Assembly: GCA_937921695.1 (NCBI GenBank)
Contig: CAKZTZ010000018.1
Location: forward strand, 1 to 64,000
Length of the DNA: 64,000 nt
From: an uncultured Sulfolobales archaeon
GTDB lineage: Archaea > Thermoproteota > Thermoprotei_A > Sulfolobales > Acidilobaceae
Direction: 5' to 3'
Of this stretch, positions 1-64,000 are shown in pieces. The position numbers and the translations under genes are program-made. Each line of letters opens with the position of its first letter. Within the stretch, counting starts at the first letter, position 1. The notes under the pieces are model-generated. The model did not search any database and was not told where the DNA came from. It was given only the letters and a program-made list of their open reading frames with translations.

Positions 1-98
1 CAGGGGGTTCGCGGGGCCCCGGGCCGGGACAGCGGGGACCTCGTTAACCCGTTCATGCGCGCCGGAACTTACCCGGCAAGGCATTTGGCTACCTTAAG

Positions 99-124
99 CA
101 ACACCAACCTCACGGTTGGTGTTG
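99..124 (-). repeat. Perfect 11-bp hairpin at the intron 3' edge
   Basis: Bases 99-109 and 114-124 are exact reverse complements with a 4-nt loop. In the RNA this hairpin ends on the last intron nucleotide, directly beside the 3' splice site. It is probably part of the intron's terminal structure. Confidence 0.8.
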
Positions 125-217
125 GACCATATCTTCACCGCTGTATGCTTGGAGCGTATCTTCATCGCATGTAGCGGTGCCCGGCGTATGGTCTCTGAGG
201 CGCCCACCCTCCTTTCC

Positions 218-748
218 CTACCCTGTAGGGGTAGTGCCTACTCTCTTTTTAACTTGAGATATGATTTCATCCAGAGAGTATTTTCTGTCGCTGGACATTT
301 CATAGGCTTTCTTAAGTAGTTTTATGAACCCTTCGGGGCTACGGTGCTCGCCTTTCTGGAGGCCTTGGACTATTTCCTTGAAGGCTTCGAACTCTTTCTG
401 TTTTATTATGGGCTTGTGCTTGTTGAAGAATGGGATTATTACTTCGGCTAGGTGCCGTCGTGAGTCGACTATATACTGGAGCATAGTGTCTTCCTGGCCA
501 GGCTTAGGTATTATGCGGCCGCAGTTGAAAACTCTCTTAATAATTTCTAAGACGGCAGCATGTTCTTTCCTCTGAGTTATGTGGAATACTGGGTCTATAA
601 CCCATCCGAACTTGGTGTTCTCTTGCTTCTTTATAGACACTGAGAAGCATCCTTCGCCGTCGACTAGGCCTACAATGTAGTAGTATAGGTATTTCCGCCT
701 TCTCGGCAGCTTCTTCGGGTCCATTAAGTCTGACAGCTCGTATAGCAA
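218..748 (-). CDS. LAGLIDADG homing endonuclease encoded in the 23S intron
   Basis: The 176-residue protein would cut intron-less 23S genes at the insertion site and so spread the intron. Residues 24-33 (YIVGLVDGEG) are a LAGLIDADG helix followed by the usual CFSVSI strand. I see only one clear motif, so it probably acts as a homodimer, or a second motif is degenerate. Basic residues after the motif and the central IIPKPGQ segment fit the saddle-like DNA-binding fold. The gene lies wholly inside the intron in the sense orientation, so it is expressed from the rRNA transcript or the circular excised intron. Start at the first ATG (748); a second ATG lies at residue 9. Intact, with no frameshift. 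Confidence 0.88.
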   Translation of the reverse strand: MLYELSDLMDPKKLPRRRKYLYYYIVGLVDGEGCFSVSIKKQENTKFGWVIDPVFHITQRKEHAAVLEIIKRVFNCGRIIPKPGQEDTMLQYIVDSRRHLAEVIIPFFNKHKPIIKQKEFEAFKEIVQGLQKGEHRSPEGFIKLLKKAYEMSSDRKYSLDEIISQVKKRVGTTPTG

Positions 749-1724
749 CAGTCTCCACCGGGAGACTATGGTCTCCCGCTTACAGTATTAAGCTTTGAGG
801 GTGGTTCCCTGCGGATGGGGGTCAACGGCCCAGCCACTTTTCCCTACTCGGGGGGCTGAGCCTACCCCTTCCCCGCATATAGCCGGGTTTAACGACTCCC
901 TAACTCGAGAGTCAGAGTTACTCCCGGCCTTCAGCGGCGCTTCGCCGGGTTGTACCCCGGTTTCACGGACCGCCAGTGGCCAGAGCTCACCCCCCGTACA
1001 CACCCTTTCGGGCTTGCGGGGAGCTATGTTTTTGTTAAACAGTCAGGTCCCCCTAGTCACTGCGACCTGCGGCCCCAGGGGTGACCCAGAACCGCAGGCA
1101 CCCCTTCTTGCGAACGTACGGGGCTAATTTGCCGAGTTCCCTGGCCCGGGTTAACCCCCAGACGCCTTGGGCTTCTCACCCAGGAGCACCTGTGTCGGTT
1201 CTCGGTACGGGCGCGGGGGATCCTTCCCAGCCCCCTTTTCATGGGCCCCAGGGATCGGCGGAACCCGCATACGCGGGCCATTCCCCCCTTAAGCCCCTTC
1301 TCGCCATTACGGCACTCCAGGGCTTTCGGGCGGTTAGCCGGGTCGCCCCCGTACAGGGGCCCCCGGTCCGCCTACCCCGAGGCGTCAGGGGCTGGGCTTA
1401 GCGTTGCCGCGAAACGTACCCCCGCGGCACAGGAATATTAACCTGTTTCCCTTTCCCGAGGTCCGAGTTACGGCCCCGGTTAGGACCGGCTAACCCCCGG
1501 CCGACGACCGTTGCCGGGGAACCCTGGTCCTTTCTGGCGGCGGGGATTCTCACCCCGCTTCGCTGCTACTACCGCCGGGATCCACGCTCGGAGCGGCTCC
1601 ACCGGACCTCACAGCCCGGCTTCTGCGCCACCCCGACGCCCGCCTACCGCACCCAGCCTCAAAGAGGCTGGAGCCCGGGGTCTCGGCGGCCGGCTTAAGC
1701 CCCGACCAATCTTCGGGGCCCCCC

Positions 1725-1770
<46 letters not shown>

Positions 1771-2453
1771 TTAGGCCCACCTCCCCGCTGTCTTAGGCGG
1801 GGGACGCCCTTTAAGCTTGGCACTTAGCCGGCACTTTGGGGCCTTAACCCCGGTCTGGGTTGTTCCCCCCTCGGCCCCCAGGCTTACCCCGGGGAGCCCC
1901 ACTCCCGCCTTCTACGGCGGCCGCAGGTTCGGAGTTTGACTGGGCGCCGGGGGCTCCCGCCCCCTGCACGCCCAATCAGTAGCTCTACCCCACGGCCTGC
2001 CTCCAGCGGGGCTGGCCTGAGAGCCACTTCGGCGGGAACCAGCTATCACCGGGCTAGATTGGCCTTTCACCCCTAGGCGGGGGTCATGGGAACGATTTGC
2101 ACGTCTGAACCCTTTCGGGCCTCCACCGGGGTTTCCCCCGGCTTCGCCCTGCCCCCGCCTAGATCGCCCGGTTTCTGGTCGCACGGCCGCGACTCCGGGC
2201 CCTATTCGGACCCCGCCCCTCGCCGCTTTAACAGCGGCTGCGGGCTAGTCGGTTTCCCTACGCCTTCGGGGTTGAACCCCTTAAGCTCGCCGCGGCCGTG
2301 CACTCCCCGGCCCGTGTTTCAAGACGGAAGGTGCGACCCTGGATCCAGCCCCTCGTACTCCCCGGTCGCCCGGGTTTCCTTCGAGGCTTTCACCCCTTGA
2401 GGGCCGCACCCTGCGTAACCGCCCGGTTTCAGGCTCTTTTCACCCCCCGACCT

Positions 2454-2484
<31 letters not shown>

Positions 2485-3145
2485 CAGTTCGCTATCGGTC
2501 TCGGGACGTATTTAGCCTTGGAGGTAGGTTCCCCCCAAATTCCCACGGCAAAACCAAGCCGTAGTACTCTGCTCCACGACGCGAGCCCCTGCGGTTTCGC
2601 CTACGGGGCTTTCACCCTCTACGGCGGGGCATCCCAGCCCACTTCAGCTACCGCAGGTCGGCCCGCCGGGGGTCGAACCCCCAGCCGTGGAGCCTGTAAC
2701 CCCTCATCTCCCCACGGTCGCCCCGTGGGGAATTGGTTTAGGCTACCCCCCTTTCGGTCGCCCCTACTCAGGGGATCCCATATTGGTTTCTTCTCCTCCC
2801 CCTACTAAGATGCTTCCGTTCGGGGGGTTCCCGTCCCTTACGGGACACCACGGGTTATCCCCGTGGCGGGAAGTCCCATTCGGGTATCCCGGGTTCGACG
2901 GCTGCATGCGCCTACCCCGGGCTTATCGCAGCTTGCCACGCCCTTCCTCGGCGCCCGAGCCGAGGCATCCCCCGGGCGGCGTCAGTGCTGTTGAGCCCCT
3001 TGAGGGAGCCTGGCTGGACGCCGAGGCGCCTTAGCAGGCTTCTAGGCGTGCCGCGCACTCTATGGGAGCGGCGCTCATCTAGGGCTTCAAGCCCCATAGC
3101 GCCCTTCGCCTGAGAGGCTAAACTCCCAGGCTGCATAAAAGCCCC

Positions 3146-4776
<1,631 letters not shown>

Positions 4777-4904
4777 AGGGCCCTTGTCAGGCTCGAGGGT
4801 TTCCCAGCTTAGCGGCTGGGGTTCCTCGAGCCCCCACTCTAAGCTTAAGCTACCCGCCTCCTAGAGGGAGGCGAGAGCCACTTACTATATTTAGTGTAGC
4901 TAGA

Positions 4905-4918
4905 GCTTAAAACCTTTG
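4905..4918 (-). promoter_or_regulatory. rRNA operon promoter (TATA/BRE)
   Basis: On the minus strand AAAGG-TTTTAA (4917 to 4907) matches a purine-rich BRE followed by a TATA box. Transcription would start about 25 nt downstream, near 4880-4885, some 100 nt upstream of the processing stem. Judged by eye only. Confidence 0.55.
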
Positions 4919-4947
4919 CTGGCTAGTGCAAATCAAAAGATACTTGT

Positions 4948-5028
4948 GCCCGCGGATGGAGGCTGGAGGCTCATTCACGGGGCTCAGCCCCTTAGTAGCC
5001 CCCGCGCCGCCGCCGGGAACCCGCGGGC
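4948..5028. ncRNA. Candidate structured GC-rich RNA
   Basis: An 81-nt, very G+C-rich block upstream of the rRNA promoter. GCCCGCGG (4948-4955) pairs perfectly with CCGCGGGC (5021-5028), and an inner GGGGC/GCCCC hairpin lies at 4979-4991. It has tRNA-like size and a closing stem, but no T-loop (GGTTCGAATCC-like) on either strand, so I do not call a tRNA. The rest of 4784-5169 holds the rRNA leader and promoter, an AT-rich TATA-like stretch at 5032-5042 and no gene. Strand and identity are unknown. Confidence 0.3.
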
Positions 5029-5169
5029 CACTTTATAATATAGCTTGTTAAGGGTTATCTGTTTAATGCTCAAATTCCCGGGGGGCTCGGCCCTGCGCGG
5101 GGACTTCACTTTTCAGCCCTTTCGAGCCACCTCATAGCCCTGTAGAGGCTAGAGTCTCTCGAGACTATT

Positions 5170-5979
5170 ATGTTTAAAAGGCTGGATGCACCCCCCTTAT
5201 ATAGGGTTGAAGGTAGACGCTGCCGGCGGGTAGAGGCGGGGAAGTTGGAAGCGGCTCTCAACGAGGCAATAGTGGAGGTTATAAGGGAGCTCCAGAAATA
5301 TGGCCCTGCTGGTTTAGGAGTGCTCGCCTTCATCTCTAATTTAGTGCCCGGCTTCCCTGCAGTATATATTTCACTCATAGCATCCTACGCGGTGATCTCC
5401 CCGGGGGCTTTACAGTCCCTCGCGGCAGTGCTGAGCGCCGGGGTGGGGGCCGGGCTAGGGAAGCTCGCCCTCTTCGCCATATCGAGAGTCATGGGCTCCA
5501 GGTTTGAAACTGTGAGGAGGAAGAGGGAGACGCTCATACCACTATTAAAAGGCAGGAAAGGGAGCATGGGGGTCGCAGTCTTCTTATTCGCAGCTCTGCC
5601 TCTACCCGACGACCTCCTATATATTCCCCTAGGGGTTGCAGGCTTTAACACCCTAGTGTTCGCTGTGACGGTGATAGCTGGGAAAATAGTTATGGCTCTC
5701 CTAGTATACAGCCTAGGATACTCTGCTAAATGGCTCGTGGACGCGGCTGTTACGAGCATGGGGGAGATAACTTTAGGTAAAATAATCATACTAGCAACGT
5801 CGACCATCACACTCTCACTAATAGTAACATACACTATAATATCTATTGACTGGCTCAAAATATACGTAGCCTACAACGAGAAAGGAGCCCTGGAAGCCGG
5901 CAAAACCCTAGCCAGAGAAGTAGCGGATACTCTCAGACTTAAAAACTCCAAGACAAAGATCCCCAGGATCTACGGGTAG
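5170..5979 (+). CDS. VTT/DedA-like integral membrane protein
   Basis: A 269-residue membrane protein with about five hydrophobic segments (roughly residues 46-75, 82-105, 133-155, 158-182, 208-230). The re-entrant-like stretch around LPLPDD (143-148) followed by a Gly-rich helix and a basic loop resembles the VTT (SNARE-associated/DedA) domain found in lipid scramblases and DedA transporters. The charged N-terminus of about 40 residues may be partly untranslated, as there is no strong ribosome binding site before the ATG at 5170 and start codons further in are possible. It converges with the DUF401-like gene, leaving one base between the stop codons. The family assignment is by pattern only; a different small polytopic family is possible. 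Confidence 0.6.
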   Translation: MFKRLDAPPLYRVEGRRCRRVEAGKLEAALNEAIVEVIRELQKYGPAGLGVLAFISNLVPGFPAVYISLIASYAVISPGALQSLAAVLSAGVGAGLGKLALFAISRVMGSRFETVRRKRETLIPLLKGRKGSMGVAVFLFAALPLPDDLLYIPLGVAGFNTLVFAVTVIAGKIVMALLVYSLGYSAKWLVDAAVTSMGEITLGKIIILATSTITLSLIVTYTIISIDWLKIYVAYNEKGALEAGKTLAREVADTLRLKNSKTKIPRIYG

Positions 5980-5980
5980 A

Positions 5981-7180
5981 TTAACCCCCGAAAATAATGA
6001 AAGCAACGGTTAGAGAAGCTAGAGTGGCGGGAACCATATACCTATACCCTTCTATAATAGACGTTTTATAATACTGGGCAGTATAAATATAGCATAGGTG
6101 GAGGGGGGAAGCTATATAGCCTATGAAAGCTGAGGCATATATGAGGAAAGCCATATTAGAACTCATGCCCAAAACAGACTCCACTATAGGGGCCGCAATA
6201 GCTATGCCAGCAGTAGGGTGACCGCTTATAGTAGAGAAAACAATAGGCAAAACCAGAGCTAGCAAGGGCCCATCTACGCCTGTAGACTTTAAAAAGCCAA
6301 CCATAGAGCCTAGGTCTATGTTAAGGAAGAAAGCCCTAAGCACCATAACCTCCACAGATATGACTGTAATCTCATATATCCTCCTATCCCTCAAAGACAT
6401 TAAAACATCAGTAGCCCCAAGTTTGTGGATAACCACGAACACGATTATAGAGATTAAGACACCTACAGCCACGGAAAACCTCTCAACACCCAGGAAAACA
6501 TCTAGAGGAGCTAGAACAAGAGCAAATACTATGGCGAGACCTATAGGGGCGAAATCCCTAGCAAGTAAACCCCAACTAATACCCCCAGCTATCCTCTCAG
6601 GCTTCAACCCAGCTAAGGGCAAACCCACTAGGAACATGAAAACAGCTATAGGCACCTGGCTCAAAACCAGAAGCCATAAATTAACTGAGGTCACAGCGGA
6701 AGCAAGTATAACAACGGAGCTCAAAGGATAAACGTAAACTATAACATGCCTATACCAGACGTTAACAAAAAGCTTCTTACTCCTAGAAAGGCCCATCTTA
6801 GAGCCGAGAGAGTCAACTATAGGAGCAGACATTAAAGCACCCCCAGGCACGGGGAGCAAGCCTATCAAGCCTGGAACCATAGTTATAGATAAGAGGCTAC
6901 TCCTGAAAAGTTTAGACAAACCCTCCCCCAACCTGTAAACAACACCGCTCATAGTGTAAAGCGACACAAGCCATGAAACGGCGAAAATAGAAGCTACAAG
7001 ACCCCATGTAGCGCCATCACTCAAAGCTTCAGAGAAAACACTCCACAAGGTTCCAGGACCCCCATAGAGTAACGCTGAAACAACTATAACCACAGCTAGA
7101 ACTAAGTGCAGGGGGAGCCTCGCTAAAAGCAAGACTATTAGAGACAATAGCATAAAAACTATCAACTCAACGGAGTTCAA
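5981..7180 (-). CDS. DUF401-like integral membrane protein (transporter-like)
   Basis: The 399-residue protein is almost entirely hydrophobic, with 10 or more transmembrane helices. The segment GLLPVPGGALMSAPIV at about residues 108-123 and its counterpart near STISGHPTAGIAIAAPIV (about 315-332) are the internally repeated re-entrant loops typical of DUF401/ion-transporter superfamily proteins. Members are presumed secondary transporters, perhaps of organic anions; no substrate can be read from the sequence. It stands alone, facing the VTT-like gene tail to tail, with about 160 nt of AT-rich sequence upstream of its start. The length fits the family. Confidence 0.65.
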   Translation of the reverse strand: MNSVELIVFMLLSLIVLLLARLPLHLVLAVVIVVSALLYGGPGTLWSVFSEALSDGATWGLVASIFAVSWLVSLYTMSGVVYRLGEGLSKLFRSSLLSITMVPGLIGLLPVPGGALMSAPIVDSLGSKMGLSRSKKLFVNVWYRHVIVYVYPLSSVVILASAVTSVNLWLLVLSQVPIAVFMFLVGLPLAGLKPERIAGGISWGLLARDFAPIGLAIVFALVLAPLDVFLGVERFSVAVGVLISIIVFVVIHKLGATDVLMSLRDRRIYEITVISVEVMVLRAFFLNIDLGSMVGFLKSTGVDGPLLALVLPIVFSTISGHPTAGIAIAAPIVESVLGMSSNMAFLIYASAFIGYIASPLHLCYIYTAQYYKTSIIEGYRYMVPATLASLTVAFIIFGG

Positions 7181-7342
7181 CGGAAACGCCCCCCTGGTTA
7201 AACGCTAGAAGAACCTTATAAATTAAAATCTAAACTGAAACCTCTAAAACTAACCTATATAGGGTTCTAAATACTTAAACTCAAACCTTCTATAAGGCGG
7301 CCCCACTTATCTTAAGCTAAGCTAGGCTCTATGACTAAACTA

Positions 7343-8119
7343 TTACATGAACTTGCTCCTATAAGCCTTCTCTAATAGCCATAGTATAGTGTACGACGTG
7401 ACACCTAGGATAGAGAGGGTGACGACCCCAACATAAACACCTTCATAGTCAAGCCTATGCCAGGACTCTTCAATATAAGCTCCTAGACCACCTGTTAAGA
7501 CGAAGCTTTCCGCTAGAAACACTATAGCGTAAGCTACGCTGACAGCCATTCTGAGCCCTGTTAGGAACCCCGGTATCATGTAGGGTATCGTCACGTACAA
7601 GATTTTATGCATAAAATTACCCCCCATACTGTCTATAAGGTCCTCATAGTCTCTAGGCGTCCTCATAGACCACTCCATTGCCGAGACAGCTATAGGATAA
7701 TATGTTATCATGGCTATTACCCCTATCTTACTCCACTCAACCCCCAGGATCCATAAGAGTATAGGTATTAGGGTTGCATGAGGTATAGGGTATGTTGCTA
7801 GTATGAAGGGCCTCAAACTCCTAGATCCCAGAGAAGTTTTGCCGGCTGCTAAGCCTGTGGAGAAGCCGAGAGCCGTGGCTATAGCTAGAGCTGTTAGAAC
7901 CCTCTTGAGAGTAATAATAGTGTTATCTATGAGGTTCCCCTGAAAAGCCTCTAAGTAGGCTTTAAAAGCTACGCTAGCCGGGCTCGGCATGTAGGGTTTG
8001 CCTGAGATCGACGAGGCAACATACCATAACGCTATGAACACTGATAAGCTTAATGCAACGTAAGCAGTGTATTTTAACCTCCATAGTATGTTTCCACTAT
8101 CCTTCTCAGCTGACCCCAT
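7343..8119 (-). CDS. ABC transporter permease, SsuC/TauC/ThiX-like
   Basis: Inner-membrane subunit (258 residues, about six helices) of an importer of the nitrate/sulfonate/taurine/HMP family. The cytoplasmic EAA-type loop lies at about residues 155-180 (DSMGGNFMHKI then IPY), which docks on the ATPase. It is the last gene of a minus-strand operon: binding protein (9730), ATPase (8766), permease (8119); its start overlaps the end of the ATPase gene by 46 bases. The N-terminal METs are ambiguous: MGSAEKD starts inside the ATPase gene. Substrate is not determinable from this subunit. Confidence 0.85.
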   Translation of the reverse strand: MGSAEKDSGNILWRLKYTAYVALSLSVFIALWYVASSISGKPYMPSPASVAFKAYLEAFQGNLIDNTIITLKRVLTALAIATALGFSTGLAAGKTSLGSRSLRPFILATYPIPHATLIPILLWILGVEWSKIGVIAMITYYPIAVSAMEWSMRTPRDYEDLIDSMGGNFMHKILYVTIPYMIPGFLTGLRMAVSVAYAIVFLAESFVLTGGLGAYIEESWHRLDYEGVYVGVVTLSILGVTSYTILWLLEKAYRSKFM

Positions 8120-8766
8120 GCGCCTTCACCTCCCATAAGAGTCTCAACTATCCTAGAGGGCCTCCCAGCCATAACGTGGATCACCTCCCCCTCCATGAGA
8201 GCCTCCCCTATATCGTGGGTCACAACTATGACAAGCTTCTCCCTAGCTATATCCCTCAGTATCCTCCAAAGGCTCTTACGCCCTCCAGGATCTATGTTAG
8301 CTGTGGGCTCATCAAGCAATAATATGCCCGCGTTGGAGGCCAGCGCCCTAGCTATGGCAACCCTCTTCCTCTCACCGCCTGAGAGGTGTTTAGGGTACAT
8401 GCTAGCTTTACTTGAAACCCCCACGGACTCTAAAGCTCTAAGGACCCTAAGCCTCCTCTCACCCCCGTCGACCCCCTCTATTCTAAGGGGGAGTTCAACG
8501 TTAGACCATACAGTCAGCCATGGGAGGAGCTCGTTGTCCTGTGGCACGTAGGCTGCACTACCCTTAGCTAGGGGCTCACCGTCTAGGAGCACGATGCCGC
8601 GGTAGGGTTTAAGGATGCCGGCTATTATCTTTATAAGGGTTGTTTTACCTACACCATTAGGGCCTAGAAGGACGTTTAAACCCGGGCCTTTAAACATATA
8701 GCTTAAGTCATTAAAGAGTAGAATATCCTTGTAGCCGAAAGAAACATTTTTAAGTTCCAGTTTCAC
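8074..8766 (-). CDS. ABC transporter ATP-binding protein
   Basis: ATPase subunit (230 residues) of the same importer. Walker A is GPNGVGKT (35-42), the Q-loop is near VPQDNE (74-79), the ABC signature is LSGGE (128-132) and Walker B is ILLLDEPT (148-155), with the switch His in THD near 184. All catalytic residues are present and the length is normal for SsuB/TauB-type ATPases. It overlaps the binding-protein gene by 17 bases upstream and the permease by 46 bases downstream, so the three are translated as a unit. Confidence 0.93.
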   Translation of the reverse strand: MKLELKNVSFGYKDILLFNDLSYMFKGPGLNVLLGPNGVGKTTLIKIIAGILKPYRGIVLLDGEPLAKGSAAYVPQDNELLPWLTVWSNVELPLRIEGVDGGERRLRVLRALESVGVSSKASMYPKHLSGGERKRVAIARALASNAGILLLDEPTANIDPGGRKSLWRILRDIAREKLVIVVTHDIGEALMEGEVIHVMAGRPSRIVETLMGGEGAWGQLRRIVETYYGG

Positions 8767-9730
8767 GCAGAACCACCACTATATCCTCATACCTTAAAGG
8801 CTTAGATATGAGCTTCCTCTCTAGAAGCCATTTTTGAACTTCTTCGAAGAGACTCTTAGGGTAATCGACAACCCTACCTTTCCATGTAGGGAGCCATTTA
8901 CCCATAAGTTTTTCAGGCACGAAAAGCTTCCCCTCCACTATACCCCTATATTTTTCAGGATCAGCCCTATACATTTCCAGAGCTTCATTAAGAGCCCCCC
9001 TAAGCCTCTTAACAACATCCGGGCTCGCCAGGGAGCCCCTCATAACTACGACACTCACAGCAGGAGTCCTAGCGAGCTCTGCCGTGCTACCTAGGAGCCT
9101 AGCCCCCTCAACTATAGCAAGAGTACCCCAAGGATCTGGAAGTACTGCAGCCTCAACTTTACCCTCCATCAGCATTTGGTATCTTAGAGGTATGCCGGGT
9201 ATATCAATATAGTTTAAACTCCTCGGATCCCTACCTTTAACCTCGAAAATCTTCCAGGCAGCGAACTCTATGACAGTGTTAAGGGATACCGCTACGCTAC
9301 CGATAGTGTTAACATCTGCTTGAGAACCTGGAGGGGCTAGGAGATAGAAAACTATATCCTCAGAATACTCCCCATGATGAAGAGCCACTATCTTAACATC
9401 AACACCCTTATCAGCCAACATTAGAGTAGCAACAGGGTCTACTTGCATAACATCGATCTGCCCTGCAATGAAGGCTGCATCCCTATCCCTAGCAGCTCCA
9501 TAAACATTTAATGATACGTTTAAACCATGCTTCAAATATAAACCCTCAACATCAGCTATGATGAAAGGTAAGGCGCTTACAACGGGGAGAACGCCTATCC
9601 TCAGGCTTACTACTCCACTTTCAACTCCGCCCCTCCCGCCTAGGTTAGAGAGAATTAAACCCCCAATAATAAAAGCTAGTATGAGAGCTGCAAAGATCAC
9701 GCCCAGTATCTTAAGCTTCAAAATGCTCAC
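8750..9730 (-). CDS. ABC transporter substrate-binding protein, NMT1/SsuA-like
   Basis: Extracytoplasmic binding protein of 326 residues. An N-terminal hydrophobic segment (about 6-30) anchors or exports it. The mature part starts with LRIGVLPVVSALPFIIADVEG, the pattern of NMT1/THI5-like proteins that bind nitrate, alkanesulfonates, taurine or the thiamine pyrimidine precursor. Further family features are IDVMQVDPVATLMLADKG and the hinge EAAVLPDPW near 200. First gene of the operon; the region 9731-9813 is a short divergent promoter region shared with the UbiD gene. The ligand cannot be called: sulfonate, nitrate, HMP or an aromatic acid are all possible. Confidence 0.85.
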   Translation of the reverse strand: MSILKLKILGVIFAALILAFIIGGLILSNLGGRGGVESGVVSLRIGVLPVVSALPFIIADVEGLYLKHGLNVSLNVYGAARDRDAAFIAGQIDVMQVDPVATLMLADKGVDVKIVALHHGEYSEDIVFYLLAPPGSQADVNTIGSVAVSLNTVIEFAAWKIFEVKGRDPRSLNYIDIPGIPLRYQMLMEGKVEAAVLPDPWGTLAIVEGARLLGSTAELARTPAVSVVVMRGSLASPDVVKRLRGALNEALEMYRADPEKYRGIVEGKLFVPEKLMGKWLPTWKGRVVDYPKSLFEEVQKWLLERKLISKPLRYEDIVVVLRETGT

Positions 9731-9813
9731 CGCCTAACAAGGCTTTTAATTAGGACTTAATAGCCTTACTTATAACACGTTTATACTGAAACATGCAAAG
9801 GTGAAGTTTAAAA

Positions 9814-11259
9814 GTGTTTAAGGATCTAAGAGAAGCCTTAAAAACTATAGAAGAGCGTGGCGAGCTTAGAAGAGTTAAAGTAGAGGTTAACCCGGCCCTC
9901 GAAGTTGCCGAGATAGCTAGGAGAACAATGTACAGTAGGGGGCCAACCCTCCTATTCGAGAACATTAAAGGATTCCCCGGGTGGAGAATGGCTACAAACA
10001 TATTTAGATCCCCCGAATCTATAAGGAGGCTCCTCGGCGTTGAGAAACTTGAAGATATAGGGGAGAGGCTTATCAAACCCCTAACTGCGCCTCCACCCAT
10101 AGGTTTAACAGATAAACTACACGCGTTCATCGACGTGGTGAAGCTTGGAGCCTACACTCCCAGGAAAACGGGCCGGGGGGCTTTCGAGGATAACATTATA
10201 GAGTCTGAAGGCTTCAATAAAACCCCCATCCCCACCATATGGCCTAAGGATGCTGGCAGGTACATAACTTACGGGCTTGTTCTCACGAGAGACCCTGAGA
10301 AGGGGGTTAACAATATGGGCGTTTACAGGGTTCAAATTATAGACGGTAGCAGGGCTGCGATGCACTGGCAGATCCATAAGAGGGGAGCCCTATCCTGGAT
10401 GAAAGCTAGAGAGTCTGGAGCTAGGAAAATTAAAGTTGCGATAGCCGTAGGCTCTGATCCCGGAACTATGCTTACGGGAGCCCTCCCAGTACCCTACCCT
10501 ATAGATAAGCTCTTATTCGCCTCCATAGTTAGAGGATATGCACTCGAAGTAGTGGACTTGGACGGTGTCTTTGTACCCGCTAACTCTGAAGTAGTCTACG
10601 TGGGGGAGGTTGATATTGATAACCTCGTCGACGAAGGGCCATACGGGGATCACACGGGCTATTACACGCCCAAAGCTAAATACCCTCTCTTTAGGCTTGA
10701 AAAAGTCTATTACAGGGATAACCCCATATACTATTTCACTGTAACAGGCAAGCCCACGCTTGAAGATGCTTGGATAGGTAAGGCTGCAGAGAGGATATTC
10801 CTACCCCTCATGAAAATGATTATGCCCGAAGTCGTAGACGTTAACCTACCCCCAGAAGGGCTCTTCACAGGAGGCATAGCTATAGTGTCTATTAGGAAGC
10901 GCTATCCGGGGCACGCTAAGAAAGTTATGATGGGCCTCTGGGGTTTAGGCCTCTTCTCCCTGGTTAAAGTGATGATCGTTGTTGACAGCGATGTTAACGT
11001 CCACGACCTGGGCCAAGTTTTATACGCTATAAGCACGTGCGTCGACCCTCAGAGGGATGTCTTAGTAGTCCCTTATGCTGTGACAGACGAGTTAGACCAC
11101 ACGGCTATGGAGGGAGGCTACGGGTCTAAGCTGGGCATAGATGCTACTAGGAAATTTAAAGTTGAAAACTATGGTAGGGAGTGGCCTGAAGAGGTAGAGC
11201 CGGACCCTGAAACTGTGAAACTCGTAGATTTGAGGTGGAGTGAGTATGGGATTGAATAA
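9814..11259 (+). CDS. UbiD family prFMN decarboxylase, possibly anhydromevalonate phosphate decarboxylase
   Basis: The 481-residue protein is a full-length UbiD enzyme, which decarboxylates unsaturated acids using prenylated FMN. HWQIHKRG (about 184-191) and EGPYGDHTGYYTP (about 272-284) match the cofactor and active-site signatures. Archaea without ubiquinone keep such a protein; in Aeropyrum a UbiD homologue is trans-anhydromevalonate 5-phosphate decarboxylase of the modified mevalonate pathway. The neighbouring prenyltransferase, overlapping by 20 bases, supports an isoprenoid role, but this is inference. Starts with GTG at 9814, behind AAGGTGAAG. A TATA-like TTTATA is at about 9780. An aromatic-acid decarboxylase is the alternative. 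Confidence 0.88.
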   Translation: MFKDLREALKTIEERGELRRVKVEVNPALEVAEIARRTMYSRGPTLLFENIKGFPGWRMATNIFRSPESIRRLLGVEKLEDIGERLIKPLTAPPPIGLTDKLHAFIDVVKLGAYTPRKTGRGAFEDNIIESEGFNKTPIPTIWPKDAGRYITYGLVLTRDPEKGVNNMGVYRVQIIDGSRAAMHWQIHKRGALSWMKARESGARKIKVAIAVGSDPGTMLTGALPVPYPIDKLLFASIVRGYALEVVDLDGVFVPANSEVVYVGEVDIDNLVDEGPYGDHTGYYTPKAKYPLFRLEKVYYRDNPIYYFTVTGKPTLEDAWIGKAAERIFLPLMKMIMPEVVDVNLPPEGLFTGGIAIVSIRKRYPGHAKKVMMGLWGLGLFSLVKVMIVVDSDVNVHDLGQVLYAISTCVDPQRDVLVVPYAVTDELDHTAMEGGYGSKLGIDATRKFKVENYGREWPEEVEPDPETVKLVDLRWSEYGIE

Positions 11260-12133
11260 GTTGAACACTTACATGGAACTTTTGAAGCCTAAACTAACAC
11301 TATCCACAGTACTAGCAGCCCTTGGAGGAGCATTCTACCTTGGGCCTCCTCAAACCCCCTTCGAGTGGACCCTTATAACCCTAGTCTTAGTTGGGGTCAC
11401 ACTAGCTAACATGAGCGTTCACGCAATAGACGATTACATGGAATATAGGGAAGGCCTCGGCCCCCTAACACCTAGGACCCCCCTAGCTGGTAAAGTCCTA
11501 GTAGGGGATCTCGTATCGCCAGGTGAAGCCTTAGCTTTATTCGCTATAACAGCTGTCCCCGCTCTAATAATAGGAGTGTATTTCACACTGCTTAGGGGGC
11601 TCTTAATCCTAATACTGGTCTTCATAGGGGTCACCATGATATTCACATACAGTATTTTCATTTCAAGAACAGGCCTAAGCGAGCCTATAGTATGGCTGAA
11701 AGGCATCCTAGTCTTCGCGGGCAGCGTCTACGCTGTGAAAGGCCTAATACCCTCCGAGGCTTTCATAGTAGGCACCATCTACGGGTGCACTTCAGCCTAC
11801 TCCCTCTACATAGCCCACACACCGCCAGCCGAAGGATATAAAGCTATGGGGAAGAAACACCTTCCAGTAATCCTAGGCCCTAGAGCGTGGGCAGGCGCCA
11901 CCGCCATAGCGATAACAGCAGTAGCATTCCTAGTATTATCCATCCTAGTGGGGATCCTAACACCCCTAGCATCCATAGCACTAATACCCGCACTAGCCCT
12001 CGTACATATATCGACAACACTAAAAACTAGAAACGAAGAGGAACTCAACAAGACAGCGAGGAAAGCCTTCAAAACAGCTAGAATAACAGACCTCACCCTA
12101 GTAATAGCCATAATAGCTTCCTCCATCCTCTAA
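11240..12133 (+). CDS. UbiA family prenyltransferase-like membrane protein
   Basis: A 297-residue protein with eight or nine transmembrane helices in the UbiA/MenA pattern. The first Asp-rich motif is present as HAIDDYMEYREG (about 61-72), followed by the usual TPLAGKVLVGDLVSP loop. The second motif, normally DxxxD before a GxxTLPVxLG sequence, is HTPPAEGYKAMGKKHLPVILG here (about 193-213): it keeps the G-LPV-LG tail but has lost the aspartates. UbiA enzymes bind the prenyl diphosphate through Mg held by both motifs, so the activity may be altered. Its start overlaps the UbiD gene by 20 bases, implying coupled translation. Candidate products include digeranylgeranylglyceryl phosphate or quinone precursors. 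Confidence 0.8.
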   Translation: MSMGLNKLNTYMELLKPKLTLSTVLAALGGAFYLGPPQTPFEWTLITLVLVGVTLANMSVHAIDDYMEYREGLGPLTPRTPLAGKVLVGDLVSPGEALALFAITAVPALIIGVYFTLLRGLLILILVFIGVTMIFTYSIFISRTGLSEPIVWLKGILVFAGSVYAVKGLIPSEAFIVGTIYGCTSAYSLYIAHTPPAEGYKAMGKKHLPVILGPRAWAGATAIAITAVAFLVLSILVGILTPLASIALIPALALVHISTTLKTRNEEELNKTARKAFKTARITDLTLVIAIIASSIL

Positions 12134-12613
12134 AAGGGAAAAATGATAACATCACGTTGCTGTCCAAGCTCGCTTCCGCGCGATTAGGCTATTTCCTAGT
12201 GTAAAATCTCTGGGGTTTCTTGGCTAACATGGTTACTTAGAGGTATCCGAGAACATAATATTACTTGAGAACTATGAGAATTTAGAGTTAAACTCTAAGG
12301 CTCTCTAATTTATCCATAGCAAGCCCGCCCTTATGACTACACGGCCGCCAGAGGCGGGAGCACCAAGACGGCAGTGTCCGCCTATGGAGCACCCGATGAG
12401 CCAGCAAGCACTGAGCGAGCTGGGGGGCCGGGCCCAATATCATAAAGAACAAAAACACCCATTATATTGAGTTCCGGCAACTGCCTCCCACTCGATCGCG
12501 GATCACAGACTCTCTCCTCGCCTATAAGAGTTTGGGCCCTGTTAATGTTTTTACCTAGCTTATAGTCTGGGATTCAGCTGTGGCCATGTTGGGTTTCACA
12601 TGGTTATAGCCTT
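12134..12613. other. Intergenic region with a possible decayed repeat copy
   Basis: No gene is seen. A G+C-rich block at about 12328-12435 includes a CCGCC/GGCGG hairpin, and a segment near 12386-12480 (CCCGATGAG...CAGCAAGCAC, then GAGTTCCGGC) resembles in order and spacing the decayed elements at 39.3 and 45.8 kb. Likeness is weak. The last 80 bases would hold the promoter of the next gene. Confidence 0.3.
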
Positions 12614-13171
12614 ATGGGTGGAGTTTGTGTTTTCAAGGATGCGAGGCTCGTCGAGGCGTGGAATATGGTATTTAAGGCTCACCATAATCCTACTGTGTTT
12701 AGAGGGGGTTCCTCATTGGTTGGCAAAAAAGTTGTTGTAGGGTCTGATGACGTGTACCCTGCTGCCAGGTTTGCTGTCGAGTATTTGAAGAGGAAGGGCT
12801 TTGAGGTCATTCTTTTAGGCTCTGTTAAGACTGGGAAGCCGGAGCCGTGGCCTAGAGTTGCTGTGGAGGCTGCTAGTATGGTGGCTAGAGGTGATGTTGA
12901 CTGGGGGATTCTAGTGTGCTATACTGGAACAGGGGTTTCCATAGCGGCCAACAAGGTTAGAGGTGTTAGAGCAGCTCTTTGTAATGATGCTCAGACAGCG
13001 CGGGGGGCTAGGTTGTGGAACGACGCTAACATACTGGCTATGAGTGGAAGGCTGGTTACAGAGGAGGTGGCCAGGGAGATAATAGATTCGTGGCTCTCCG
13101 TAGAGAATATAGATCCCTCGGAGGAGGATAATATAAGGTTCCTTAAAGAGTTCGACATGGGGAGATGCTAG
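12614..13171 (+). CDS. RpiB/LacAB family sugar-phosphate isomerase
   Basis: Predicted aldose-ketose isomerase of the ribose-5-phosphate isomerase B family, 185 residues. The core begins at VVVGSDDVYPAA (about 40-51) instead of the usual IGSDHAG, and contains CYTGTGVSIAANK (about 102-114, with the catalytic-type Cys) and GVRAALCNDAQTARGARLWNDANILAMSGR. About 35 extra residues precede the normal N-terminus. The substitution of the usual SDHAG His suggests a substrate other than ribose 5-phosphate. It overlaps the next small frame by 7 bases and sits in line with a polysaccharide flippase, so a role in sugar or surface-glycan metabolism is possible. Confidence 0.8.
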   Translation: MGGVCVFKDARLVEAWNMVFKAHHNPTVFRGGSSLVGKKVVVGSDDVYPAARFAVEYLKRKGFEVILLGSVKTGKPEPWPRVAVEAASMVARGDVDWGILVCYTGTGVSIAANKVRGVRAALCNDAQTARGARLWNDANILAMSGRLVTEEVAREIIDSWLSVENIDPSEEDNIRFLKEFDMGRC

Positions 13172-13395
13172 AGGCCATGCCTCTAATAGTGGGAAGGGCG
13201 GATACTCACAAGTACATGTCAATATTTAGGGTACTCTCAGCATACTGTGTAGCGAGAGGTTCCCAGTGTGTAAGCCCTAGGGTATTAGGCTCGACAAAGT
13301 TCCAAGTCCTGCTGCTGGAGCCGGCGACCCCACGGGCGGGGCTGGCCCCGCTGATTGGAGTATTGTTAAGTACTGTTGGCAGGGGAATGCTGTGA
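13165..13395 (+). CDS. Small hypothetical protein, coupled by overlaps
   Basis: A 76-residue frame whose ATG overlaps the stop of the isomerase gene and whose stop TGA overlaps the start of the flippase gene (4 bases). Such overlaps on both sides suggest a real, translationally coupled gene. The sequence is moderately hydrophobic with a Pro/Leu-rich middle (residues 45-70) and no motif I recognise. It may equally be a chance open frame in a 220-nt gap. Confidence 0.4.
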   Translation: MLEAMPLIVGRADTHKYMSIFRVLSAYCVARGSQCVSPRVLGSTKFQVLLLEPATPRAGLAPLIGVLLSTVGRGML

Positions 13396-14927
13396 GCGGC
13401 GTGAGAGATAGGGTTTTAAGAGGGGCGACACTATTAACGCTGGGATCTATAGTCTCGCTATTGTTAGCTTCTATAGGGAGCATAATCATAGCGAGAACCC
13501 TGGGGCCGGAGAACTACGGGCTCATAAGCATTTCAATGGTGATACCTACATTACTCATGGCTTTAAGCGACCTGGGTTTCGGGACGGCGCTCGCACGCTA
13601 CTCCTCAATAATTGACCCTAAGAAGACCACGTATATTTACACGGGGTTAACGTTCAAAACAACCGTAGCCATTATAGCCTCGGCGACCCTCCTAATATTA
13701 GCCCCTCAAATGGCGACCCTCCTAGGTAGGCCTGAAGTTGAAGGATACCTTAGGCTCCTCTCAGCTTTCGTGCTAATGGGAGTGTTAGGTTCAACTGTTA
13801 ACTCGATAGCTATAGGGCTTGGACTCTACGTTTTCGCTTCGCTCTTCCAGATAGTTTTAACAGCAATAAGAATAGTGGTGGCTATAGTGCTTGTCCTCGC
13901 AGGCTTCGGCGTTTGGGGCGCTCTTATGGGTCACGTGGTTGCCTGGAGTATCATAACAGTTGCAGGGCTCATAATAGTCTTGAAGGCTGTTGGGGGGTTT
14001 AGCCGCCCTTCTTTTAATGCCTTAAGGGAGCTCCTCTCATACTCTCTACCCCTCTACCTCCCAACTCTTATAGCTATACCTTTAAGTCAACTATACTACA
14101 TGCTCATGGTTAGGGTTTCAAGCAACTGGGAGATAGGGAACCTGGGGGTGGCAAACAACATCATGGCCCCCTTAGGGGCTGTAGGGGGCGCCATAACTGC
14201 TAGCCTAATATCCAGTCTCCCTACGATCCTCTCGAGCCCCCAAGATCTTAGAGTGGCGGCTAGAGAGGGGGCCTTATACACTTCGCTCATAATGCCGGCT
14301 CTCGCCGGCGGAGTCATAGTAGTATCCCAGCCTCTCATAATAACACTATATGGCGGCGAGTATTCCATGTCGCCCGTATACACTTCAATAATGGCTCTAG
14401 GAATATTCCTGGCACCCCTAGGCTCATACATTATAGGGCCGTACATGGCAACCATAGGAGCTACTAGGACTCTAATGAAGGTAGAGATTTTGGGGGCCAT
14501 AGTGAGCCTCCCAACATACGTAATCCTCGTTCTTAACATGGGAGTCATAGGCTACATTGTGGCAGGCCTGGTAACGACGCTGGTTAAAACTGTCTACGCC
14601 CTTAAAATAATAGGCGATATGGGGGCGCCGGTAGGCGTGAGGGAGAACGTTAAAATGGTAGCCCCCACGGTAATAGCTCTGACAACAGCGACCCCACTAA
14701 TACTAGCTCCCATCAGCATTATATTCAAATGGATACTAACACCCATGATATATGCTGGAACCCTAGCTCTACTGGTACCATTACTAGTGGGCGAAGAAAG
14801 GCTGGCCATGATAGCTAGAATGCTCTCTAAAACTGGAATACTCGGTATCCTAATAGCGTTCTTTATAAACATAGATATTAAAGTAGCAGCAAAAATATGG
14901 GGCTTAAGAGAGGAGAGAGAAGGCTAG
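13392..14927 (+). CDS. Polysaccharide flippase (Wzx/RfbX-like, MOP superfamily)
   Basis: A 511-residue integral membrane protein with about 12-14 helices. It opens with the family signature RVLRGATLLTLGSIVSLLLA and IIIARTLGPENYGLISI (about 6-52), followed by DLGFGTALARYSS, as in polysaccharide biosynthesis proteins that flip lipid-linked oligosaccharides or S-layer glycans across the membrane. The GTG start at 13392 overlaps the preceding small frame by 4 bases. The 3' end overlaps the convergent NOR gene by 4 bases. No glycosyltransferases are in the window to define its substrate. Confidence 0.85.
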   Translation: MSGVRDRVLRGATLLTLGSIVSLLLASIGSIIIARTLGPENYGLISISMVIPTLLMALSDLGFGTALARYSSIIDPKKTTYIYTGLTFKTTVAIIASATLLILAPQMATLLGRPEVEGYLRLLSAFVLMGVLGSTVNSIAIGLGLYVFASLFQIVLTAIRIVVAIVLVLAGFGVWGALMGHVVAWSIITVAGLIIVLKAVGGFSRPSFNALRELLSYSLPLYLPTLIAIPLSQLYYMLMVRVSSNWEIGNLGVANNIMAPLGAVGGAITASLISSLPTILSSPQDLRVAAREGALYTSLIMPALAGGVIVVSQPLIITLYGGEYSMSPVYTSIMALGIFLAPLGSYIIGPYMATIGATRTLMKVEILGAIVSLPTYVILVLNMGVIGYIVAGLVTTLVKTVYALKIIGDMGAPVGVRENVKMVAPTVIALTTATPLILAPISIIFKWILTPMIYAGTLALLVPLLVGEERLAMIARMLSKTGILGILIAFFINIDIKVAAKIWGLREEREG

Positions 14928-17116
14928 CCTTTAAGGGCCTTAGAGAGCCTCGTCACAATAGCGACCAGGAATACCAGTATGGCGAACGCTGCAACCATGT
15001 CACCTATAAATCTGAGCCATACGAACATCTGAGCATCAGACATACTCCAAATGCCGGGCCCTCCCCACGGGGACTCAATGATCTTGCCAGCCCAGTATCC
15101 CTGGCTAGTTATCAGGTCAAACTGTTTCAGCATGAGCGGGCCAAGGGATAGGAGCCCTTGGAGGTAGAAGCCTACAGCGTAAACCACTATCGCATACCTT
15201 AACCTCCTAAGCCACTCATCGCCAAAAGCTCCCGCAAGGTAGAAGGCTACAACCCACATTAGGATTGATGGGGCGCCGTAAGCCATAGGCATTGAGAGGT
15301 GGGCGTGAACCATAGTCCCCTGGCTCCCGTGAAGGTAGTAGTTGATTACAGGCATGTTTATCATTGCAGCGCCGAAAGCAACAACCCCTATAGCTCCACC
15401 GAATGCAGCCACTAATATGAACGTTATTATAGTCTTCTGGAGCTCGCCCCCAACCTTACCCTTAGCCCATAAGATCACGGCATACGCTATTAGGAAGCCT
15501 AGTGGGATCGCCTCTAGGGTGCTGAAAACAGCTCCCGTGTAGAGCCAGAATGTTGGCTGGCCTCCCCAGTAGTAGTGATGTGCTGTCCCTATCATACCTG
15601 TAGCTATCTCGAGGACGGCGTCTATGCCTGCAACGGCTAAACCCAACGCCGGGGGCACTACCCCCGTTAATACTAGGAGAAGCACTAGTATGGTTATAAC
15701 TATGGGTGGCCAGAACCCTTCAACGAAAGCGTGTATAATTATCCACCTGAAATATTCGTCGACAACAAAGTGGCTCCAAGGCCTGACTATGGGTAGGGAG
15801 CCCACAAAAGCCCCCACACCCATGCCTGCTAATGCTATCGATAGTATCCCGGAGAACGGCCTAGTAACTTCAGGCCCAACCTTGGAAGCCTTATAGAACT
15901 GGTAGGCTAAGTACCATGATAAGACAGCCACGAGGACAAGCCATAGGGTTCCCTGGCTTATTACAGGCCTCCCCTGGGAGCCTACTATGAACCATATTGG
16001 GTCGGGGATTAGCCTAAGATAGCTACCCCAAATCCCGAAGATTATGCCTAAAGCGGTGACCACTGTTGCTCCGAGAATTAGCGTGACTTTCCTGGCGCTA
16101 AGCTTAACCCCCAGATAGGGTAGGGCGAACAGCGAGAACGAGACCCAGGTGAGAACAATCCATAATATTGCTAGGTTGTAGTGGAAAGCTCTAGCTATAT
16201 TGAAGGGAAGTATCCATGTTAGGGGTGGGAGGCCGTAAAGGGATTCTCGTTCAACGTAGAGGTGCATAACATAGCCTCCTAGGAGTCCTTGGGCGGCTAG
16301 AAGTATTGGCGCGAGCGCGATGCCTATTAAAGCCAGTCTTTGAGCCCTATCCGGGGATGGGAGGCTCACAGTTATCCTAGGCTCATGCCACAGATCTATA
16401 AGCTTGATCATAATATAGCCTGCTATGGGCATTATTGCAAGTAGTAGTATGAAGAAGGTCACCCACGTCGCTTTAGTTACGTCGAGCGCGGGCTCAACGA
16501 TTCCAGGCATGTACGGGAAGCCGTTAGTATACCCCGCTAGCCCAGCCATAGCGCCCCACGTGAAGAAAGCTACTATCTTCCTAACCTCTCCCCTATCAGT
16601 TATCAAGTTAGGCTTTAAGCCGAACTCCGCAGCTCTAGGGCCGAAAACGCTGGCGAAATAGTCGACAGCCGCGTCGAAGCCCCTGCCAAACTCTTCGCTA
16701 ACAACAACCCTACCCTTATAGCCGTCGAGGAACGTCGCATGTGCAGGGTTAAACTCTACCTTTAAAAGCTCCCTGACCTTCTCTGCATCCCCGTCTAGCC
16801 TTATAGGCTGCTCTAGGCCCGCCTCCCTAGCTATTATTGCTAGGGTATACGCTGTATAATCCATTCCAAAGTAGCCTCCAAAGCCTAGGAAGCTACCGTA
16901 ATCGAGCAAGCCATACTTTTGCGCTAGAATCTTACCTTCAACTATGTCGCCACCCGTGAACAGCAGCCTACCATTTGAGGTTACAACCTCCTCAGGAATC
17001 GGAGGCATATGAGTGAAGGTGTAATAGGCCATAGCGAAGTAAACCACGTACACGAATATAGCCGCTATTAAAACCCATAGAGTCCATTTAGATTGTAGAG
17101 CCACTAGCGTCACCAT
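14924..17116 (-). CDS. norB: Nitric oxide reductase, quinol-type (qNOR/NorB)
   Basis: Haem-copper superfamily enzyme of 730 residues reducing 2 NO to N2O at the membrane with quinol electrons. The N-terminal extramembrane part (about 40-190) has the qNOR sequence GSFLGFGGYFGMDYTAYTL but no CXXCH, so no haem c. Low-spin haem ligands are candidates H285 (MHLYVERE) and H312 (AFHYNLAIL). FeB ligands are H462 in HAFVEGFW and H513/H514 in GTAHHYYWGG; the Glu in HAFVEGFW is the NOR-type FeB glutamate. VHAHLSM (about 602-608) gives the high-spin haem His. It follows the hemerythrin gene by 71 bases. I judge NOR rather than oxidase from the FeB glutamate. Confidence 0.9.
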   Translation of the reverse strand: MVTLVALQSKWTLWVLIAAIFVYVVYFAMAYYTFTHMPPIPEEVVTSNGRLLFTGGDIVEGKILAQKYGLLDYGSFLGFGGYFGMDYTAYTLAIIAREAGLEQPIRLDGDAEKVRELLKVEFNPAHATFLDGYKGRVVVSEEFGRGFDAAVDYFASVFGPRAAEFGLKPNLITDRGEVRKIVAFFTWGAMAGLAGYTNGFPYMPGIVEPALDVTKATWVTFFILLLAIMPIAGYIMIKLIDLWHEPRITVSLPSPDRAQRLALIGIALAPILLAAQGLLGGYVMHLYVERESLYGLPPLTWILPFNIARAFHYNLAILWIVLTWVSFSLFALPYLGVKLSARKVTLILGATVVTALGIIFGIWGSYLRLIPDPIWFIVGSQGRPVISQGTLWLVLVAVLSWYLAYQFYKASKVGPEVTRPFSGILSIALAGMGVGAFVGSLPIVRPWSHFVVDEYFRWIIIHAFVEGFWPPIVITILVLLLVLTGVVPPALGLAVAGIDAVLEIATGMIGTAHHYYWGGQPTFWLYTGAVFSTLEAIPLGFLIAYAVILWAKGKVGGELQKTIITFILVAAFGGAIGVVAFGAAMINMPVINYYLHGSQGTMVHAHLSMPMAYGAPSILMWVVAFYLAGAFGDEWLRRLRYAIVVYAVGFYLQGLLSLGPLMLKQFDLITSQGYWAGKIIESPWGGPGIWSMSDAQMFVWLRFIGDMVAAFAILVFLVAIVTRLSKALKG

Positions 17117-17187
17117 GCCTCAGAATAACATAGACAAGACTATTATGTGTGGTTCCTAAAATTTTAGTCATACTATATTAGTTCAAA

Positions 17188-17739
17188 CTATTTAAGCTCG
17201 GCTTCTAGTTTATCAATTTTCGAGACTAGCTCTTCATGCCTCCCTTCTCCAAGTTTTTCAACTTCTATATGCTCGAACTCCTCTGAGAGCTCCTTAAGGT
17301 CTTCACTGTCTAGAACCGCTCTAGCCATGTTGAATAGAATGTTATCCTCCTTGAAAATGTGTTCTCTGAGCAGCCTCACGTAGGCTACGGCGTTCTCCAA
17401 AATGTCTTCTTTTGCCTCCTCCTTTCCCGAGTAGTATTTCTCGACAGAGTCTTTTATGGCCCTTACGTAGCTTCTCCCCAGCTCGTGTTCTACGAGCATG
17501 ACACCTATAGGGCCTCCTTCCCTCGGGATCCCTTTTAACTCGAGTTTTGGAAATAGTGATGCTTCCTCTTTTCCGTGATGGCATTTGTCTGTGAATTCCC
17601 TGAAGAAGTTTATCAGTTCTTGGAAGAAGCTCTTATCTATAGTTTCACCACTGTAAACCCTGTAAGCTGCCTCTTCTAGGAGCTTGATAGCTCTCTCTAT
17701 GACCCTATGTTCGATCATGAGGTTTTCTATCGGGTCCAT
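17188..17739 (-). CDS. Hemerythrin (HHE) domain di-iron protein
   Basis: A 183-residue four-helix HHE protein. Candidate di-iron ligands are H11, H54 with E58 (KCHHGKEEA), H85 with E84/E86 (LVEHE) and H127 with E131 (REHIFKED), in the hemerythrin order. Relatives bind O2 or NO, or repair iron-sulfur centres damaged by NO (RIC/YtfE type). It is first in a minus-strand operon with the nitric oxide reductase, so an NO-linked role is the best guess. The acidic, charged C-terminus (150-183) is an extra helix. Promoter: TATA-like ATATATAAA at 17776-17784 beside the palindrome at 17787-17806. Confidence 0.87.
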   Translation of the reverse strand: MDPIENLMIEHRVIERAIKLLEEAAYRVYSGETIDKSFFQELINFFREFTDKCHHGKEEASLFPKLELKGIPREGGPIGVMLVEHELGRSYVRAIKDSVEKYYSGKEEAKEDILENAVAYVRLLREHIFKEDNILFNMARAVLDSEDLKELSEEFEHIEVEKLGEGRHEELVSKIDKLEAELK

Positions 17740-17775
17740 TTATAGAGCCCCCCGAGAGCCGGCTGCCCTTAAAGT

Positions 17776-17822
17776 TTATATATGGGCCTCCTAACATTTT
17801 AGGAGGATCTATATTAAAGTTT
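17776..17822. promoter_or_regulatory. Divergent NOR/regulator promoter with central palindrome (candidate operator)
   Basis: A perfect 8-bp inverted repeat CCTCCTAA-cAtt-TTAGGAGG (17787-17806) lies between two divergent TATA-like boxes: ATATATAAA for the minus operon (17776-17784) and TATATTAAAG for the regulator gene (about 17810-17819). It covers the BRE position of both promoters. The sequence AAAGTTTAT occurs on both sides (17771-17779, 17816-17824). Binding of the adjacent Bat-type regulator here is inferred. Confidence 0.6.
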
Positions 17823-17860
17823 ATCAGGATGGTTTCCACCTTACACCATAGGAGGCTTAC

Positions 17861-18490
17861 ATGCCTAGAAGCAGGGTCGTTGACATAACTGTTAGGGTTT
17901 GGAGGCCAGACTGCCCCCTCATGATCCTCGTTAAAGAGCTTAAGCTTAAACCTAGATTCCACATAGTAGCAGTGCAGGGCAGGGAGAGCAGGCATATAAT
18001 AGAGCTAGCTCCAGGCGACCAGCCAAACTATATAGCTAAACTTCTTAAAGAACACAGGCTCAAAGCTAAAATTGTAGATAGGAGCAGGGGCCTACTATGG
18101 GTTGATAACGCGGAAAACTGTAGCTTCTGCAGGACTATAAGCGAGCTCAGAGGCATAATTGCATCCCTGACGTTAGACGATGACGGCAATACTATCTATA
18201 GGGCGTTAATGCCGAGTAGAATAGCTGCTTCAAGGCTAATATCGAGGCTTAAAGCTAAAGGTTTAGAGCCGGAGCTCCTAGAGAGAAACAGTATGCTCAT
18301 TCCAAAGCTTACACTAAGGCAAGTTCAAGTTCTAACAATAGCCTATGAGAGGGGGTTCTTCGACGTGCCGAAAAAAGTAAACCTAGAAATGCTCTCTAAA
18401 ACACTCGGCGTGAAACCTTCAACCCTAGATGAGATCTTAAGGAAAGCCGTTAAGAAACTTATAGAGTCTTATGTGACTGTTGAGAAGTGA
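17861..18490 (+). CDS. Bat-type HTH transcriptional regulator with cysteine-bearing sensor domain
   Basis: The C-terminal residues 150-205 (LTLRQVQVLTIAYERGFFDVP...LGVKPSTLDEILRKAVKKL) are a clear bacterio-opsin-activator HTH (HTH_10). The N-terminal 140 residues form a small sensor domain with Cys18 (RPDC) and a CxxC at 87-90 (CSFC), able to bind iron, zinc or a cluster. Haloarchaeal relatives with cysteines (NarO/DmsR type) sense anoxia. Transcribed away from the hemerythrin-NOR operon with 121 bases between start codons and a palindrome in the middle, it is the likely NO or redox regulator of that operon. GGAGG lies at about 17851, before the ATG. Confidence 0.82.
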   Translation: MPRSRVVDITVRVWRPDCPLMILVKELKLKPRFHIVAVQGRESRHIIELAPGDQPNYIAKLLKEHRLKAKIVDRSRGLLWVDNAENCSFCRTISELRGIIASLTLDDDGNTIYRALMPSRIAASRLISRLKAKGLEPELLERNSMLIPKLTLRQVQVLTIAYERGFFDVPKKVNLEMLSKTLGVKPSTLDEILRKAVKKLIESYVTVEK

Positions 18491-18617
18491 AGTTAAACAA
18501 TATAGCTTATGTAAAGTTAAGTAGTCCAACACTGGATATTGTGAGAATCGAGAGTAAAGTTTATCTACCCTAATACTCATAGGTTTATCACTGAAACCCA
18601 GGGGGTGGGATGTTGAC

Positions 18618-19571
18618 GTGGCTAGGGTTAGAGCTAGAGCTTATTCTAGTTCCGCTAACCTAGGCTCCGGGTTTGACGTTCTAGCTGTAGCCCTAGACTC
18701 GTACTATGATGAAGTCCTAGTTGATGTTGAACGTGGGAGCGGCTTTGTTAATGTTATCAACGTCTCCGGACCTTATAGTTATGCTGTTAGTAGGGGTGAA
18801 AATAATATTGCCGTGTTCGCCGTAAAACTTCTAATGGAGAGGTTTGGAGTTCACGATCTAAACGTTAACATTAGCCTTTGGAAAGGCATCCCTGTCAGCA
18901 TGGGTTTAGGAGGCAGCGGGGCTTCGGCAGTTGCAGCTATAGCTGCTGCTAGTAGGGCTATGGGTTTAAACTTAGACGCTACTACTATAGCGGAGATTGG
19001 GGGCATGTCTGAGGCTTTAGTTTCTGGGGATCAGCATTTCGATAATGCTTCTGCATCCGCTTTCGGCGGTCTCGTAATTATAGTGTCGAGCAAGCCCCCT
19101 ATAGCTGTTAGGAGCGTTAAGCTTGAGGGGATATTTTTCATAGTATCAGTCCCTAAGGTAGATCCTCTACCGAGTAAAACTAGAATTATGAGGAGTGTTC
19201 TGCCGAGGAGTGTGGATTTAAAGGTGCATGTGGAAGCGAGTTCTAGGCTCACATCACTCTTATATGGTTTAATTAAAGGGGACTTAGAGGCTTTGAGCCT
19301 GGGGTTAAACGATGTAATAGTTGAGCCTGCAAGGTCTAAATATGTGCCCTGCTATGACCTGGTTAAAGAATATTCTAGGAAAGGCGGGGCTCTAGGCTCT
19401 GTCATAAGCGGGGCAGGCCCAGCTATGTTAACCCTAGCGGCTTCAAGAGAGAAACTAGACAGTATAGTTAGATGGGTTGAGAGGGCTTACACAGAATGCG
19501 GCATCGAAGCTGATATTAGAATAGCCGGGGTAGCCCCCGGGGTGCAAACGTGGGTTGAGGAGGTGGGCTGA
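18618..19571 (+). CDS. thrB: Homoserine kinase
   Basis: GHMP-fold kinase of 317 residues that phosphorylates homoserine on the way to threonine. N-terminal AYSSSANLGSGFDVLAVAL and the phosphate-binding loop PVSMGLGGSGASAVAA (about 91-106) are the family signatures, and GSVISGAGPAMLTLA near 258-272 is the third GHMP motif. Starts with GTG at 18618 behind GGGGGTGGG. A TATA-like AAAGTTTATC lies at about 18557. It is followed directly by a PLP enzyme of cysteine/methionine metabolism, whose ATG lies one base after the stop; the pair uses homoserine-derived metabolites. Confidence 0.9.
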   Translation: MARVRARAYSSSANLGSGFDVLAVALDSYYDEVLVDVERGSGFVNVINVSGPYSYAVSRGENNIAVFAVKLLMERFGVHDLNVNISLWKGIPVSMGLGGSGASAVAAIAAASRAMGLNLDATTIAEIGGMSEALVSGDQHFDNASASAFGGLVIIVSSKPPIAVRSVKLEGIFFIVSVPKVDPLPSKTRIMRSVLPRSVDLKVHVEASSRLTSLLYGLIKGDLEALSLGLNDVIVEPARSKYVPCYDLVKEYSRKGGALGSVISGAGPAMLTLAASREKLDSIVRWVERAYTECGIEADIRIAGVAPGVQTWVEEVG

Positions 19572-19572
19572 G

Positions 19573-20727
19573 ATGGGTAAAGCAACTGAAGCAATCCACG
19601 GGCACGAGTTCAAGGAGGAGCCTTTCGGAGCCTTCATACCCCCCATATACATGTCCGCTATGTTCGAGCAGAGAGGAGAGACTAGGCTAACAGATAGAGG
19701 TACAGAGCTTAAATATAGTAGAGAGGAAAACCCTACAGTGAGAGCCTTAGAGAAGGTTCTAGCCAAACTCGAGAAAGGAGGGGACGCCCTAGCGTTTAAC
19801 AGTGGCATGGCAGCTATAGCGGGCGCCCTCCTAGGCCTAATAAGGAGGGATATGAAACTAATGATACCAATGGAGGTTTACGGGACAACCCTCGAGCTCT
19901 CCCAGACTCTAAGCGAAAAGATAGGGTTCACCCTGGAAACAGTCTGGCCTGAAACGGGGCGTATAGTAGAGCATATAGTCGATAGGAAACCTGACATAGT
20001 CTTTATAGAGACCCTAACAAACCCCACCCTTAAACTCATAGATGTAAGGGAAATCAGCAAAGCATGTTTCGAGGCAGGCTGCTGGGTTATAGTAGACAAT
20101 ACTTTCACGACACCAATACTCTTGAACCCCTTAAAACACGGGGCCTTAATGGTAGTGCACAGTCTAACTAAATACATAGCCGGGCATAACGACATAGTGG
20201 GAGGAGCTATAATATCTATGACGCCGTTCATTAAAATGCTATGGGACTGGAGGAGAATGCTAGGAGGCATAATGCAGCCTTTCGAAGCATACCTAACACT
20301 AAGAGGGGTTAAAACGTTAAAAGTGAGAGTTGAGAGATCATCTAAAACAGCACTAGCAATAGCGGAATACCTCGAAGACCACCCGAAAATAGAGAAAGTA
20401 CACTACCCAGGACTACCCTCAAACCCCTACAAAACCATAGCAGATAAGATCTTCGAGGAGAAACTATACGGGGGAATAGTAGCTTTTGAACTCAAAAAAG
20501 GCAAAACTGAGGCTCTAAAAGTATTAAGGAGAACTAAGATAATAAAACCCTCCCCAAGCCTAGGAGGAACAGAATCCCTACTAACATACCCGGTCATAAG
20601 CGCCTCAAGAGCCCTCCCTGAAGAGTTTAGAGAAAAACTAGGCATAACAGAGGGTCTCTTAAGGCTCTCAGTAGGCTTGGAAGACCCGGAAGACCTTATA
20701 GAAGATTTATCACAAGCCCTCGCGTAG
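19573..20727 (+). CDS. PLP-dependent cystathionine gamma-synthase/lyase family enzyme
   Basis: Cys/Met-metabolism PLP enzyme (fold type I), about 384 residues from the ATG at 19573, which lies 2 bases after the thrB stop and has GGAGGTGGG at 19558-19566. Motifs: YSREENPTVRALE (substrate region), FNSGMAAIAGALL, DNTFTTP (PLP Asp region) and HSLTKYIAGHND with the PLP-binding Lys near residue 200. The family includes cystathionine gamma-synthase, gamma-lyase and O-acylhomoserine sulfhydrylase; sequence alone does not separate them. The thrB neighbour suggests O-phosphohomoserine could be its substrate. An upstream in-frame TTG at 19555 would add 6 residues. Confidence 0.87.
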   Translation: MGKATEAIHGHEFKEEPFGAFIPPIYMSAMFEQRGETRLTDRGTELKYSREENPTVRALEKVLAKLEKGGDALAFNSGMAAIAGALLGLIRRDMKLMIPMEVYGTTLELSQTLSEKIGFTLETVWPETGRIVEHIVDRKPDIVFIETLTNPTLKLIDVREISKACFEAGCWVIVDNTFTTPILLNPLKHGALMVVHSLTKYIAGHNDIVGGAIISMTPFIKMLWDWRRMLGGIMQPFEAYLTLRGVKTLKVRVERSSKTALAIAEYLEDHPKIEKVHYPGLPSNPYKTIADKIFEEKLYGGIVAFELKKGKTEALKVLRRTKIIKPSPSLGGTESLLTYPVISASRALPEEFREKLGITEGLLRLSVGLEDPEDLIEDLSQALA

Positions 20728-20928
20728 GGCGCAAGCTACAAAGGCAACGCTGGATAATGCGGGGCGGGTAGGGTAAGGTAAATGGTTATACTTTTATAGC
20801 CTTAAGGTTAACACCTTAAGAGCTTATGGCAGAGGCTGGAATCGCGTCTCGGCTACTTATTAGCACGGGGGGAGTAGCGTTTTAGGGTTGATTGTAGACG
20901 CTCTATAAATCTTGACGCCAGCTCCTCC

Positions 20929-21576
20929 TCATGCTTGCCCATGTAGTGTGAGGTTCTGGAACCTGTGTTTAGCTACATATAATATAGATGCTAAGGTTAA
21001 TAGGATGATCTCATAAGCTTCAATAGCGGCTGCGGAGGGCCACTTGACCAGGAGGGCTCCCAGCAAGCCCGCCATGAATACTGCTATGAACCCAGCTAGA
21101 TAACCGAGATCCCTCCTAAACTCTCCTAAACCATAAACCAGGAAGCCTATGAAAGCCTGGATAAAGAACCATGTAGAGACGAACCTGTGAGGATAAGTCC
21201 CACTAGGGAAAATACCTATCATAGCCAGGAAAACCGCAGAGACCGACAGGTAAGAAGCCCCCACAACCCCCACCCTCGTCCTCGACACGAGCATCATATC
21301 AATAGATAGGAGCAACACGAAGAAAGAAGCTATCAAAAGTCCCACATTGTAAACCCAAGGATTACTAGCGCGAGGCCCGCCCAAATCGCTGAACGCATGC
21401 CTATAAAAATCAAACCACTCATTATAACCTATAGAAACCAACGTGAAAACCCAGAACACCGCCGACGCAATAACCCCCGACACCCTCATCACTCCGCGGA
21501 TAAAAACAAAAACCCTACTCATAGTAGAAGACCCTCCAACAATCAAGCCCAACCCCCTACAAGAGCCTCCCAGCAT
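20929..21576 (-). CDS. DUF998 family membrane protein
   Basis: About 195-215 residues with six hydrophobic helices. The N-terminal part SIGYNEWFDFYRHAFSDLGG matches the DUF998 pattern, where a conserved HxxSxLG motif follows the first helix. Function of the family is unknown. The first ATG gives 18 extra residues; MSRVFVF (residue 19) or MRVSG (residue 29) are likelier starts. Upstream 20728-20928 (200 nt) has no gene. Confidence 0.6.
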   Translation of the reverse strand: MLGGSCRGLGLIVGGSSTMSRVFVFIRGVMRVSGVIASAVFWVFTLVSIGYNEWFDFYRHAFSDLGGPRASNPWVYNVGLLIASFFVLLLSIDMMLVSRTRVGVVGASYLSVSAVFLAMIGIFPSGTYPHRFVSTWFFIQAFIGFLVYGLGEFRRDLGYLAGFIAVFMAGLLGALLVKWPSAAAIEAYEIILLTLASILYVAKHRFQNLTLHGQA

Positions 21577-21802
21577 ATGCTTTTCACGAGAAGAAGCTAA
21601 ATATACTGCTACAAACTATAACAAAAACCGTATAAATTTAGAGCCTGCCATCACCAGCCTAGTGTCCGCCCACTTCAATGAACAACCGACTAGCCAGGGG
21701 ATTAAGCTAGTCCCACACCCCGGCCTTCAAATGCCATAGCTACGACCTTCAAGAGCTAGGGGTTTTGATTGTTAAAGATAAGAAGCCAGTATATTGGGAG
21801 TA

Positions 21803-21866
21803 AAGAGTCAGCCCTCACACGGTTCTTCATCGGGTTCTCCTCGTCCCGGAGTCGTTCTTCATCCGT
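21803..21866 (-). ncRNA. C/D box small RNA guiding 23S rRNA methylation
   Basis: On the minus strand the boxes occur in order: C AUGAAGA (21862-21856), 11-nt guide, D' ACGA (21844-21841), 10-nt spacer, C' AUGAAGA (21830-21824), 12-nt guide, D CUGA (21811-21808). Guide and spacer lengths are typical for archaeal C/D sRNAs. The first guide contains CGACTCCGGG, which is exactly the plus-strand sequence at 2190-2199 and thus antisense to the 23S rRNA; by the N+5 rule the target is the G encoded at 2195. No target for the second guide was found in the rRNA shown. D' is non-canonical. The remainder of 21577-21889 shows no gene. Confidence 0.65.
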
Positions 21867-21889
21867 TTTAAGAGTTGAGTGTTGAGGGT

Positions 21890-24583
21890 TTAAGTGTTTT
21901 CTTGTTCGTGGTGTTCTTTCAGGTTTAGGAGTGTGCTTAGGTTTTTCTGCCCCGTCATTTCTTCCCATTTGACTCCGAAGGATAGGAGTATTTGTTCGAA
22001 TGCTGTCTTTATGTATTCAATGTATTTTGTTGTGTCTACTTCGGTTAGTTTTGCTAGTCTGACTGGTTTGACTCCTATGGGGTCTTTTGTTTTCACGAAG
22101 GCTATTACGTCGCCTTTTGTTATTGTGAGGCCTTCTTTTTGTAGGAGTTTAGCTGCTTTGACGTGTTGGGGTGTTGTTTTTGTGTATTCGTTGGGGTCTT
22201 TTGATAGCATTATTTTTATTGCCAGCTCGTCTAGTGTATATCCTTTGTTTCTTAGTTTCCTATATACTTCTGAGACTTGGTTTCTGACTTTTTCCAGGAC
22301 TTTGGCCACGTCGTCTGCACTGTTGAGTTCTTTGAGGGTTTCAGCCAGTGTTTTAAACTCTCCCTTTATGAATTCTGGGGTGTTGCTTTTCTTACCTACC
22401 ATGCCTTTTATTATCATCTCCCCCTTATCTGTTATGCCGAGGTAGTTCTTTTTGAGGCCGCTGAAGAGCGCTACTTTAAACTTCCTGTCTACTTCTATTT
22501 CGAGCCCGTACGTTGATACTATGTGTTCTATGAGCTTCTTGAGAGAGTCTTCGTTAGGGTCTTTCAGGAAAATGCTATCCGTATCCCCATATACTATATC
22601 GAGGGACATTCCCCTAGCGAACTTCAAAGTGTCTAGCATTATAGTCCTACCTATGGCTGTGACGCTCTCAGCTACAGGGAGGCTGTATAGTGGGAAAGCC
22701 TCGTTACCGAAGACCCCGTAGCTAGCGTTTATGTAGACTTTTAGGGCGGCTTGAACAACGTCATACCATAGCCTCATGTTTAGGGGTAGTTTCTGGTCTT
22801 TGGCTTTCTTCTTGTAAATGTTTACCCTGAAATCTCTGAGGAGCCCCACTATCTCGCTTGTTACGCCTCTAAAGTCCATGCACACTTCATAGTTAACTTC
22901 AGGTATAATCTTAGTGGAGCTGCACTTGGGGTTGTTAATAGTTTCATAGCTTAGATTCCAATTCTTTATTATGGAAGGATATAGGCTAGCATAATCAAGA
23001 ACTAGAACGTTGAAGAGCACGCCCTGGGGGGGTTCAAGGACTATAGCCCCTTTATACTTCTTCTCTTTTATAATAGCCCTACTCCTAGCAGTACTACCTT
23101 TAAGCTCCTCCCTAGCGGGGATTAGCCAGCCCCTCCTCCTATGCTCCCAGTTCATTAACCCCCTTATCCAAGTTGACACTTGATGCCTAGACACATCCTC
23201 TATGCCGAGCTTGCTTATCCTCATTATCATTATAACCAGGTTCCACACGAGGTCGTTGGAGAAAGTAGTGAGCCCTAATGTTAGCTCAGCGTCTCTCACG
23301 TTATAAGCTACCAATGTGTCAAGGCTAACTTTAGAAACTACTTCTTCAAGGCTAACTTTACCCACACCTAAGAGGGCTTCAGAGATAGCGTCTAGAGTTA
23401 ACTCCCTATATTTGCCGCCGAACGCGTAAGCCTGGAGAGCCTTTATGCCGAACAGTTTATACGTGTCTACATGGATGGAGTGTTTGAAAGTAACTTTATC
23501 CTCGTGAACCTCTATAGGTATGATTGAGGGGTCAACGCCCAGGTTTACAAGCCTATTATATATGTATGGTAGGTCGAAAGAATCCCCGTTAAACGTTAAC
23601 ACCACGGGATATTTTTCCAGCTCTCTAAGGACTTCGAGGATGAGGGAGAGTTCATCATCGAATATTTCAACCTCAATACTACTATCTAGAGGCCCCTCAA
23701 ACCAGACCCCCTCCCTGTAAAGAAGGAAAACTTTCCTCCTACCCTCATTATCAGCTAAAGCCACGCTTATAACAGGGTATTGTGCTGAACCAGCATCCGG
23801 AATCTTACCCGCCTCCGGCGTGTACACTTCAACGTCTAAGGCAACCCTCCTCACTTTAGGAGGCTCCTGCTCGAAAGCGTGGGCTAGCTCCCACGCGAGC
23901 TCCTGATAATGCTTAGACTCCCCCCTAACTATGTTCTCAAGCTCCCCTAGAAAGTCTAGGGTAACCCTCCACTCGGACCTCTCCCATTTCTTACTAACCT
24001 TATATTTCATCCCGGGAACTAGCTGGTGGTCAAACACGTAGTTGTGATGATACTTAATATCGGCCTCCCAGACGGAATACCCTTTAGACTTAACAAAGTC
24101 CCTCAGCTTCCTGACAGCTAGGGGGTCTCTAACAATAACCTTCAAAAGCTTAACCTTCTCCCTCCTGATAGGGTGGAATTTGCTGACAACATCAAATTGA
24201 ACAATCAACTCGTTATCAGCTAAACCTAGGGCCCCCGCACTCTCAGGCTCCACATCAGTTAAGAAATAAGGCCTGTGATCAGACCTGTCAACCCACCTTA
24301 AAAGGCGGCCTGAAGAGTCGAGAATAAAAGCTACGGCCTTATTAAACCTCCCATCATACCTAACCTCTAACAAGTAACCTTCAGCTTCATCAACAAAATT
24401 ATCAACCTCCCCCAACACCCATGACATCCTGCTTTCAAAACCTACACTCTCCCGTGGAGCCGGGTAGCTTGAACTCGCTGGCTCCACATCAGGTAAACTG
24501 TTATCCAGCCTATCCTCCGACATTTTAGAATCCTTTAGCATAAACTGCTCTAAACTTGCCTTCTTCTTCAGCCTGCTAGCCAC
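21890..24583 (-). CDS. polB: Family B DNA polymerase, PolB1 type
   Basis: Replicative polymerase with 3'-5' exonuclease, 897 residues from the chosen start. Exo motifs: DVEVY (about 250), FNGDSFDLPY and YNVRDAE. Polymerase motifs: DYASLYPSI (about 530, motif A), KVYINASYGVFG (motif B) and YGDTDSIF (about 666, motif C). All catalytic acids are present. The N-terminal domain (HRPYFLTDVEP, IVRDPLAVRKLRD) resembles crenarchaeal PolB1 rather than the inactivated PolB2. The GTG start at 24583 is chosen because GGAGGTTA lies just upstream (24586-24593) and a TATA box at 24625-24634 would start transcription near 24605, inside any longer frame. Confidence 0.93.
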   Translation of the reverse strand: MASRLKKKASLEQFMLKDSKMSEDRLDNSLPDVEPASSSYPAPRESVGFESRMSWVLGEVDNFVDEAEGYLLEVRYDGRFNKAVAFILDSSGRLLRWVDRSDHRPYFLTDVEPESAGALGLADNELIVQFDVVSKFHPIRREKVKLLKVIVRDPLAVRKLRDFVKSKGYSVWEADIKYHHNYVFDHQLVPGMKYKVSKKWERSEWRVTLDFLGELENIVRGESKHYQELAWELAHAFEQEPPKVRRVALDVEVYTPEAGKIPDAGSAQYPVISVALADNEGRRKVFLLYREGVWFEGPLDSSIEVEIFDDELSLILEVLRELEKYPVVLTFNGDSFDLPYIYNRLVNLGVDPSIIPIEVHEDKVTFKHSIHVDTYKLFGIKALQAYAFGGKYRELTLDAISEALLGVGKVSLEEVVSKVSLDTLVAYNVRDAELTLGLTTFSNDLVWNLVIMIMRISKLGIEDVSRHQVSTWIRGLMNWEHRRRGWLIPAREELKGSTARSRAIIKEKKYKGAIVLEPPQGVLFNVLVLDYASLYPSIIKNWNLSYETINNPKCSSTKIIPEVNYEVCMDFRGVTSEIVGLLRDFRVNIYKKKAKDQKLPLNMRLWYDVVQAALKVYINASYGVFGNEAFPLYSLPVAESVTAIGRTIMLDTLKFARGMSLDIVYGDTDSIFLKDPNEDSLKKLIEHIVSTYGLEIEVDRKFKVALFSGLKKNYLGITDKGEMIIKGMVGKKSNTPEFIKGEFKTLAETLKELNSADDVAKVLEKVRNQVSEVYRKLRNKGYTLDELAIKIMLSKDPNEYTKTTPQHVKAAKLLQKEGLTITKGDVIAFVKTKDPIGVKPVRLAKLTEVDTTKYIEYIKTAFEQILLSFGVKWEEMTGQKNLSTLLNLKEHHEQENT

Positions 24584-24624
24584 ACTAACCTCCAGGAATA
24601 GTTTGTGAGAGGGAAGTGTTAAAA

Positions 24625-24634
24625 CCTTATAAAG
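24625..24634 (-). promoter_or_regulatory. polB promoter (TATA box)
   Basis: CTTTATAAGG on the minus strand, about 42 nt before the GTG start at 24583, with GGAGG between. It sets the start of polB. The upstream stretch to 24902 otherwise holds only the promoter of the kor operon. Confidence 0.6.
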
Positions 24635-24852
24635 TTGAAGCAGAGGTGTAACCAAAATTACTCAGCCCCTCAAAGGTAATCCTGAATAAAGCCCCACTAT
24701 GGCCTATGATAGTTTAAAAGAACGCTCTCTAGACACGGCCCAGCCGATTATGTTTACCCTCTCAAGGGCCCTGAAAGGCAGACGACGATGTTAGAACTTT
24801 GAACTCATACCCTTATAGTGTGCTGCTTAAAATTTTAACCTAATCATAACTT

Positions 24853-24868
24853 AAAAATTTAAATATTT
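24853..24868 (+). promoter_or_regulatory. kor-hdr-etf operon promoter
   Basis: AT-rich AAAATTTAAATATTTT preceded by ACTTA, about 35-50 nt upstream of the TTG start at 24903, is the best TATA candidate for the nine-kilobase operon. AAGGGGTGGA just before the start is the ribosome binding site. Confidence 0.5.
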
Positions 24869-24902
24869 TAGCACTAATAGATATTCCAAAATAAGGGGTG
24901 GA

Positions 24903-25235
24903 TTGTTTTTGAGCTCGAAAAAATCCCCCTACATAGTGTCCATACCTATAAGAGGGCGTAACCCCTTCAACGTGAATAAGGTCTTAAGGCCCCGCGGGAG
25001 GCCCCATATTAACAATGATATTTGTAAGGGTTGCGGTTTCTGCATAGAGTTTTGCCCTACAGGGGTTCTAGAGTTCTCTGAAACCGTCAACTCTTGGGGC
25101 TACCAGTATCCTAAGATTAAGCCTGGAATGGAGGATGCCTGCGTTAACTGTGGAATGTGTGAGAGAGTGTGTCCTGAACTTGCAATTGAGGTCCTCGAAG
25201 AGCCCCCCATTCATTATAAGGTGAGTTGGGGTTGA
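24903..25235 (+). CDS. korD: 2-oxoacid:ferredoxin oxidoreductase delta subunit (2x[4Fe-4S])
   Basis: A 110-residue ferredoxin-like subunit. Two clusters are formed by CKGCGFCIEFCP (about 41-52) and CVNCGMCERVCP (about 80-91). About 40 residues precede the first cluster. It carries electrons from the catalytic subunits to an acceptor. First gene of the operon, with a TTG start at 24903; its end overlaps the alpha gene by up to 10 bases. Confidence 0.9.
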   Translation: MFLSSKKSPYIVSIPIRGRNPFNVNKVLRPRGRPHINNDICKGCGFCIEFCPTGVLEFSETVNSWGYQYPKIKPGMEDACVNCGMCERVCPELAIEVLEEPPIHYKVSWG

Positions 25236-26410
25236 GTGAAAGAATCTCCCTATTGAGGGCTGAAGAAGCTCTTCTAAGGCCCGGCGTGTATTTCATGCAA
25301 GGCAACATTGCAGCCGCCGAGGCTGCCTTACTTGCTGGATGCAGGTTTTTTGCAGGCTACCCTATAACCCCTAGTAATGAGATAGCTGAGCACATGTCTA
25401 GGAGGCTGCCCCAGGTTGGGGGCTACTTCATACAGTTCGAGGATGAAATAGCTAGTGTCATAGCGCTTTCCGGGGCAGCGTATGCAGGCGTTAAGTCTAT
25501 GACTGCAACTTCGGGCCCAGGGTTTTCTCTAATGCAGGAGGGTATAGGGATGGCTGCTATGATAGAGGCTCCTATTGTTATCATTAACGTCCAGAGAGGC
25601 GGCCCGTCAACAGGGCTCCCTACTTTAGTTGGCCAGGGGGATATTATGCAGGCTAAATGGGGTAGCCATGGAGATTACGAGATAGTAGCTTATTTACCGT
25701 CTAGTGTTCAGGAGATGTTCGACTTAACTATACAGGCTTTCAACACGGCATGGGCGTATAGGGTCCCAGTTATAGTGCTGACAGACCAGAGGGTAGGCCA
25801 AATGATAGAGAAGCTTAACGTTCCAGACTATAATGAGATCCCTATTGTTGGCAGGAGAGTTCCCGAAGAGCCACCGGAGGAGTTCTTACCTTTCAATAGC
25901 AAGTACTTAATACCCCCCATGGCTTTCGCAGGCGAGGGCTACAGGTTCCATGTCACGACACTAACCCATGATGAGAGGGGCTACCCTTCAACATCCCATA
26001 AAGTCTCAACAAAACTTGTGACCAGGCTTATAAGGAAGATACGAGACAACGAGAAAGCTATTGGAAGATATGATTCTGTTTCAACAGATGATGCTGACCT
26101 GGTTATAGTAGCTTACGGTATAACATCTAGGTCTGCATTGAAAGCTGTCAAGGAAGCTAGGAGGGAGGGGCTTAAAGTAGGGTTGTTTAGGCCTATAACA
26201 GCGTGGCCCTTCCCCTATTGGGGTTTGAAAGAGGCTGTTGACAGGGGGGCTGACATACTCGTGGTTGAGATAAACATGGGCCAGATGGTTCGAGTCGTTA
26301 GAGAGCACTTCGCCAACATTGTTAACATCCACTCTATGACTTGGGCTCCTGGGGAAGTTCCCAGGCCCCACGATATTCTCATGAAGATTAAGGAGGTGTA
26401 TGAGAGGTGA
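25226..26410 (+). CDS. korA: 2-oxoacid:ferredoxin oxidoreductase alpha subunit
   Basis: About 394 residues. Binds the pyrimidine side of TPP and the 2-oxoacid. Signatures: GYPITPSNEIAEHM (about 39-52), EDEIASVIALSGAAYAGVKSMTATSGPGFSLMQEG and RGGPSTGLPT. The C-terminal third (GLFRPITAWPFP) is domain II/VI-like. Separate, unfused alpha subunit as in four-subunit KGOR/VOR enzymes; 2-oxoglutarate is the likeliest substrate by family, not proven. Start TTG at 25226 or at 25232 (overlapping the korD stop). Confidence 0.9.
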   Translation: MGLSERISLLRAEEALLRPGVYFMQGNIAAAEAALLAGCRFFAGYPITPSNEIAEHMSRRLPQVGGYFIQFEDEIASVIALSGAAYAGVKSMTATSGPGFSLMQEGIGMAAMIEAPIVIINVQRGGPSTGLPTLVGQGDIMQAKWGSHGDYEIVAYLPSSVQEMFDLTIQAFNTAWAYRVPVIVLTDQRVGQMIEKLNVPDYNEIPIVGRRVPEEPPEEFLPFNSKYLIPPMAFAGEGYRFHVTTLTHDERGYPSTSHKVSTKLVTRLIRKIRDNEKAIGRYDSVSTDDADLVIVAYGITSRSALKAVKEARREGLKVGLFRPITAWPFPYWGLKEAVDRGADILVVEINMGQMVRVVREHFANIVNIHSMTWAPGEVPRPHDILMKIKEVYER

Positions 26411-27249
26411 GTTTGAGGCTACCTCACTCGAGGACGGATCCCCTAAAGAGCCTACTCAGGATGGAGAGGTTCCCACACATATGGTGTCCGGGTTGCGGCA
26501 TAGGCGTTGTAGTTAAATGTTTTGTTGAAGCAGCGCTCCAATCGGGAATACCTGTTGAGAAGCATGTTGTAGCTTCTGGAATAGGGTGTACCTCGAGAGC
26601 CCCAGGGTATATTAAGATGGATGGTTTCCACGTTATACATGGTAGAGCTATACCCTTCGCTGTAGGGCTGAAAACAGCTAGGCCAGACCTGGAAGTTACC
26701 GTAATAGCTGGTGATGGAGACCTGCTAGCTATAGGCGGAAACCACTTCCTACACGCCACTAGGAGGAACGATGACATTAACGTGATACTTGTCAACAACT
26801 TCATATATGGAATGACGGGAGGACAATATGGGCCCACAACCCTCGAGATGGCCGTAACTACGACTTCGCCATATGGGTTCGTGGAGGGGGCTTTTAACGT
26901 TCCATATTTGGCGAGCGCTCTGGGGGCTAATTTCGTAGCTAGGTGGACCCCCCTACATACTAAGGAATTAACTAACGCCATGTTGGAGATGTTTAAGGTT
27001 GACGGCTTCGCGATAATAGAGGTTGTAAGCCCCTGCCTGATATATGGAGAGCTTAACAACATGCCACCCTTAGACATGATGAAATGGCTTAAGGACAACA
27101 CTATAATAGACCATAACGCTGACTTATCTAAGATCAGTGTGGACTTTAAGAAGCCCCTAGTCCTAGGAAACTTCGTGAGAAGATATAGGCCCTCCCACCA
27201 GACTAGGCTCAGAGAACTCGTTAAGAAAGTCATGGGGGGAGGTGGTTAG
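26407..27249 (+). CDS. korB: 2-oxoacid:ferredoxin oxidoreductase beta subunit
   Basis: TPP-binding subunit of 280 residues. CPGCGIG (about 24-30) contributes cluster ligands, GDGDLLAIGGNHFLHATRRN (about 98-117) is the TPP/Mg motif and YGMTGGQYGPTT follows. It overlaps korA by 4 bases (ATGA-type) and the gamma gene by 8. Catalytic residues are in place and the length is typical. Confidence 0.92.
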   Translation: MSLRLPHSRTDPLKSLLRMERFPHIWCPGCGIGVVVKCFVEAALQSGIPVEKHVVASGIGCTSRAPGYIKMDGFHVIHGRAIPFAVGLKTARPDLEVTVIAGDGDLLAIGGNHFLHATRRNDDINVILVNNFIYGMTGGQYGPTTLEMAVTTTSPYGFVEGAFNVPYLASALGANFVARWTPLHTKELTNAMLEMFKVDGFAIIEVVSPCLIYGELNNMPPLDMMKWLKDNTIIDHNADLSKISVDFKKPLVLGNFVRRYRPSHQTRLRELVKKVMGGGG

Positions 27250-27787
27250 AGTGGGCGAGCTAAAACTGAGGATAATAGGAGCGGGGGGCCATGGAATACT
27301 GCTCGCCGGGAGTATCATAGGCACGGCTTCAATACTCTCTGGGAGAGACGCTGTCATGACCGTAGCCTATAGCCCGGCCCAGAGAGGGGGTTGGAGTAGG
27401 GCTGATGTTATAGTGTCAGATGAGAGGATAGACTTCCCCATATTCGATAACCCCGATGTTCTAATAGCAACCACGCAAGAGACCTACGATCTAGAGGTTG
27501 ATAATGTGGTCCAGGAAGGATATGTTATCTATGAGAAGGACCTTGTAACCCCCAGAAACGTGCCCTACATAAAACAAGTGCCCATCCCGGCTTTCGAGAC
27601 AGCGATTAAACTAGGCTTTAGAATATCGGCTAACATGGTGATCCTAGGGTTCGCAAACGAGCTGTTAAAAATACTACCCCACGATGCTATGATTAACGGT
27701 ATTAAAGCTAGGGTTAAGAGGAAGCTCGACATCAACGTTAAGGCTTATGAGAGCGGCGTTATGCTTGCTAGAGGTGTCGAGCCGTGA
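27242..27787 (+). CDS. korC: 2-oxoacid:ferredoxin oxidoreductase gamma subunit
   Basis: A 181-residue gamma subunit. GAGGHGILLAGSIIG (about 13-27) and YSPAQRGGWSRADVIVSDERIDFP (about 44-67) match the family. It completes the DABC set of a four-subunit oxidoreductase. The next gene (HdrA) overlaps its stop by 4 bases. Confidence 0.9.
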   Translation: MVRVGELKLRIIGAGGHGILLAGSIIGTASILSGRDAVMTVAYSPAQRGGWSRADVIVSDERIDFPIFDNPDVLIATTQETYDLEVDNVVQEGYVIYEKDLVTPRNVPYIKQVPIPAFETAIKLGFRISANMVILGFANELLKILPHDAMINGIKARVKRKLDINVKAYESGVMLARGVEP

Positions 27788-30700
27788 GTCAAGGGCAGGT
27801 CTTAACCCATAACGAAGAGCTCAGCCACCAGGATGGGAGCGACACTATACTAATAATAGGAGGGGGCATAGCTGGCATTCAGGCGGCCCTAGACGCTGCG
27901 AACGCCGGCGCGCACGTTATCCTGGTTGAGAAAAACCCGGCAATAGGCGGTGTCATGGCATATCTAGATAAGACTTTCCCAACCTTAGACTGCTCCATAT
28001 GTATTGAAGCCCCTAAGATAGGTGACGTCATAAGGCATCCTAACATAGAAGTGATATCATTAGCTGAGGTTATCGACGTTAAGGGAGGGCCCGGGGATTT
28101 TGAAGTCACTATATTGCAGAAGCCCAGATATGTTACTAGCGATTGTAGCAAGTGCGGCAAATGTGAGGAAGTATGCCCGGTAGCGGTGCCTAACCCTGTT
28201 GATGGGACGAGTTTGAGGAAAGCCATATACTTACCATACCCCCAGGCTGAGCCAGGCTGGTATGTTGTCGACATAGATAATTGTCTTAACAAGCCGCCGG
28301 GCTACACTCCATGTGACAGGTGCATGCTCGTATGCGATAGGAGGGCCATAGACTTCACTATGACACCTAAAATAGTCAAGAAAAGAGTATCCTCGATAAT
28401 AATAGCTACAGGGTTTAAATTAACTGATGCTGGGAAAATTAAAGAGTACAAGTACGGAGTGCACCCCGATGTTTTAACAAGCTTCGAGTTCGACAGGATC
28501 CTCAACGCTTCAGGACCCACAGAGGGCCATGTTCTGAGGCCGAGCGACGGGAAACACGTAGATAGCATATTATTCGTCGGATGCGCTGGGAGCAGGGATA
28601 GGAGGTATAAGGAATACTGTTCAAGGATATGCTGCATGTATATTCTGAAACACACGATACAAGCCAAAAGCCATGGAGTTCACGATGTTGTAGCTTTATT
28701 CATGGATGTGAGAGCTTTCGGGAAAGGACACGAATACTTCTATAAGAAGGCTCTCGAGGAAGGTGTAGAAATAGTTAGGGGCAAACTAGCTAAAGTCATA
28801 CCGAAGAACGGCAAACTAGTAGCAGTATATGAAGACACTATTAACGGCAAGATTGTTGAGAGAGAATTCGACATGATAGTCTTAGCGCCGGCGGTAGAGC
28901 CTCCAGAAGGGGTTAGAGGGCTGGCCAAAGCCCTTAATGTTGAACTAGACGAGTACGGGTTCTTCAAGCCCCGCACACCCTGGAGCCCTGTTGAGACAAC
29001 AAGGCCCGGGATATACATGTGTGGAGCCGCTCCAAGCCCCAAAGATATTTCAGACTCTGTACAAGAAGCTGGAGCTGCAGTCGGGCTAGCGCTCTCGCAC
29101 GTCAAAAAACTGAGGATACTAAAGGAAGAATATGAAGAGGTTATTAAGGATGTAGAAGAGCCTAGAATAGGGTTCTTTGTATGCCACTGTGGGACGAACA
29201 TAGCTGGTGTAGTTGATGTTTTCAATGTGAGAGATTTCACCAAGAACATTCCCGGAGTAGTTCACTCTGAAAACCTCATGTTCGCGTGCTCGGCAGCCTC
29301 TGTGGACTATATAGCTTCAGTCATTAGGGAAAAGAAGATCAACAGGCTTGTAGTCGCCGCCTGTAGTCCAGCAACACACTTAGGGGTTTTCAGGACTGCG
29401 GCGAAGAAAGGAGGCTTAAACCCCTATCTCGTCGAAATGGCTAACATAAGGAACCTTGACTCGTGGGTCCACGCTCACGATCCTAAAGAAGCGACCGAGA
29501 AGGCTAAAGACTTCACTAAGATGGCTATAGGTAGAGCTAGAGGGTTGAAACCACTCAAACCCCTAGTGTTCCCCGTAGTTAAGAGGGTTCTAGTTATAGG
29601 AGGGGGCATAGCTGGGATGAAGGCTGCCTCCGCGGCAGCCAAGGCTGGGCTTGAAGTAGTATTAGTGGAGAAGAGTGACAGCCTGGGAGGTATGTTGAGG
29701 GATCTCTATAAGGTTAGCCCTGAGGGGTATGAGGCTAGAAGAGTTATAGAGGAGGCTCTAGAGGAGGTTAAATCCTCCGGTGTAAGAGTCTACTTAAACA
29801 CTGAAGTTAAGAAAGTTGAGGGTTTCGCGGGCAACTTTAAAGTAGAGCTTAGTAACGGTGAAAACCTTGATGTAGGAGCTGTAATTATAGCCACTGGGGC
29901 TAAAGTCCACGCCCCAGAAGACTTAGGCTATGGGAAGAGGCCTAATATGTACACTCTGCTCGACGTGGAGAAACTAGAATACAAAGTGCCCGGGGATAAC
30001 GTAGTCTTCATAGCATGCGTAGGGTCCAGGAACGGGAAGAGAGGATGTAGTAGGTACTGCTGCTCTACAATGATACATCAGGCCCTACAACTCAGAAGGC
30101 AAGGCAAGAACGTGGTCGTAGTATATAAGGATATTAGGACATACACGCCGGAATCCGAGAAGCTGTACAAGGAAGCTATGAAGGAGGGAGTTGTATTCAT
30201 TAAAGTTAACAGCGTCAAGCCCATAGAGGAGAGTATTGTGGTCGAAGACGGGGCAGTAGTAGCTAGAGCCGAACTGCTTGGAGCCGATGTTGGGATCCCG
30301 GCGGACTCCATAGTTCTAGCTACAGCGCTGAACCCGAACCCTGAGATAGACGAGGTTCTATTACAGCTTAAGACCCCCAAGGATATGGAAGGCTTCCTCC
30401 TAGAAGCACACCCCAAGCTGGGCCCTGTAGAGAGCCCTGTAGGGGGGGTTTACCTGGCGGGCACTTGTCAGGGCCCTAAGGACATTAAAGAATCAATAGC
30501 TCAAGGGCTAGCGGCGGCAGCTAAGGCTCTAGCCTTGCTAAGCAAGGGCTACATTGAGAAGGAGCCTATAATAGCTATCATAGACCAGGACAAGTGTATA
30601 AAGTGTGGCAACTGCGCGAAAGTATGTACATATGGGGCTGTTAGAGGGGAGCTTAAGAAGTATTTCGAGGTTATCCCAGCGCTATGTGAAGGTTGCGGTA

Positions 30701-31224
30701 ACTGCGTAGCAGAATGCCCTGTAGGAGCTATAACTATGGTTGGCTATAGCGATGAGGATATCATAAGACAGATAGAGGAGGCCCTCTCAGAGTCTCCAGA
30801 GAAGAAGCCCATAGCCTTCACGTGTTTCTGGTGCTCTTACGCCGCTGCAGATAACGCGGGCATATTTAAAGTTCAATACCCCACCTCGCCTAGAGTAATA
30901 AGGCTCCCATGCTCCAGCAGGGTCAGCTGGAAGCTGGTCAAGAAAGCTTTCGAGCTTGGAGCCCCAGCTGTTGCAGTAACAGGGTGTAGGCTTCAAGACT
31001 GCCACTACCAGTATGCGAACAAACACACTGTTAGGAGATTCGAGCACTGGAAGAAGAGGCTGGAAAGCCTGGGCGTTAAGCCTGAAAGGTTTATACTGAG
31101 ACTTTTCGGAGCCCCTGACGTTCCAGACTTCGTGGACGTCATGAACTATCTTGACTCCATAGCTAAGAGAGTTAGCAAAGATGAGATTGAAGCTACGAAG
31201 ACTAAACTTAAGGGGGTGAAGTGA
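27784..31224 (+). CDS. hdrA: Giant HdrA: tandem HdrA flavoprotein with ferredoxin and MvhD domains
   Basis: 1,146 residues. Module 1: FAD fold GGGIAGIQ (27-34), the HdrA-specific LDKTFPTLDCSIC segment (C70, C73) and a ferredoxin insert (C121, C124, C127, C131; C167, C177, C180, C184), then CAGSRD and CSRICCMY. Module 2: second FAD fold GGGIAGMK near 606-613 with CVGSRN and CSRYCCS. Then two [4Fe-4S] motifs, CIKCGNCAKVC (about 939) and CEGCGNCVAECP (about 963). Residues 1012-1146 are an MvhD domain (CFWCSYAAAD, CSSRVSW, GCRLQDCHYQYAN). HdrA is the bifurcating flavin subunit of heterodisulfide reductases, and MvhD normally links it to a hydrogenase or formate dehydrogenase. None is here; the overlapping kor genes suggest electrons come from the oxidoreductase. 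Confidence 0.92.
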   Translation: MSQGQVLTHNEELSHQDGSDTILIIGGGIAGIQAALDAANAGAHVILVEKNPAIGGVMAYLDKTFPTLDCSICIEAPKIGDVIRHPNIEVISLAEVIDVKGGPGDFEVTILQKPRYVTSDCSKCGKCEEVCPVAVPNPVDGTSLRKAIYLPYPQAEPGWYVVDIDNCLNKPPGYTPCDRCMLVCDRRAIDFTMTPKIVKKRVSSIIIATGFKLTDAGKIKEYKYGVHPDVLTSFEFDRILNASGPTEGHVLRPSDGKHVDSILFVGCAGSRDRRYKEYCSRICCMYILKHTIQAKSHGVHDVVALFMDVRAFGKGHEYFYKKALEEGVEIVRGKLAKVIPKNGKLVAVYEDTINGKIVEREFDMIVLAPAVEPPEGVRGLAKALNVELDEYGFFKPRTPWSPVETTRPGIYMCGAAPSPKDISDSVQEAGAAVGLALSHVKKLRILKEEYEEVIKDVEEPRIGFFVCHCGTNIAGVVDVFNVRDFTKNIPGVVHSENLMFACSAASVDYIASVIREKKINRLVVAACSPATHLGVFRTAAKKGGLNPYLVEMANIRNLDSWVHAHDPKEATEKAKDFTKMAIGRARGLKPLKPLVFPVVKRVLVIGGGIAGMKAASAAAKAGLEVVLVEKSDSLGGMLRDLYKVSPEGYEARRVIEEALEEVKSSGVRVYLNTEVKKVEGFAGNFKVELSNGENLDVGAVIIATGAKVHAPEDLGYGKRPNMYTLLDVEKLEYKVPGDNVVFIACVGSRNGKRGCSRYCCSTMIHQALQLRRQGKNVVVVYKDIRTYTPESEKLYKEAMKEGVVFIKVNSVKPIEESIVVEDGAVVARAELLGADVGIPADSIVLATALNPNPEIDEVLLQLKTPKDMEGFLLEAHPKLGPVESPVGGVYLAGTCQGPKDIKESIAQGLAAAAKALALLSKGYIEKEPIIAIIDQDKCIKCGNCAKVCTYGAVRGELKKYFEVIPALCEGCGNCVAECPVGAITMVGYSDEDIIRQIEEALSESPEKKPIAFTCFWCSYAAADNAGIFKVQYPTSPRVIRLPCSSRVSWKLVKKAFELGAPAVAVTGCRLQDCHYQYANKHTVRRFEHWKKRLESLGVKPERFILRLFGAPDVPDFVDVMNYLDSIAKRVSKDEIEATKTKLKGVK

Positions 31225-31227
31225 GGA

Positions 31228-32352
31228 GTGCCCAGGTTAAGGCTAGATTTCGAGGTTAGGAGTAATCTAGTAAAATACAGCGATGGCACCCTGAGCCTGT
31301 GCTACCAGTGTGGCACATGTACAGCGTCATGCCTCTTATCTCCAAATCTAGGGGTTAGAAGTTTAATGGCGAGAGCCCAGATCGGCGTTGTCGATGACAG
31401 TAATGCTTGGAAGTGTGTCACCTGTAAATACTGTGAGGTCACATGCCCTAGGGGCGTTAAGATAGCTGATGTAGTTAGAGGTATGAGGATAGTTCTCTAT
31501 GAGAAGAAGATAGTGCCGGAGAGGCTTGTGGATGGACTGTGGAGGATCTATGAAGACGGCAACCCTCTGGGATCGCCTAGGAGAGAGAGGAGCCTCTGGA
31601 CTAGGGGCCTCAAGTATTCTCAGGGAGAGGCTGAAGTTCTAATATACACGTGCTGCATGAACGCCTACGATAGGAGGCTTCAAGGGGTGGCGAGGAGCCT
31701 TGTAGAGGTCCTCTCTAAGGCTAACGTTAGCATAGCTATAGCATCTGAGGGTGAAAGCTGTTGCGGCGACCTTGTCTATAACATTGGAGAGGAGTACTAT
31801 CTTGAGGAGCTAGCTAGTAACAATGTTTCACTCATGGAGAAGCTCAAGCCGTCAATAATACTCACACTATCCCCACACTGCTATAACATGTTTAAGAACG
31901 TCTACCCGAGGTATAATGCGAAGCCCCCAGCCCCGGTTGTTCACTACACTGTTTACCTATCAGAGCTCATAGCCTCTGGAAGGCTGAAGCCTGGCAGGCT
32001 AGAAGCCAACGTCACATATCACGATCCATGTTATCTCGGCAGGTTTAACGGGGTGTATGAGGAGCCTAGAACGATACTCCAGCACATAGATGGTGTTAAC
32101 CTAGTGGAGATGGAGCATAATAGAGAAAACAGCTTATGCTGCGGCGGGGGAGGGGGGGCTTTCTGGAGTGAGAACGTAGAGGCTAGGGGCGTGACTAGGG
32201 TTAGACTTAGAGAAGCGCTCGACACCGGAGCCTCTATAATGTCTACAGCATGCCCCTACTGTATTAGAATGTTTGAGGACGAGCTTAAAGTAGCTAAATA
32301 CACAGTCAATATAGTTGATGTTCTAGAACTGCTCAGGGAAAGTTTAAGGTGA
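31228..32352 (+). CDS. HdrC-HdrB fusion (HdrD-like iron-sulfur protein)
   Basis: 374 residues. The N-terminus is HdrC-like with two [4Fe-4S] motifs (C25, C28, C31, C35 and C63, C66, C69, C73). Two CCG domains follow: the first has C142-C143, C178-C179 and only C218 (SPHC, no CxxC); the second is complete with C268, C304-C305 and C342/C345 (CPYC), fit to bind a noncubane cluster of the HdrB type. Methanogen HdrB splits CoM-S-S-CoB; a crenarchaeon without that disulfide must use another acceptor, unknown here. It lies 3 bases after HdrA and overlaps etfA by 4 bases. Confidence 0.88.
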   Translation: MPRLRLDFEVRSNLVKYSDGTLSLCYQCGTCTASCLLSPNLGVRSLMARAQIGVVDDSNAWKCVTCKYCEVTCPRGVKIADVVRGMRIVLYEKKIVPERLVDGLWRIYEDGNPLGSPRRERSLWTRGLKYSQGEAEVLIYTCCMNAYDRRLQGVARSLVEVLSKANVSIAIASEGESCCGDLVYNIGEEYYLEELASNNVSLMEKLKPSIILTLSPHCYNMFKNVYPRYNAKPPAPVVHYTVYLSELIASGRLKPGRLEANVTYHDPCYLGRFNGVYEEPRTILQHIDGVNLVEMEHNRENSLCCGGGGGAFWSENVEARGVTRVRLREALDTGASIMSTACPYCIRMFEDELKVAKYTVNIVDVLELLRESLR

Positions 32353-33320
32353 AAGGCTTGACTTTAAACATATGGGTTTTCATAGAGCAAGATGAAGGGG
32401 TTATAGAGGAGTCGTCACTAGGCATTTTAAGTAGAGCTAGAGAAGTGGCTGAAGAGAAGGGGGGGCATGTAACCGGGGTGCTCCTAGGCTCAAACGTGGC
32501 CGGTGAAGCTTCGAGAATAGGGAAGTACGGGGCACATAAGGTTATCGTTGTAGAAGACCCCATACTAGCTTACTATCATAGCGAGGCTTACGCCCAGGTT
32601 ATGGAGAGTCTTATTAAGGAAAGGGATCCCGACATACTACTAGCGAGCGCCACGCGAAACGGAAGAGACCTTTTAGGGAGGCTGGCTGTCATATTTAAAA
32701 CGGGGCTCCAAGCGCACGTTATCCACTTTGAAGTCGACAGGGAAGGCTACCTAGTAGGCCATGTGCCCGGCTTCGGGGGCAACATAGTTGCTGTAGTTAA
32801 AAACGTTAAAGGCAGACCCCAAATGGCTACAGTTGCCTTAGGCGTGTTCAGAGCCCAGGAGCTGTGGGGGGAGGCTGAAGTAGAAATCCTACAGGGGAGG
32901 CTGGACCCTTCAAAGTTTAAGGTGAGGAGGGTTGAAGTTGTTAGGAGGGGGGCTGTGGATATTTCAAAGTCTAAGAGGGTAGTAGTAGCTGGGATGGGGA
33001 CTGGAGGCGACTTGAAGCTTACAAGTGAACTAGCTAAACTCTTAGGAGCCGACATAGGCGTGACTAGACCCCTAGCTGACATAGGTGCTGCCCCAAGGGA
33101 TATTCAGATAGGCTCTACCGGGGTCTCGCTTAAAGCTGACCTAGCCTTAGTCCTAGGGGCTAGCGGGGCTCCACATTTCGTCTCGGGGATAAGGGATGTT
33201 AAGACTGTAATCGCTGTTAATAAAGACCCTGAAGCTCCAATGTTGGAATACTCTGACTACTATGCTGTAGGCGACTTATTCGAAATACTCCCTAGGCTCA
33301 TAGAGAAGCTTAAAAGGTGA
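32349..33320 (+). CDS. etfA: Electron transfer flavoprotein alpha subunit
   Basis: 323 residues. The C-terminal FAD-binding domain is marked by GMGTGGDLKLTSELAKLLGA (about 217), VTRPLADIGAAPRDIQIGSTGVSLKADL and LGASGAPHFVSGI (about 275-287). The N-terminal part is the adenine-nucleotide alpha-hydrolase-like ETF domain. Together with EtfB it carries electrons to or from a dehydrogenase or the Hdr module; some ETFs bifurcate between NADH and ferredoxin. GTG start at 32349, overlapping the HdrCB-like gene by 4 bases. Confidence 0.9.
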   Translation: MKGLTLNIWVFIEQDEGVIEESSLGILSRAREVAEEKGGHVTGVLLGSNVAGEASRIGKYGAHKVIVVEDPILAYYHSEAYAQVMESLIKERDPDILLASATRNGRDLLGRLAVIFKTGLQAHVIHFEVDREGYLVGHVPGFGGNIVAVVKNVKGRPQMATVALGVFRAQELWGEAEVEILQGRLDPSKFKVRRVEVVRRGAVDISKSKRVVVAGMGTGGDLKLTSELAKLLGADIGVTRPLADIGAAPRDIQIGSTGVSLKADLALVLGASGAPHFVSGIRDVKTVIAVNKDPEAPMLEYSDYYAVGDLFEILPRLIEKLKR

Positions 33321-33329
33321 GCTGGGAGC

Positions 33330-34121
33330 ATGTTGAGGAACATAATAGTAACGATGAAAGTGACCCCTAAACCGGAGGAGATAGTGTTCGACCCCGTCAC
33401 TAAGACAGTAGATAGGAGTAAGGCTAGTAACGAGATAAACCCTGCGGATAAGAACGCTCTAGAGACGGCACTTCAGCTCAAAGACAAGTATGGAGGTAAA
33501 GTAATAGTAGTATCTATGGGGCCCCCGTTCTGGGAGCCGTTCATTAAACTAGCCATAGCTATGGGGGCCGACGACGCTATCCTCATAAGCGATAGGGCCC
33601 TAGCAGGCTCAGACACCCTACCCACAAGCTTGGCACTAGCGAAGGCGATATCTAAGATAGGGGACTATGACATAATATTGACTGGCGAAGAGAGCAGCGA
33701 CGGAGGCACAGGACAAGTACCCCCAGGAATAGCGGCCTGGCTGGGAATACCTCACGTCACGTTCGCTTCACAAATAGAGATGATGGAAAAGGGGAGGGCT
33801 AGAGTTAAGAGAACAATAAAGGGAGGCTACGAGATATTAGAGGTTGAAACACCATTCCTAGCCTCAATAGAGCTCGGATGCAACACCCCGAGATTCCCAG
33901 ATTTCAGGAGGAAAAGATGGGCTGAGAGAGAGTTCAAACTCAAAGTATGGACGCTAGCAGACCTAGGATTAAGCCCTGAAGAAGTAGGCTTTAAAGGCTC
34001 CGCCACGACCGTGGAGACCCTTATAGAAAGGAAACCTCCAGAAAGGCTTAAAAGGAAAATCACCGGGCCCCCCGAGGATATAGCTGAAGAACTAGCTAGA
34101 ATATTGAAGAGTTTAATCTAA
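33330..34121 (+). CDS. etfB: Electron transfer flavoprotein beta subunit
   Basis: 263 residues with the ETF-beta signature INPADKNALETALQLKD (about 37-53) and GDYDIILTGEESSDGGTGQVPPGIAAWLGIP (about 109-139). NPxD is typical of ETFs including bifurcating types; whether the NADH-binding determinants exist needs alignment. Last gene of the operon; it converges with queC, 4 bases between the stops. No acyl-CoA dehydrogenase or ETF:quinone oxidoreductase is adjacent. Confidence 0.9.
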   Translation: MLRNIIVTMKVTPKPEEIVFDPVTKTVDRSKASNEINPADKNALETALQLKDKYGGKVIVVSMGPPFWEPFIKLAIAMGADDAILISDRALAGSDTLPTSLALAKAISKIGDYDIILTGEESSDGGTGQVPPGIAAWLGIPHVTFASQIEMMEKGRARVKRTIKGGYEILEVETPFLASIELGCNTPRFPDFRRKRWAEREFKLKVWTLADLGLSPEEVGFKGSATTVETLIERKPPERLKRKITGPPEDIAEELARILKSLI

Positions 34122-34125
34122 CAAT

Positions 34126-34899
34126 TTAAACTACAGGCCTTACAGCATAAAGAGTTTTATCTTTAAGGCCTGCAATTTTAAAAGCTCTAGCTCTATTCAC
34201 GCAACTCTCACACTTCCCACAGTGTATGGAGCCGTTAAGGTAGCAGCTCCAAGTATCATATATTAAATCGCCTACGAGCTTATAACATTCCCTAATATTC
34301 TCAGCTTTAGATAAGCCTTCCCTACCGGGACTCCATATCTCAACATGTCTTTCACCCCTAAAATGACATATTCTAAACGCCGCCTGGAGCGCCTCCACGC
34401 ATTCTGGAGAACAGTCTGGATATATGGGTTCATAAGTATCCGCCCTCGGACGAACATCATCATAGTGAGCACCATAAATTACATGGACAGGATTATCTCT
34501 TGAAGGCTTTAAAGTATACGCATAAGCTACAGCCACAGATAGCATGACCACGTTCCTAACCGGGACTACAACAGTGGGAGCATATTCCTCCATAACCTCA
34601 ACGCTTTCATCAGTCAACTGGGTGCCCCTCCATAAATCCCTTAGGAAACTGGTATTAACGATCCTATGCTCCAGCACTTCCCCCCACTCTCTCTCGCGGG
34701 CAAGCATGTTAAGTTCTCTAACTATGTTCATAGCTATGTCTACTTCTTTCGAAGCTTTCTGGCCGTAATCGAAAGTTAACACGTGAGCACTACAGCCTCT
34801 ACTAAGCCACCTAGCAAGATAACAAAAGCTATCCGGACCCCCACTAACAACAGCCACCACCCTACAGTTCACGGGTGAACACCTCCTAAACCTTTTCAC
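34126..34899 (-). CDS. queC: 7-cyano-7-deazaguanine synthase
   Basis: Makes preQ0, the precursor of archaeosine in tRNA, from carboxydeazaguanine. PP-loop SGGPDS at 19-24, [11 protein letters not shown] at about 43-53 and a C-terminal zinc site of four cysteines ([16 protein letters not shown], about 222-237). 257 residues is somewhat long; the extra sequence lies in the middle (about 165-215). It stands alone on the minus strand. MptA (38.4 kb), also a GTP-to-pterin/deazapurine pathway enzyme, is nearby but not cotranscribed. Confidence 0.9.
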
Positions 34900-35169
34900 T
34901 GAACATCTAATAAAATTTGCATCCCTAGGGTTTCCGGGATGGAGAGATTAAGATTCTAGTCATACCATGTGATGAAGGATTGAGAGAAAAAGCCTTTCTG
35001 TTCTGAAAACGTGGGCCTCCTGGAAAGCATTCCGTAGCGTGGAGGCAGCTATGGGTTAGAACTGGGGCACTGTTGCACCCGTTTACCGGAGATTTCACAG
35101 TGTGTTTAGTGATCGTAGTAATCTTTATAAGCGTTAACTCTTTTCCTAGCCTTCGGGAATTTACTTAGG

Positions 35170-36651
35170 GTGGTTTTGATTGTTTATGAGGTAGTTGTTA
35201 GTGAGGGCGAGTATAGGCTTCTTAGTTTAATGAGAGATAAGGGTTTCCGGGAAGGTTCTCTTGAGGAGGCTAGTAGGGTTCTAGGTGTTGATGTGTCAAC
35301 TCTCGCTAGCCTTACTATGCTGCTTAAAGATAAGGGTTTGATCGATGTTAGGGAGGTTGGGTTGAAGAAGCTTGTCTTGACTGAGAAAGGTTTAGATGCT
35401 TTGTCTAGGGGGCTTCCTGAGGAGAGGCTTCTAAATATAATTGTTGAGGGTGGGGGTTTAGTTGATATAGGTCGTGTTAACGATGTCTTAGGCTCTGAAG
35501 CTAGCATAGCTATAGGTCAAGCTAGGAGGAGGGGTCTCATAGAAGTTTCCGGGGGCTATGTTAAACTATCTGTTAGGCTTGATGAAGCTAGAGCTTCCCT
35601 TGAGACCCTCAGATATTCTCTTGAGGGTTGCGGGAGAGGCGTGTACCCGGAGCTTCAAATACTTAGAGAGTTTAAGAGTAGGGGTTTAGTGAAGGAGGTT
35701 GAGGACAAGGTTATATATTTAAGGCTTCTAGAAGACCCCGGGGAGATCCTTAAGAGAGTTAAGGTAGAGGTTTCAAAGATAAACTCTGAGATGCTGAGGG
35801 AGGGGTTGTGGAGAAGGTTTAAGCTGAGGGCTTATAACGTTGAAGCCGAACCCCCCAGAGTCTACCTTGCTAGGCTCCACTTCCTCCAGGAGTTCATAGA
35901 GATGGTTAGGGATATAATGAAAGAGATGGGGTTCGTGGAGGCTAGGGGGCCCATCGTTGAAATGGAACTATTCAACTTCGACCTCCTATTCCAAGCCCAA
36001 GACCACCCGGCGAGGGAGATCCACGACTCCCTATGGATTAAAGCTAAGCCAGCCAACATAGAAGCATCATATGGAGACCTTACAGCTAGGGTCGCCAGGG
36101 TACATGAGGAGAACTGGGGGTATAAGTGGAGCCCTGAGATAGCTTCAAGGCTAATGCTTAGAAGCCAGACGACAGCAGTCTCCTCTAGAGTCCTCTCCAC
36201 TAGGCCCGAGCCTCCCATAAGAATATTCACTTTAGGCCGCGTCTACAGGCACGATGTCGTGGATGCGACGCACCTGCCAGAGTTCCACCAGCTCGACGGG
36301 ATAGAAGGTTATCCAGGATACACGTTTAGAGACCTCCTAGGGACCCTGAGGGAGATATCTGAGAGGTTAAACCTACACGTGAAGTTTAAACCTGCATATT
36401 TCCCGTTCACGGAGCCGAGTGTTGAGGGTTACGTGAGGCTTCCTAACGGTAGATGGCTCGAACTCTACGGGGCCGGCCTTTTCAGGCCAGAGGTTCTCGA
36501 GATGGCTGGGGTAGATTACCCTGTTGGAGCGTGGGGCTTCGGGATTGAGAGGCTCGCTGCAGCATATTATGGCGTAGAGGATATAAGAATATTATATGCG
36601 GGCGACGTCAGGTACATTACAGAGTTTAAAATTAAAAGCCAGGTGGGGTAG
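35170..36651 (+). CDS. pheS: Phenylalanyl-tRNA synthetase alpha subunit
   Basis: Class II catalytic subunit, 493 residues. The N-terminal 220 residues hold winged-helix repeats that bind tRNA, as in archaeal/eukaryotic PheS. Catalytic core: GPIVEMELFNFDLLFQAQDHP (motif 1 region, about 258-278), TLGRVYRHDVVDATHLPEFHQ (motif 2, about 355-375) and GAWGFGIERLA (motif 3, about 456-466). It overlaps nothing and is followed after 2 bases by pheT. The first ATG of the frame is not clear; a GTG or TTG near 35170 is used. Confidence 0.94.
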   Translation: MVLIVYEVVVSEGEYRLLSLMRDKGFREGSLEEASRVLGVDVSTLASLTMLLKDKGLIDVREVGLKKLVLTEKGLDALSRGLPEERLLNIIVEGGGLVDIGRVNDVLGSEASIAIGQARRRGLIEVSGGYVKLSVRLDEARASLETLRYSLEGCGRGVYPELQILREFKSRGLVKEVEDKVIYLRLLEDPGEILKRVKVEVSKINSEMLREGLWRRFKLRAYNVEAEPPRVYLARLHFLQEFIEMVRDIMKEMGFVEARGPIVEMELFNFDLLFQAQDHPAREIHDSLWIKAKPANIEASYGDLTARVARVHEENWGYKWSPEIASRLMLRSQTTAVSSRVLSTRPEPPIRIFTLGRVYRHDVVDATHLPEFHQLDGIEGYPGYTFRDLLGTLREISERLNLHVKFKPAYFPFTEPSVEGYVRLPNGRWLELYGAGLFRPEVLEMAGVDYPVGAWGFGIERLAAAYYGVEDIRILYAGDVRYITEFKIKSQVG

Positions 36652-36653
36652 AA

Positions 36654-38297
36654 GTGCCGGTCTTAAGGTTCAAGCCATCAAGACTCTACGAGCTGACAGG
36701 CCTTGACCTGGAAAGGTTGAGGGAGCTCCTATTCAGGCTCAAATGCGAGGTTGAAGAAGCTGAAGGCTATGTTAACGTTGAAATCAACGCTGACAGGCCA
36801 GACATGTTCATAGGGGAAGGTTTAGCTAGAGCTGTCAAGGGGCTCTTAGGGGTTGAAACCGGATGGGCTAAGCCTAAGCTAGTTGATAGCGGCTTAACTT
36901 TGAAAGTAGAGAGGGTCCCCACGAGACCCTACATTGTGGGGGCTGTTGTTTACAACGTTAACATAGATAGCAACGACTACCTAGAAGAGCTGATACAGTT
37001 CCAGGAGAAGCTCCACGAAGGCCTTGGGAGAAAGAGGAGGAAAGCTGCCATAGGAATCCATGATTTAGAGAAGCTACCATCGAAAACCCTAATATACACG
37101 ATGAAAAACATAGAAGAAACTTTCAAGCCCCTCAACTATGATAAGCCCCTTAAGATAAGGGAAGTGTTAGAGAACGATGAGAAAGGAAAACTCTATGGGA
37201 GCATATCGCTGCTCGACAACGAGCACCCAGCTATAGTCTCAGGGGGGGAGATAATAACAATACCTCCAGTTCTCAACTCGGACATAACGAGGCTCGAAGT
37301 TGGAACTAAACACTTGTTCATAGACGTTACAGGCACAGACTTGAAGACTATATCGCTAGTCCTTAACGTCCTAGTATCAGGTCTCTTAGAGCGTAGAAAC
37401 GCTGAGCTAGGCCTCGTTAGAGTTGAAAGCCCCTGGAACGGCCTCTACCCTAAGTTCGAGCCTAGGGTGTTCAAAGTTAAACCTGAGAGTATTAACGAAA
37501 TTCTCGGGACTGAATTCGGGCTGGAAGAACTCGCTAGTATCATAGCGAGAATGAGGCATAATGTGAAGCTGGAGGGGGATAGTTTAACTGTGGAGGTGCC
37601 ACCTTATAGGGTTGACGTGTCTAGAATCGTGGATCTAGCTGAGGATGCCGCCATATGTTATGGGTACGAGGATCTAGGGCCCAGGAGCTCCTGGAGAGTT
37701 ATGAGAGGGGGGCTCCACTATATAACAGAGCTTTCAAGGAGAATTAGAACCATAATGATAGGTTTAGGGTTCACAGAGGTTAAACTATTATCCCTCACAA
37801 GCCCGCATACTGTGAAACTGCTAGGCTTGGAAGCTGTTAGCGTTGAAGTCTTAAACCCAGTCCAGGTTGAGTACAGTGTCCTCAGACCATTCATGGCCGT
37901 GTCTCTGCTCCAAACGTTAAAGGGTAACTTACACAATCCTAAGCCCATTAAAATATTCGAGATAGGCCCCGTGGTTTATAAGAGAAATGATAACGTGGTA
38001 GACGAGGAAGTCCTAGGGCTCGCCATAATGGATGAGGAAGTAGGCTACGAGGAAATACAAGCCCCCACATACTCTCTACTAAGGATCTTAGATTTCAAGT
38101 TTAAAGTGAACCCCGCAAAGCTACCTTTCCTAGTTGAAGGCAGGGCTGCAGAAGTAATAGTTGATAGTGAAAGAGTAGGCTACATAGGTGAAGTGCAGCC
38201 AGAGATCCTGGAGAAACTAGGCCTCGAGTATCCCGTAGCACTCGCGGAAATATCGCTATCAAAACTCTCAAACGCTACAAGCAAAGTTCACAGTTGA
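36654..38297 (+). CDS. pheT: Phenylalanyl-tRNA synthetase beta subunit
   Basis: 547 residues, the short archaeal type. N-terminal B1-like part with EINADRPDMFIGEGLAR (about 43-59), B3/B4 editing region, B5 fold (VEVPPYRVDVSRIVDLAEDAAICYGY, about 313-338) and a degenerate class II core that ends in GYIGEVQPEILEKLGL. GTG start 2 bases after the pheS stop, so the two are translated together. Confidence 0.92.
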   Translation: MPVLRFKPSRLYELTGLDLERLRELLFRLKCEVEEAEGYVNVEINADRPDMFIGEGLARAVKGLLGVETGWAKPKLVDSGLTLKVERVPTRPYIVGAVVYNVNIDSNDYLEELIQFQEKLHEGLGRKRRKAAIGIHDLEKLPSKTLIYTMKNIEETFKPLNYDKPLKIREVLENDEKGKLYGSISLLDNEHPAIVSGGEIITIPPVLNSDITRLEVGTKHLFIDVTGTDLKTISLVLNVLVSGLLERRNAELGLVRVESPWNGLYPKFEPRVFKVKPESINEILGTEFGLEELASIIARMRHNVKLEGDSLTVEVPPYRVDVSRIVDLAEDAAICYGYEDLGPRSSWRVMRGGLHYITELSRRIRTIMIGLGFTEVKLLSLTSPHTVKLLGLEAVSVEVLNPVQVEYSVLRPFMAVSLLQTLKGNLHNPKPIKIFEIGPVVYKRNDNVVDEEVLGLAIMDEEVGYEEIQAPTYSLLRILDFKFKVNPAKLPFLVEGRAAEVIVDSERVGYIGEVQPEILEKLGLEYPVALAEISLSKLSNATSKVHS

Positions 38298-38372
38298 AAG
38301 AGTGTAGAAATGTTCACAGTTCTGCTTCAATATTAAAGCCTTAACGTCTCTCACATTTAGGGGTTTCCTGAA

Positions 38373-39218
38373 TTGGAGATACAAGATCTAAAGCCTACAA
38401 TAGGGATTGACATAGAAAGAGTGGGATTTAAAGGTGTTAGGAGGAGGGTTTCGCTTATGACCCCTGAAGGCCCTATGGCTTTCGACGTGGAGCTCGACCT
38501 TTATATTAGTGTTTCAAGCGACCGAAGAGGGGCTCACTTGTCTAGAAACGTTGAAGCCCTCTATGAGATATTGTCGCAAGAGGGGTCCCATAGGAGTTTG
38601 GAGGAGTACCTGGATAGCTTAGCTTTGAAGCTTTTGGAGAGGCACCCTTACGCTAGTAAGAGTGCTACTGTAGCTAGAACAAGCTTCTATGTTGACGTGG
38701 ACTATGAGGGTTTAACCGGGGTTGAGCCTGTGAATGTGGAAGTTGAAGTTTCCAGGGAGAGAGGCGGAGATACTGTGTGGAGCGTGAGCGTGAGCGTAGT
38801 AGGGTTAACAGTGTGTCCCAGCGCTCAAACAGCCATAGCGTCAACGCTAGGACTAGAGACTAACATAGCTCCAAGCCATATGCAGAGAGTCTTACTGAAA
38901 GGGAGAGTGGAAACCATGGGGGAAATAGTTAGAATAGAGAAAATAGCGAAAGCACTCCACAAGAGCTTCTCAGCCCCAGCAATAACGCTACTCAAGAGGC
39001 CGCAAGAAGCTGAGCTAGTACTAGAAGCCCATAAGAGGCCTAAGCTAGTGGAGGACGTAGTAAGAGAGGCAATAGTAAACATAGCCTCAGAAATAAGCAA
39101 GCTCCCAGACAACACCATAATAGAAGTTGAAGCTCTCAGCATGGAAAGCATACACCCCCACAACCTCTACGCCCAGAAAAGAACAACCCTAGGAAAATTA
39201 AGAAGAGAAAAAAGCTAA
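38373..39218 (+). CDS. mptA: GTP cyclohydrolase, MptA/FolE2 type
   Basis: 281 residues. Opens the GTP ring for pterin (and possibly archaeosine) synthesis. Family motifs: VGLTVCPSAQ with the metal-binding Cys (about 148-157), SHMQRVLLKG (about 169-178) and SIHPHNLYA (about 261-269). The TTG start at 38373 follows a short leader after pheT (75 bases). Metal-dependent, fold I tunnel type by family. Confidence 0.9.
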   Translation: MEIQDLKPTIGIDIERVGFKGVRRRVSLMTPEGPMAFDVELDLYISVSSDRRGAHLSRNVEALYEILSQEGSHRSLEEYLDSLALKLLERHPYASKSATVARTSFYVDVDYEGLTGVEPVNVEVEVSRERGGDTVWSVSVSVVGLTVCPSAQTAIASTLGLETNIAPSHMQRVLLKGRVETMGEIVRIEKIAKALHKSFSAPAITLLKRPQEAELVLEAHKRPKLVEDVVREAIVNIASEISKLPDNTIIEVEALSMESIHPHNLYAQKRTTLGKLRREKS

Positions 39219-39624
39219 AAGGATTTCGAGCCTCATAGCAGCCGATATCCTATAATATTAGTCAAGAGGCCTCTCGGGTTCACCGGAATTTTGCCCTAGC
39301 CCTTCCCCCTTTCACGGTAACCCCTCCCAGACTTCCACCCCCTCCACAGGGGAATCACCCATCACTACATTATGGGTGGAGCTCGGCCCCATGAGAAACA
39401 GCACATCTTAGGGTTCAGGAGTAGTGTTTGAGGCTTCAAAGTTAACAGTGCAACCTTTGACATATCTTTATACTAACTATATGAAGGTCGTTACAGCAGA
39501 GCTAAGAGGGCTTGAAAATGTTTCTCTACAGTGTTCATTCTTGCAATTTCCATAGAGGGGAGAAGGCGAGCGTGCCTCTTTCAACTGTCCACAGGCCTAG
39601 GGGATCCTGTGGGGTGAAAGCTCT
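39219..39624 (+). pseudogene. Decayed mobile-element-like copy A
   Basis: No intact gene. About 39253-39410 resembles the segment at 45690-45840 (for example the block around CACATCT, CTATGG/TATGGG and CCTCT), and about 39420-39525 resembles 41060-41150. At 39481 a short frame opens with ATG reading MKVVTAELRGLENVS before it stops. The same frame start is MKTATAEFRR in copy B. I read these as dead 5' ends of one element family; a TnpB-like gene is possible but not shown. Confidence 0.45.
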
Positions 39625-40296
39625 CTAATGAGCGTGGGGGAAGAAGCTCTGAGTGTAACGAAAGTTTATGGGCGTAACGGCGGTTTCTTCAGCCCACCAC
39701 TCGATGAAAATTCTTACCCTATTTTCGAGTGAAGCTGCTACGTTTCTTGAATAGTTGAAATATAATAGTTCTCTGAGGTTTAATATTTTAGTTTTCACAT
39801 GTTTCACGCTCTCCTCGAAGCTTCTACCTTTCACTGCGCCCGTGTGAAATACTCTTGCTATCCCTATAGCTCCCATAGCGTCTAGTTTGTCGGCGTCGCT
39901 CAGCACTTTGGCTTCTACTGTTTCCGGTTTCATGTTTAAAGTGTAACTGTGCGTTAGTATGGCTTTCTTACATTCTTCTATAAAGTCTCTATAATATCCT
40001 AGCTTCTCGAGTAGGAGCCCCCCTATCTCAGCGCTTTTGACTGCGTGATGCTCTGTTTCGTCACCCAGCGCTCTGCCTATGTCGTGGAGTAGGATGCTCA
40101 CTAATAGTAGCTCGGGGTCCACGTCTAAGCTTTCAGCATTAACTATCCTATTAGACCAAACTATGACCCTCTCAACGTGGGGCCATCCGTGAGAAGAGTC
40201 GTCCCCCATAATATTCCTAGTTATCCTATATAAGGATTCCAACTTAGGACTAGATCCTAGTAGAAGCTTAAGATCCATATTTGAACCCCCCATCAT
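39625..40296 (-). CDS. HD-domain metal-dependent phosphohydrolase
   Basis: 223 residues. H40 (GWPHVERV), H71-D72 (LLHDIGRA), H83-H84 and D133 in DADKLDAMG form the HD metal site. The HD signature with SH...HV upstream is that of small archaeal HD hydrolases acting on nucleotides or nucleotide-like phosphates. The preferred start may be the internal ATG at residue 7 (MDLKLL). It is 18 bases downstream of the Nudix gene in the same direction, suggesting cotranscription in nucleotide housekeeping. Confidence 0.85.
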   Translation of the reverse strand: MMGGSNMDLKLLLGSSPKLESLYRITRNIMGDDSSHGWPHVERVIVWSNRIVNAESLDVDPELLLVSILLHDIGRALGDETEHHAVKSAEIGGLLLEKLGYYRDFIEECKKAILTHSYTLNMKPETVEAKVLSDADKLDAMGAIGIARVFHTGAVKGRSFEESVKHVKTKILNLRELLYFNYSRNVAASLENRVRIFIEWWAEETAVTPINFRYTQSFFPHAH

Positions 40297-40314
40297 CCCT
40301 AGAGTAATAGACCC

Positions 40315-40815
40315 TTAAAACCCTATAGAGGGGAGTTCACCGGCAAGCTTCCTTAGAACCCTGAGAGTGAACCCCCACAATACCATACCCCCCGGTATTA
40401 AGACGCCCTCAACAAACCCCCTCCTAGGGTGGGAGACAGTTATAACGTCACCCAGAGCATATCTAAGGTCAAGCCAACCTACAAAGTCAACTTCAGAGCT
40501 TAAAGGCCTAGGGTCAAGAGGCCCCCTAGGCCTACCTACAACAATCATAACCCTCCTCAACCCCCTAGCCGCAGCCTCGACGCCAAGATCACCTAAAACA
40601 CTCACAGAACTCGGGTGAACACCAGCCTCCTCCCAAGCCTCCCTCAACGCTGTAGCAACAGGATCCTCCCCAGGCTCCAGAGACCCCCCAGGTAAAGCTA
40701 CATCACAAGCCCAAAAACTAGACTCACTACAAGACTTCCTCACAACAAGAACCCTAACAGGCTCCCCCCAAACCAGAGCTAAAACTGCCGAGTCAACAGC
40801 CATAGTAACCCCCAC
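40315..40815 (-). CDS. Nudix hydrolase (CoA diphosphatase-like)
   Basis: 166 residues. The Nudix box spans 44-66 (GSLEPGEDPVATALREAWEEAGV) with the REAWEE catalytic core complete. The LPGGSLEPGED opening and later VEGVLIPGGMVLWGFTLRVL resemble CoA pyrophosphatases (NUDT7 type), though the substrate is not certain. First gene of the Nudix-HD pair; its start leaves a 647-base stretch without genes upstream. Confidence 0.83.
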   Translation of the reverse strand: MGVTMAVDSAVLALVWGEPVRVLVVRKSCSESSFWACDVALPGGSLEPGEDPVATALREAWEEAGVHPSSVSVLGDLGVEAAARGLRRVMIVVGRPRGPLDPRPLSSEVDFVGWLDLRYALGDVITVSHPRRGFVEGVLIPGGMVLWGFTLRVLRKLAGELPSIGF

Positions 40816-41462
40816 AACTAACCATGCGAAAAGTCTAACTTTATAAGTTAATAGTATTAAACCAGGTCAGAGCTCAGACACGTTCCGCCTTAGCGTAGAT
40901 TTTCGTTACGCTAAGGCTTCCCTTAACTTTCACGAAAGCTTCCCCGGGCCCGTTAACGGTTAAAGGAGAATGCCCGCCAGCCTCCCGAGCTTCCCCGTTA
41001 TTGAAGCTATGAAAACACAAAGAGGATCGGTACTAGGGAGGTCCTAATAGCAACTTAATCGTTAAGGCCTTCAAGTTAAAACATAGAGAGTAAGCTCGCT
41101 TCTAACGCTATAGACACGGTTTTAAGAGGATCTTGAAATACGAGATTACTAAGTGTAACTATAGTTTAGATAGTATTTGTTATATTGTGGATGCTCATTA
41201 TAGGAAAGCATTAAACATACAACCCCTGCCACTCATGTTTTAGGGTCTCCTGAGGACGTGCTATGGCGAGGGACGGTTCCATAAAACTTTAGAGGGAAAC
41301 CTAGAGCATGTGAAGGCTAGAGCTAATCCTATCCAGAAGTATCGCTAACCATCGTTAGTGGGGAGACGCTAAGATGTGAGGCTGTAATATTAACGTAGGA
41401 AGCACAGTTTATGTTAGAGAATAAAAAATTGGGGTTGATGCGGTTAACTGTGGGGGGTTCTA
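40816..41462 (+). pseudogene. Decayed mobile-element-like copy D with coding fragments
   Basis: No intact gene. An 11-bp perfect hairpin (887-897/907-917 within 40,8xx-40,9xx, that is 40887-40917) is followed by segments like those in copies A and B. Frames broken by stops encode DTVLRG near 41112 and, after a frame change, KYEITKCNYSLDSICYIVDAH then YRKALN (about 41135-41215); another open piece (41250-41345) reads RFHKTLEGNLEHVKARANPI. Taken with copy A, the ancestral frame looks like M-K-x-V-T-A-E-L-R-G followed by KYEIT. Family not recognised with confidence. Confidence 0.45.
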
Positions 41463-42161
41463 TTATTCTTCCTCCTCTACGGGTGGTGCGGGCGGTTTCT
41501 CCGCTATTTCGATGAGTGCTTTGATCTCCCTTATGGCTTTCTCCGCCTCGCCAGTCTCTACGTGGGTTGCTTTGCCCATTATGGATCCTATGTTATTATT
41601 TTTATAGTCGTCTAATGGGGGCTCCACGTCTATTAATAGTCTCTTGAGGATTAGTGGTGTTGGTTCTAGGACTGCCCCCCTAACTATGGCTTTGTTTTCG
41701 TTTAACGGTGTTACTAGGAGTACCCCTACGTTTCTCTCCGCTAGCCTCACAGTGTATACTATATCCCCCACGTCTGTTTCAGCTATTTTTAGAGTCCCAT
41801 ATTGTATGGCTCTCACAACTAGCTCTTTCGCTATTAGTTTTACCTCCGCTATTGCCTTGTTTACTTCCTCGTCGGGCATCCTCCTCCAAGCTTGTATTCT
41901 TAGTGTTTCGAGGTCCCATTTTATCTTACCTTCTTCAACCGTATAGTTTACGTTTATCCTAACAACATCTCCTTTCTCTATTTTAACCCTATCAACTAGG
42001 ATCTCATATAGTATCCTGTTTAGCTCCCCAGCCGCCCTTGCAACCTCTTGAGCAGAGAGTTCCCCGCTTTTAACCATGTCCCTCGTCTGGGCGAACAAAG
42101 TTCTCCGTATTTTATCCGCATACGCCCCCCCAATTATATACCCGGACCTTAGCGTGGGCAT
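41463..42161 (-). CDS. DUF2258 family conserved crenarchaeal protein
   Basis: 232 residues, with the start MPTLRSGYIIGGAYADKIRRTLFAQ typical of this crenarchaeal family. It is soluble, mixed alpha/beta, with a charged tail ending in PPAPPVEEEE. No enzyme motif is visible, and the function is unknown. Alone between 647 bases of decayed sequence and the amidohydrolase. The family name is from memory. Confidence 0.7.
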   Translation of the reverse strand: MPTLRSGYIIGGAYADKIRRTLFAQTRDMVKSGELSAQEVARAAGELNRILYEILVDRVKIEKGDVVRINVNYTVEEGKIKWDLETLRIQAWRRMPDEEVNKAIAEVKLIAKELVVRAIQYGTLKIAETDVGDIVYTVRLAERNVGVLLVTPLNENKAIVRGAVLEPTPLILKRLLIDVEPPLDDYKNNNIGSIMGKATHVETGEAEKAIREIKALIEIAEKPPAPPVEEEE

Positions 42162-42177
42162 CTAGACACCTCTCCCC

Positions 42178-43680
42178 TTATCCTATATAATAGTGTTGCT
42201 TTAAATACTTAGCTAGAGTAGCTGAATCCAAGCCCGACACTATAGTCCCCAGGGGCTTCACTTTAAACTCCTCAAAGGGGTTGCTCCTAGATATCGTTAA
42301 GTCAGCCTTAAACCCCCTCTCTAAGAGGCCTGAAAACTTCAAGGGCCCCCCAGAAGCTATAGCGGAGCCCCGAGTATAAGCCCTCACAGCCTCTCTAATG
42401 TCTAAAGCTTCTTCTTTGAGGCACGCAGGCTGGCCGCATCTCGATAGGGCTGACGCTATTGTCTCGTTAATGTCGAAAGGCTCTACAGGAGAGTCGCTGG
42501 ATAAAGCTAGTTTGGCCCCCGACTTTAGGAAACTTTTAAACCTATAGGCTTGTTTAAGCCTAGGCCCCAGCCTCTTATCTATCCACCAATCACTTACTCT
42601 AAACCTAGGCTGGACTACTATGTAGGCTCCCAGCATGGTTAAAGACTCTATCTGGTCATCCCATGAGACGCTAGCATGCTCCACCCTAAACTCTAACGGC
42701 CTAGCTTCCTCTGCAGCACGTATAACCTCGTCTAGCGCCGCATCTCCTATAGCGTGAATAGCTGCTTTCAAACCTTTACCCTCAGCTTCTCTCATCGCTC
42801 TCTTCATAGTCTCCTTGTTCTCCAATAATATCCCCCTAGTTTGAGGGTTGTCGGAGTAGGGTTCTCTGAGAAACGCTGTTCTCGCACCCAAGCTCCCGTC
42901 GGCGTAAAGCTTATACCCGGCTATTGAAACCCACTCCCCCTCACTATTATCGCTGAACTTTCTAGAGTAATCCGGGTAGCATGAGACTTTCACTGGGAGG
43001 GCCCCTATCTCGGCGGCTATTCTTTTCAACACTTCATACTCTCTTCTAGTACACGACATTGTAGAGACTCCTACAAGGCCGGCTGACTGGAGTTTTTCGA
43101 GAGCCCCCGCTATTACAGGCTCTAGCCTCGTGTTTTCCAAGAGTTTTTCTAGAGAGTACGCTACTGCATCTTCATATACTATACCTGTAATCTTACCCTC
43201 CTTAACCTCTACAAGCTTCGGGTAAGCCTCCCAGGGTTTCACAAGCTCTAGGGCTCTAGTATTTAGGAGTGCAGCGTGCCCGCACACTCTAACTAGTATG
43301 GCGGGCTTTTCTCCAGTGGCCTCATCTATATCCCATCTCGTAGGCCATCTGGCTTCCCTGAAAGCTTCTTGATCCCAGCCTCTACCATATACTATGGGGC
43401 CCTTAAAGTTTCTCAGTTTTTGTTTTAAACTCTCTATGCTATCTAGGCCCCTCAAATCAACGCCTTCGAAAGATAAGCCTAAACCCTCTAGATGGAGGTG
43501 CGCATCTACGAACCCCGGCATTATGTACCCATCGTATTTCAATTCAACACTGTATTTGCCGGCGAACCTAGACTTGGGGCCTAAACTCTCTATGAACCCT
43601 GAATATGCGAGTATAGAGTCGCCTACAATATCGCCTTCGGAGTTTAAAACTGCCAGCCCCGTTATTAGTACTGATTTCAA
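42178..43680 (-). CDS. Amidohydrolase 3 family protein
   Basis: 500 residues in the metal-dependent hydrolase superfamily. PGFVDAHLHLEG (about 53-64) gives the first metal ligands, KLYADGSLGARTAFL near 258-272 is the family signature, H at AAIHAIGD (about 297) and H in FRVEHAS (about 316) the next, and ALSSDSPVEPFD (about 410) the last Asp. YtcJ-like members have unknown or varied substrates (N-substituted amides, enamides). It overlaps the MscS gene upstream by 4 bases. Confidence 0.85.
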   Translation of the reverse strand: MKSVLITGLAVLNSEGDIVGDSILAYSGFIESLGPKSRFAGKYSVELKYDGYIMPGFVDAHLHLEGLGLSFEGVDLRGLDSIESLKQKLRNFKGPIVYGRGWDQEAFREARWPTRWDIDEATGEKPAILVRVCGHAALLNTRALELVKPWEAYPKLVEVKEGKITGIVYEDAVAYSLEKLLENTRLEPVIAGALEKLQSAGLVGVSTMSCTRREYEVLKRIAAEIGALPVKVSCYPDYSRKFSDNSEGEWVSIAGYKLYADGSLGARTAFLREPYSDNPQTRGILLENKETMKRAMREAEGKGLKAAIHAIGDAALDEVIRAAEEARPLEFRVEHASVSWDDQIESLTMLGAYIVVQPRFRVSDWWIDKRLGPRLKQAYRFKSFLKSGAKLALSSDSPVEPFDINETIASALSRCGQPACLKEEALDIREAVRAYTRGSAIASGGPLKFSGLLERGFKADLTISRSNPFEEFKVKPLGTIVSGLDSATLAKYLKQHYYIG

Positions 43681-44576
43681 CTAGGCTCACCGGGCTTCTC
43701 CGGAGTTTTAAGAGCTCCCTTCTCAGATCCGAGTATGTCAGCGCTTTCAGGCCCCCTTATAATGATCCTCTGAGGTATTGCCAGCCGTATCCCGGCTTTG
43801 ATTAATTCTTCTCTTATAGTAGAGAATAACTCCATCCATACAGGGAAGAACAGTTTTGAAGGGCTCCAGGCCCACACTGTCATGACTATCCCATCAGGGT
43901 TAGACTGGGCTATGAAAACTCGGGGCTCGGGCTCTGTGAGGATGAAGGGGTGTTTTTCCAGGGCATCCTTAACTATTGAAATCGCCTTGCTAACATCAGA
44001 GTTATGAGATAGTAGAAACTGATACTCGATCCTCCTAGCTTTAGTTGCCATCATGTTAATTATAGTGCTAGTGAAAACCTCGTTGTTAGAAATTCGTAGA
44101 AGCTCCCCCTTGAAAGTTCTAAGCCTCGTACTGAAAATAGTGATATCTTCAACTATACCCATATTATTACCAATCATGACCGGGTCGCCTATAGAGAAAG
44201 GCCTATCTATATACAGGAAGACCCCCGACAAGAGGTTCGAAACCACAGTCTGAGAGGCGAAGCCTATAGCTATAGCGAGAAAACCTCCAGCTAACAGAAG
44301 ACCACTAATGTCGAAACCTAAACTATGCAATGCTAAAGCTAAACCAGCTAATATTATAAGAGCTGAAACTATACGCCCTAAAATTAAAGCCGCCTCTCGA
44401 GAAAACCTAACAGAAACTCGGGCCCTCACGTATTTCCCGGAGACCCATGCCAGAACTAGGAAAAACACAAATATAAAGATAGCTATAAGCACACTACGTA
44501 TAACGCTAGCAGACAAGCCTAGGCTACTCAAATAACTCGCTATTTCAGATACTAAGTCCATATGAGGCGCCCCCAC
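43677..44576 (-). CDS. mscS: MscS-type mechanosensitive channel
   Basis: 299 residues. Three N-terminal helices (about 24-45, 64-83, 90-115) end in the pore helix LAIAIGFASQTVVSNLLSGVFL with its Gly/Ala packing pattern, followed by the beta domain DRPFSIGDPVMIGNNMGIVEDITIFSTRLR. Opens under membrane tension to release solutes. The start ATG is at 44576 or at residue 6 (MDLVSE). Runs into the amidohydrolase with a 4-base overlap. Confidence 0.92.
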   Translation of the reverse strand: MGAPHMDLVSEIASYLSSLGLSASVIRSVLIAIFIFVFFLVLAWVSGKYVRARVSVRFSREAALILGRIVSALIILAGLALALHSLGFDISGLLLAGGFLAIAIGFASQTVVSNLLSGVFLYIDRPFSIGDPVMIGNNMGIVEDITIFSTRLRTFKGELLRISNNEVFTSTIINMMATKARRIEYQFLLSHNSDVSKAISIVKDALEKHPFILTEPEPRVFIAQSNPDGIVMTVWAWSPSKLFFPVWMELFSTIREELIKAGIRLAIPQRIIIRGPESADILGSEKGALKTPEKPGEPS

Positions 44577-44741
44577 CCACGTATATAAACTGAAGCTAAT
44601 AAGATTCTAGAGATATTTCAAGGTTTCACTGTATCTTCCTCTATTTGAAATCTGAAAATTTAGAGAGAAACGTTCGAGCCCCACTATCTCCAGGCAGCTG
44701 CGCGGCTAGTGGTTTCATTGGAGGTGGAAGTAGTTCCTTCT

Positions 44742-45494
44742 TTAATATCCCCAAAGCATCTTGAAACCTTCAACCTTAAAGGTTAAGTAGCTTAGTCTTT
44801 GCACCGGTATTAGATATTTCTCCTTTACTATTTCAGGGGATTTTTCGAAGTCAGCTGTAGGCGGCGTTTCCTCCGCTATTATTTCAGCAACCTTTTCGGT
44901 TTCGAGGTTCATAATTATTACGCCAGCGTTCGCCTGCCACGTGCCCGGCTTGTAATATATGTTTACGAGAGATAGGGGGATCACAACTTTACTAACAATA
45001 GCGACTCTACCACTATAATTGTTGATTTTAAGTGAGGCTTCAGCGAGCCCTGGCTTAGAGAGATCTTCTAGAGAGACTTTATGGAACCTGCATATGTAGC
45101 CGCCTGTTGGAGTCCCATAGAGGATCAATTTAGAGGGCCTTTCAGTATCTGAGAAGGCGTCTATAAGGGAAGCGTCCCCTCCCGATCCTATAGCCGCTAT
45201 AGCATAATCCACTGGGACAGTTATCCTGATCTCAACCTTAGCCCCGTTCCCTACAACTATGGGGGTTTCGAGCTTCACGTAGATACACTCGACAACCCCC
45301 TGAAGATTACCTGTTGAAGGCTCTACAGGGACGAGGGTCAGATCGGTCCCCTCTCTAATCATAACATTAGCCAGTATCTTATCCTCATTTAAAGGCAGCC
45401 GCGTATACAATCTAAACCCCCCTTCTAAGCCTTTAACCCTAACCCTATACCCGGAAACTACTAGTTCTCCCTCGCTTAGCATGCCATAAGTCAT
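44742..45494 (-). CDS. DUF432-like beta-rich archaeal protein
   Basis: 250 residues, mostly beta strands, no membrane segment or signal. The opening YGMLSEGELVVSGYRVRVKGLEGGFRLYTRLP and middle GGYICRFHKV resemble DUF432, an archaeal family of unknown function often found near MscS-like channels, as here (165 bases downstream of it on the same strand). The family name is from memory. Confidence 0.5.
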   Translation of the reverse strand: MTYGMLSEGELVVSGYRVRVKGLEGGFRLYTRLPLNEDKILANVMIREGTDLTLVPVEPSTGNLQGVVECIYVKLETPIVVGNGAKVEIRITVPVDYAIAAIGSGGDASLIDAFSDTERPSKLILYGTPTGGYICRFHKVSLEDLSKPGLAEASLKINNYSGRVAIVSKVVIPLSLVNIYYKPGTWQANAGVIIMNLETEKVAEIIAEETPPTADFEKSPEIVKEKYLIPVQRLSYLTFKVEGFKMLWGY

Positions 45495-46076
45495 GCCAGG
45501 CCTCCTATAAGCTAGAGTTACTAGACTAGCGCCTTATATGTTAACCCGCCCCAGCAACTCAATATTCCACATGCGAACTTTTCCTCTCCAAACATAAGGC
45601 CTTCAAACCATTGCGAGGACTATTATTAGTTAGAGTGTAGTCAAGGTTTGGGTCTCATATCAGCTAGTATCGCAAGATACCAGCCTTAGGCCTCTTGGGA
45701 CTCATGGAGCTCCTCGGAGCATGTCATAGCCTCCCCTTCCCGTTAACCCCACCCGGGGGCTTCCTCCGCCCCACCTGTGATGGATCACTTCCCACCACAC
45801 TATGGATGTGACTCAGCCCCTGGGGAAACCCGCACATCTATAGTTACCAGATTTAGCCCCTCTCTTTTCAGGGCTCTCTTTTTAGAGCGGTGGAGCACCC
45901 TAGAGCGAAGACCCTTATAAACTTTATGAAAACCGCTACGGCAGAGTTCCGGCGGCCCACACGCTGTCTAACACTATAGATAATGGTTTTCTGTGCGAAG
46001 CTTTGTTGAAGGGTTTCTTGTTTAAAGTGTTTGAATTTAAACTTTAGATTTTGATTTTTATTTCTGGTGAATCTGC
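45495..46076 (+). pseudogene. Decayed mobile-element-like copy B and promoter region
   Basis: No intact gene. 45690-45840 aligns by eye with copy A (39253-39410), sharing CCTCT, CACT..CACCACACTATGG and CACATCT in order. At 45926 a frame opens with MKTATAEFRR and stops 16 codons later, parallel to copy A. Upstream of 46077 is an AT-rich TTGAATTTAAACTTTAG (46031-46047), the likely promoter of the following operon. Confidence 0.45.
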
Positions 46077-46397
46077 TTGCAGAGAGTTGCTGAGGTTTTT
46101 AAGAGTATGATGTCTTTGGGTAAGAGTAGCTCGTGCTCTTCTTGCTGGGATTGGCTTCCTCACATTCACTTCCCATTTGTTGGCTATTGTACTCTTTGGG
46201 GTACGACTACTTTTGAGGATTACTATTGCTCCAGCTATAAATTGGTCTCTGTGGAGAGGGAGAGGTTTTACTGGTGTGCCACGTGTAAGGTCAGGCTTAA
46301 TAGGGAGGAAGCTGTTTCCCACTGGATTATGAAACATAGGGTATTTAGGGGAGCATATGTGGACCCTGATATAAGGGAGGAGCTCTACGAGGGGTGA
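46077..46397 (+). CDS. Small cysteine-rich zinc-finger-like protein
   Basis: 106 residues (TTG start). C67 and C70 with H82 and H87 form a C2H2-like finger (CATC-x11-H-x4-H). C20, C23, C38 and C51 could bind a second metal or cluster. The stop overlaps the start of the 2-oxoacid oxidoreductase by 4 bases, so the two are translated together. No family recognised. It may be a regulator or a Kor accessory/assembly factor. Confidence 0.65.
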   Translation: MQRVAEVFKSMMSLGKSSSCSSCWDWLPHIHFPFVGYCTLWGTTTFEDYYCSSYKLVSVERERFYWCATCKVRLNREEAVSHWIMKHRVFRGAYVDPDIREELYEG

Positions 46398-48328
46398 CTA
46401 GGTTAACTATTGATTTAAGCATTATAATAGGTGGGCCTCAGGGAGGCGGTGTAGAGTCAGCTGGCCAGATAGCTCTTAAAGTCTTCACTCTCAAAGGCTA
46501 TAATATAATAGGGACTAGGGAATATCACAGCAACATAATGGGGGCCCACAGTTACTTCCACATAAGAGCTTCAAGTGACACCCCTAGGGCTTTGAGGTTG
46601 CCCGTAGATTCTCTAGTAGCTATTGATGCTGAGAGCGTCCTAACCCATGTCAATGATGTAGCTAAAGGTAGTATAGTAGTGTATGATGTTGGCAGCATTA
46701 ACCAGGACGCTTCAACGCTCGCACCAATGGAACACTCTCTTAAGAAGAGGCTTGAGAAAATGTTCTCAGAGAGGGGAGCCCGACCCACTGTGGGCGAAGC
46801 TATCAAACTCTTGGAGGAGAGGGGGGCTAGAACTTTAGATCTCCCACTTAAAGAGCTCTTGAGGAAAGTGTCTGAAGAAACAGGGAGCCCTCTAGCCTCC
46901 ATAGCTAGGACGGTTAACATTATGGGGCTTTCAGCAGCATTATACGCTTTAGGTGTAGAGTTCCCCTACATAGTTAAAGCTGTTGAAGCCCAGTTCGGGA
47001 AGAGGCCTAAAATCTTAGCCCCAAACATTGCAGCCGCCAGGATAGCTGTAGAATATACACACGAGAAATATGGAGCCAGAAACCCCCTACCTGACGGTCC
47101 TCATAAAGGTAGGGTGAGGATGATAGTTACGGGGAACGAGGTTGTGGCTATGGCTAAAATAGTTGGTGGCTTAACATTCGAGTCTTTCTACCCCATAACA
47201 CCCTCATCTGATGAGGCGCACTACATTGAAGAGAACAAGTACTTAGACGTTGGAGACGTTTTTAGGGACGTGGGCTTAGATAAGTTATCTATAGTGACGC
47301 TCCAGACTGAAGACGAGATAGCAGCTATAGGCATGGCTCTAGGGGCCGCCCTCACCGGCGCTAGGGCCTCTACAACTACCAGCGGCCCCGGGTTCAGCCT
47401 TATGAACGAGTTTATAAGCATGGCTGTTGAGGCTGAGATCCCTATAGTCATATCGCTGTGGATGAGGGCGGGGCCTAGTACTGGCATAGCTACTAGGACT
47501 GGCCAGCAGGACCTTTTACACGCTATATTCTCGGGTCATGGAGACACCCCTAAGATCGTGGTAGCTTCAGGGGATCATGTGGAGGCTTTCTATGACGCTA
47601 TAAAAGCCATGAATTGGGCTGAAAAGTTCCAGATCCCGGTAATACACCTTCTAGACAAGTATCTTGCGTCAACCTCGGTCTCCCTAGATGAGTGGGACGT
47701 AGATCCTAGCTTAGTGGAGATTGATAGAGGTAAAAGGGTTTACGGGCCCGTTAAAGATTATAAGAGGTATGAGATCACCGAGGACGGGGTAAGCCCTATA
47801 GCCCCCCTAGGCTTCAACACTATGATTATAAACAGCCTGGAACATGACGAGTACGGGTTTGTCAGCGAAGACCCCATAGATAGGGAGGCTATGGTCTTAA
47901 AGAGGGTTAGGAAAGTCGAGACCATATCGAAGAGTATACCTGAAACTGAGAAAGCATTGTTACACGGAGACCCCGACGCTAAAGTGACTATAGTATCTTT
48001 TGGCTCTACAAAGCAAGCTATACTATCAGCTATGGAGGAGCTTTACCGTGAAGGGGTCAAGGTTAACTTCCTACAAGTAAGAGTCTTAAGCCCTTTCCCC
48101 AGGGATTTAGTATCTAAGGTTCTAGCTGGAGCTGAGAAGATAGTGGGTGTGGAGGCTAACGCTACTGGGCAGTTGTCCTTCCTCATAAGAGCTCATACAG
48201 GCTACAGTGTGGGCCATGTGATCCAGAAGCTTAACGCTAGGCCGCTTTACGATATTGACGTAGTATATGGAGTTAAGAGGATTATTGAAAGCGGGGTTGA
48301 GAGGGTGGTGGTTAACAGTGGCTCGTAG
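46394..48328 (+). CDS. 2-oxoacid:ferredoxin oxidoreductase, fused gamma-alpha subunit
   Basis: 644 residues, the Sulfolobus/Aeropyrum-type two-subunit enzyme. The gamma domain (1-200) opens with GGPQGGGVESAGQIALK (about 13-29); the alpha domain has the YPITPSSDEAHYI motif (about 265), EDEIAAIGMALGAALTGARASTTTSGPGFSLM and RAGPSTGIATRTGQQD. YPITPSSD with SDEA differs from the first Kor's SNEI and is typical of broad-specificity OFORs oxidising pyruvate and 2-oxoglutarate. It overlaps the zinc-finger gene by 4 bases and the beta gene by about 11. Confidence 0.93.
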   Translation: MTRLTIDLSIIIGGPQGGGVESAGQIALKVFTLKGYNIIGTREYHSNIMGAHSYFHIRASSDTPRALRLPVDSLVAIDAESVLTHVNDVAKGSIVVYDVGSINQDASTLAPMEHSLKKRLEKMFSERGARPTVGEAIKLLEERGARTLDLPLKELLRKVSEETGSPLASIARTVNIMGLSAALYALGVEFPYIVKAVEAQFGKRPKILAPNIAAARIAVEYTHEKYGARNPLPDGPHKGRVRMIVTGNEVVAMAKIVGGLTFESFYPITPSSDEAHYIEENKYLDVGDVFRDVGLDKLSIVTLQTEDEIAAIGMALGAALTGARASTTTSGPGFSLMNEFISMAVEAEIPIVISLWMRAGPSTGIATRTGQQDLLHAIFSGHGDTPKIVVASGDHVEAFYDAIKAMNWAEKFQIPVIHLLDKYLASTSVSLDEWDVDPSLVEIDRGKRVYGPVKDYKRYEITEDGVSPIAPLGFNTMIINSLEHDEYGFVSEDPIDREAMVLKRVRKVETISKSIPETEKALLHGDPDAKVTIVSFGSTKQAILSAMEELYREGVKVNFLQVRVLSPFPRDLVSKVLAGAEKIVGVEANATGQLSFLIRAHTGYSVGHVIQKLNARPLYDIDVVYGVKRIIESGVERVVVNSGS

Positions 48329-49250
48329 ATGGCTTGATTACAAGACCGGTGCTTGGGTGCAGTGGTGCCCCGGCTGCGGGGACTTCGGCATATTAAACTC
48401 TATCTACGGAGCGCTCGCGGAGCTTGATATAGATCCTACGAATCTCGTAGTAGTGGGGGGTATAGGTTGCTCGTCAAGGTCAGTCTATTACATTAAGGGT
48501 AATAATGTTCACACTATCCATGGAAGAGCTATACCTATAGCTTCGGGGATAAAGCTAGCTAACCCGGAGTTGACAGTTATAGTCACAGGGGGTGATGGAG
48601 ACCTCCTCGGGATAGGTGGGGGGCACTTTACAGCTCTCGGGAGGAGGAACATAGACATAGCAATCTTCATATATGATAATGCCGTCTACGGCCTGACGAA
48701 AGGCCAGGCAGGCCCCACCCTCCCTCTATGGGCTAGAACAAAAGCCCTAGCATACCCTAATATTCAAGGTAGCGTTAACCCTCTACTTCTAGCTTTCGCT
48801 GCAGGCTATACTTTCATAGCTAGGGGCTACGCTTACCATGTAAACCAGCTCAAGGGGCTCGTAAAAGCAGCCATACAGCATAAGGGTTCAGCTGTTGTAG
48901 ACATACTGCAGCCTTGCCCTACATATAACGATTTCATGACCCAAGAATGGTATGAGAAACGCATATATTACCTTAACGAGGAGGACCCGACGTGGGACCC
49001 GGTGATTAGGAGCCCTGAGGATATGAAAGTTAAAGCTCCTAGAATCCTAGAGAAAATGCTGGAGACAGGGGATAGAATCCCCCTAGGCATATTCTTCCAA
49101 GATCTAACAAAAGATACTATGGAGGAGAGGCTGGAAAAGGCTATGCCAGGCTATCTCAGAACGCCCCCAGCTAAGAGACCAATAGACGTTAAAGGTAGGA
49201 TAACACTCCACCCCTTCAAAATATTTAAAGATAAACTGTTGGAAACGTAA
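48318..49250 (+). CDS. 2-oxoacid:ferredoxin oxidoreductase beta subunit
   Basis: About 310 residues from the GTG at 48318, preceded by GAGGGTGGTGG as ribosome binding site; the longest frame starts at 48267 but would overlap the alpha gene by 62 bases. CPGCGDFG (about 17-24) and GDGDLLGIGGGHF (about 93-105) are cluster and TPP motifs, then YGLTKGQAGPT. It completes the two-subunit enzyme. Confidence 0.92.
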   Translation: MARRWLDYKTGAWVQWCPGCGDFGILNSIYGALAELDIDPTNLVVVGGIGCSSRSVYYIKGNNVHTIHGRAIPIASGIKLANPELTVIVTGGDGDLLGIGGGHFTALGRRNIDIAIFIYDNAVYGLTKGQAGPTLPLWARTKALAYPNIQGSVNPLLLAFAAGYTFIARGYAYHVNQLKGLVKAAIQHKGSAVVDILQPCPTYNDFMTQEWYEKRIYYLNEEDPTWDPVIRSPEDMKVKAPRILEKMLETGDRIPLGIFFQDLTKDTMEERLEKAMPGYLRTPPAKRPIDVKGRITLHPFKIFKDKLLET

Positions 49251-49302
49251 GCTTCCATATAATAGTTTCCCTCAACATAATACTGTAACCGGGCACTAGG
49301 GT

Positions 49303-49860
49303 TTGAGCGAGGATGAGAGTAGGAGAGTTAAAATAACCCCGCCTAAGGATGATTTGGAGAGAATAGCTAGCATGGCCGCAGAGAAAGCTGCCGCTATAGT
49401 GTCTAGGAGGGTGATCTCAGAGCTTAAAGCAATAAGAGATTCTATTGAGAGAATAGAGAAGGAGATAGAAGAGTTAAAATCCCAGTGTAAACTCGGGGAG
49501 CCTCGCAAGACAGAGAGGCGGAAAGAGGATGCCCAGGCTAGGCCCCAGCTTTTAGAAACTATTAGGAAGAAAGGGTATATCCTGGCGAGCGACGCCAGAA
49601 AGCTTGGCTTGAGCCCGACTGCGTTAGTCAGCGAAGCTTCAAGGCACGGGCTTATAGTGTTAAACGCGGGGGGAGACGCTATTGTAATGAGCGACCAGGC
49701 TTTTAGAGAATTCAGTTCTATCCTCGACGAGATAAGGACTAGTGACCCGGAGGAGGCTTCAAAAGCTGCGGGAGAATATTCCAGGGCTTTCAACACCCTC
49801 AGGAGGGCCGGGGTAATATACTATAGCCAGAAGAGAGGGAAATGGGTCATGATAGAGTAG
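49303..49860 (+). CDS. Coiled-coil and winged-helix-like hypothetical protein
   Basis: 185 residues. Residues 15-62 are a heptad-like charged helix (coiled coil). Residues 82-120 (PQLLETIRKKGYILASDARKLGLSPTALVSEASRHGLI) look like a winged-helix motif, and 145-180 like a C-terminal strand pair. Crenarchaeal proteins of this build are often DNA- or RNA-binding. It overlaps or adjoins the DUF424 gene, so is likely cotranscribed. Unknown function. Confidence 0.55.
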   Translation: MSEDESRRVKITPPKDDLERIASMAAEKAAAIVSRRVISELKAIRDSIERIEKEIEELKSQCKLGEPRKTERRKEDAQARPQLLETIRKKGYILASDARKLGLSPTALVSEASRHGLIVLNAGGDAIVMSDQAFREFSSILDEIRTSDPEEASKAAGEYSRAFNTLRRAGVIYYSQKRGKWVMIE

Positions 49861-49871
49861 GTGTTCGCGTA

Positions 49872-50186
49872 ATGGGCAGGTTTCACGCTAGAGTAATAGA
49901 GCTTGAAGAGGGCCAGCTAATGGTTACAATAGTTGACGAAGAAGCTTTAGGAGCTAAGGCTGTAGATCCTGAGAGGGGCCTAGTAATAGATGTTAAGAGA
50001 GACTTCTACGCGGGAACCTTAATAGACGATGAGGAGGTAGAACGCTTACTCGAAGAGGCAACCATACTAATACTTGTAGGAGCTAGAATAGTGAGGAAAG
50101 CCATAGACTTAGGGCTCGCACACCCAGGCTCAATACTTAAAATAGGGAACCTCGAATACACTCAAGTCTACAAGATCACATACTAA
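49872..50186 (+). CDS. DUF424 family protein
   Basis: About 104 residues from ATG at 49872 (AGGTG 8 bases before); the longest frame starts at 49842. Core EEALGAKAV...FYAGTLIDDEEVERLLEEATILILVGARIVRKAIDLGLAHPGSILKIG matches DUF424, a small archaeal protein often encoded near translation or tRNA genes. Here a tRNA-Trp follows. Function unknown. Confidence 0.75.
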   Translation: MGRFHARVIELEEGQLMVTIVDEEALGAKAVDPERGLVIDVKRDFYAGTLIDDEEVERLLEEATILILVGARIVRKAIDLGLAHPGSILKIGNLEYTQVYKITY

Positions 50187-50271
50187 TCCGAACAAGAACA
50201 CCCCGGAAACACTGAGCTCACTAAGCTAACTAAGCTTTATATCCTCCCAGCTAAAGTATATAGCATGGCGC

Positions 50272-50372
50272 GGGCCCGTAGCTCAGCCAGGCAGAGCGGC
50301 GGACCATGCCGAGCGTGTGGGCCGAGGCTCCAGACCCGTAGGTCGGGGGTTCGAATCCCTCCGGGCCCACCA
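50272..50372 (+). tRNA. trnW: tRNA-Trp (CCA anticodon) with a non-canonical intron
   Basis: Acceptor GGGCCCG (50272-50278) pairs with CGGGCCC (50362-50368); the T arm GGGGGTTCGAATCCCTC is normal, and CCA is encoded (50370-50372). The anticodon loop is CUCCAGA (anticodon CCA, 50330-50332). To close the anticodon stem (GCGGG/CCCGU) a 24-nt intron at about 50303-50326 must be removed, between positions 30 and 31. Alternative isotype reading (CAU at 50304-50306) does not give a proper loop. Confidence 0.75.
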
Positions 50373-50587
50373 CAATAAGGCTCAGGGCTCCATCCACCAT
50401 TAACGTCGAAAGCAACAACCTTCCGACTTTAACCCACTTAATCACAGTAGCTTTAACAGCATCGAGGATCTCGGCGAACTAGCTAGTGGTGATTCTCATA
50501 ACTTTCTCAAGGACAAACATTCTATAACGTTTATTAGGGGATCCCTAAAGTTGTTAGACTGGAAGGTTTACTGGGAGGTGTCTGGGT

Positions 50588-51220
50588 TTGCTGTATCATG
50601 TTGGTATAATTCCTGACGGTAATAGGAGGTGGGCTAGGCTTAGAGGTTTAGGTCTTCGAGATGCTTATGAGGCTGGCTATTTGAAGCTTAAGAAAGTTTT
50701 AGAGTGGCTCTTGGAGTTCGATGTTAAGCATGTGTCTATATATGCTATGAGCTGGGAGAATTGCACTTATAGGAGCGAGGCGGAGAAGAAGATCCTTTAT
50801 AGTATATTGGGTAGGGCTCTGAGGGAGGCTAGGAGCGATTCCCTCCTCAAAAGGCATAACGCGAGGATCGTGGTGACAGGTGATCTGAGCATGGTGCCGG
50901 AGCCTTTAAGAATGGAGATAGAGAGTCTTAGAGAAGAAACTATTAATGGGGGGGAGAAGCTGGTTAACATAGGCCTCTGTTATAGCCTGGAATGGGAAAT
51001 AAGAACTTATAAGGGGGCTAAGCTCCCCTCCCTGAACATGCCTCAAATAGACCTAGTTATAAGAACTGGGGGGATGAGAAGGATGAGCGGCTTCTTCCCC
51101 CTCCTAGTAGAGTATGCAGAACTCTACTTCACAGACACCCTGTGGCCAGACTTCAGCAGGCAAGAGCTTGCTGAAGCTATAGACTGGTTTTATAAGCAGA
51201 AGAGGAACTTCGGCAGGTGA
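50588..51220 (+). CDS. uppS: Isoprenyl cis-diphosphate synthase (UppS family)
   Basis: 210 residues. Makes the long cis-polyprenyl diphosphate used as lipid carrier for glycosylation. IIPDGNRRWARLRG (about 6-19) is the catalytic Asp and diphosphate site; SIYAMSWENCTYRSEAE (about 50-66) and LVIRTGGMRRMSGFFP followed by FTDTLWPDF (about 155-180) are family signatures. TTG start at 50588 after a GGGAGGTG ribosome binding site. Short for the family but has all motifs. Confidence 0.9.
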   Translation: MLYHVGIIPDGNRRWARLRGLGLRDAYEAGYLKLKKVLEWLLEFDVKHVSIYAMSWENCTYRSEAEKKILYSILGRALREARSDSLLKRHNARIVVTGDLSMVPEPLRMEIESLREETINGGEKLVNIGLCYSLEWEIRTYKGAKLPSLNMPQIDLVIRTGGMRRMSGFFPLLVEYAELYFTDTLWPDFSRQELAEAIDWFYKQKRNFGR

Positions 51221-51223
51221 AGT

Positions 51224-52324
51224 TCACGACCTTAAAACTCTAAGGAGGAGCTCTAATAGGCCTGCTAGAGCAGCGCCCACAACAATATTAGGTATGAACC
51301 TACTGTAGAGCATGGATTGGAGGAGCCCCTCAGTTAAGCTCACAGCCCCTCCCTCTAAGCTTTTATCCAGGTTGACCCCGAGGCTGTGGAAAGCTGAAGC
51401 CACGAAAACCATTACAACCATAATAGCTATAGAGCTTAAAACCCCAATGTCGCCCCTGACAAGCTCCCTTAAAACCCTATCTATCAACACGTAAAGCGCC
51501 GCTCCCAGGAGTGCTATGGGGACTCCGAGACCTAGAAAGCTTATAACAGCTTCTCTCAGGCCCCAGCTAGAGTATGAATAGTATGTTATGAGGCCGCCGC
51601 CAGCCACGAATATGAGGAATATCGCTAGGGAGGCTAACTTCATATAAGGCATTTCCCTCAAATCACCTATCATTGATTTAAAAGCAGAGACTATTAGGGT
51701 CTCTAACCCAAACCCTCTAACCAGTAATGCTAGGCCGAGTATAAGGATCGCTATCTTCAAGGCCTCTAATAGTAGGTTGAATAGGGATAGGAGTGCTATA
51801 ATTGCTAGAATTAAGCCTGGAACCCCTAAAGTGTACTTAGAGAACCTCGGCTCCGACGAGGCTTTCCTAAAATACTTTAGCAAGAGGGCATAACTAGCTT
51901 CTATAGAAGCATGCTGCTCAACTACAATCCTCTTAACCGCCGCTATGGGAGCTATATCGCTTAAAATCTCCGCAACCATAACCTCATCTAACCCGTCACC
52001 GACTATGTAAAGTTCAGGCTCAGGATTATAGTTCTCTATGAGCCCCTTAACTCTCTCCTTTATTTTAACCTGAGCCTCAACAATATCACGCCTATGGCCG
52101 CCCACTATTGCAATATCAGGGTCTAGGCCTCTGGCTTTAAGCTTCCTGTAGAGGCTTAGACCCGAGAATATGGCGTTCAAATCTGCATCTTCAGGTCTCT
52201 CTTCGGAGTATTTTAATGCTGCCTTTAAAACTTCCTCCTCCCCCCTAACGACACTGATGCCTAGCACGTCGGAGATGTCGTCGTCAAGATCCACTACTAT
52301 AATGAGGGGCTTAGCTCCAACCAT
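51224..52324 (-). CDS. DUF373 family membrane protein
   Basis: 366 residues. The soluble N-terminal half (IVVDLDDDISDVLGISVVRGEEEVLKAAL, PEDADLNAIFSGLSLYRKL, VAIVGGHRR) is the DUF373 domain, followed by several helices (about 165-330). The Asp cluster DLDDD suggests a Rossmann-like or phosphohydrolase-like site. Function unknown. Converges with uppS, 3 bases between the stops. Confidence 0.75.
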   Translation of the reverse strand: MVGAKPLIIVVDLDDDISDVLGISVVRGEEEVLKAALKYSEERPEDADLNAIFSGLSLYRKLKARGLDPDIAIVGGHRRDIVEAQVKIKERVKGLIENYNPEPELYIVGDGLDEVMVAEILSDIAPIAAVKRIVVEQHASIEASYALLLKYFRKASSEPRFSKYTLGVPGLILAIIALLSLFNLLLEALKIAILILGLALLVRGFGLETLIVSAFKSMIGDLREMPYMKLASLAIFLIFVAGGGLITYYSYSSWGLREAVISFLGLGVPIALLGAALYVLIDRVLRELVRGDIGVLSSIAIMVVMVFVASAFHSLGVNLDKSLEGGAVSLTEGLLQSMLYSRFIPNIVVGAALAGLLELLLRVLRS

Positions 52325-52421
52325 AGCCCTACTCTTCTCCTTTAAATATTAGAACCTTTTTAAAGGTAAAAACTTTAACCTAAGCTTGAATAATCCTAGA
52401 AGATAAGGTTTAAGCTAGCTG

Positions 52422-52709
52422 TCACATAGACTCCTGAGGGTTCACGGGCTTCTCCTGGGCTCTCAAAGTATTAACTATAGTCGCAGCTAGATGTTGAGGT
52501 TTAGTGTACCACTTATCATACGTGTATTTTTTGCCTTTATAGGAGAGCTCCACATAGTCTTTAAAGTCCTTGATATACATAACAACATCCTTATCTCTCA
52601 CAATGTTAATCGAGTCTCTACTAGCGCCAGCTACCTTCAACCCGTACTTAGCTACTTCCTCCTTTATCAAATCCCTCAACTGCTCTAAATACTCGCTCAT
52701 TCCATTCAC
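52422..52709 (-). CDS. Small conserved-looking hypothetical protein
   Basis: 95 residues, charged, with a helix (5-25), a beta-rich middle (SINIVRDKDVVMYIKDFKDYVELSYKGKKY) and no recognised motif. Alone on the minus strand, downstream of an AT-rich promoter-like region. Plausibly real given codon pattern and length. Confidence 0.45.
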   Translation of the reverse strand: MNGMSEYLEQLRDLIKEEVAKYGLKVAGASRDSINIVRDKDVVMYIKDFKDYVELSYKGKKYTYDKWYTKPQHLAATIVNTLRAQEKPVNPQESM

Positions 52710-52967
52710 CTAGGGTTTTTGCGTCTAGAAAGGTTTTAATATGTTAATGAAACCTTAAAACAGGTTCGCTACATTAAACGAGGCATAAGCTTAAACTCCA
52801 GGATCTAGCTTGTGTTTCGTAACATCAAAAAGTCTATCACCAAAGCCTTCTCCACATAACTAAATTCTCAGGGTTATCATATTGTTTAAGAAGCTTTATA
52901 AGGCTAGGAAAGAAATGAGAAACCCCACATTAGCACTTCTACTGTAAAAAGGATTAGAACAAGTGAG

Positions 52968-53198
52968 TTGAAAGCCGTTAGGATCTGCGAGCTCTGGACG
53001 GCTCCTGAGAGTGTGATTAGAAGGATACTCTCTGACATGGCTAGGGGGAGGTTAGAGCTGTCATCTACATTAGAGTTTCTTCTCGTAAGCAGAAAACTGA
53101 AGGGGATCTTGATAGGCTTAGGAGTTATTGTTCAGTTCAGGATTGCAACATATGTAGCTAGCAGGTTAAACGAAGATAGAATAGGCTTAACAAGTTAA
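52968..53198 (+). CDS. Small hypothetical protein
   Basis: 76 residues from a TTG start, ending in SRKLKGILIGLGVIVQFRIA, a possible membrane-associated segment. Not recognised. Lies in a 580-base gap between genes with no clear ribosome binding site, so it could be a chance frame. Confidence 0.3.
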   Translation: MKAVRICELWTAPESVIRRILSDMARGRLELSSTLEFLLVSRKLKGILIGLGVIVQFRIATYVASRLNEDRIGLTS

Positions 53199-53291
53199 TA
53201 GATATGTATTATAAAAGGTGGAACAGCCTATCATATAGTGGTAATATAACTTAAAAGTATTGACTCCCATCATGGAAACTGGGGGGTTCCT

Positions 53292-53879
53292 ATGAAGGTT
53301 GTGGCTGTCGGCAGCCTCAACCCTGTTAAAGTGGGGGCGGTCAAAAGGACTTTCTCCCGGTTCCTAGACGTTGTTGTGAAGCCTGTTGAAGTAACACCTA
53401 CTATTCCCAGGCAGCCTATAGGGTCGCGTGAAATATTATTGGGGGCTCTGGAGAGAGCGCTCGTAAGTATAGGTCTCGTAGGCGAAGCGGAATGGGGTGT
53501 GGGGGTCGAAGCAGGCCCTATAGAGTTCTACTCTAGCAGCGGTTTCTTAGAGACTCAGGTTGCTGCTATAGTCGATAGGGATTGTAAAGTTAGTATAGGC
53601 CTCAGCCCTTCCTTCGAGCTGAGTCCTTCCACCGTAGAGCTGATGATGTCAGGCTTAGAGCTCCTCCAAACCATGGAAATCCCCAGGGCTATAGGAGACC
53701 TAGGGGATCTTATAGGCTATATAGGCTACGCCACCGAAGGACATATGACGAGAATGGAGTTTACTGAAGCAGCATTATTAATGGCCTTAGTCCCCAGAAT
53801 AACGGGGGCCGAATGGCTAGCTAAGGTAGACCTAATATCTGAAATGCTAGGCGTTAACCTTAAATGCCAGCTTTCCTAG
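53292..53879 (+). CDS. Inosine/xanthosine triphosphatase family (DUF84/YjjX)
   Basis: 195 residues. Starts with VVAVGSLNPVKVGAVKRTF (about 3-21), then EVTPTIPRQPIGSREILLGALERA, WGVGVEAGPIEF and GLSPSFELSP, the DUF84/YjjX pattern. Such enzymes hydrolyse non-canonical or damaged purine nucleoside triphosphates. Stands alone, ATG at 53292 behind GGGGGG. Confidence 0.85.
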   Translation: MKVVAVGSLNPVKVGAVKRTFSRFLDVVVKPVEVTPTIPRQPIGSREILLGALERALVSIGLVGEAEWGVGVEAGPIEFYSSSGFLETQVAAIVDRDCKVSIGLSPSFELSPSTVELMMSGLELLQTMEIPRAIGDLGDLIGYIGYATEGHMTRMEFTEAALLMALVPRITGAEWLAKVDLISEMLGVNLKCQLS

Positions 53880-54208
53880 GAGGCACCTGTATTGATATTA
53901 AAGGTTTGCAATAGCGATGACTATTTTCTTGATTGCGTTTCTAGAAAGCATTTATGAGCTTTGCCCGCCTTTATAATCATAGGGATTATGGGAGAAAAGC
54001 CCCAAGTCCCCCAAAGTATAGCATAAATGAGAGCCTCGGCTCCGTTGGGCTCTACGGCCGCCAAGACACACCTGGACAAATATCCAGGGACAAGCTGTGC
54101 CGGCTCTTATGGAAACACGTCTCCCTTAACACTAAATAGTGTCTTATCGGTTTTGGAAACCTAACACCTTAAAACTCTCACTGCCCAACACTATAAGGGT
54201 GTGGTCTT
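53880..54208. other. Intergenic region with a structured segment
   Basis: No convincing gene. Bases 54030-54035 pair with 54102-54107 and enclose a CGGC/GCCG pair (54037-54040/54057-54060) and a 6-bp hairpin (54071-54076/54083-54088), which could be a small structured RNA of about 78 nt. The last bases are the PCNA promoter region. Confidence 0.3.
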
Positions 54209-54991
54209 TTGAGCCTAGAGGAGGAGCTTTTAAGCCCTATAGCTAGGATAAGATACCCTGATGCTAAGACGTTTAAGGAGTTTGTGGAGGTTTTATCTAA
54301 ACTTCTGGATGAGGCTAGGTTTACCGTCACAGGATCTGGGTTGAAAGTCGCTGGTATGGACCCGGCTAGGGTATCCTATATAGAGGTTGTAGTGCCCAGG
54401 GAAGCTTTCCTAGAGTATGAAATAGGGGAGGGTAGAGAATCCGTAGACATGGGGTTAAACTTGAAGGCTCTCAGCGAGGCGATAGAAGGGAGGAAGGGGG
54501 TCCCTGTAGAGTTTAGAATAGCCCCGGAAAAAGTCCTAGTGGTCGTGGAGGGCACTATTAGCAAGAAATTCCTATTACCCAATTTCGAGGTTTCAACGGA
54601 AGAAATAGAGAGTATAACCATAGAGCACGACGTAACAGCCACAGTTTTAAGTGATACCATTGCGAAAGCTATAAACGATATAGGGGCGGTATCCGACCTA
54701 GTTGAGATAGAGGCCAGTGAAGACAACATAGTCTTCAAGTCGCAGAGAGAAACAGGAGCCAGGGTGTCCCTCAAACTTACACGCGACACCTCAGCCCTGA
54801 TAGACCTAAACGTTAGAACCCCCTCAAAAGCAGCCTTTGACATCTCATACCTTAAAAACGTGATCAGACTAGCGCGCATAGCTGACACTGTTGACGTTAA
54901 ATTCTCAGCAGAGAAACCCCTAGAACTCAACTTTAGAAGCCCCGACGGGAGCATCATAAGATACATAGTAGCACCCTCCGCATCCACTTAG
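54209..54991 (+). CDS. pcn: Sliding clamp PCNA
   Basis: 260 residues, the usual PCNA length. Features: ARIRYPDAKTFKEFVEVLSKLLDEARFTVTGSGLKVAGMDPARVSYIEV (first domain), the interdomain LKALSEAIEGRK, and the second-domain SKAAFDISYLKNVIRLAR, then LNFRSPDGSIIRYIVAPSAST. One PCNA is seen in this window; crenarchaea often have two or three elsewhere. TTG start at 54209, 15 bases after a GTGTGGTC. Confidence 0.93.
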   Translation: MSLEEELLSPIARIRYPDAKTFKEFVEVLSKLLDEARFTVTGSGLKVAGMDPARVSYIEVVVPREAFLEYEIGEGRESVDMGLNLKALSEAIEGRKGVPVEFRIAPEKVLVVVEGTISKKFLLPNFEVSTEEIESITIEHDVTATVLSDTIAKAINDIGAVSDLVEIEASEDNIVFKSQRETGARVSLKLTRDTSALIDLNVRTPSKAAFDISYLKNVIRLARIADTVDVKFSAEKPLELNFRSPDGSIIRYIVAPSAST

Positions 54992-55293
54992 TGAAACGCA
55001 CGTCAAACATATATGATATCCAAATATAGCAGCCTAAACCCTACCCCCAACCACACGTTATATAGAACTCACGTATCTAGTGTTAAGGGATAAGTGCCTC
55101 CACAAGAGCTGGCAGCTCGAGTCTCACATAGTTGTCGGTATTAACTACTAGGCCATAATCCCCTCATGTTTTACAGTAATCTTCTTAAGGGTTTTCATAT
55201 CACCTTCCTCTGAAGTTTGCACAACTAGGGTCTACGCTAGTTGAAATTCTGGTTTAACCTAATGCTTAATAGGGCTCCCTAACTGTAGAGGCT
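54992..55293. other. Intergenic, no gene seen
   Basis: About 300 bases between PCNA and uL2. AT-rich, with several TATA-like segments (for example near 55240-55270) that would serve uL2. No tRNA, repeat or open frame of note. Confidence 0.6.
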
Positions 55294-56040
55294 TTGAGGG
55301 GTTCGAGTTTGGGTAAGAGTTTGAGGCAGCAGAGGGCTGGTAAGGGGACTTCCACGTTTAGGAGCCCGGGTCACATACATTCGGGGCCTGCTATGTACCC
55401 GGCTCTAAGTAGTGAAACTTATAGGGGTAAGGTTGTGGAGCTTGTTCACGACCCGGGCAGGTATGTTCCTCTAGCCCGTGTAGTTACTGAGAGGGGCGAA
55501 GAGTTTCTAATGCCTGCTGCTGAAGGTATTTATGTCGGCCAGACTATAACTATAGGCCCTCAGGCTAGGGTTGAGGCTGGAAATATTATGCCCCTAGGCA
55601 GCGTGCCTGAAGGCACAATGGTGTTCAACTTAGAACTGAGGCCCGGCGACGGGGGTAAACTTGCAAGGCAGGGGGGGAGCTATGCCGTTGTCCTAGGCAA
55701 GGCTGGCGATAACGTAATAGTCCTCCTACCTAGCGGGAAGGAGAAGATGTTGTCTGCAAACTGCAGGGCCACTATAGGAATGCCAGCGGGGGCGGGTAGG
55801 GTAGAGAAGCCTCTAATTAAGGCTGGAAACGCATATTATAAGTGGAAAGTTAAAGCCAGGAAATGGCCTAGGGTCAGGGGAGTAGCTATGATAGCAGCCA
55901 ACCACCCCTTCGGAGGCGGGAGACATAAGAGGAGAAGCAAGCCCTCCACAGTATCCAGAGGAGCGCCCCCAGGAAGAAAAGTAGGACACATAGCCGCCAG
56001 GAGGACGGGGAGAAAGAGAGGCGCCCCCCAGAGAACCTAG
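55294..56040 (+). CDS. rpl2: Ribosomal protein uL2
   Basis: 248 residues. Starts MRGSSLGKSLRQQRAGKGTSTFRSPG and includes MIAANHPFGGGRHKRRSKPSTVSRGAPPGRKVGHIAARRTG near the C-terminus (about 204-244), the uL2 rRNA-binding region. Encoded alone rather than in an S10-type operon. TTG start. Confidence 0.95.
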   Translation: MRGSSLGKSLRQQRAGKGTSTFRSPGHIHSGPAMYPALSSETYRGKVVELVHDPGRYVPLARVVTERGEEFLMPAAEGIYVGQTITIGPQARVEAGNIMPLGSVPEGTMVFNLELRPGDGGKLARQGGSYAVVLGKAGDNVIVLLPSGKEKMLSANCRATIGMPAGAGRVEKPLIKAGNAYYKWKVKARKWPRVRGVAMIAANHPFGGGRHKRRSKPSTVSRGAPPGRKVGHIAARRTGRKRGAPQRT

Positions 56041-56176
56041 TAGGCTCTATTAAATTCTTTTAGCTAAACACTATTGCACCCTCAGCAGCATTCAACTAGT
56101 GGCCCCGCGTTCCTAGACCTTTAAGCTTCTAAGAGGATGCTTCCACGTGGTCGAACTCTCTCCTCAACCCTAGTAG

Positions 56177-56235
56177 TTTAGGGTTTAACTGGGAGGACAT
56201 GGAATACTGTATAAGGTTTTAGGGTTTAACTGGGA
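56177..56235 (+). repeat. 18-bp direct repeat upstream of rps7
   Basis: TTTAGGGTTTAACTGGGA occurs at 56177-56194 and again at 56218-56235, 41 bases apart, with a TATA-like TGTATAAGG (56209-56217) between the copies. Possibly a duplicated control element of the ribosomal operon. Confidence 0.85.
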
Positions 56236-56251
56236 CATTCTAGGAATATAG

Positions 56252-56851
56252 GTGTTTAGGGTGTCTGAAAGTCTCGCTGTGAGGCCTGAGACGCCTCTAT
56301 TGTTCGGTAAGTGGAGTTATGTAGGGGTTAAGGTTAGGGATCCGAGTCTCAAAAAGTACATAAGTCTCAAGCCTGTGATTCTACCGCACACGGGGGGCAG
56401 GCATGAGGCTAAGAGGTTTGGTAAAGCTGAAGTGCCTATAGTTGAGAGGCTCATCAACAAGCTTATGAGACCTGGGAGGAGCGGCGGTAAGAAGCAGCTC
56501 GCCTATAACATAGTTAAGGCGGCGTTCGACCTTATACATATTGAGACCGGCGATAACCCTATCCAGGTCCTGGTGAAGGCTATAGAAAACTCTGCCCCAA
56601 GGGAGGAGACGACGAGGATAATGTATGGTGGTATAACGTACCATGTCTCAGTAGATGTCTCCCCTCAGAGGAGGGTGGATCTCGCTTTGAGGTTTATAAC
56701 TGAGGGGGCGTCTTCGTGCGCCTTTAACAACCCTAAGCCTATAGAAGAGTGCCTGGCGGAGGAGATTATAAGAGCCTCCAGGAGCGACCCTCAAAGTTAC
56801 GCTATAAGGCAGAAGGAAGAGATAGAGAGAATAGCTTTAAGCTCCAGGTGA
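56252..56851 (+). CDS. rps7: Ribosomal protein uS7
   Basis: 199 residues, long because of the archaeal N-terminal extension. [31 protein letters not shown] (about 64-94) and [18 protein letters not shown] are the family signatures. GTG start at 56252. First gene of the str-like cluster, followed by EF-1alpha. Confidence 0.95.
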
Positions 56852-56906
56852 GTATTGCTTTTAAATTTCGGAGTAAAAGAGATACTAGGGACTAGGGTGG
56901 TGGTGT

Positions 56907-58220
56907 ATGCCTGAGAAGCCCCATTTGAATCTGGTAGTGATAGGCCACGTGGATCACGGGAAGAGCACTCTAGTAGGCCACATGCTTTTCAGGCTAGGCT
57001 TCATAGAAGAGAAGAAGTTCAAAGAGATAGAAGAGCTGGCGAAAAGTAGGGGTAAAGAGGACAACAAGTTTGCCTGGATACTCGATAAGATGAAAGAGGA
57101 GAGGGAGAGGGGTATAACTATAGACCCGGCGTTCGTCAAGTTCGAGACTAAAAACTACTACTTCACGATAATAGACGCCCCGGGCCACAGGGACTTCGTA
57201 AAGAACATGATAACTGGGGCGAGCCAGGCGGACGCTACAATATTAGTAGTTTCAGCTAGGAAGGGAGAGTTTGAAGCGGGCATGAGCCCTGAAGGGCAGA
57301 CGAGGGAGCACTTGCTCCTCGCTAAAACTCTGGGTATAGAGCAAGTCATAGTTACTGTAAGCAAGATGGATGCTCCCGACGTTAACTATGATAAGAAGAG
57401 GTATGATGAGATAGTAGTGGTTCTAAAGAAGTTTATGAAAGGCATAGGATACAACCCGGACACAATACCATTCATACCTATAAGCGGGTGGCTAGGAGAT
57501 AACCTTATAGAGAGGAGCCCCAACATGCCATGGTATACTGGGCCTACAGTAGTTGAAGCCTTAGATAACCTCAAAATACCTGCAAAGCCTTTAGATAAAC
57601 CTCTCAGAATACCCATATCAGGCGTCTACTCTATACCTGGAGTAGGCACCGTCCCCGTGGGTAGGGTCGAGACCGGAGTTTTAAAGGCTGGGGATAAAGT
57701 CGTAATTATGCCTGCAGGCATTGTGACAGAGGTTAAGAGTATACAGATGCACTATCAAGACCTACCTAAAGCGGAGCCAGGCGATAACATAGGCTTCGCC
57801 CTAAGAGGAATCTCAAAGGATGATGTGAGACGCGGGGACGTAGTAGGTCATCCCGACACTCCGCCGACAGTGGCCGAGGAGTTTACCGCCAGGCTCTTCA
57901 TAGTATGGCATCCTAGTGCTGTAGCCCTAGGCTATACGCCTGTAATCCACGTTCACACAGCAAGCGTAAGCTCTAAAATGGGGGAGATCGTGGCTAAAAT
58001 AGATCCTAGAACGGGTAAGGCCCTAGAGGAGAAACCTCAATTCCTAAAACCCGGAGATGTGGCAATAGTCAAGTTTAAACCCATAAAGCCCCTAGTTATA
58101 GAGAAGTTCTCCGACTTCCCAGCACTAGGAAGGTTCGCCATGAGAGATATGAACAGAACAATAGGAATAGGAATAGTAACAGATGTAAAACCATCAAAAA
58201 TAGAGGTTAAAGTCAAGTAG
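56907..58220 (+). CDS. tuf: Elongation factor 1-alpha
   Basis: 437 residues. GTP-binding G1 GHVDHGKST (about 12-20), G3 DAPGHRDF (about 89-96), G4 SKMD (about 150). Switch I has the KMKEERERGITIDPAFVKFE archaeal/eukaryotic pattern. Delivers aminoacyl-tRNA to the ribosome. ATG start 55 bases after rps7. Confidence 0.97.
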   Translation: MPEKPHLNLVVIGHVDHGKSTLVGHMLFRLGFIEEKKFKEIEELAKSRGKEDNKFAWILDKMKEERERGITIDPAFVKFETKNYYFTIIDAPGHRDFVKNMITGASQADATILVVSARKGEFEAGMSPEGQTREHLLLAKTLGIEQVIVTVSKMDAPDVNYDKKRYDEIVVVLKKFMKGIGYNPDTIPFIPISGWLGDNLIERSPNMPWYTGPTVVEALDNLKIPAKPLDKPLRIPISGVYSIPGVGTVPVGRVETGVLKAGDKVVIMPAGIVTEVKSIQMHYQDLPKAEPGDNIGFALRGISKDDVRRGDVVGHPDTPPTVAEEFTARLFIVWHPSAVALGYTPVIHVHTASVSSKMGEIVAKIDPRTGKALEEKPQFLKPGDVAIVKFKPIKPLVIEKFSDFPALGRFAMRDMNRTIGIGIVTDVKPSKIEVKVK

Positions 58221-58254
58221 CCTCAACCATCTCTAACCATAAAAGGGGTACACT

Positions 58255-58569
58255 ATGTCTTTCAAAGTAAGAATATGGCTCTGGAGCACGAACGTCAAAA
58301 GCCTAGAAGAAGTAGTAGACCAGATAAAAGACGCGGCCATAAAGTCGGGAGCGAAAGTAACAGGCCCAATACCCCTACCCACCAAGAGATTCGAGATCCC
58401 CATATTCAAACTACCGCACGGCGAAGGATCAAAATACTGGGAACACTGGGAGCTGAGAGTGCATAAAAGGATCATAGACATAGATGCAGACGAGAGAGTC
58501 CTAAGGAGAATAATGAGAGTCCAGGTGCCCCACGACGTCTACATTGAAATAAAGCAAATGCCCAAATAA
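58255..58569 (+). CDS. rps10: Ribosomal protein uS10
   Basis: 104 residues. The [47 protein letters not shown] opening is uS10 of archaea. ATG start 35 bases after EF-1alpha. The gene order uS7-EF1A-uS10-tRNA-Ser is a known archaeal arrangement. Confidence 0.95.
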
Positions 58570-58636
58570 CAATTCTGAAATAAAGCCGGCACTCCTAAAG
58601 GGGTTTTTAGGCTCAGCTAAAACTCTAACATGTGGT

Positions 58637-58722
58637 GCCGGGGTGCCCGAGCGGTCTAAGGGGACGGGCTGGAGACCCGTTGCCCCATTAGGGGCGCGCG
58701 GGTTCGAATCCCGCCCCCGGCG
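58637..58722 (+). tRNA. trnS: tRNA-Ser (GGA anticodon)
   Basis: Acceptor GCCGGGG (58637-58643) pairs with CCCCGGC (58715-58721), discriminator G. Anticodon stem ACGGG/CCCGU with loop CUGGAGA (anticodon GGA). Long variable arm (GCCCC..GGGGC) as expected for serine. T loop GGTTCGAATCC. No intron; CCA not encoded. Confidence 0.95.
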
Positions 58723-58832
58723 CTTCTCAAAAGCACCAGGTTGAACCCCGAGATCAAGTTCTAAACGAGGTATTCGATTGTTTTGCTTTATGGTCTTCTA
58801 TTTCGTGGAGGTAGAGGTGTTTTGGTGGGCGT

Positions 58833-59474
58833 TTAGGGTATTATTAGGAGGGTTGTCTTTTCCGGGATGTTGTCTGCGTTTACTTCTAGCGTGTCTTTTT
58901 CTATTTTCATTTTTTGCGCTTCCACTATGTTTAGGAGTTTGTCTAGAGGGTCTAGGGGGGTTAGGGCTTTTGGGGTCCAGTAGTGCATTGGTATGGCTAT
59001 CTTAGGGTTTACTTGCCCTATTATTGTCCAGGCTTCCTTGTAGTTTATAGTGTATACTCCTCCTACGGGGATCATGAGTATGTCTATTTCACCTAGCTCC
59101 TCTAGATCCTTATTGTTAAGCGTGTGGCCTAAGTCTCCTAAGTGTAGTATTTTGAGCTTCTCGGCTTCCAGCTTGTAGGCTATAGTCTCGCCTCTAAGCC
59201 TGCCCCCTAAATTGTCATGGTAGTATTTGAAGCCTTTCACGTTAACTTCTCCTACTTTGAAGCTGCCTGGACGCCATTTTACTATAATACTTTTAGGTCC
59301 AGCAGCCATCTCTATAGCGTTGTGATCGTAGTGGTTATGTGTTACTAGGACTAAGTCTGCCTCTACTCTACAAGATTCTAGGCCTATGCTACCCCCATCA
59401 TGGGGATCTATGGCTATTTTCAGACCTCTAGTTTCCACTATAAAGTAAGAGTGCCTACACCATTTCAGCCTCAT
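58833..59474 (-). CDS. Metallo-beta-lactamase-fold hydrolase (UlaG-like)
   Basis: 213 residues. THNHYDHN (about 45-52) is the HxHxDH metal motif; further metal residues are expected at LHLGDLGH (about 115-122) and PMHYW (about 170). UlaG-like/RomA-like members act on lactones or phosphodiesters; the substrate is unknown. Divergent from pgk, with a 67-base AT-rich intergenic promoter region. Confidence 0.82.
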   Translation of the reverse strand: MRLKWCRHSYFIVETRGLKIAIDPHDGGSIGLESCRVEADLVLVTHNHYDHNAIEMAAGPKSIIVKWRPGSFKVGEVNVKGFKYYHDNLGGRLRGETIAYKLEAEKLKILHLGDLGHTLNNKDLEELGEIDILMIPVGGVYTINYKEAWTIIGQVNPKIAIPMHYWTPKALTPLDPLDKLLNIVEAQKMKIEKDTLEVNADNIPEKTTLLIIP

Positions 59475-59541
59475 AAGTGTGGCCCTACAGTTTTAAATCC
59501 CATTTTAAAATTTAAATACTCCTTCCCCAGAATTTAAAACA

Positions 59542-60801
59542 GTGGTAGATATAGTGTTATCTTACATGGGTAAGAGAATAGCGACACTCGACGATGTCAA
59601 CTTTGAGGGTAAGAAAGTTCTCTTAAGAGTTGACGTAAACTCGCCTATAAACCCTGAGAGCGGCGATATTCTCGACGCTTCTAGGATAGCCGAGCACTCT
59701 ATAACTGTCAAGGAGCTCGTTAAAGGGAAGGCGGCTGTAACCATAATAAGCCATCAAGGCAGGCCTCTAGACTCGGACTTTACAAGCCTTAAAGCCCACG
59801 CCAACATACTATCGAACCTGATAGGGGTTGATGTTAAATTCGTAGATGACGTTATAGGACCTGAAGCTAGGAGAGCTATAGAGGCGTTAGAGCCCGGAGA
59901 GGTTCTAATGCTCGACAATACTAGGCTCCTAGCTGAAGACAACATAGAAGCCCCCCCAGATAAGCATGGCGAGAGTTTCATAGTGAGGAAACTGGCACCT
60001 CTATTCCACTTGTTCGTTAACGATGCTTTCGCTACATGCCATAGAAGCCAGGCTACTATAGTGGGGTTTCCCCTAAGGATACCTAGTGTTGCTGGAAGAG
60101 TACTAGAGAAGGAGTTGGGGGCGCTCAACAGGGTTGTGGAAATGGAGGATAGGCCTAAAGTATTCGTCCTAGGAGGCGCGAAGCTCGACGACACTGTGAA
60201 GATTATAAAGTATGTTGTTGAGTCGGGGATAGCTGATTACGTTCTAACTACAGGGCTTGTCTCACTACTCTTCCTCTTAGCTAAGGGGGTTAAAGTCCCT
60301 AAAGATGTAGAGAAACTCGTCCTAAACAAGGTTTCCACCGATAATTTCGGGGAGGCGAGAAGCCTTGTTTCGAAACATGGGAACATAAGGACGCCTATAG
60401 ACTTCATGGTGGAGGATAGGGGTGCCATAATGAGGTCCCACTATTCAAGGCTTGGGGGGGCACCTAAAGACATAGGGCCTTCGACAATAGAATACTATGG
60501 CAACATACTGTCTAAAGCTAAGATCATAGTTATGAGGGGGCCCGCAGGGGTTATAGAAGATCCAAGGTTTAGAGCCGGGACTGAAGAGCTAGTTAGGATG
60601 ACCCTAGATAGTAGCGCCTTCACAGTATTCGGGGGAGGACACTTTAACGCTATGCTGTCGAAGATCCCCGAGAAGCTTAAGGCGAGGATAGGCCATGTAA
60701 GCACTGGTGGGGGAGCCCTACTCTATTTCCTCTCGGGGAAGCCACTACCAGGACTTGAGGCCTTAGCCAGGTCTAACGAGATATTTAAGGTTGTAGGCTA
60801 G
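59542..60801 (+). CDS. pgk: Phosphoglycerate kinase
   Basis: 419 residues. LLRVDVNSPINPE (about 26-38), SHQGRP (about 72-77), VNDAFATCHRSQAT (about 157) and the C-terminal FGGGHFNAMLSK (about 369-380, normally GGGDT) are the family motifs. Interconverts 1,3-bisphosphoglycerate and 3-phosphoglycerate with ATP. The preferred start may be ATG at residue 9 (MGKRIATLDDV). TATA-like TTTAAAATTTAAATA lies about 35 bases upstream. Followed by GAPDH with a 24-base gap. Confidence 0.95.
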   Translation: MVDIVLSYMGKRIATLDDVNFEGKKVLLRVDVNSPINPESGDILDASRIAEHSITVKELVKGKAAVTIISHQGRPLDSDFTSLKAHANILSNLIGVDVKFVDDVIGPEARRAIEALEPGEVLMLDNTRLLAEDNIEAPPDKHGESFIVRKLAPLFHLFVNDAFATCHRSQATIVGFPLRIPSVAGRVLEKELGALNRVVEMEDRPKVFVLGGAKLDDTVKIIKYVVESGIADYVLTTGLVSLLFLLAKGVKVPKDVEKLVLNKVSTDNFGEARSLVSKHGNIRTPIDFMVEDRGAIMRSHYSRLGGAPKDIGPSTIEYYGNILSKAKIIVMRGPAGVIEDPRFRAGTEELVRMTLDSSAFTVFGGGHFNAMLSKIPEKLKARIGHVSTGGGALLYFLSGKPLPGLEALARSNEIFKVVG

Positions 60802-60825
60802 AAATAGTTTTGTGAGGCGATAGCA

Positions 60826-61851
60826 GTGGTTAGAGTAGGAGTTAACGGTTATGGAACTATAGGTAAGAGGGTTGCCCTAGCAGTTCTAAAACAAGATGAC
60901 ATGAGCCTCGTGGGTGTTGTTAAGAAGAACGCGGACTATACAGCCTTACAAGCTAGAAAACTAGGTATCAAAATATACGCGCCCACAGAGGATGACATGA
61001 AGAAGTTTGAGGATTCAGGGGTTAAAGTCGAGGGGACTTTAAGAGACCTCCTAGAGGGTGTGGATGTCATAGTTGACGCCACACCTGGAGGTATGGGTGA
61101 ACAGTATAGGAAGCTATACGATCAGTTTAAGGTTAAACAAGTGTTTCAGGGAGGCGAGAAGCCTGAAGTTGCCGAAGTATCTTTCAGCTCCCTCTGCAAC
61201 TATAGTGAAGCCCTAGGGAAGCGCAGTGTTAGAGTTGTATCATGTAATACTACAGGTCTATTGAGGATAATATGCGTTTTAAACGCGAACTCCCCAGTAG
61301 AGAGGGTCAAAGCAGTTATAATAAGGAGAGCGGCCGACCCTAAAGAAGTTAAGAGAGGCCCCATAAACTCCATAGAGCTCGACCCTCCCAAAGCCCCCAG
61401 CCATCATGCTAAAGATGTTAAAACAGTAATACCATGGGTTAAAATAACCACGGTAGCCGTAGCCGTCCCAACAACCCTGATGCACATGCACCATGTCACT
61501 CTCAAAGTCTCGAAAAAACTAACAAAGAGCGATGTAATAGCTGTCTTAGAAGAGGCGCCTAGAGTGATGCTAGTAAACGCTGAGAAAACCGGGATAACTG
61601 GGACAGCCGGCATAGTGGAGGCTTCCAGAGATTTAAGGCTCAGATATGATGTTCCTGAACTTGTAGTGTTTGAGGATTCTGTGAGTGTTGAAGACGATGA
61701 GATCTCATTATTTCAAGCCATACACCAGGAGTCTATAGTAGTTCCCGAGAATATTGATGCCATAAGAGCATTAATACCTTTAGAGCTAGACCCTGCAAAG
61801 TCTATAGGGAAGACTGATAGGGCCTTAGAGCTTAATAAGAGGCTTTGGTAG
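60826..61851 (+). CDS. gap: Glyceraldehyde-3-phosphate dehydrogenase (archaeal class)
   Basis: 341 residues. Rossmann GVNGYGTIGKRVA (about 4-16), catalytic Cys in SCNTTGLLR (about 139-147), then DPPKAPSHHAKDV and MHMHHVTL (about 219-226). Oxidises glyceraldehyde 3-phosphate; may run in the gluconeogenic direction. It forms a pair with pgk. Confidence 0.95.
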   Translation: MVRVGVNGYGTIGKRVALAVLKQDDMSLVGVVKKNADYTALQARKLGIKIYAPTEDDMKKFEDSGVKVEGTLRDLLEGVDVIVDATPGGMGEQYRKLYDQFKVKQVFQGGEKPEVAEVSFSSLCNYSEALGKRSVRVVSCNTTGLLRIICVLNANSPVERVKAVIIRRAADPKEVKRGPINSIELDPPKAPSHHAKDVKTVIPWVKITTVAVAVPTTLMHMHHVTLKVSKKLTKSDVIAVLEEAPRVMLVNAEKTGITGTAGIVEASRDLRLRYDVPELVVFEDSVSVEDDEISLFQAIHQESIVVPENIDAIRALIPLELDPAKSIGKTDRALELNKRLW

Positions 61852-62100
61852 CTCGTTAGAACCCCCCAGAGCTAAAGCATAACACGTAGATATAGACAGT
61901 GGTTAATGACACTTCTAATGCAAACATCCTCTTAAGCGTACATATGAAGACGTTTGTTTTAGTGTGAGATGGGGCCGCGCTATTCCAAGATTAAGAGTGT
62001 TTCCCTCAGAGATCTCTGAAACTATAAAATTATCATATCCCACGCTAAGGTCTCATATTTTACATAGGTTGTTTATTATAAACTCTCTGGGACATTTAAC
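61852..62100. other. Intergenic, promoter of the aminotransferase
   Basis: No gene. TTTATTATAAAC at 62068-62079 is a TATA box about 26 bases before the ATG at 62101, which suggests a leaderless transcript. Confidence 0.55.
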
Positions 62101-63324
62101 ATGCGGGAGGAGGACGTGCCTGTATATGAGAAGTTTCTAGCTGGGAGAGTCTCTAGGCTAGTAGCGTCTGAGGTTAGAGAGTTGCTTAAGCTGACTGAGG
62201 GGAAGGATGTTATAAGCTTTGCGGGGGGTCTTCCAGACCCTTCAACTTTCATGAAAGAAGAGTTGGCTGAAATAGCTAGAGAAGTAATATTGCGCTCCGG
62301 GGATAAGGCTCTCCAATATGCCCCCACTAAGGGGGTTTTAGTTTTTAGGGAGACTTTAAAGGGTTTTCTTAGGGCTCATGGTGTTAAAGTTTCTGAGGGT
62401 GACGATGTAATAGTGACTACTGGAAGTCAGGAGGCCATATACTTGGCATCTAAAACCTTAGTGGGGCCTGGAGACATAGTTATAGTTGAGGAGCCTACGT
62501 ACTTAGCAGCGCTAAATGTCTTCAAATTTTTCAAGGCCAGGGTTATCCCGGTTGATATGGACGATAACGGTATTAAAACCGATATTTTAGAAGAGAAGCT
62601 GAAAGCTTTGAAAAATGAGGGTGCTAACGTTAAACTAGTATACACAGTCCCTACAGCCCAGAACCCTACTGGAATTACGTTAAGCTTTGAGAGGAGGAAG
62701 CACCTTCTAGAGTTAGCCTCCCAACACGACCTGCTATTGCTCGAGGACGACCCCTACGGGTATTTCACCTTTGAAGCTGAGAAGCCTCCGCCGTTAAAAA
62801 CTATGGACAGCGAGGGTAGAGTCGTATACTTTGGGACATTTAGTAAGATAGTGGCTCCCGGGTTCAGGCTAGGCTGGGCCTTAGGGCCTTGGAAAATCAT
62901 AGATGTCATGGAGCTCGCTAAGCAGAACGTAGACCTTCATAGTAGCACTTTAGCCCAGTATATATGTATGGAGGCTATTAAGAGGGGTGTAGTTGACGCG
63001 ACCATAGAGAGAGCTAGACACCTCTATAAAGCTAAGAGAGATATTATGCTAAGAGAGCTAGAAGACCACATGGAAGACTTAGCAACATGGACTAAACCCC
63101 TGGGAGGAATCTTCATATTCCTAGCGTTGAAAAGCGCTATGGACACTAAAAAACTACTCCCAGAAGCTATAGAGAAAGGCGTAGCCTACGTGCCTGGACA
63201 AGCCTTCTACGTTAGAAAAGACGGATCCAACACTATGAGACTAAACTATAGCTACCCAACCCCAGACCAGATAAAGACAGGGATCAGGAGACTCTCAACC
63301 CTCATCAGAGATAAGGTAACATAG
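62101..63324 (+). CDS. PLP-dependent aminotransferase, class I/II
   Basis: 407 residues. DVISFAGGLPDPSTF (about 39-53), TGSQEAIYLASKTL (about 106-119), NPTGITLS (about 187), DDPYGYF (about 217) and FGTFSKIVAPGFRLGW with the PLP-binding Lys (about 245). Resembles LysN/2-aminoadipate and aromatic aminotransferases (substrate range uncertain). Leaderless promoter as above. No neighbours to define its pathway. Confidence 0.88.
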   Translation: MREEDVPVYEKFLAGRVSRLVASEVRELLKLTEGKDVISFAGGLPDPSTFMKEELAEIAREVILRSGDKALQYAPTKGVLVFRETLKGFLRAHGVKVSEGDDVIVTTGSQEAIYLASKTLVGPGDIVIVEEPTYLAALNVFKFFKARVIPVDMDDNGIKTDILEEKLKALKNEGANVKLVYTVPTAQNPTGITLSFERRKHLLELASQHDLLLLEDDPYGYFTFEAEKPPPLKTMDSEGRVVYFGTFSKIVAPGFRLGWALGPWKIIDVMELAKQNVDLHSSTLAQYICMEAIKRGVVDATIERARHLYKAKRDIMLRELEDHMEDLATWTKPLGGIFIFLALKSAMDTKKLLPEAIEKGVAYVPGQAFYVRKDGSNTMRLNYSYPTPDQIKTGIRRLSTLIRDKVT

Positions 63325-63336
63325 GTAAAACCATAG

Positions 63337-63427
63337 AGCCGCCGGCGGGATTTGAACCCGCGACCACCGGCTTTCCCGCTAGGAGACCGTTACGAGGCCG
63401 GCGCTCTACCGGCTGAGCTACGGCGGC
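63337..63427 (-). tRNA. trnT: tRNA-Thr (CGU anticodon) with an intron
   Basis: Acceptor GCCGCCG/CGGCGGC (complement of 63421-63427 and 63338-63344). Anticodon loop CUCGUAA (anticodon CGU) is followed by about 18 nt that do not fit a mature tRNA and separate it from the GCCGG stem strand, so a canonical intron at 37/38 is inferred. T loop GGGUUCAAAUCCC. CCA is not encoded. Confidence 0.85.
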
Positions 63428-63580
63428 CCCCCATAAACTACCTCTACTCCCTCAGCTTTTAACCTTTAAGATTAGATGTTCGAGCCTCATGTTCCAGGGT
63501 GAAACATTCACTCCACGGAGATTTATGTAGGTTAGAGTCAAAACTGTTGAACCTTGTTTTAGGAGCCCGTTATAATGTGG

Positions 63581-63654
63581 CGGGCCCGCCGGGATTTGAA
63601 CCCGGGACCTACGGGTTAAGAGCCCGCCGCTCCACCAGGCTGAGCTACGGGCCC
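63581..63654 (-). tRNA. trnK: tRNA-Lys (CUU anticodon)
   Basis: Acceptor GGGCCCG/CGGGCCC (complement of 63648-63654 and 63582-63588) with G discriminator (63581). Anticodon stem GCGGG/CCCGU with loop CUCUUAA (anticodon CUU). Genomic CCA follows at 63578-63580. No intron. Confidence 0.95.
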
Positions 63655-63750
63655 TCCTTCGCTATTATGATGTTTCTGAAGCTATTAAGCGTTAGCTTTC
63701 CGGAATATAGTTCTTTCCTCCCCGTTGGGGTCTATGTTAGCGTTGTAGAG

Positions 63751-63762
63751 TAATGTTTAAAA
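63751..63762 (+). promoter_or_regulatory. eS25 promoter (TATA box)
   Basis: TGTTTAAAAGGT at 63751-63762 is an archaeal TATA/BRE-like element about 35 bases before the ATG at 63798. Confidence 0.5.
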
Positions 63763-63797
63763 GGTTATGGTTCCCTGTTATTCTATGGTGTTCACTT

Positions 63798-64000
63798 ATG
63801 GCTTCTAGCGAGTCTAAGGGTAAGAAGCCTAAGAAGGCTGAGAAGGCTGCGGAGGTTAAAGGCACCTATGTAACCGCTCTGGTAGAGACTGGTTTAGCCC
63901 CGGACTTAATTGAAAGAGCCAAGAAAGATATTGTTAAGGAGAAATATTTAACCCCTTTCAGGGTAGCCCAGAAATACAACATTAAAGTATCGGCTGCGCG
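63798..64000 (+). CDS. rps25e: Ribosomal protein eS25 (partial)
   Basis: Frame open from ATG 63798 to the window edge (67 codons). Lys-rich start KGKKPKKAEKAAEVKG, then KEKYLTPFRVAQKYNIKVSAA, the winged-helix of eS25. The C-terminus lies outside the window. Assignment rests on this pattern and length only. Confidence 0.75.
   Translation, partial: MASSESKGKKPKKAEKAAEVKGTYVTALVETGLAPDLIERAKKDIVKEKYLTPFRVAQKYNIKVSAA

Follow-up and report, generated by a model that had tools for sequence, protein, structure and literature searches.

A palindromic site and an HTH_10 regulator point to a probable nitric oxide regulon in archaea

A small Bat-type regulator of a Sulfolobales archaeon probably binds a palindromic site, senses nitric oxide (NO) or another N-oxide through a centre held by cysteine and histidine residues and switches on the removal of NO, as part of a regulon that extends across the order and the phylum. 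The evidence comes from the window, by which we mean the whole stretch of 64,000 nucleotides analysed here, and from its relatives, where a phylum-wide NO (or N-oxide) regulon is the most likely reading. It looks like an undescribed switch by which archaea respond to NO.

Results

Genes of the nitric oxide locus

The locus comprises genes for a NO reductase (NOR), a hemerythrin and a regulator (Table 1). The NOR matches the Pfam models for the COX1 core and for the NorB cytochrome-c-like domain that mark the quinol type, and its translation, read by eye, contains the active-site stretches HAFVEG and AHHYYW, with the HxxxE and HH ligands, and lacks the CxxCH motif for heme c. From these domains and motifs the enzyme would be of the quinol-type class, the electron donor being predicted. 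The hemerythrin domain scores 77.8 bits against a gathering score of 25.3. It weakly resembles the di-iron domain of RIC/YtfE, with 28-29 bits against NCBIfam equivalog cut-offs of 204.7 and 254.

The HTH_10 domain of the regulator is C-terminal (residues 150-202; 68.4 bits against a gathering score of 23.1), as it is in Bat, the bacterio-opsin activator. It is the sole Pfam match, with no PAS, GAF or BAT domain in the short chain, so that the protein is not a Bat proper; nor is it an NsrR or IscR, as neither Pfam nor NCBIfam gave an Rrf2 winged-helix match. A search of the PDB with the regulator profile found no relative, and AlphaFold2 run on the window sequence alone gave a model with a pLDDT of 40, too poor for use. 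Within the contigs of the same genome a search for close relatives returned distant HTH_10 proteins only.

Table 1. Features of the nitric oxide locus in the window.
Feature	Position	Strand	Basis
NO reductase (NOR), single-chain, quinol-type (predicted), 730 aa	14924-17116	-	PF00115 + PF22085
Operator 2 (predicted), CCTAAAATTTTAGt, one mismatch, before NOR gene	17155-17168	.	sequence
Hemerythrin (HHE) di-iron protein, 183 aa	17188-17739	-	PF01814, 1.3e-21
TATA-like box of hemerythrin gene, CATATATAAA	17775-17784	-	sequence reading, aligned with other site-gene pairs
Operator 1 (predicted), CCTCCTAA-CATT-TTAGGAGG	17787-17806	.	exact sequence match
Operator 1 core, CCTAACATTTTAGG	17790-17803	.	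between divergent hemerythrin and regulator promoters
TATA-like box of regulator gene, CTATATTAAA	17810-17819	+	sequence reading
HTH_10 (Bat-type) regulator, 209 aa	17861-18490	+	PF04967, 4.7e-19

Two copies of a palindrome

Operator 1 is flanked by two TATA-like boxes, each beginning 6-7 nt outside the TTAGG core, so that both BRE positions fall under the outer arms of the repeat. This is the arrangement given in the initial annotation, a perfect inverted repeat over both BREs between divergent genes, and the exact match and the TATA spacing agree with it. The second copy of the site, operator 2, had been overlooked. The description of the hemerythrin and NOR genes as one operon is incomplete, since NOR has this copy and a TATA-like box of its own and thus probably a separate regulated promoter.

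The core CCTAA-N4-TTAGG has a single match in the 1.39-Mb genome, namely operator 1. When the intergenic region was shuffled 500 times, zero mismatches were reached once, and for operator 2 none of 500 shuffles gave an equally good site. Another palindrome-like match (17836-17855), with three mismatches, is expected by chance and overlaps the likely ribosome-binding site; it was discarded.

Conservation of the site in relatives

The gene order is the same in a genome of the same genus (G122) and the core is found at both places, as CCTAATATATTAGG between hemerythrin and regulator and as CCTAAAATTTTAGG before NOR; the sole further match to the core in this genome lies within a gene. In three other genomes of the family (G054, G081 and G148) an HTH_10 regulator and NOR diverge around one perfect site, and the same is seen in G046, where the reading frame of the regulator is broken. 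When the eight NOR/hemerythrin/regulator regions of the family were compared with no preset motif, CCTAA-N4-TTAGG was common to all of them, while the best palindrome in 300 shuffle sets was shared by at most five. The core also precedes NOR in further genera of this family and in a second family of the order (f11), where the regions upstream of NOR carried the site with at most one mismatch in all four genomes. The palindrome, on whose conservation the initial annotation had staked its proposal, is conserved across the order, and a variant of it occurs in families elsewhere in the phylum.

Some regulator genomes lack a site of this kind beside the regulator (L003, L004, L191 and L192), which suggests that operators vary or lie further away. 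In one group (L228, L230, L231 and L233) the regulator adjoins nirK and the intergenic region is without CCTAA-N4-TTAGG; those of L228 and L233 have CCCTATATAAGGGG or CCCCTTATAAGG in its place.

Several single loci may be recorded alongside these. In G046, a complete genome, the NOR-linked regulator (L086:3575-4341) is split over two frames, either broken or misread, and the operator is intact. G036 holds an orphan orthologue of the regulator, about 40% identical, near a truncated hemerythrin (L036:7781-9751) and with no operator match; it appears to be a degenerated copy of the locus. G258, which belongs to another family within the phylum, has a perfect operator 46 bp upstream of a hemerythrin gene (L249:3948), and this gene adjoins one for an HTH_10 protein with a CxxC. 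Matches to CCTAA-N4-TTAGG on C126 of G036, C72 of G122 and C24 of G099 lie within genes and were attributed to chance.

Genes preceded by the site

Pattern searches of 13 further genomes of the order placed 66 sites, half of which (33) are intergenic against an expected 21% (p = 1.6e-7); the remaining half or so of the exact matches lie within genes, as chance predicts. For most of those placed at promoters, 28-50 bp separate the site from the start codon, and a TATA-like box follows after about 7 nt. The genes behind them are those for NOR, a DUF488-regulator operon, nirK (TIGR02376, 2e-38), narK beside narG (TIGR00886 and TIGR01580), a DUF2249-cupin protein and ferredoxins; one further target is hemerythrin-like by eye only, with no match to the Pfam hemerythrin model. 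The operator also precedes the genes of two membrane protein families that have no Pfam match and accompany the regulator. A likeness of the first family to NnrS was seen by eye, with no Pfam or NCBIfam match, and is not claimed. Leaving aside such unassigned members, the targets belong to the metabolism of nitrate, nitrite and NO or to the genes that usually accompany it.

Ten promoters of hybrid-cluster-protein (hcp) genes in one distant family of the phylum have the extended form CCCTAA-N4-TTAGGG with 0-3 mismatches, 37-71 bp and mostly 37-55 bp before the start.

The C-H-CxxC set and its gene neighbours

The cysteines of the window regulator are exactly C18, C87 and C90, the Cys-x2-Cys and one further cysteine of the initial annotation. 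All three are invariant in an alignment of 17 relatives (A1), and they are joined there by a residue that had been omitted, the equally invariant H45. The regulator is widespread among the 349 genomes of the phylum that were searched, and the C-H-CxxC set was complete in 39 of 40 further loci, the fortieth aligning in the CxxC part only.

NOR, hemerythrin, nirK or hcp lies within about 3.5 kb of 19 of these 39 regulators, whereas none of 16 HTH_10 paralogues without the set has such a neighbour (p = 0.0004); many of the 39 come from the same families, so that the counts are not independent of kinship, and the profile used as a marker for hcp was built from two loci of the same set. The counts span several families and four types of target. 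In G240 and G332 the regulator is again found with NOR and hemerythrin, and in G240 also with DUF488.

A predicted second regulator-operator pair

At nine other NOR loci of the order (L071-L079, in genomes G028, G093, G039, G105, G177, G056, G016, G173 and G161 respectively) NOR is accompanied by the gene of a shorter regulator (about 160 aa; sequence read at most of the loci), which mostly diverges from NOR. Like the window regulator, these proteins have an early cysteine, an invariant histidine and, in five of the six aligned (A2), a CxxC, followed by a C-terminal HTH. This HTH differs, giving no HTH_10 match above the gathering score, and a comparison of the A2 and A1 profiles gave a match over the CxxC and the HTH with a probability of 96% (E 2e-9). 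CCTAA-N4-TTAGG is absent before NOR from all the short-regulator loci checked. A different palindrome, GTTAACC-N-GGTTAAC with at most one mismatch, is present between NOR and the regulator at five of the nine loci. That the operator changes along with the regulator speaks for the window palindrome as the site to which the neighbouring regulator itself binds, and a second pair of NO regulator and operator is predicted for the order at these loci.

A wider and more tentative proposal, with the balance leaning slightly against it, is that the N-terminal C-H-CxxC domain would be a new NO sensor with a metal or Fe-S centre, of ancient origin in the phylum and joined to two different DNA-binding tails, each with its own operator (CCTAA-N4-TTAGG or GTTAACC-N-GGTTAAC), and that it would throughout govern the genes for NOR, Hcp, hemerythrin, NirK and Nar.

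Discussion

From the computed conservation and position of the site, the classes of gene behind it, the invariant C-H-CxxC residues and the association with neighbouring genes, we infer that the palindrome is the operator of the adjacent Bat-type regulator. The regulator, presumably a dimer, would occupy CCTAA-N4-TTAGG immediately before the BRE/TATA elements of hemerythrin, of its own gene and of NOR. NO or a related N-oxide would then modify the metal or Fe-S cluster bound by Cys18, His45, Cys87 and Cys90, and the modified centre would switch on synthesis of NOR, for the removal of NO, and of the di-iron hemerythrin. It would seem most likely that activation occurs by aiding the recruitment of TFB/TBP, since a site just upstream of the BRE/TATA suits an activator of this kind. 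The same pair of regulator and operator would run an N-oxide regulon across the order, with the CCCTAA-N4-TTAGGG form taking its place elsewhere in the phylum. A Cys3-His set could hold an Fe-S cluster, iron or zinc. In IscR such a set holds a [2Fe-2S] cluster, and the residues of the regulator are thus compatible with NO sensing through a cluster.

The same regulator and operator might instead work by repression, a metal- or cluster-bound form blocking TFB/TBP at the BRE until removed by NO, as for bacterial NsrR. The outer arms of the window palindrome, one site between two TATA-like boxes, do cover both BREs, and autoregulation from a shared site is common among repressors. At most targets, however, about 7 nt separate the end of the core from the TATA-like box, which leaves the TATA and the start free, as for an activator, and the Bat-type relative NarO activates the nar operon, yet it also represses dms with nitrate (PMC10062603). 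We regard repression as rather unlikely. Similarly unlikely is that oxygen, nitrite, nitrate or the redox state is the signal and not NO itself. By HTH type the closest relative described is NarO, which PMC11218638 terms an oxygen sensor, and the nitrate and nitrite genes narK, narG and nirK are among the targets; the commonest partners of the regulator, on the other hand, are NOR, hcp and hemerythrin, and NO is favoured as the signal because such partners are mostly genes of NO removal or NO damage.

It is a little more doubtful still that the C-H-CxxC set is a structural zinc site and nothing else, with sensing elsewhere or by another protein. Cys3-His is a common set of zinc ligands and the computed results do not tell which metal is bound, but HTH_10 paralogues lack the set, and at the loci compared no protein lacking both the set and the CxxC accompanies NO genes. 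That the palindrome arose by chance or is some general promoter feature is hardly credible: although half of the genome-wide matches fall within genes, the window genome has only the one, its position is conserved in orthologues, shuffled sequences rarely or never equal it and the targets are coherent.

NO-responsive regulators are well described in bacteria. NsrR, HcpR, DNR, NnrR and NorR have overlapping targets (nor, hcp, hemerythrin-type di-iron proteins and nir) and likewise act from a shared palindromic operator, whereas their DNA-binding domains (Rrf2, Crp/Fnr or sigma-54 activator) are unrelated to HTH_10. The window regulator works like these proteins but is not a member of their families. 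Bacterial systems of this kind are reviewed in PMC1274295.

Amongst archaea, this kind of regulator is already known from Haloferax, where the Bat-type NarO regulates denitrification (PMC11218638 and PMC10062603); according to PMC11218638 (2024), no other transcriptional regulator of haloarchaeal denitrification has been described. NarO and DmsR, haloarchaeal Bat-type proteins without PAS or GAF domains, are likewise small, of the HTH_10 type and tied to anaerobic respiration (PMC11218638 and PMC10062603). Window-type sites precede nirK, narK and NOR, genes that the regulator may control. One haloarchaeal relative (L268), not established as NarO, differs in having a DCP near its start and the pattern C...CxC...C, with no matching His or CxxC, and none of the haloarchaeal relatives read has the C-H-CxxC pattern. 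A literature search covering few subscription journals returned no description of the regulator, its operator or the regulon, in line with the view of the initial annotation that such a NO sensor is uncharacterised in crenarchaea.

With an operator, a ligand set and a list of targets in culturable Sulfolobaceae, archaeal NO sensing becomes directly testable, and the regulon would help to account for the handling of nitrite, NO and N2O by archaea of hot springs and elsewhere. Searches with the operator may also extend the regulon, for example to the two unassigned families of membrane proteins that have the site, which are found at L019:2294-3331, L131:2492-3535 and L108:1447-2703 for the first family and at L165:1408-2112, L126:620-1321 and L167:1628-2368 for the second.
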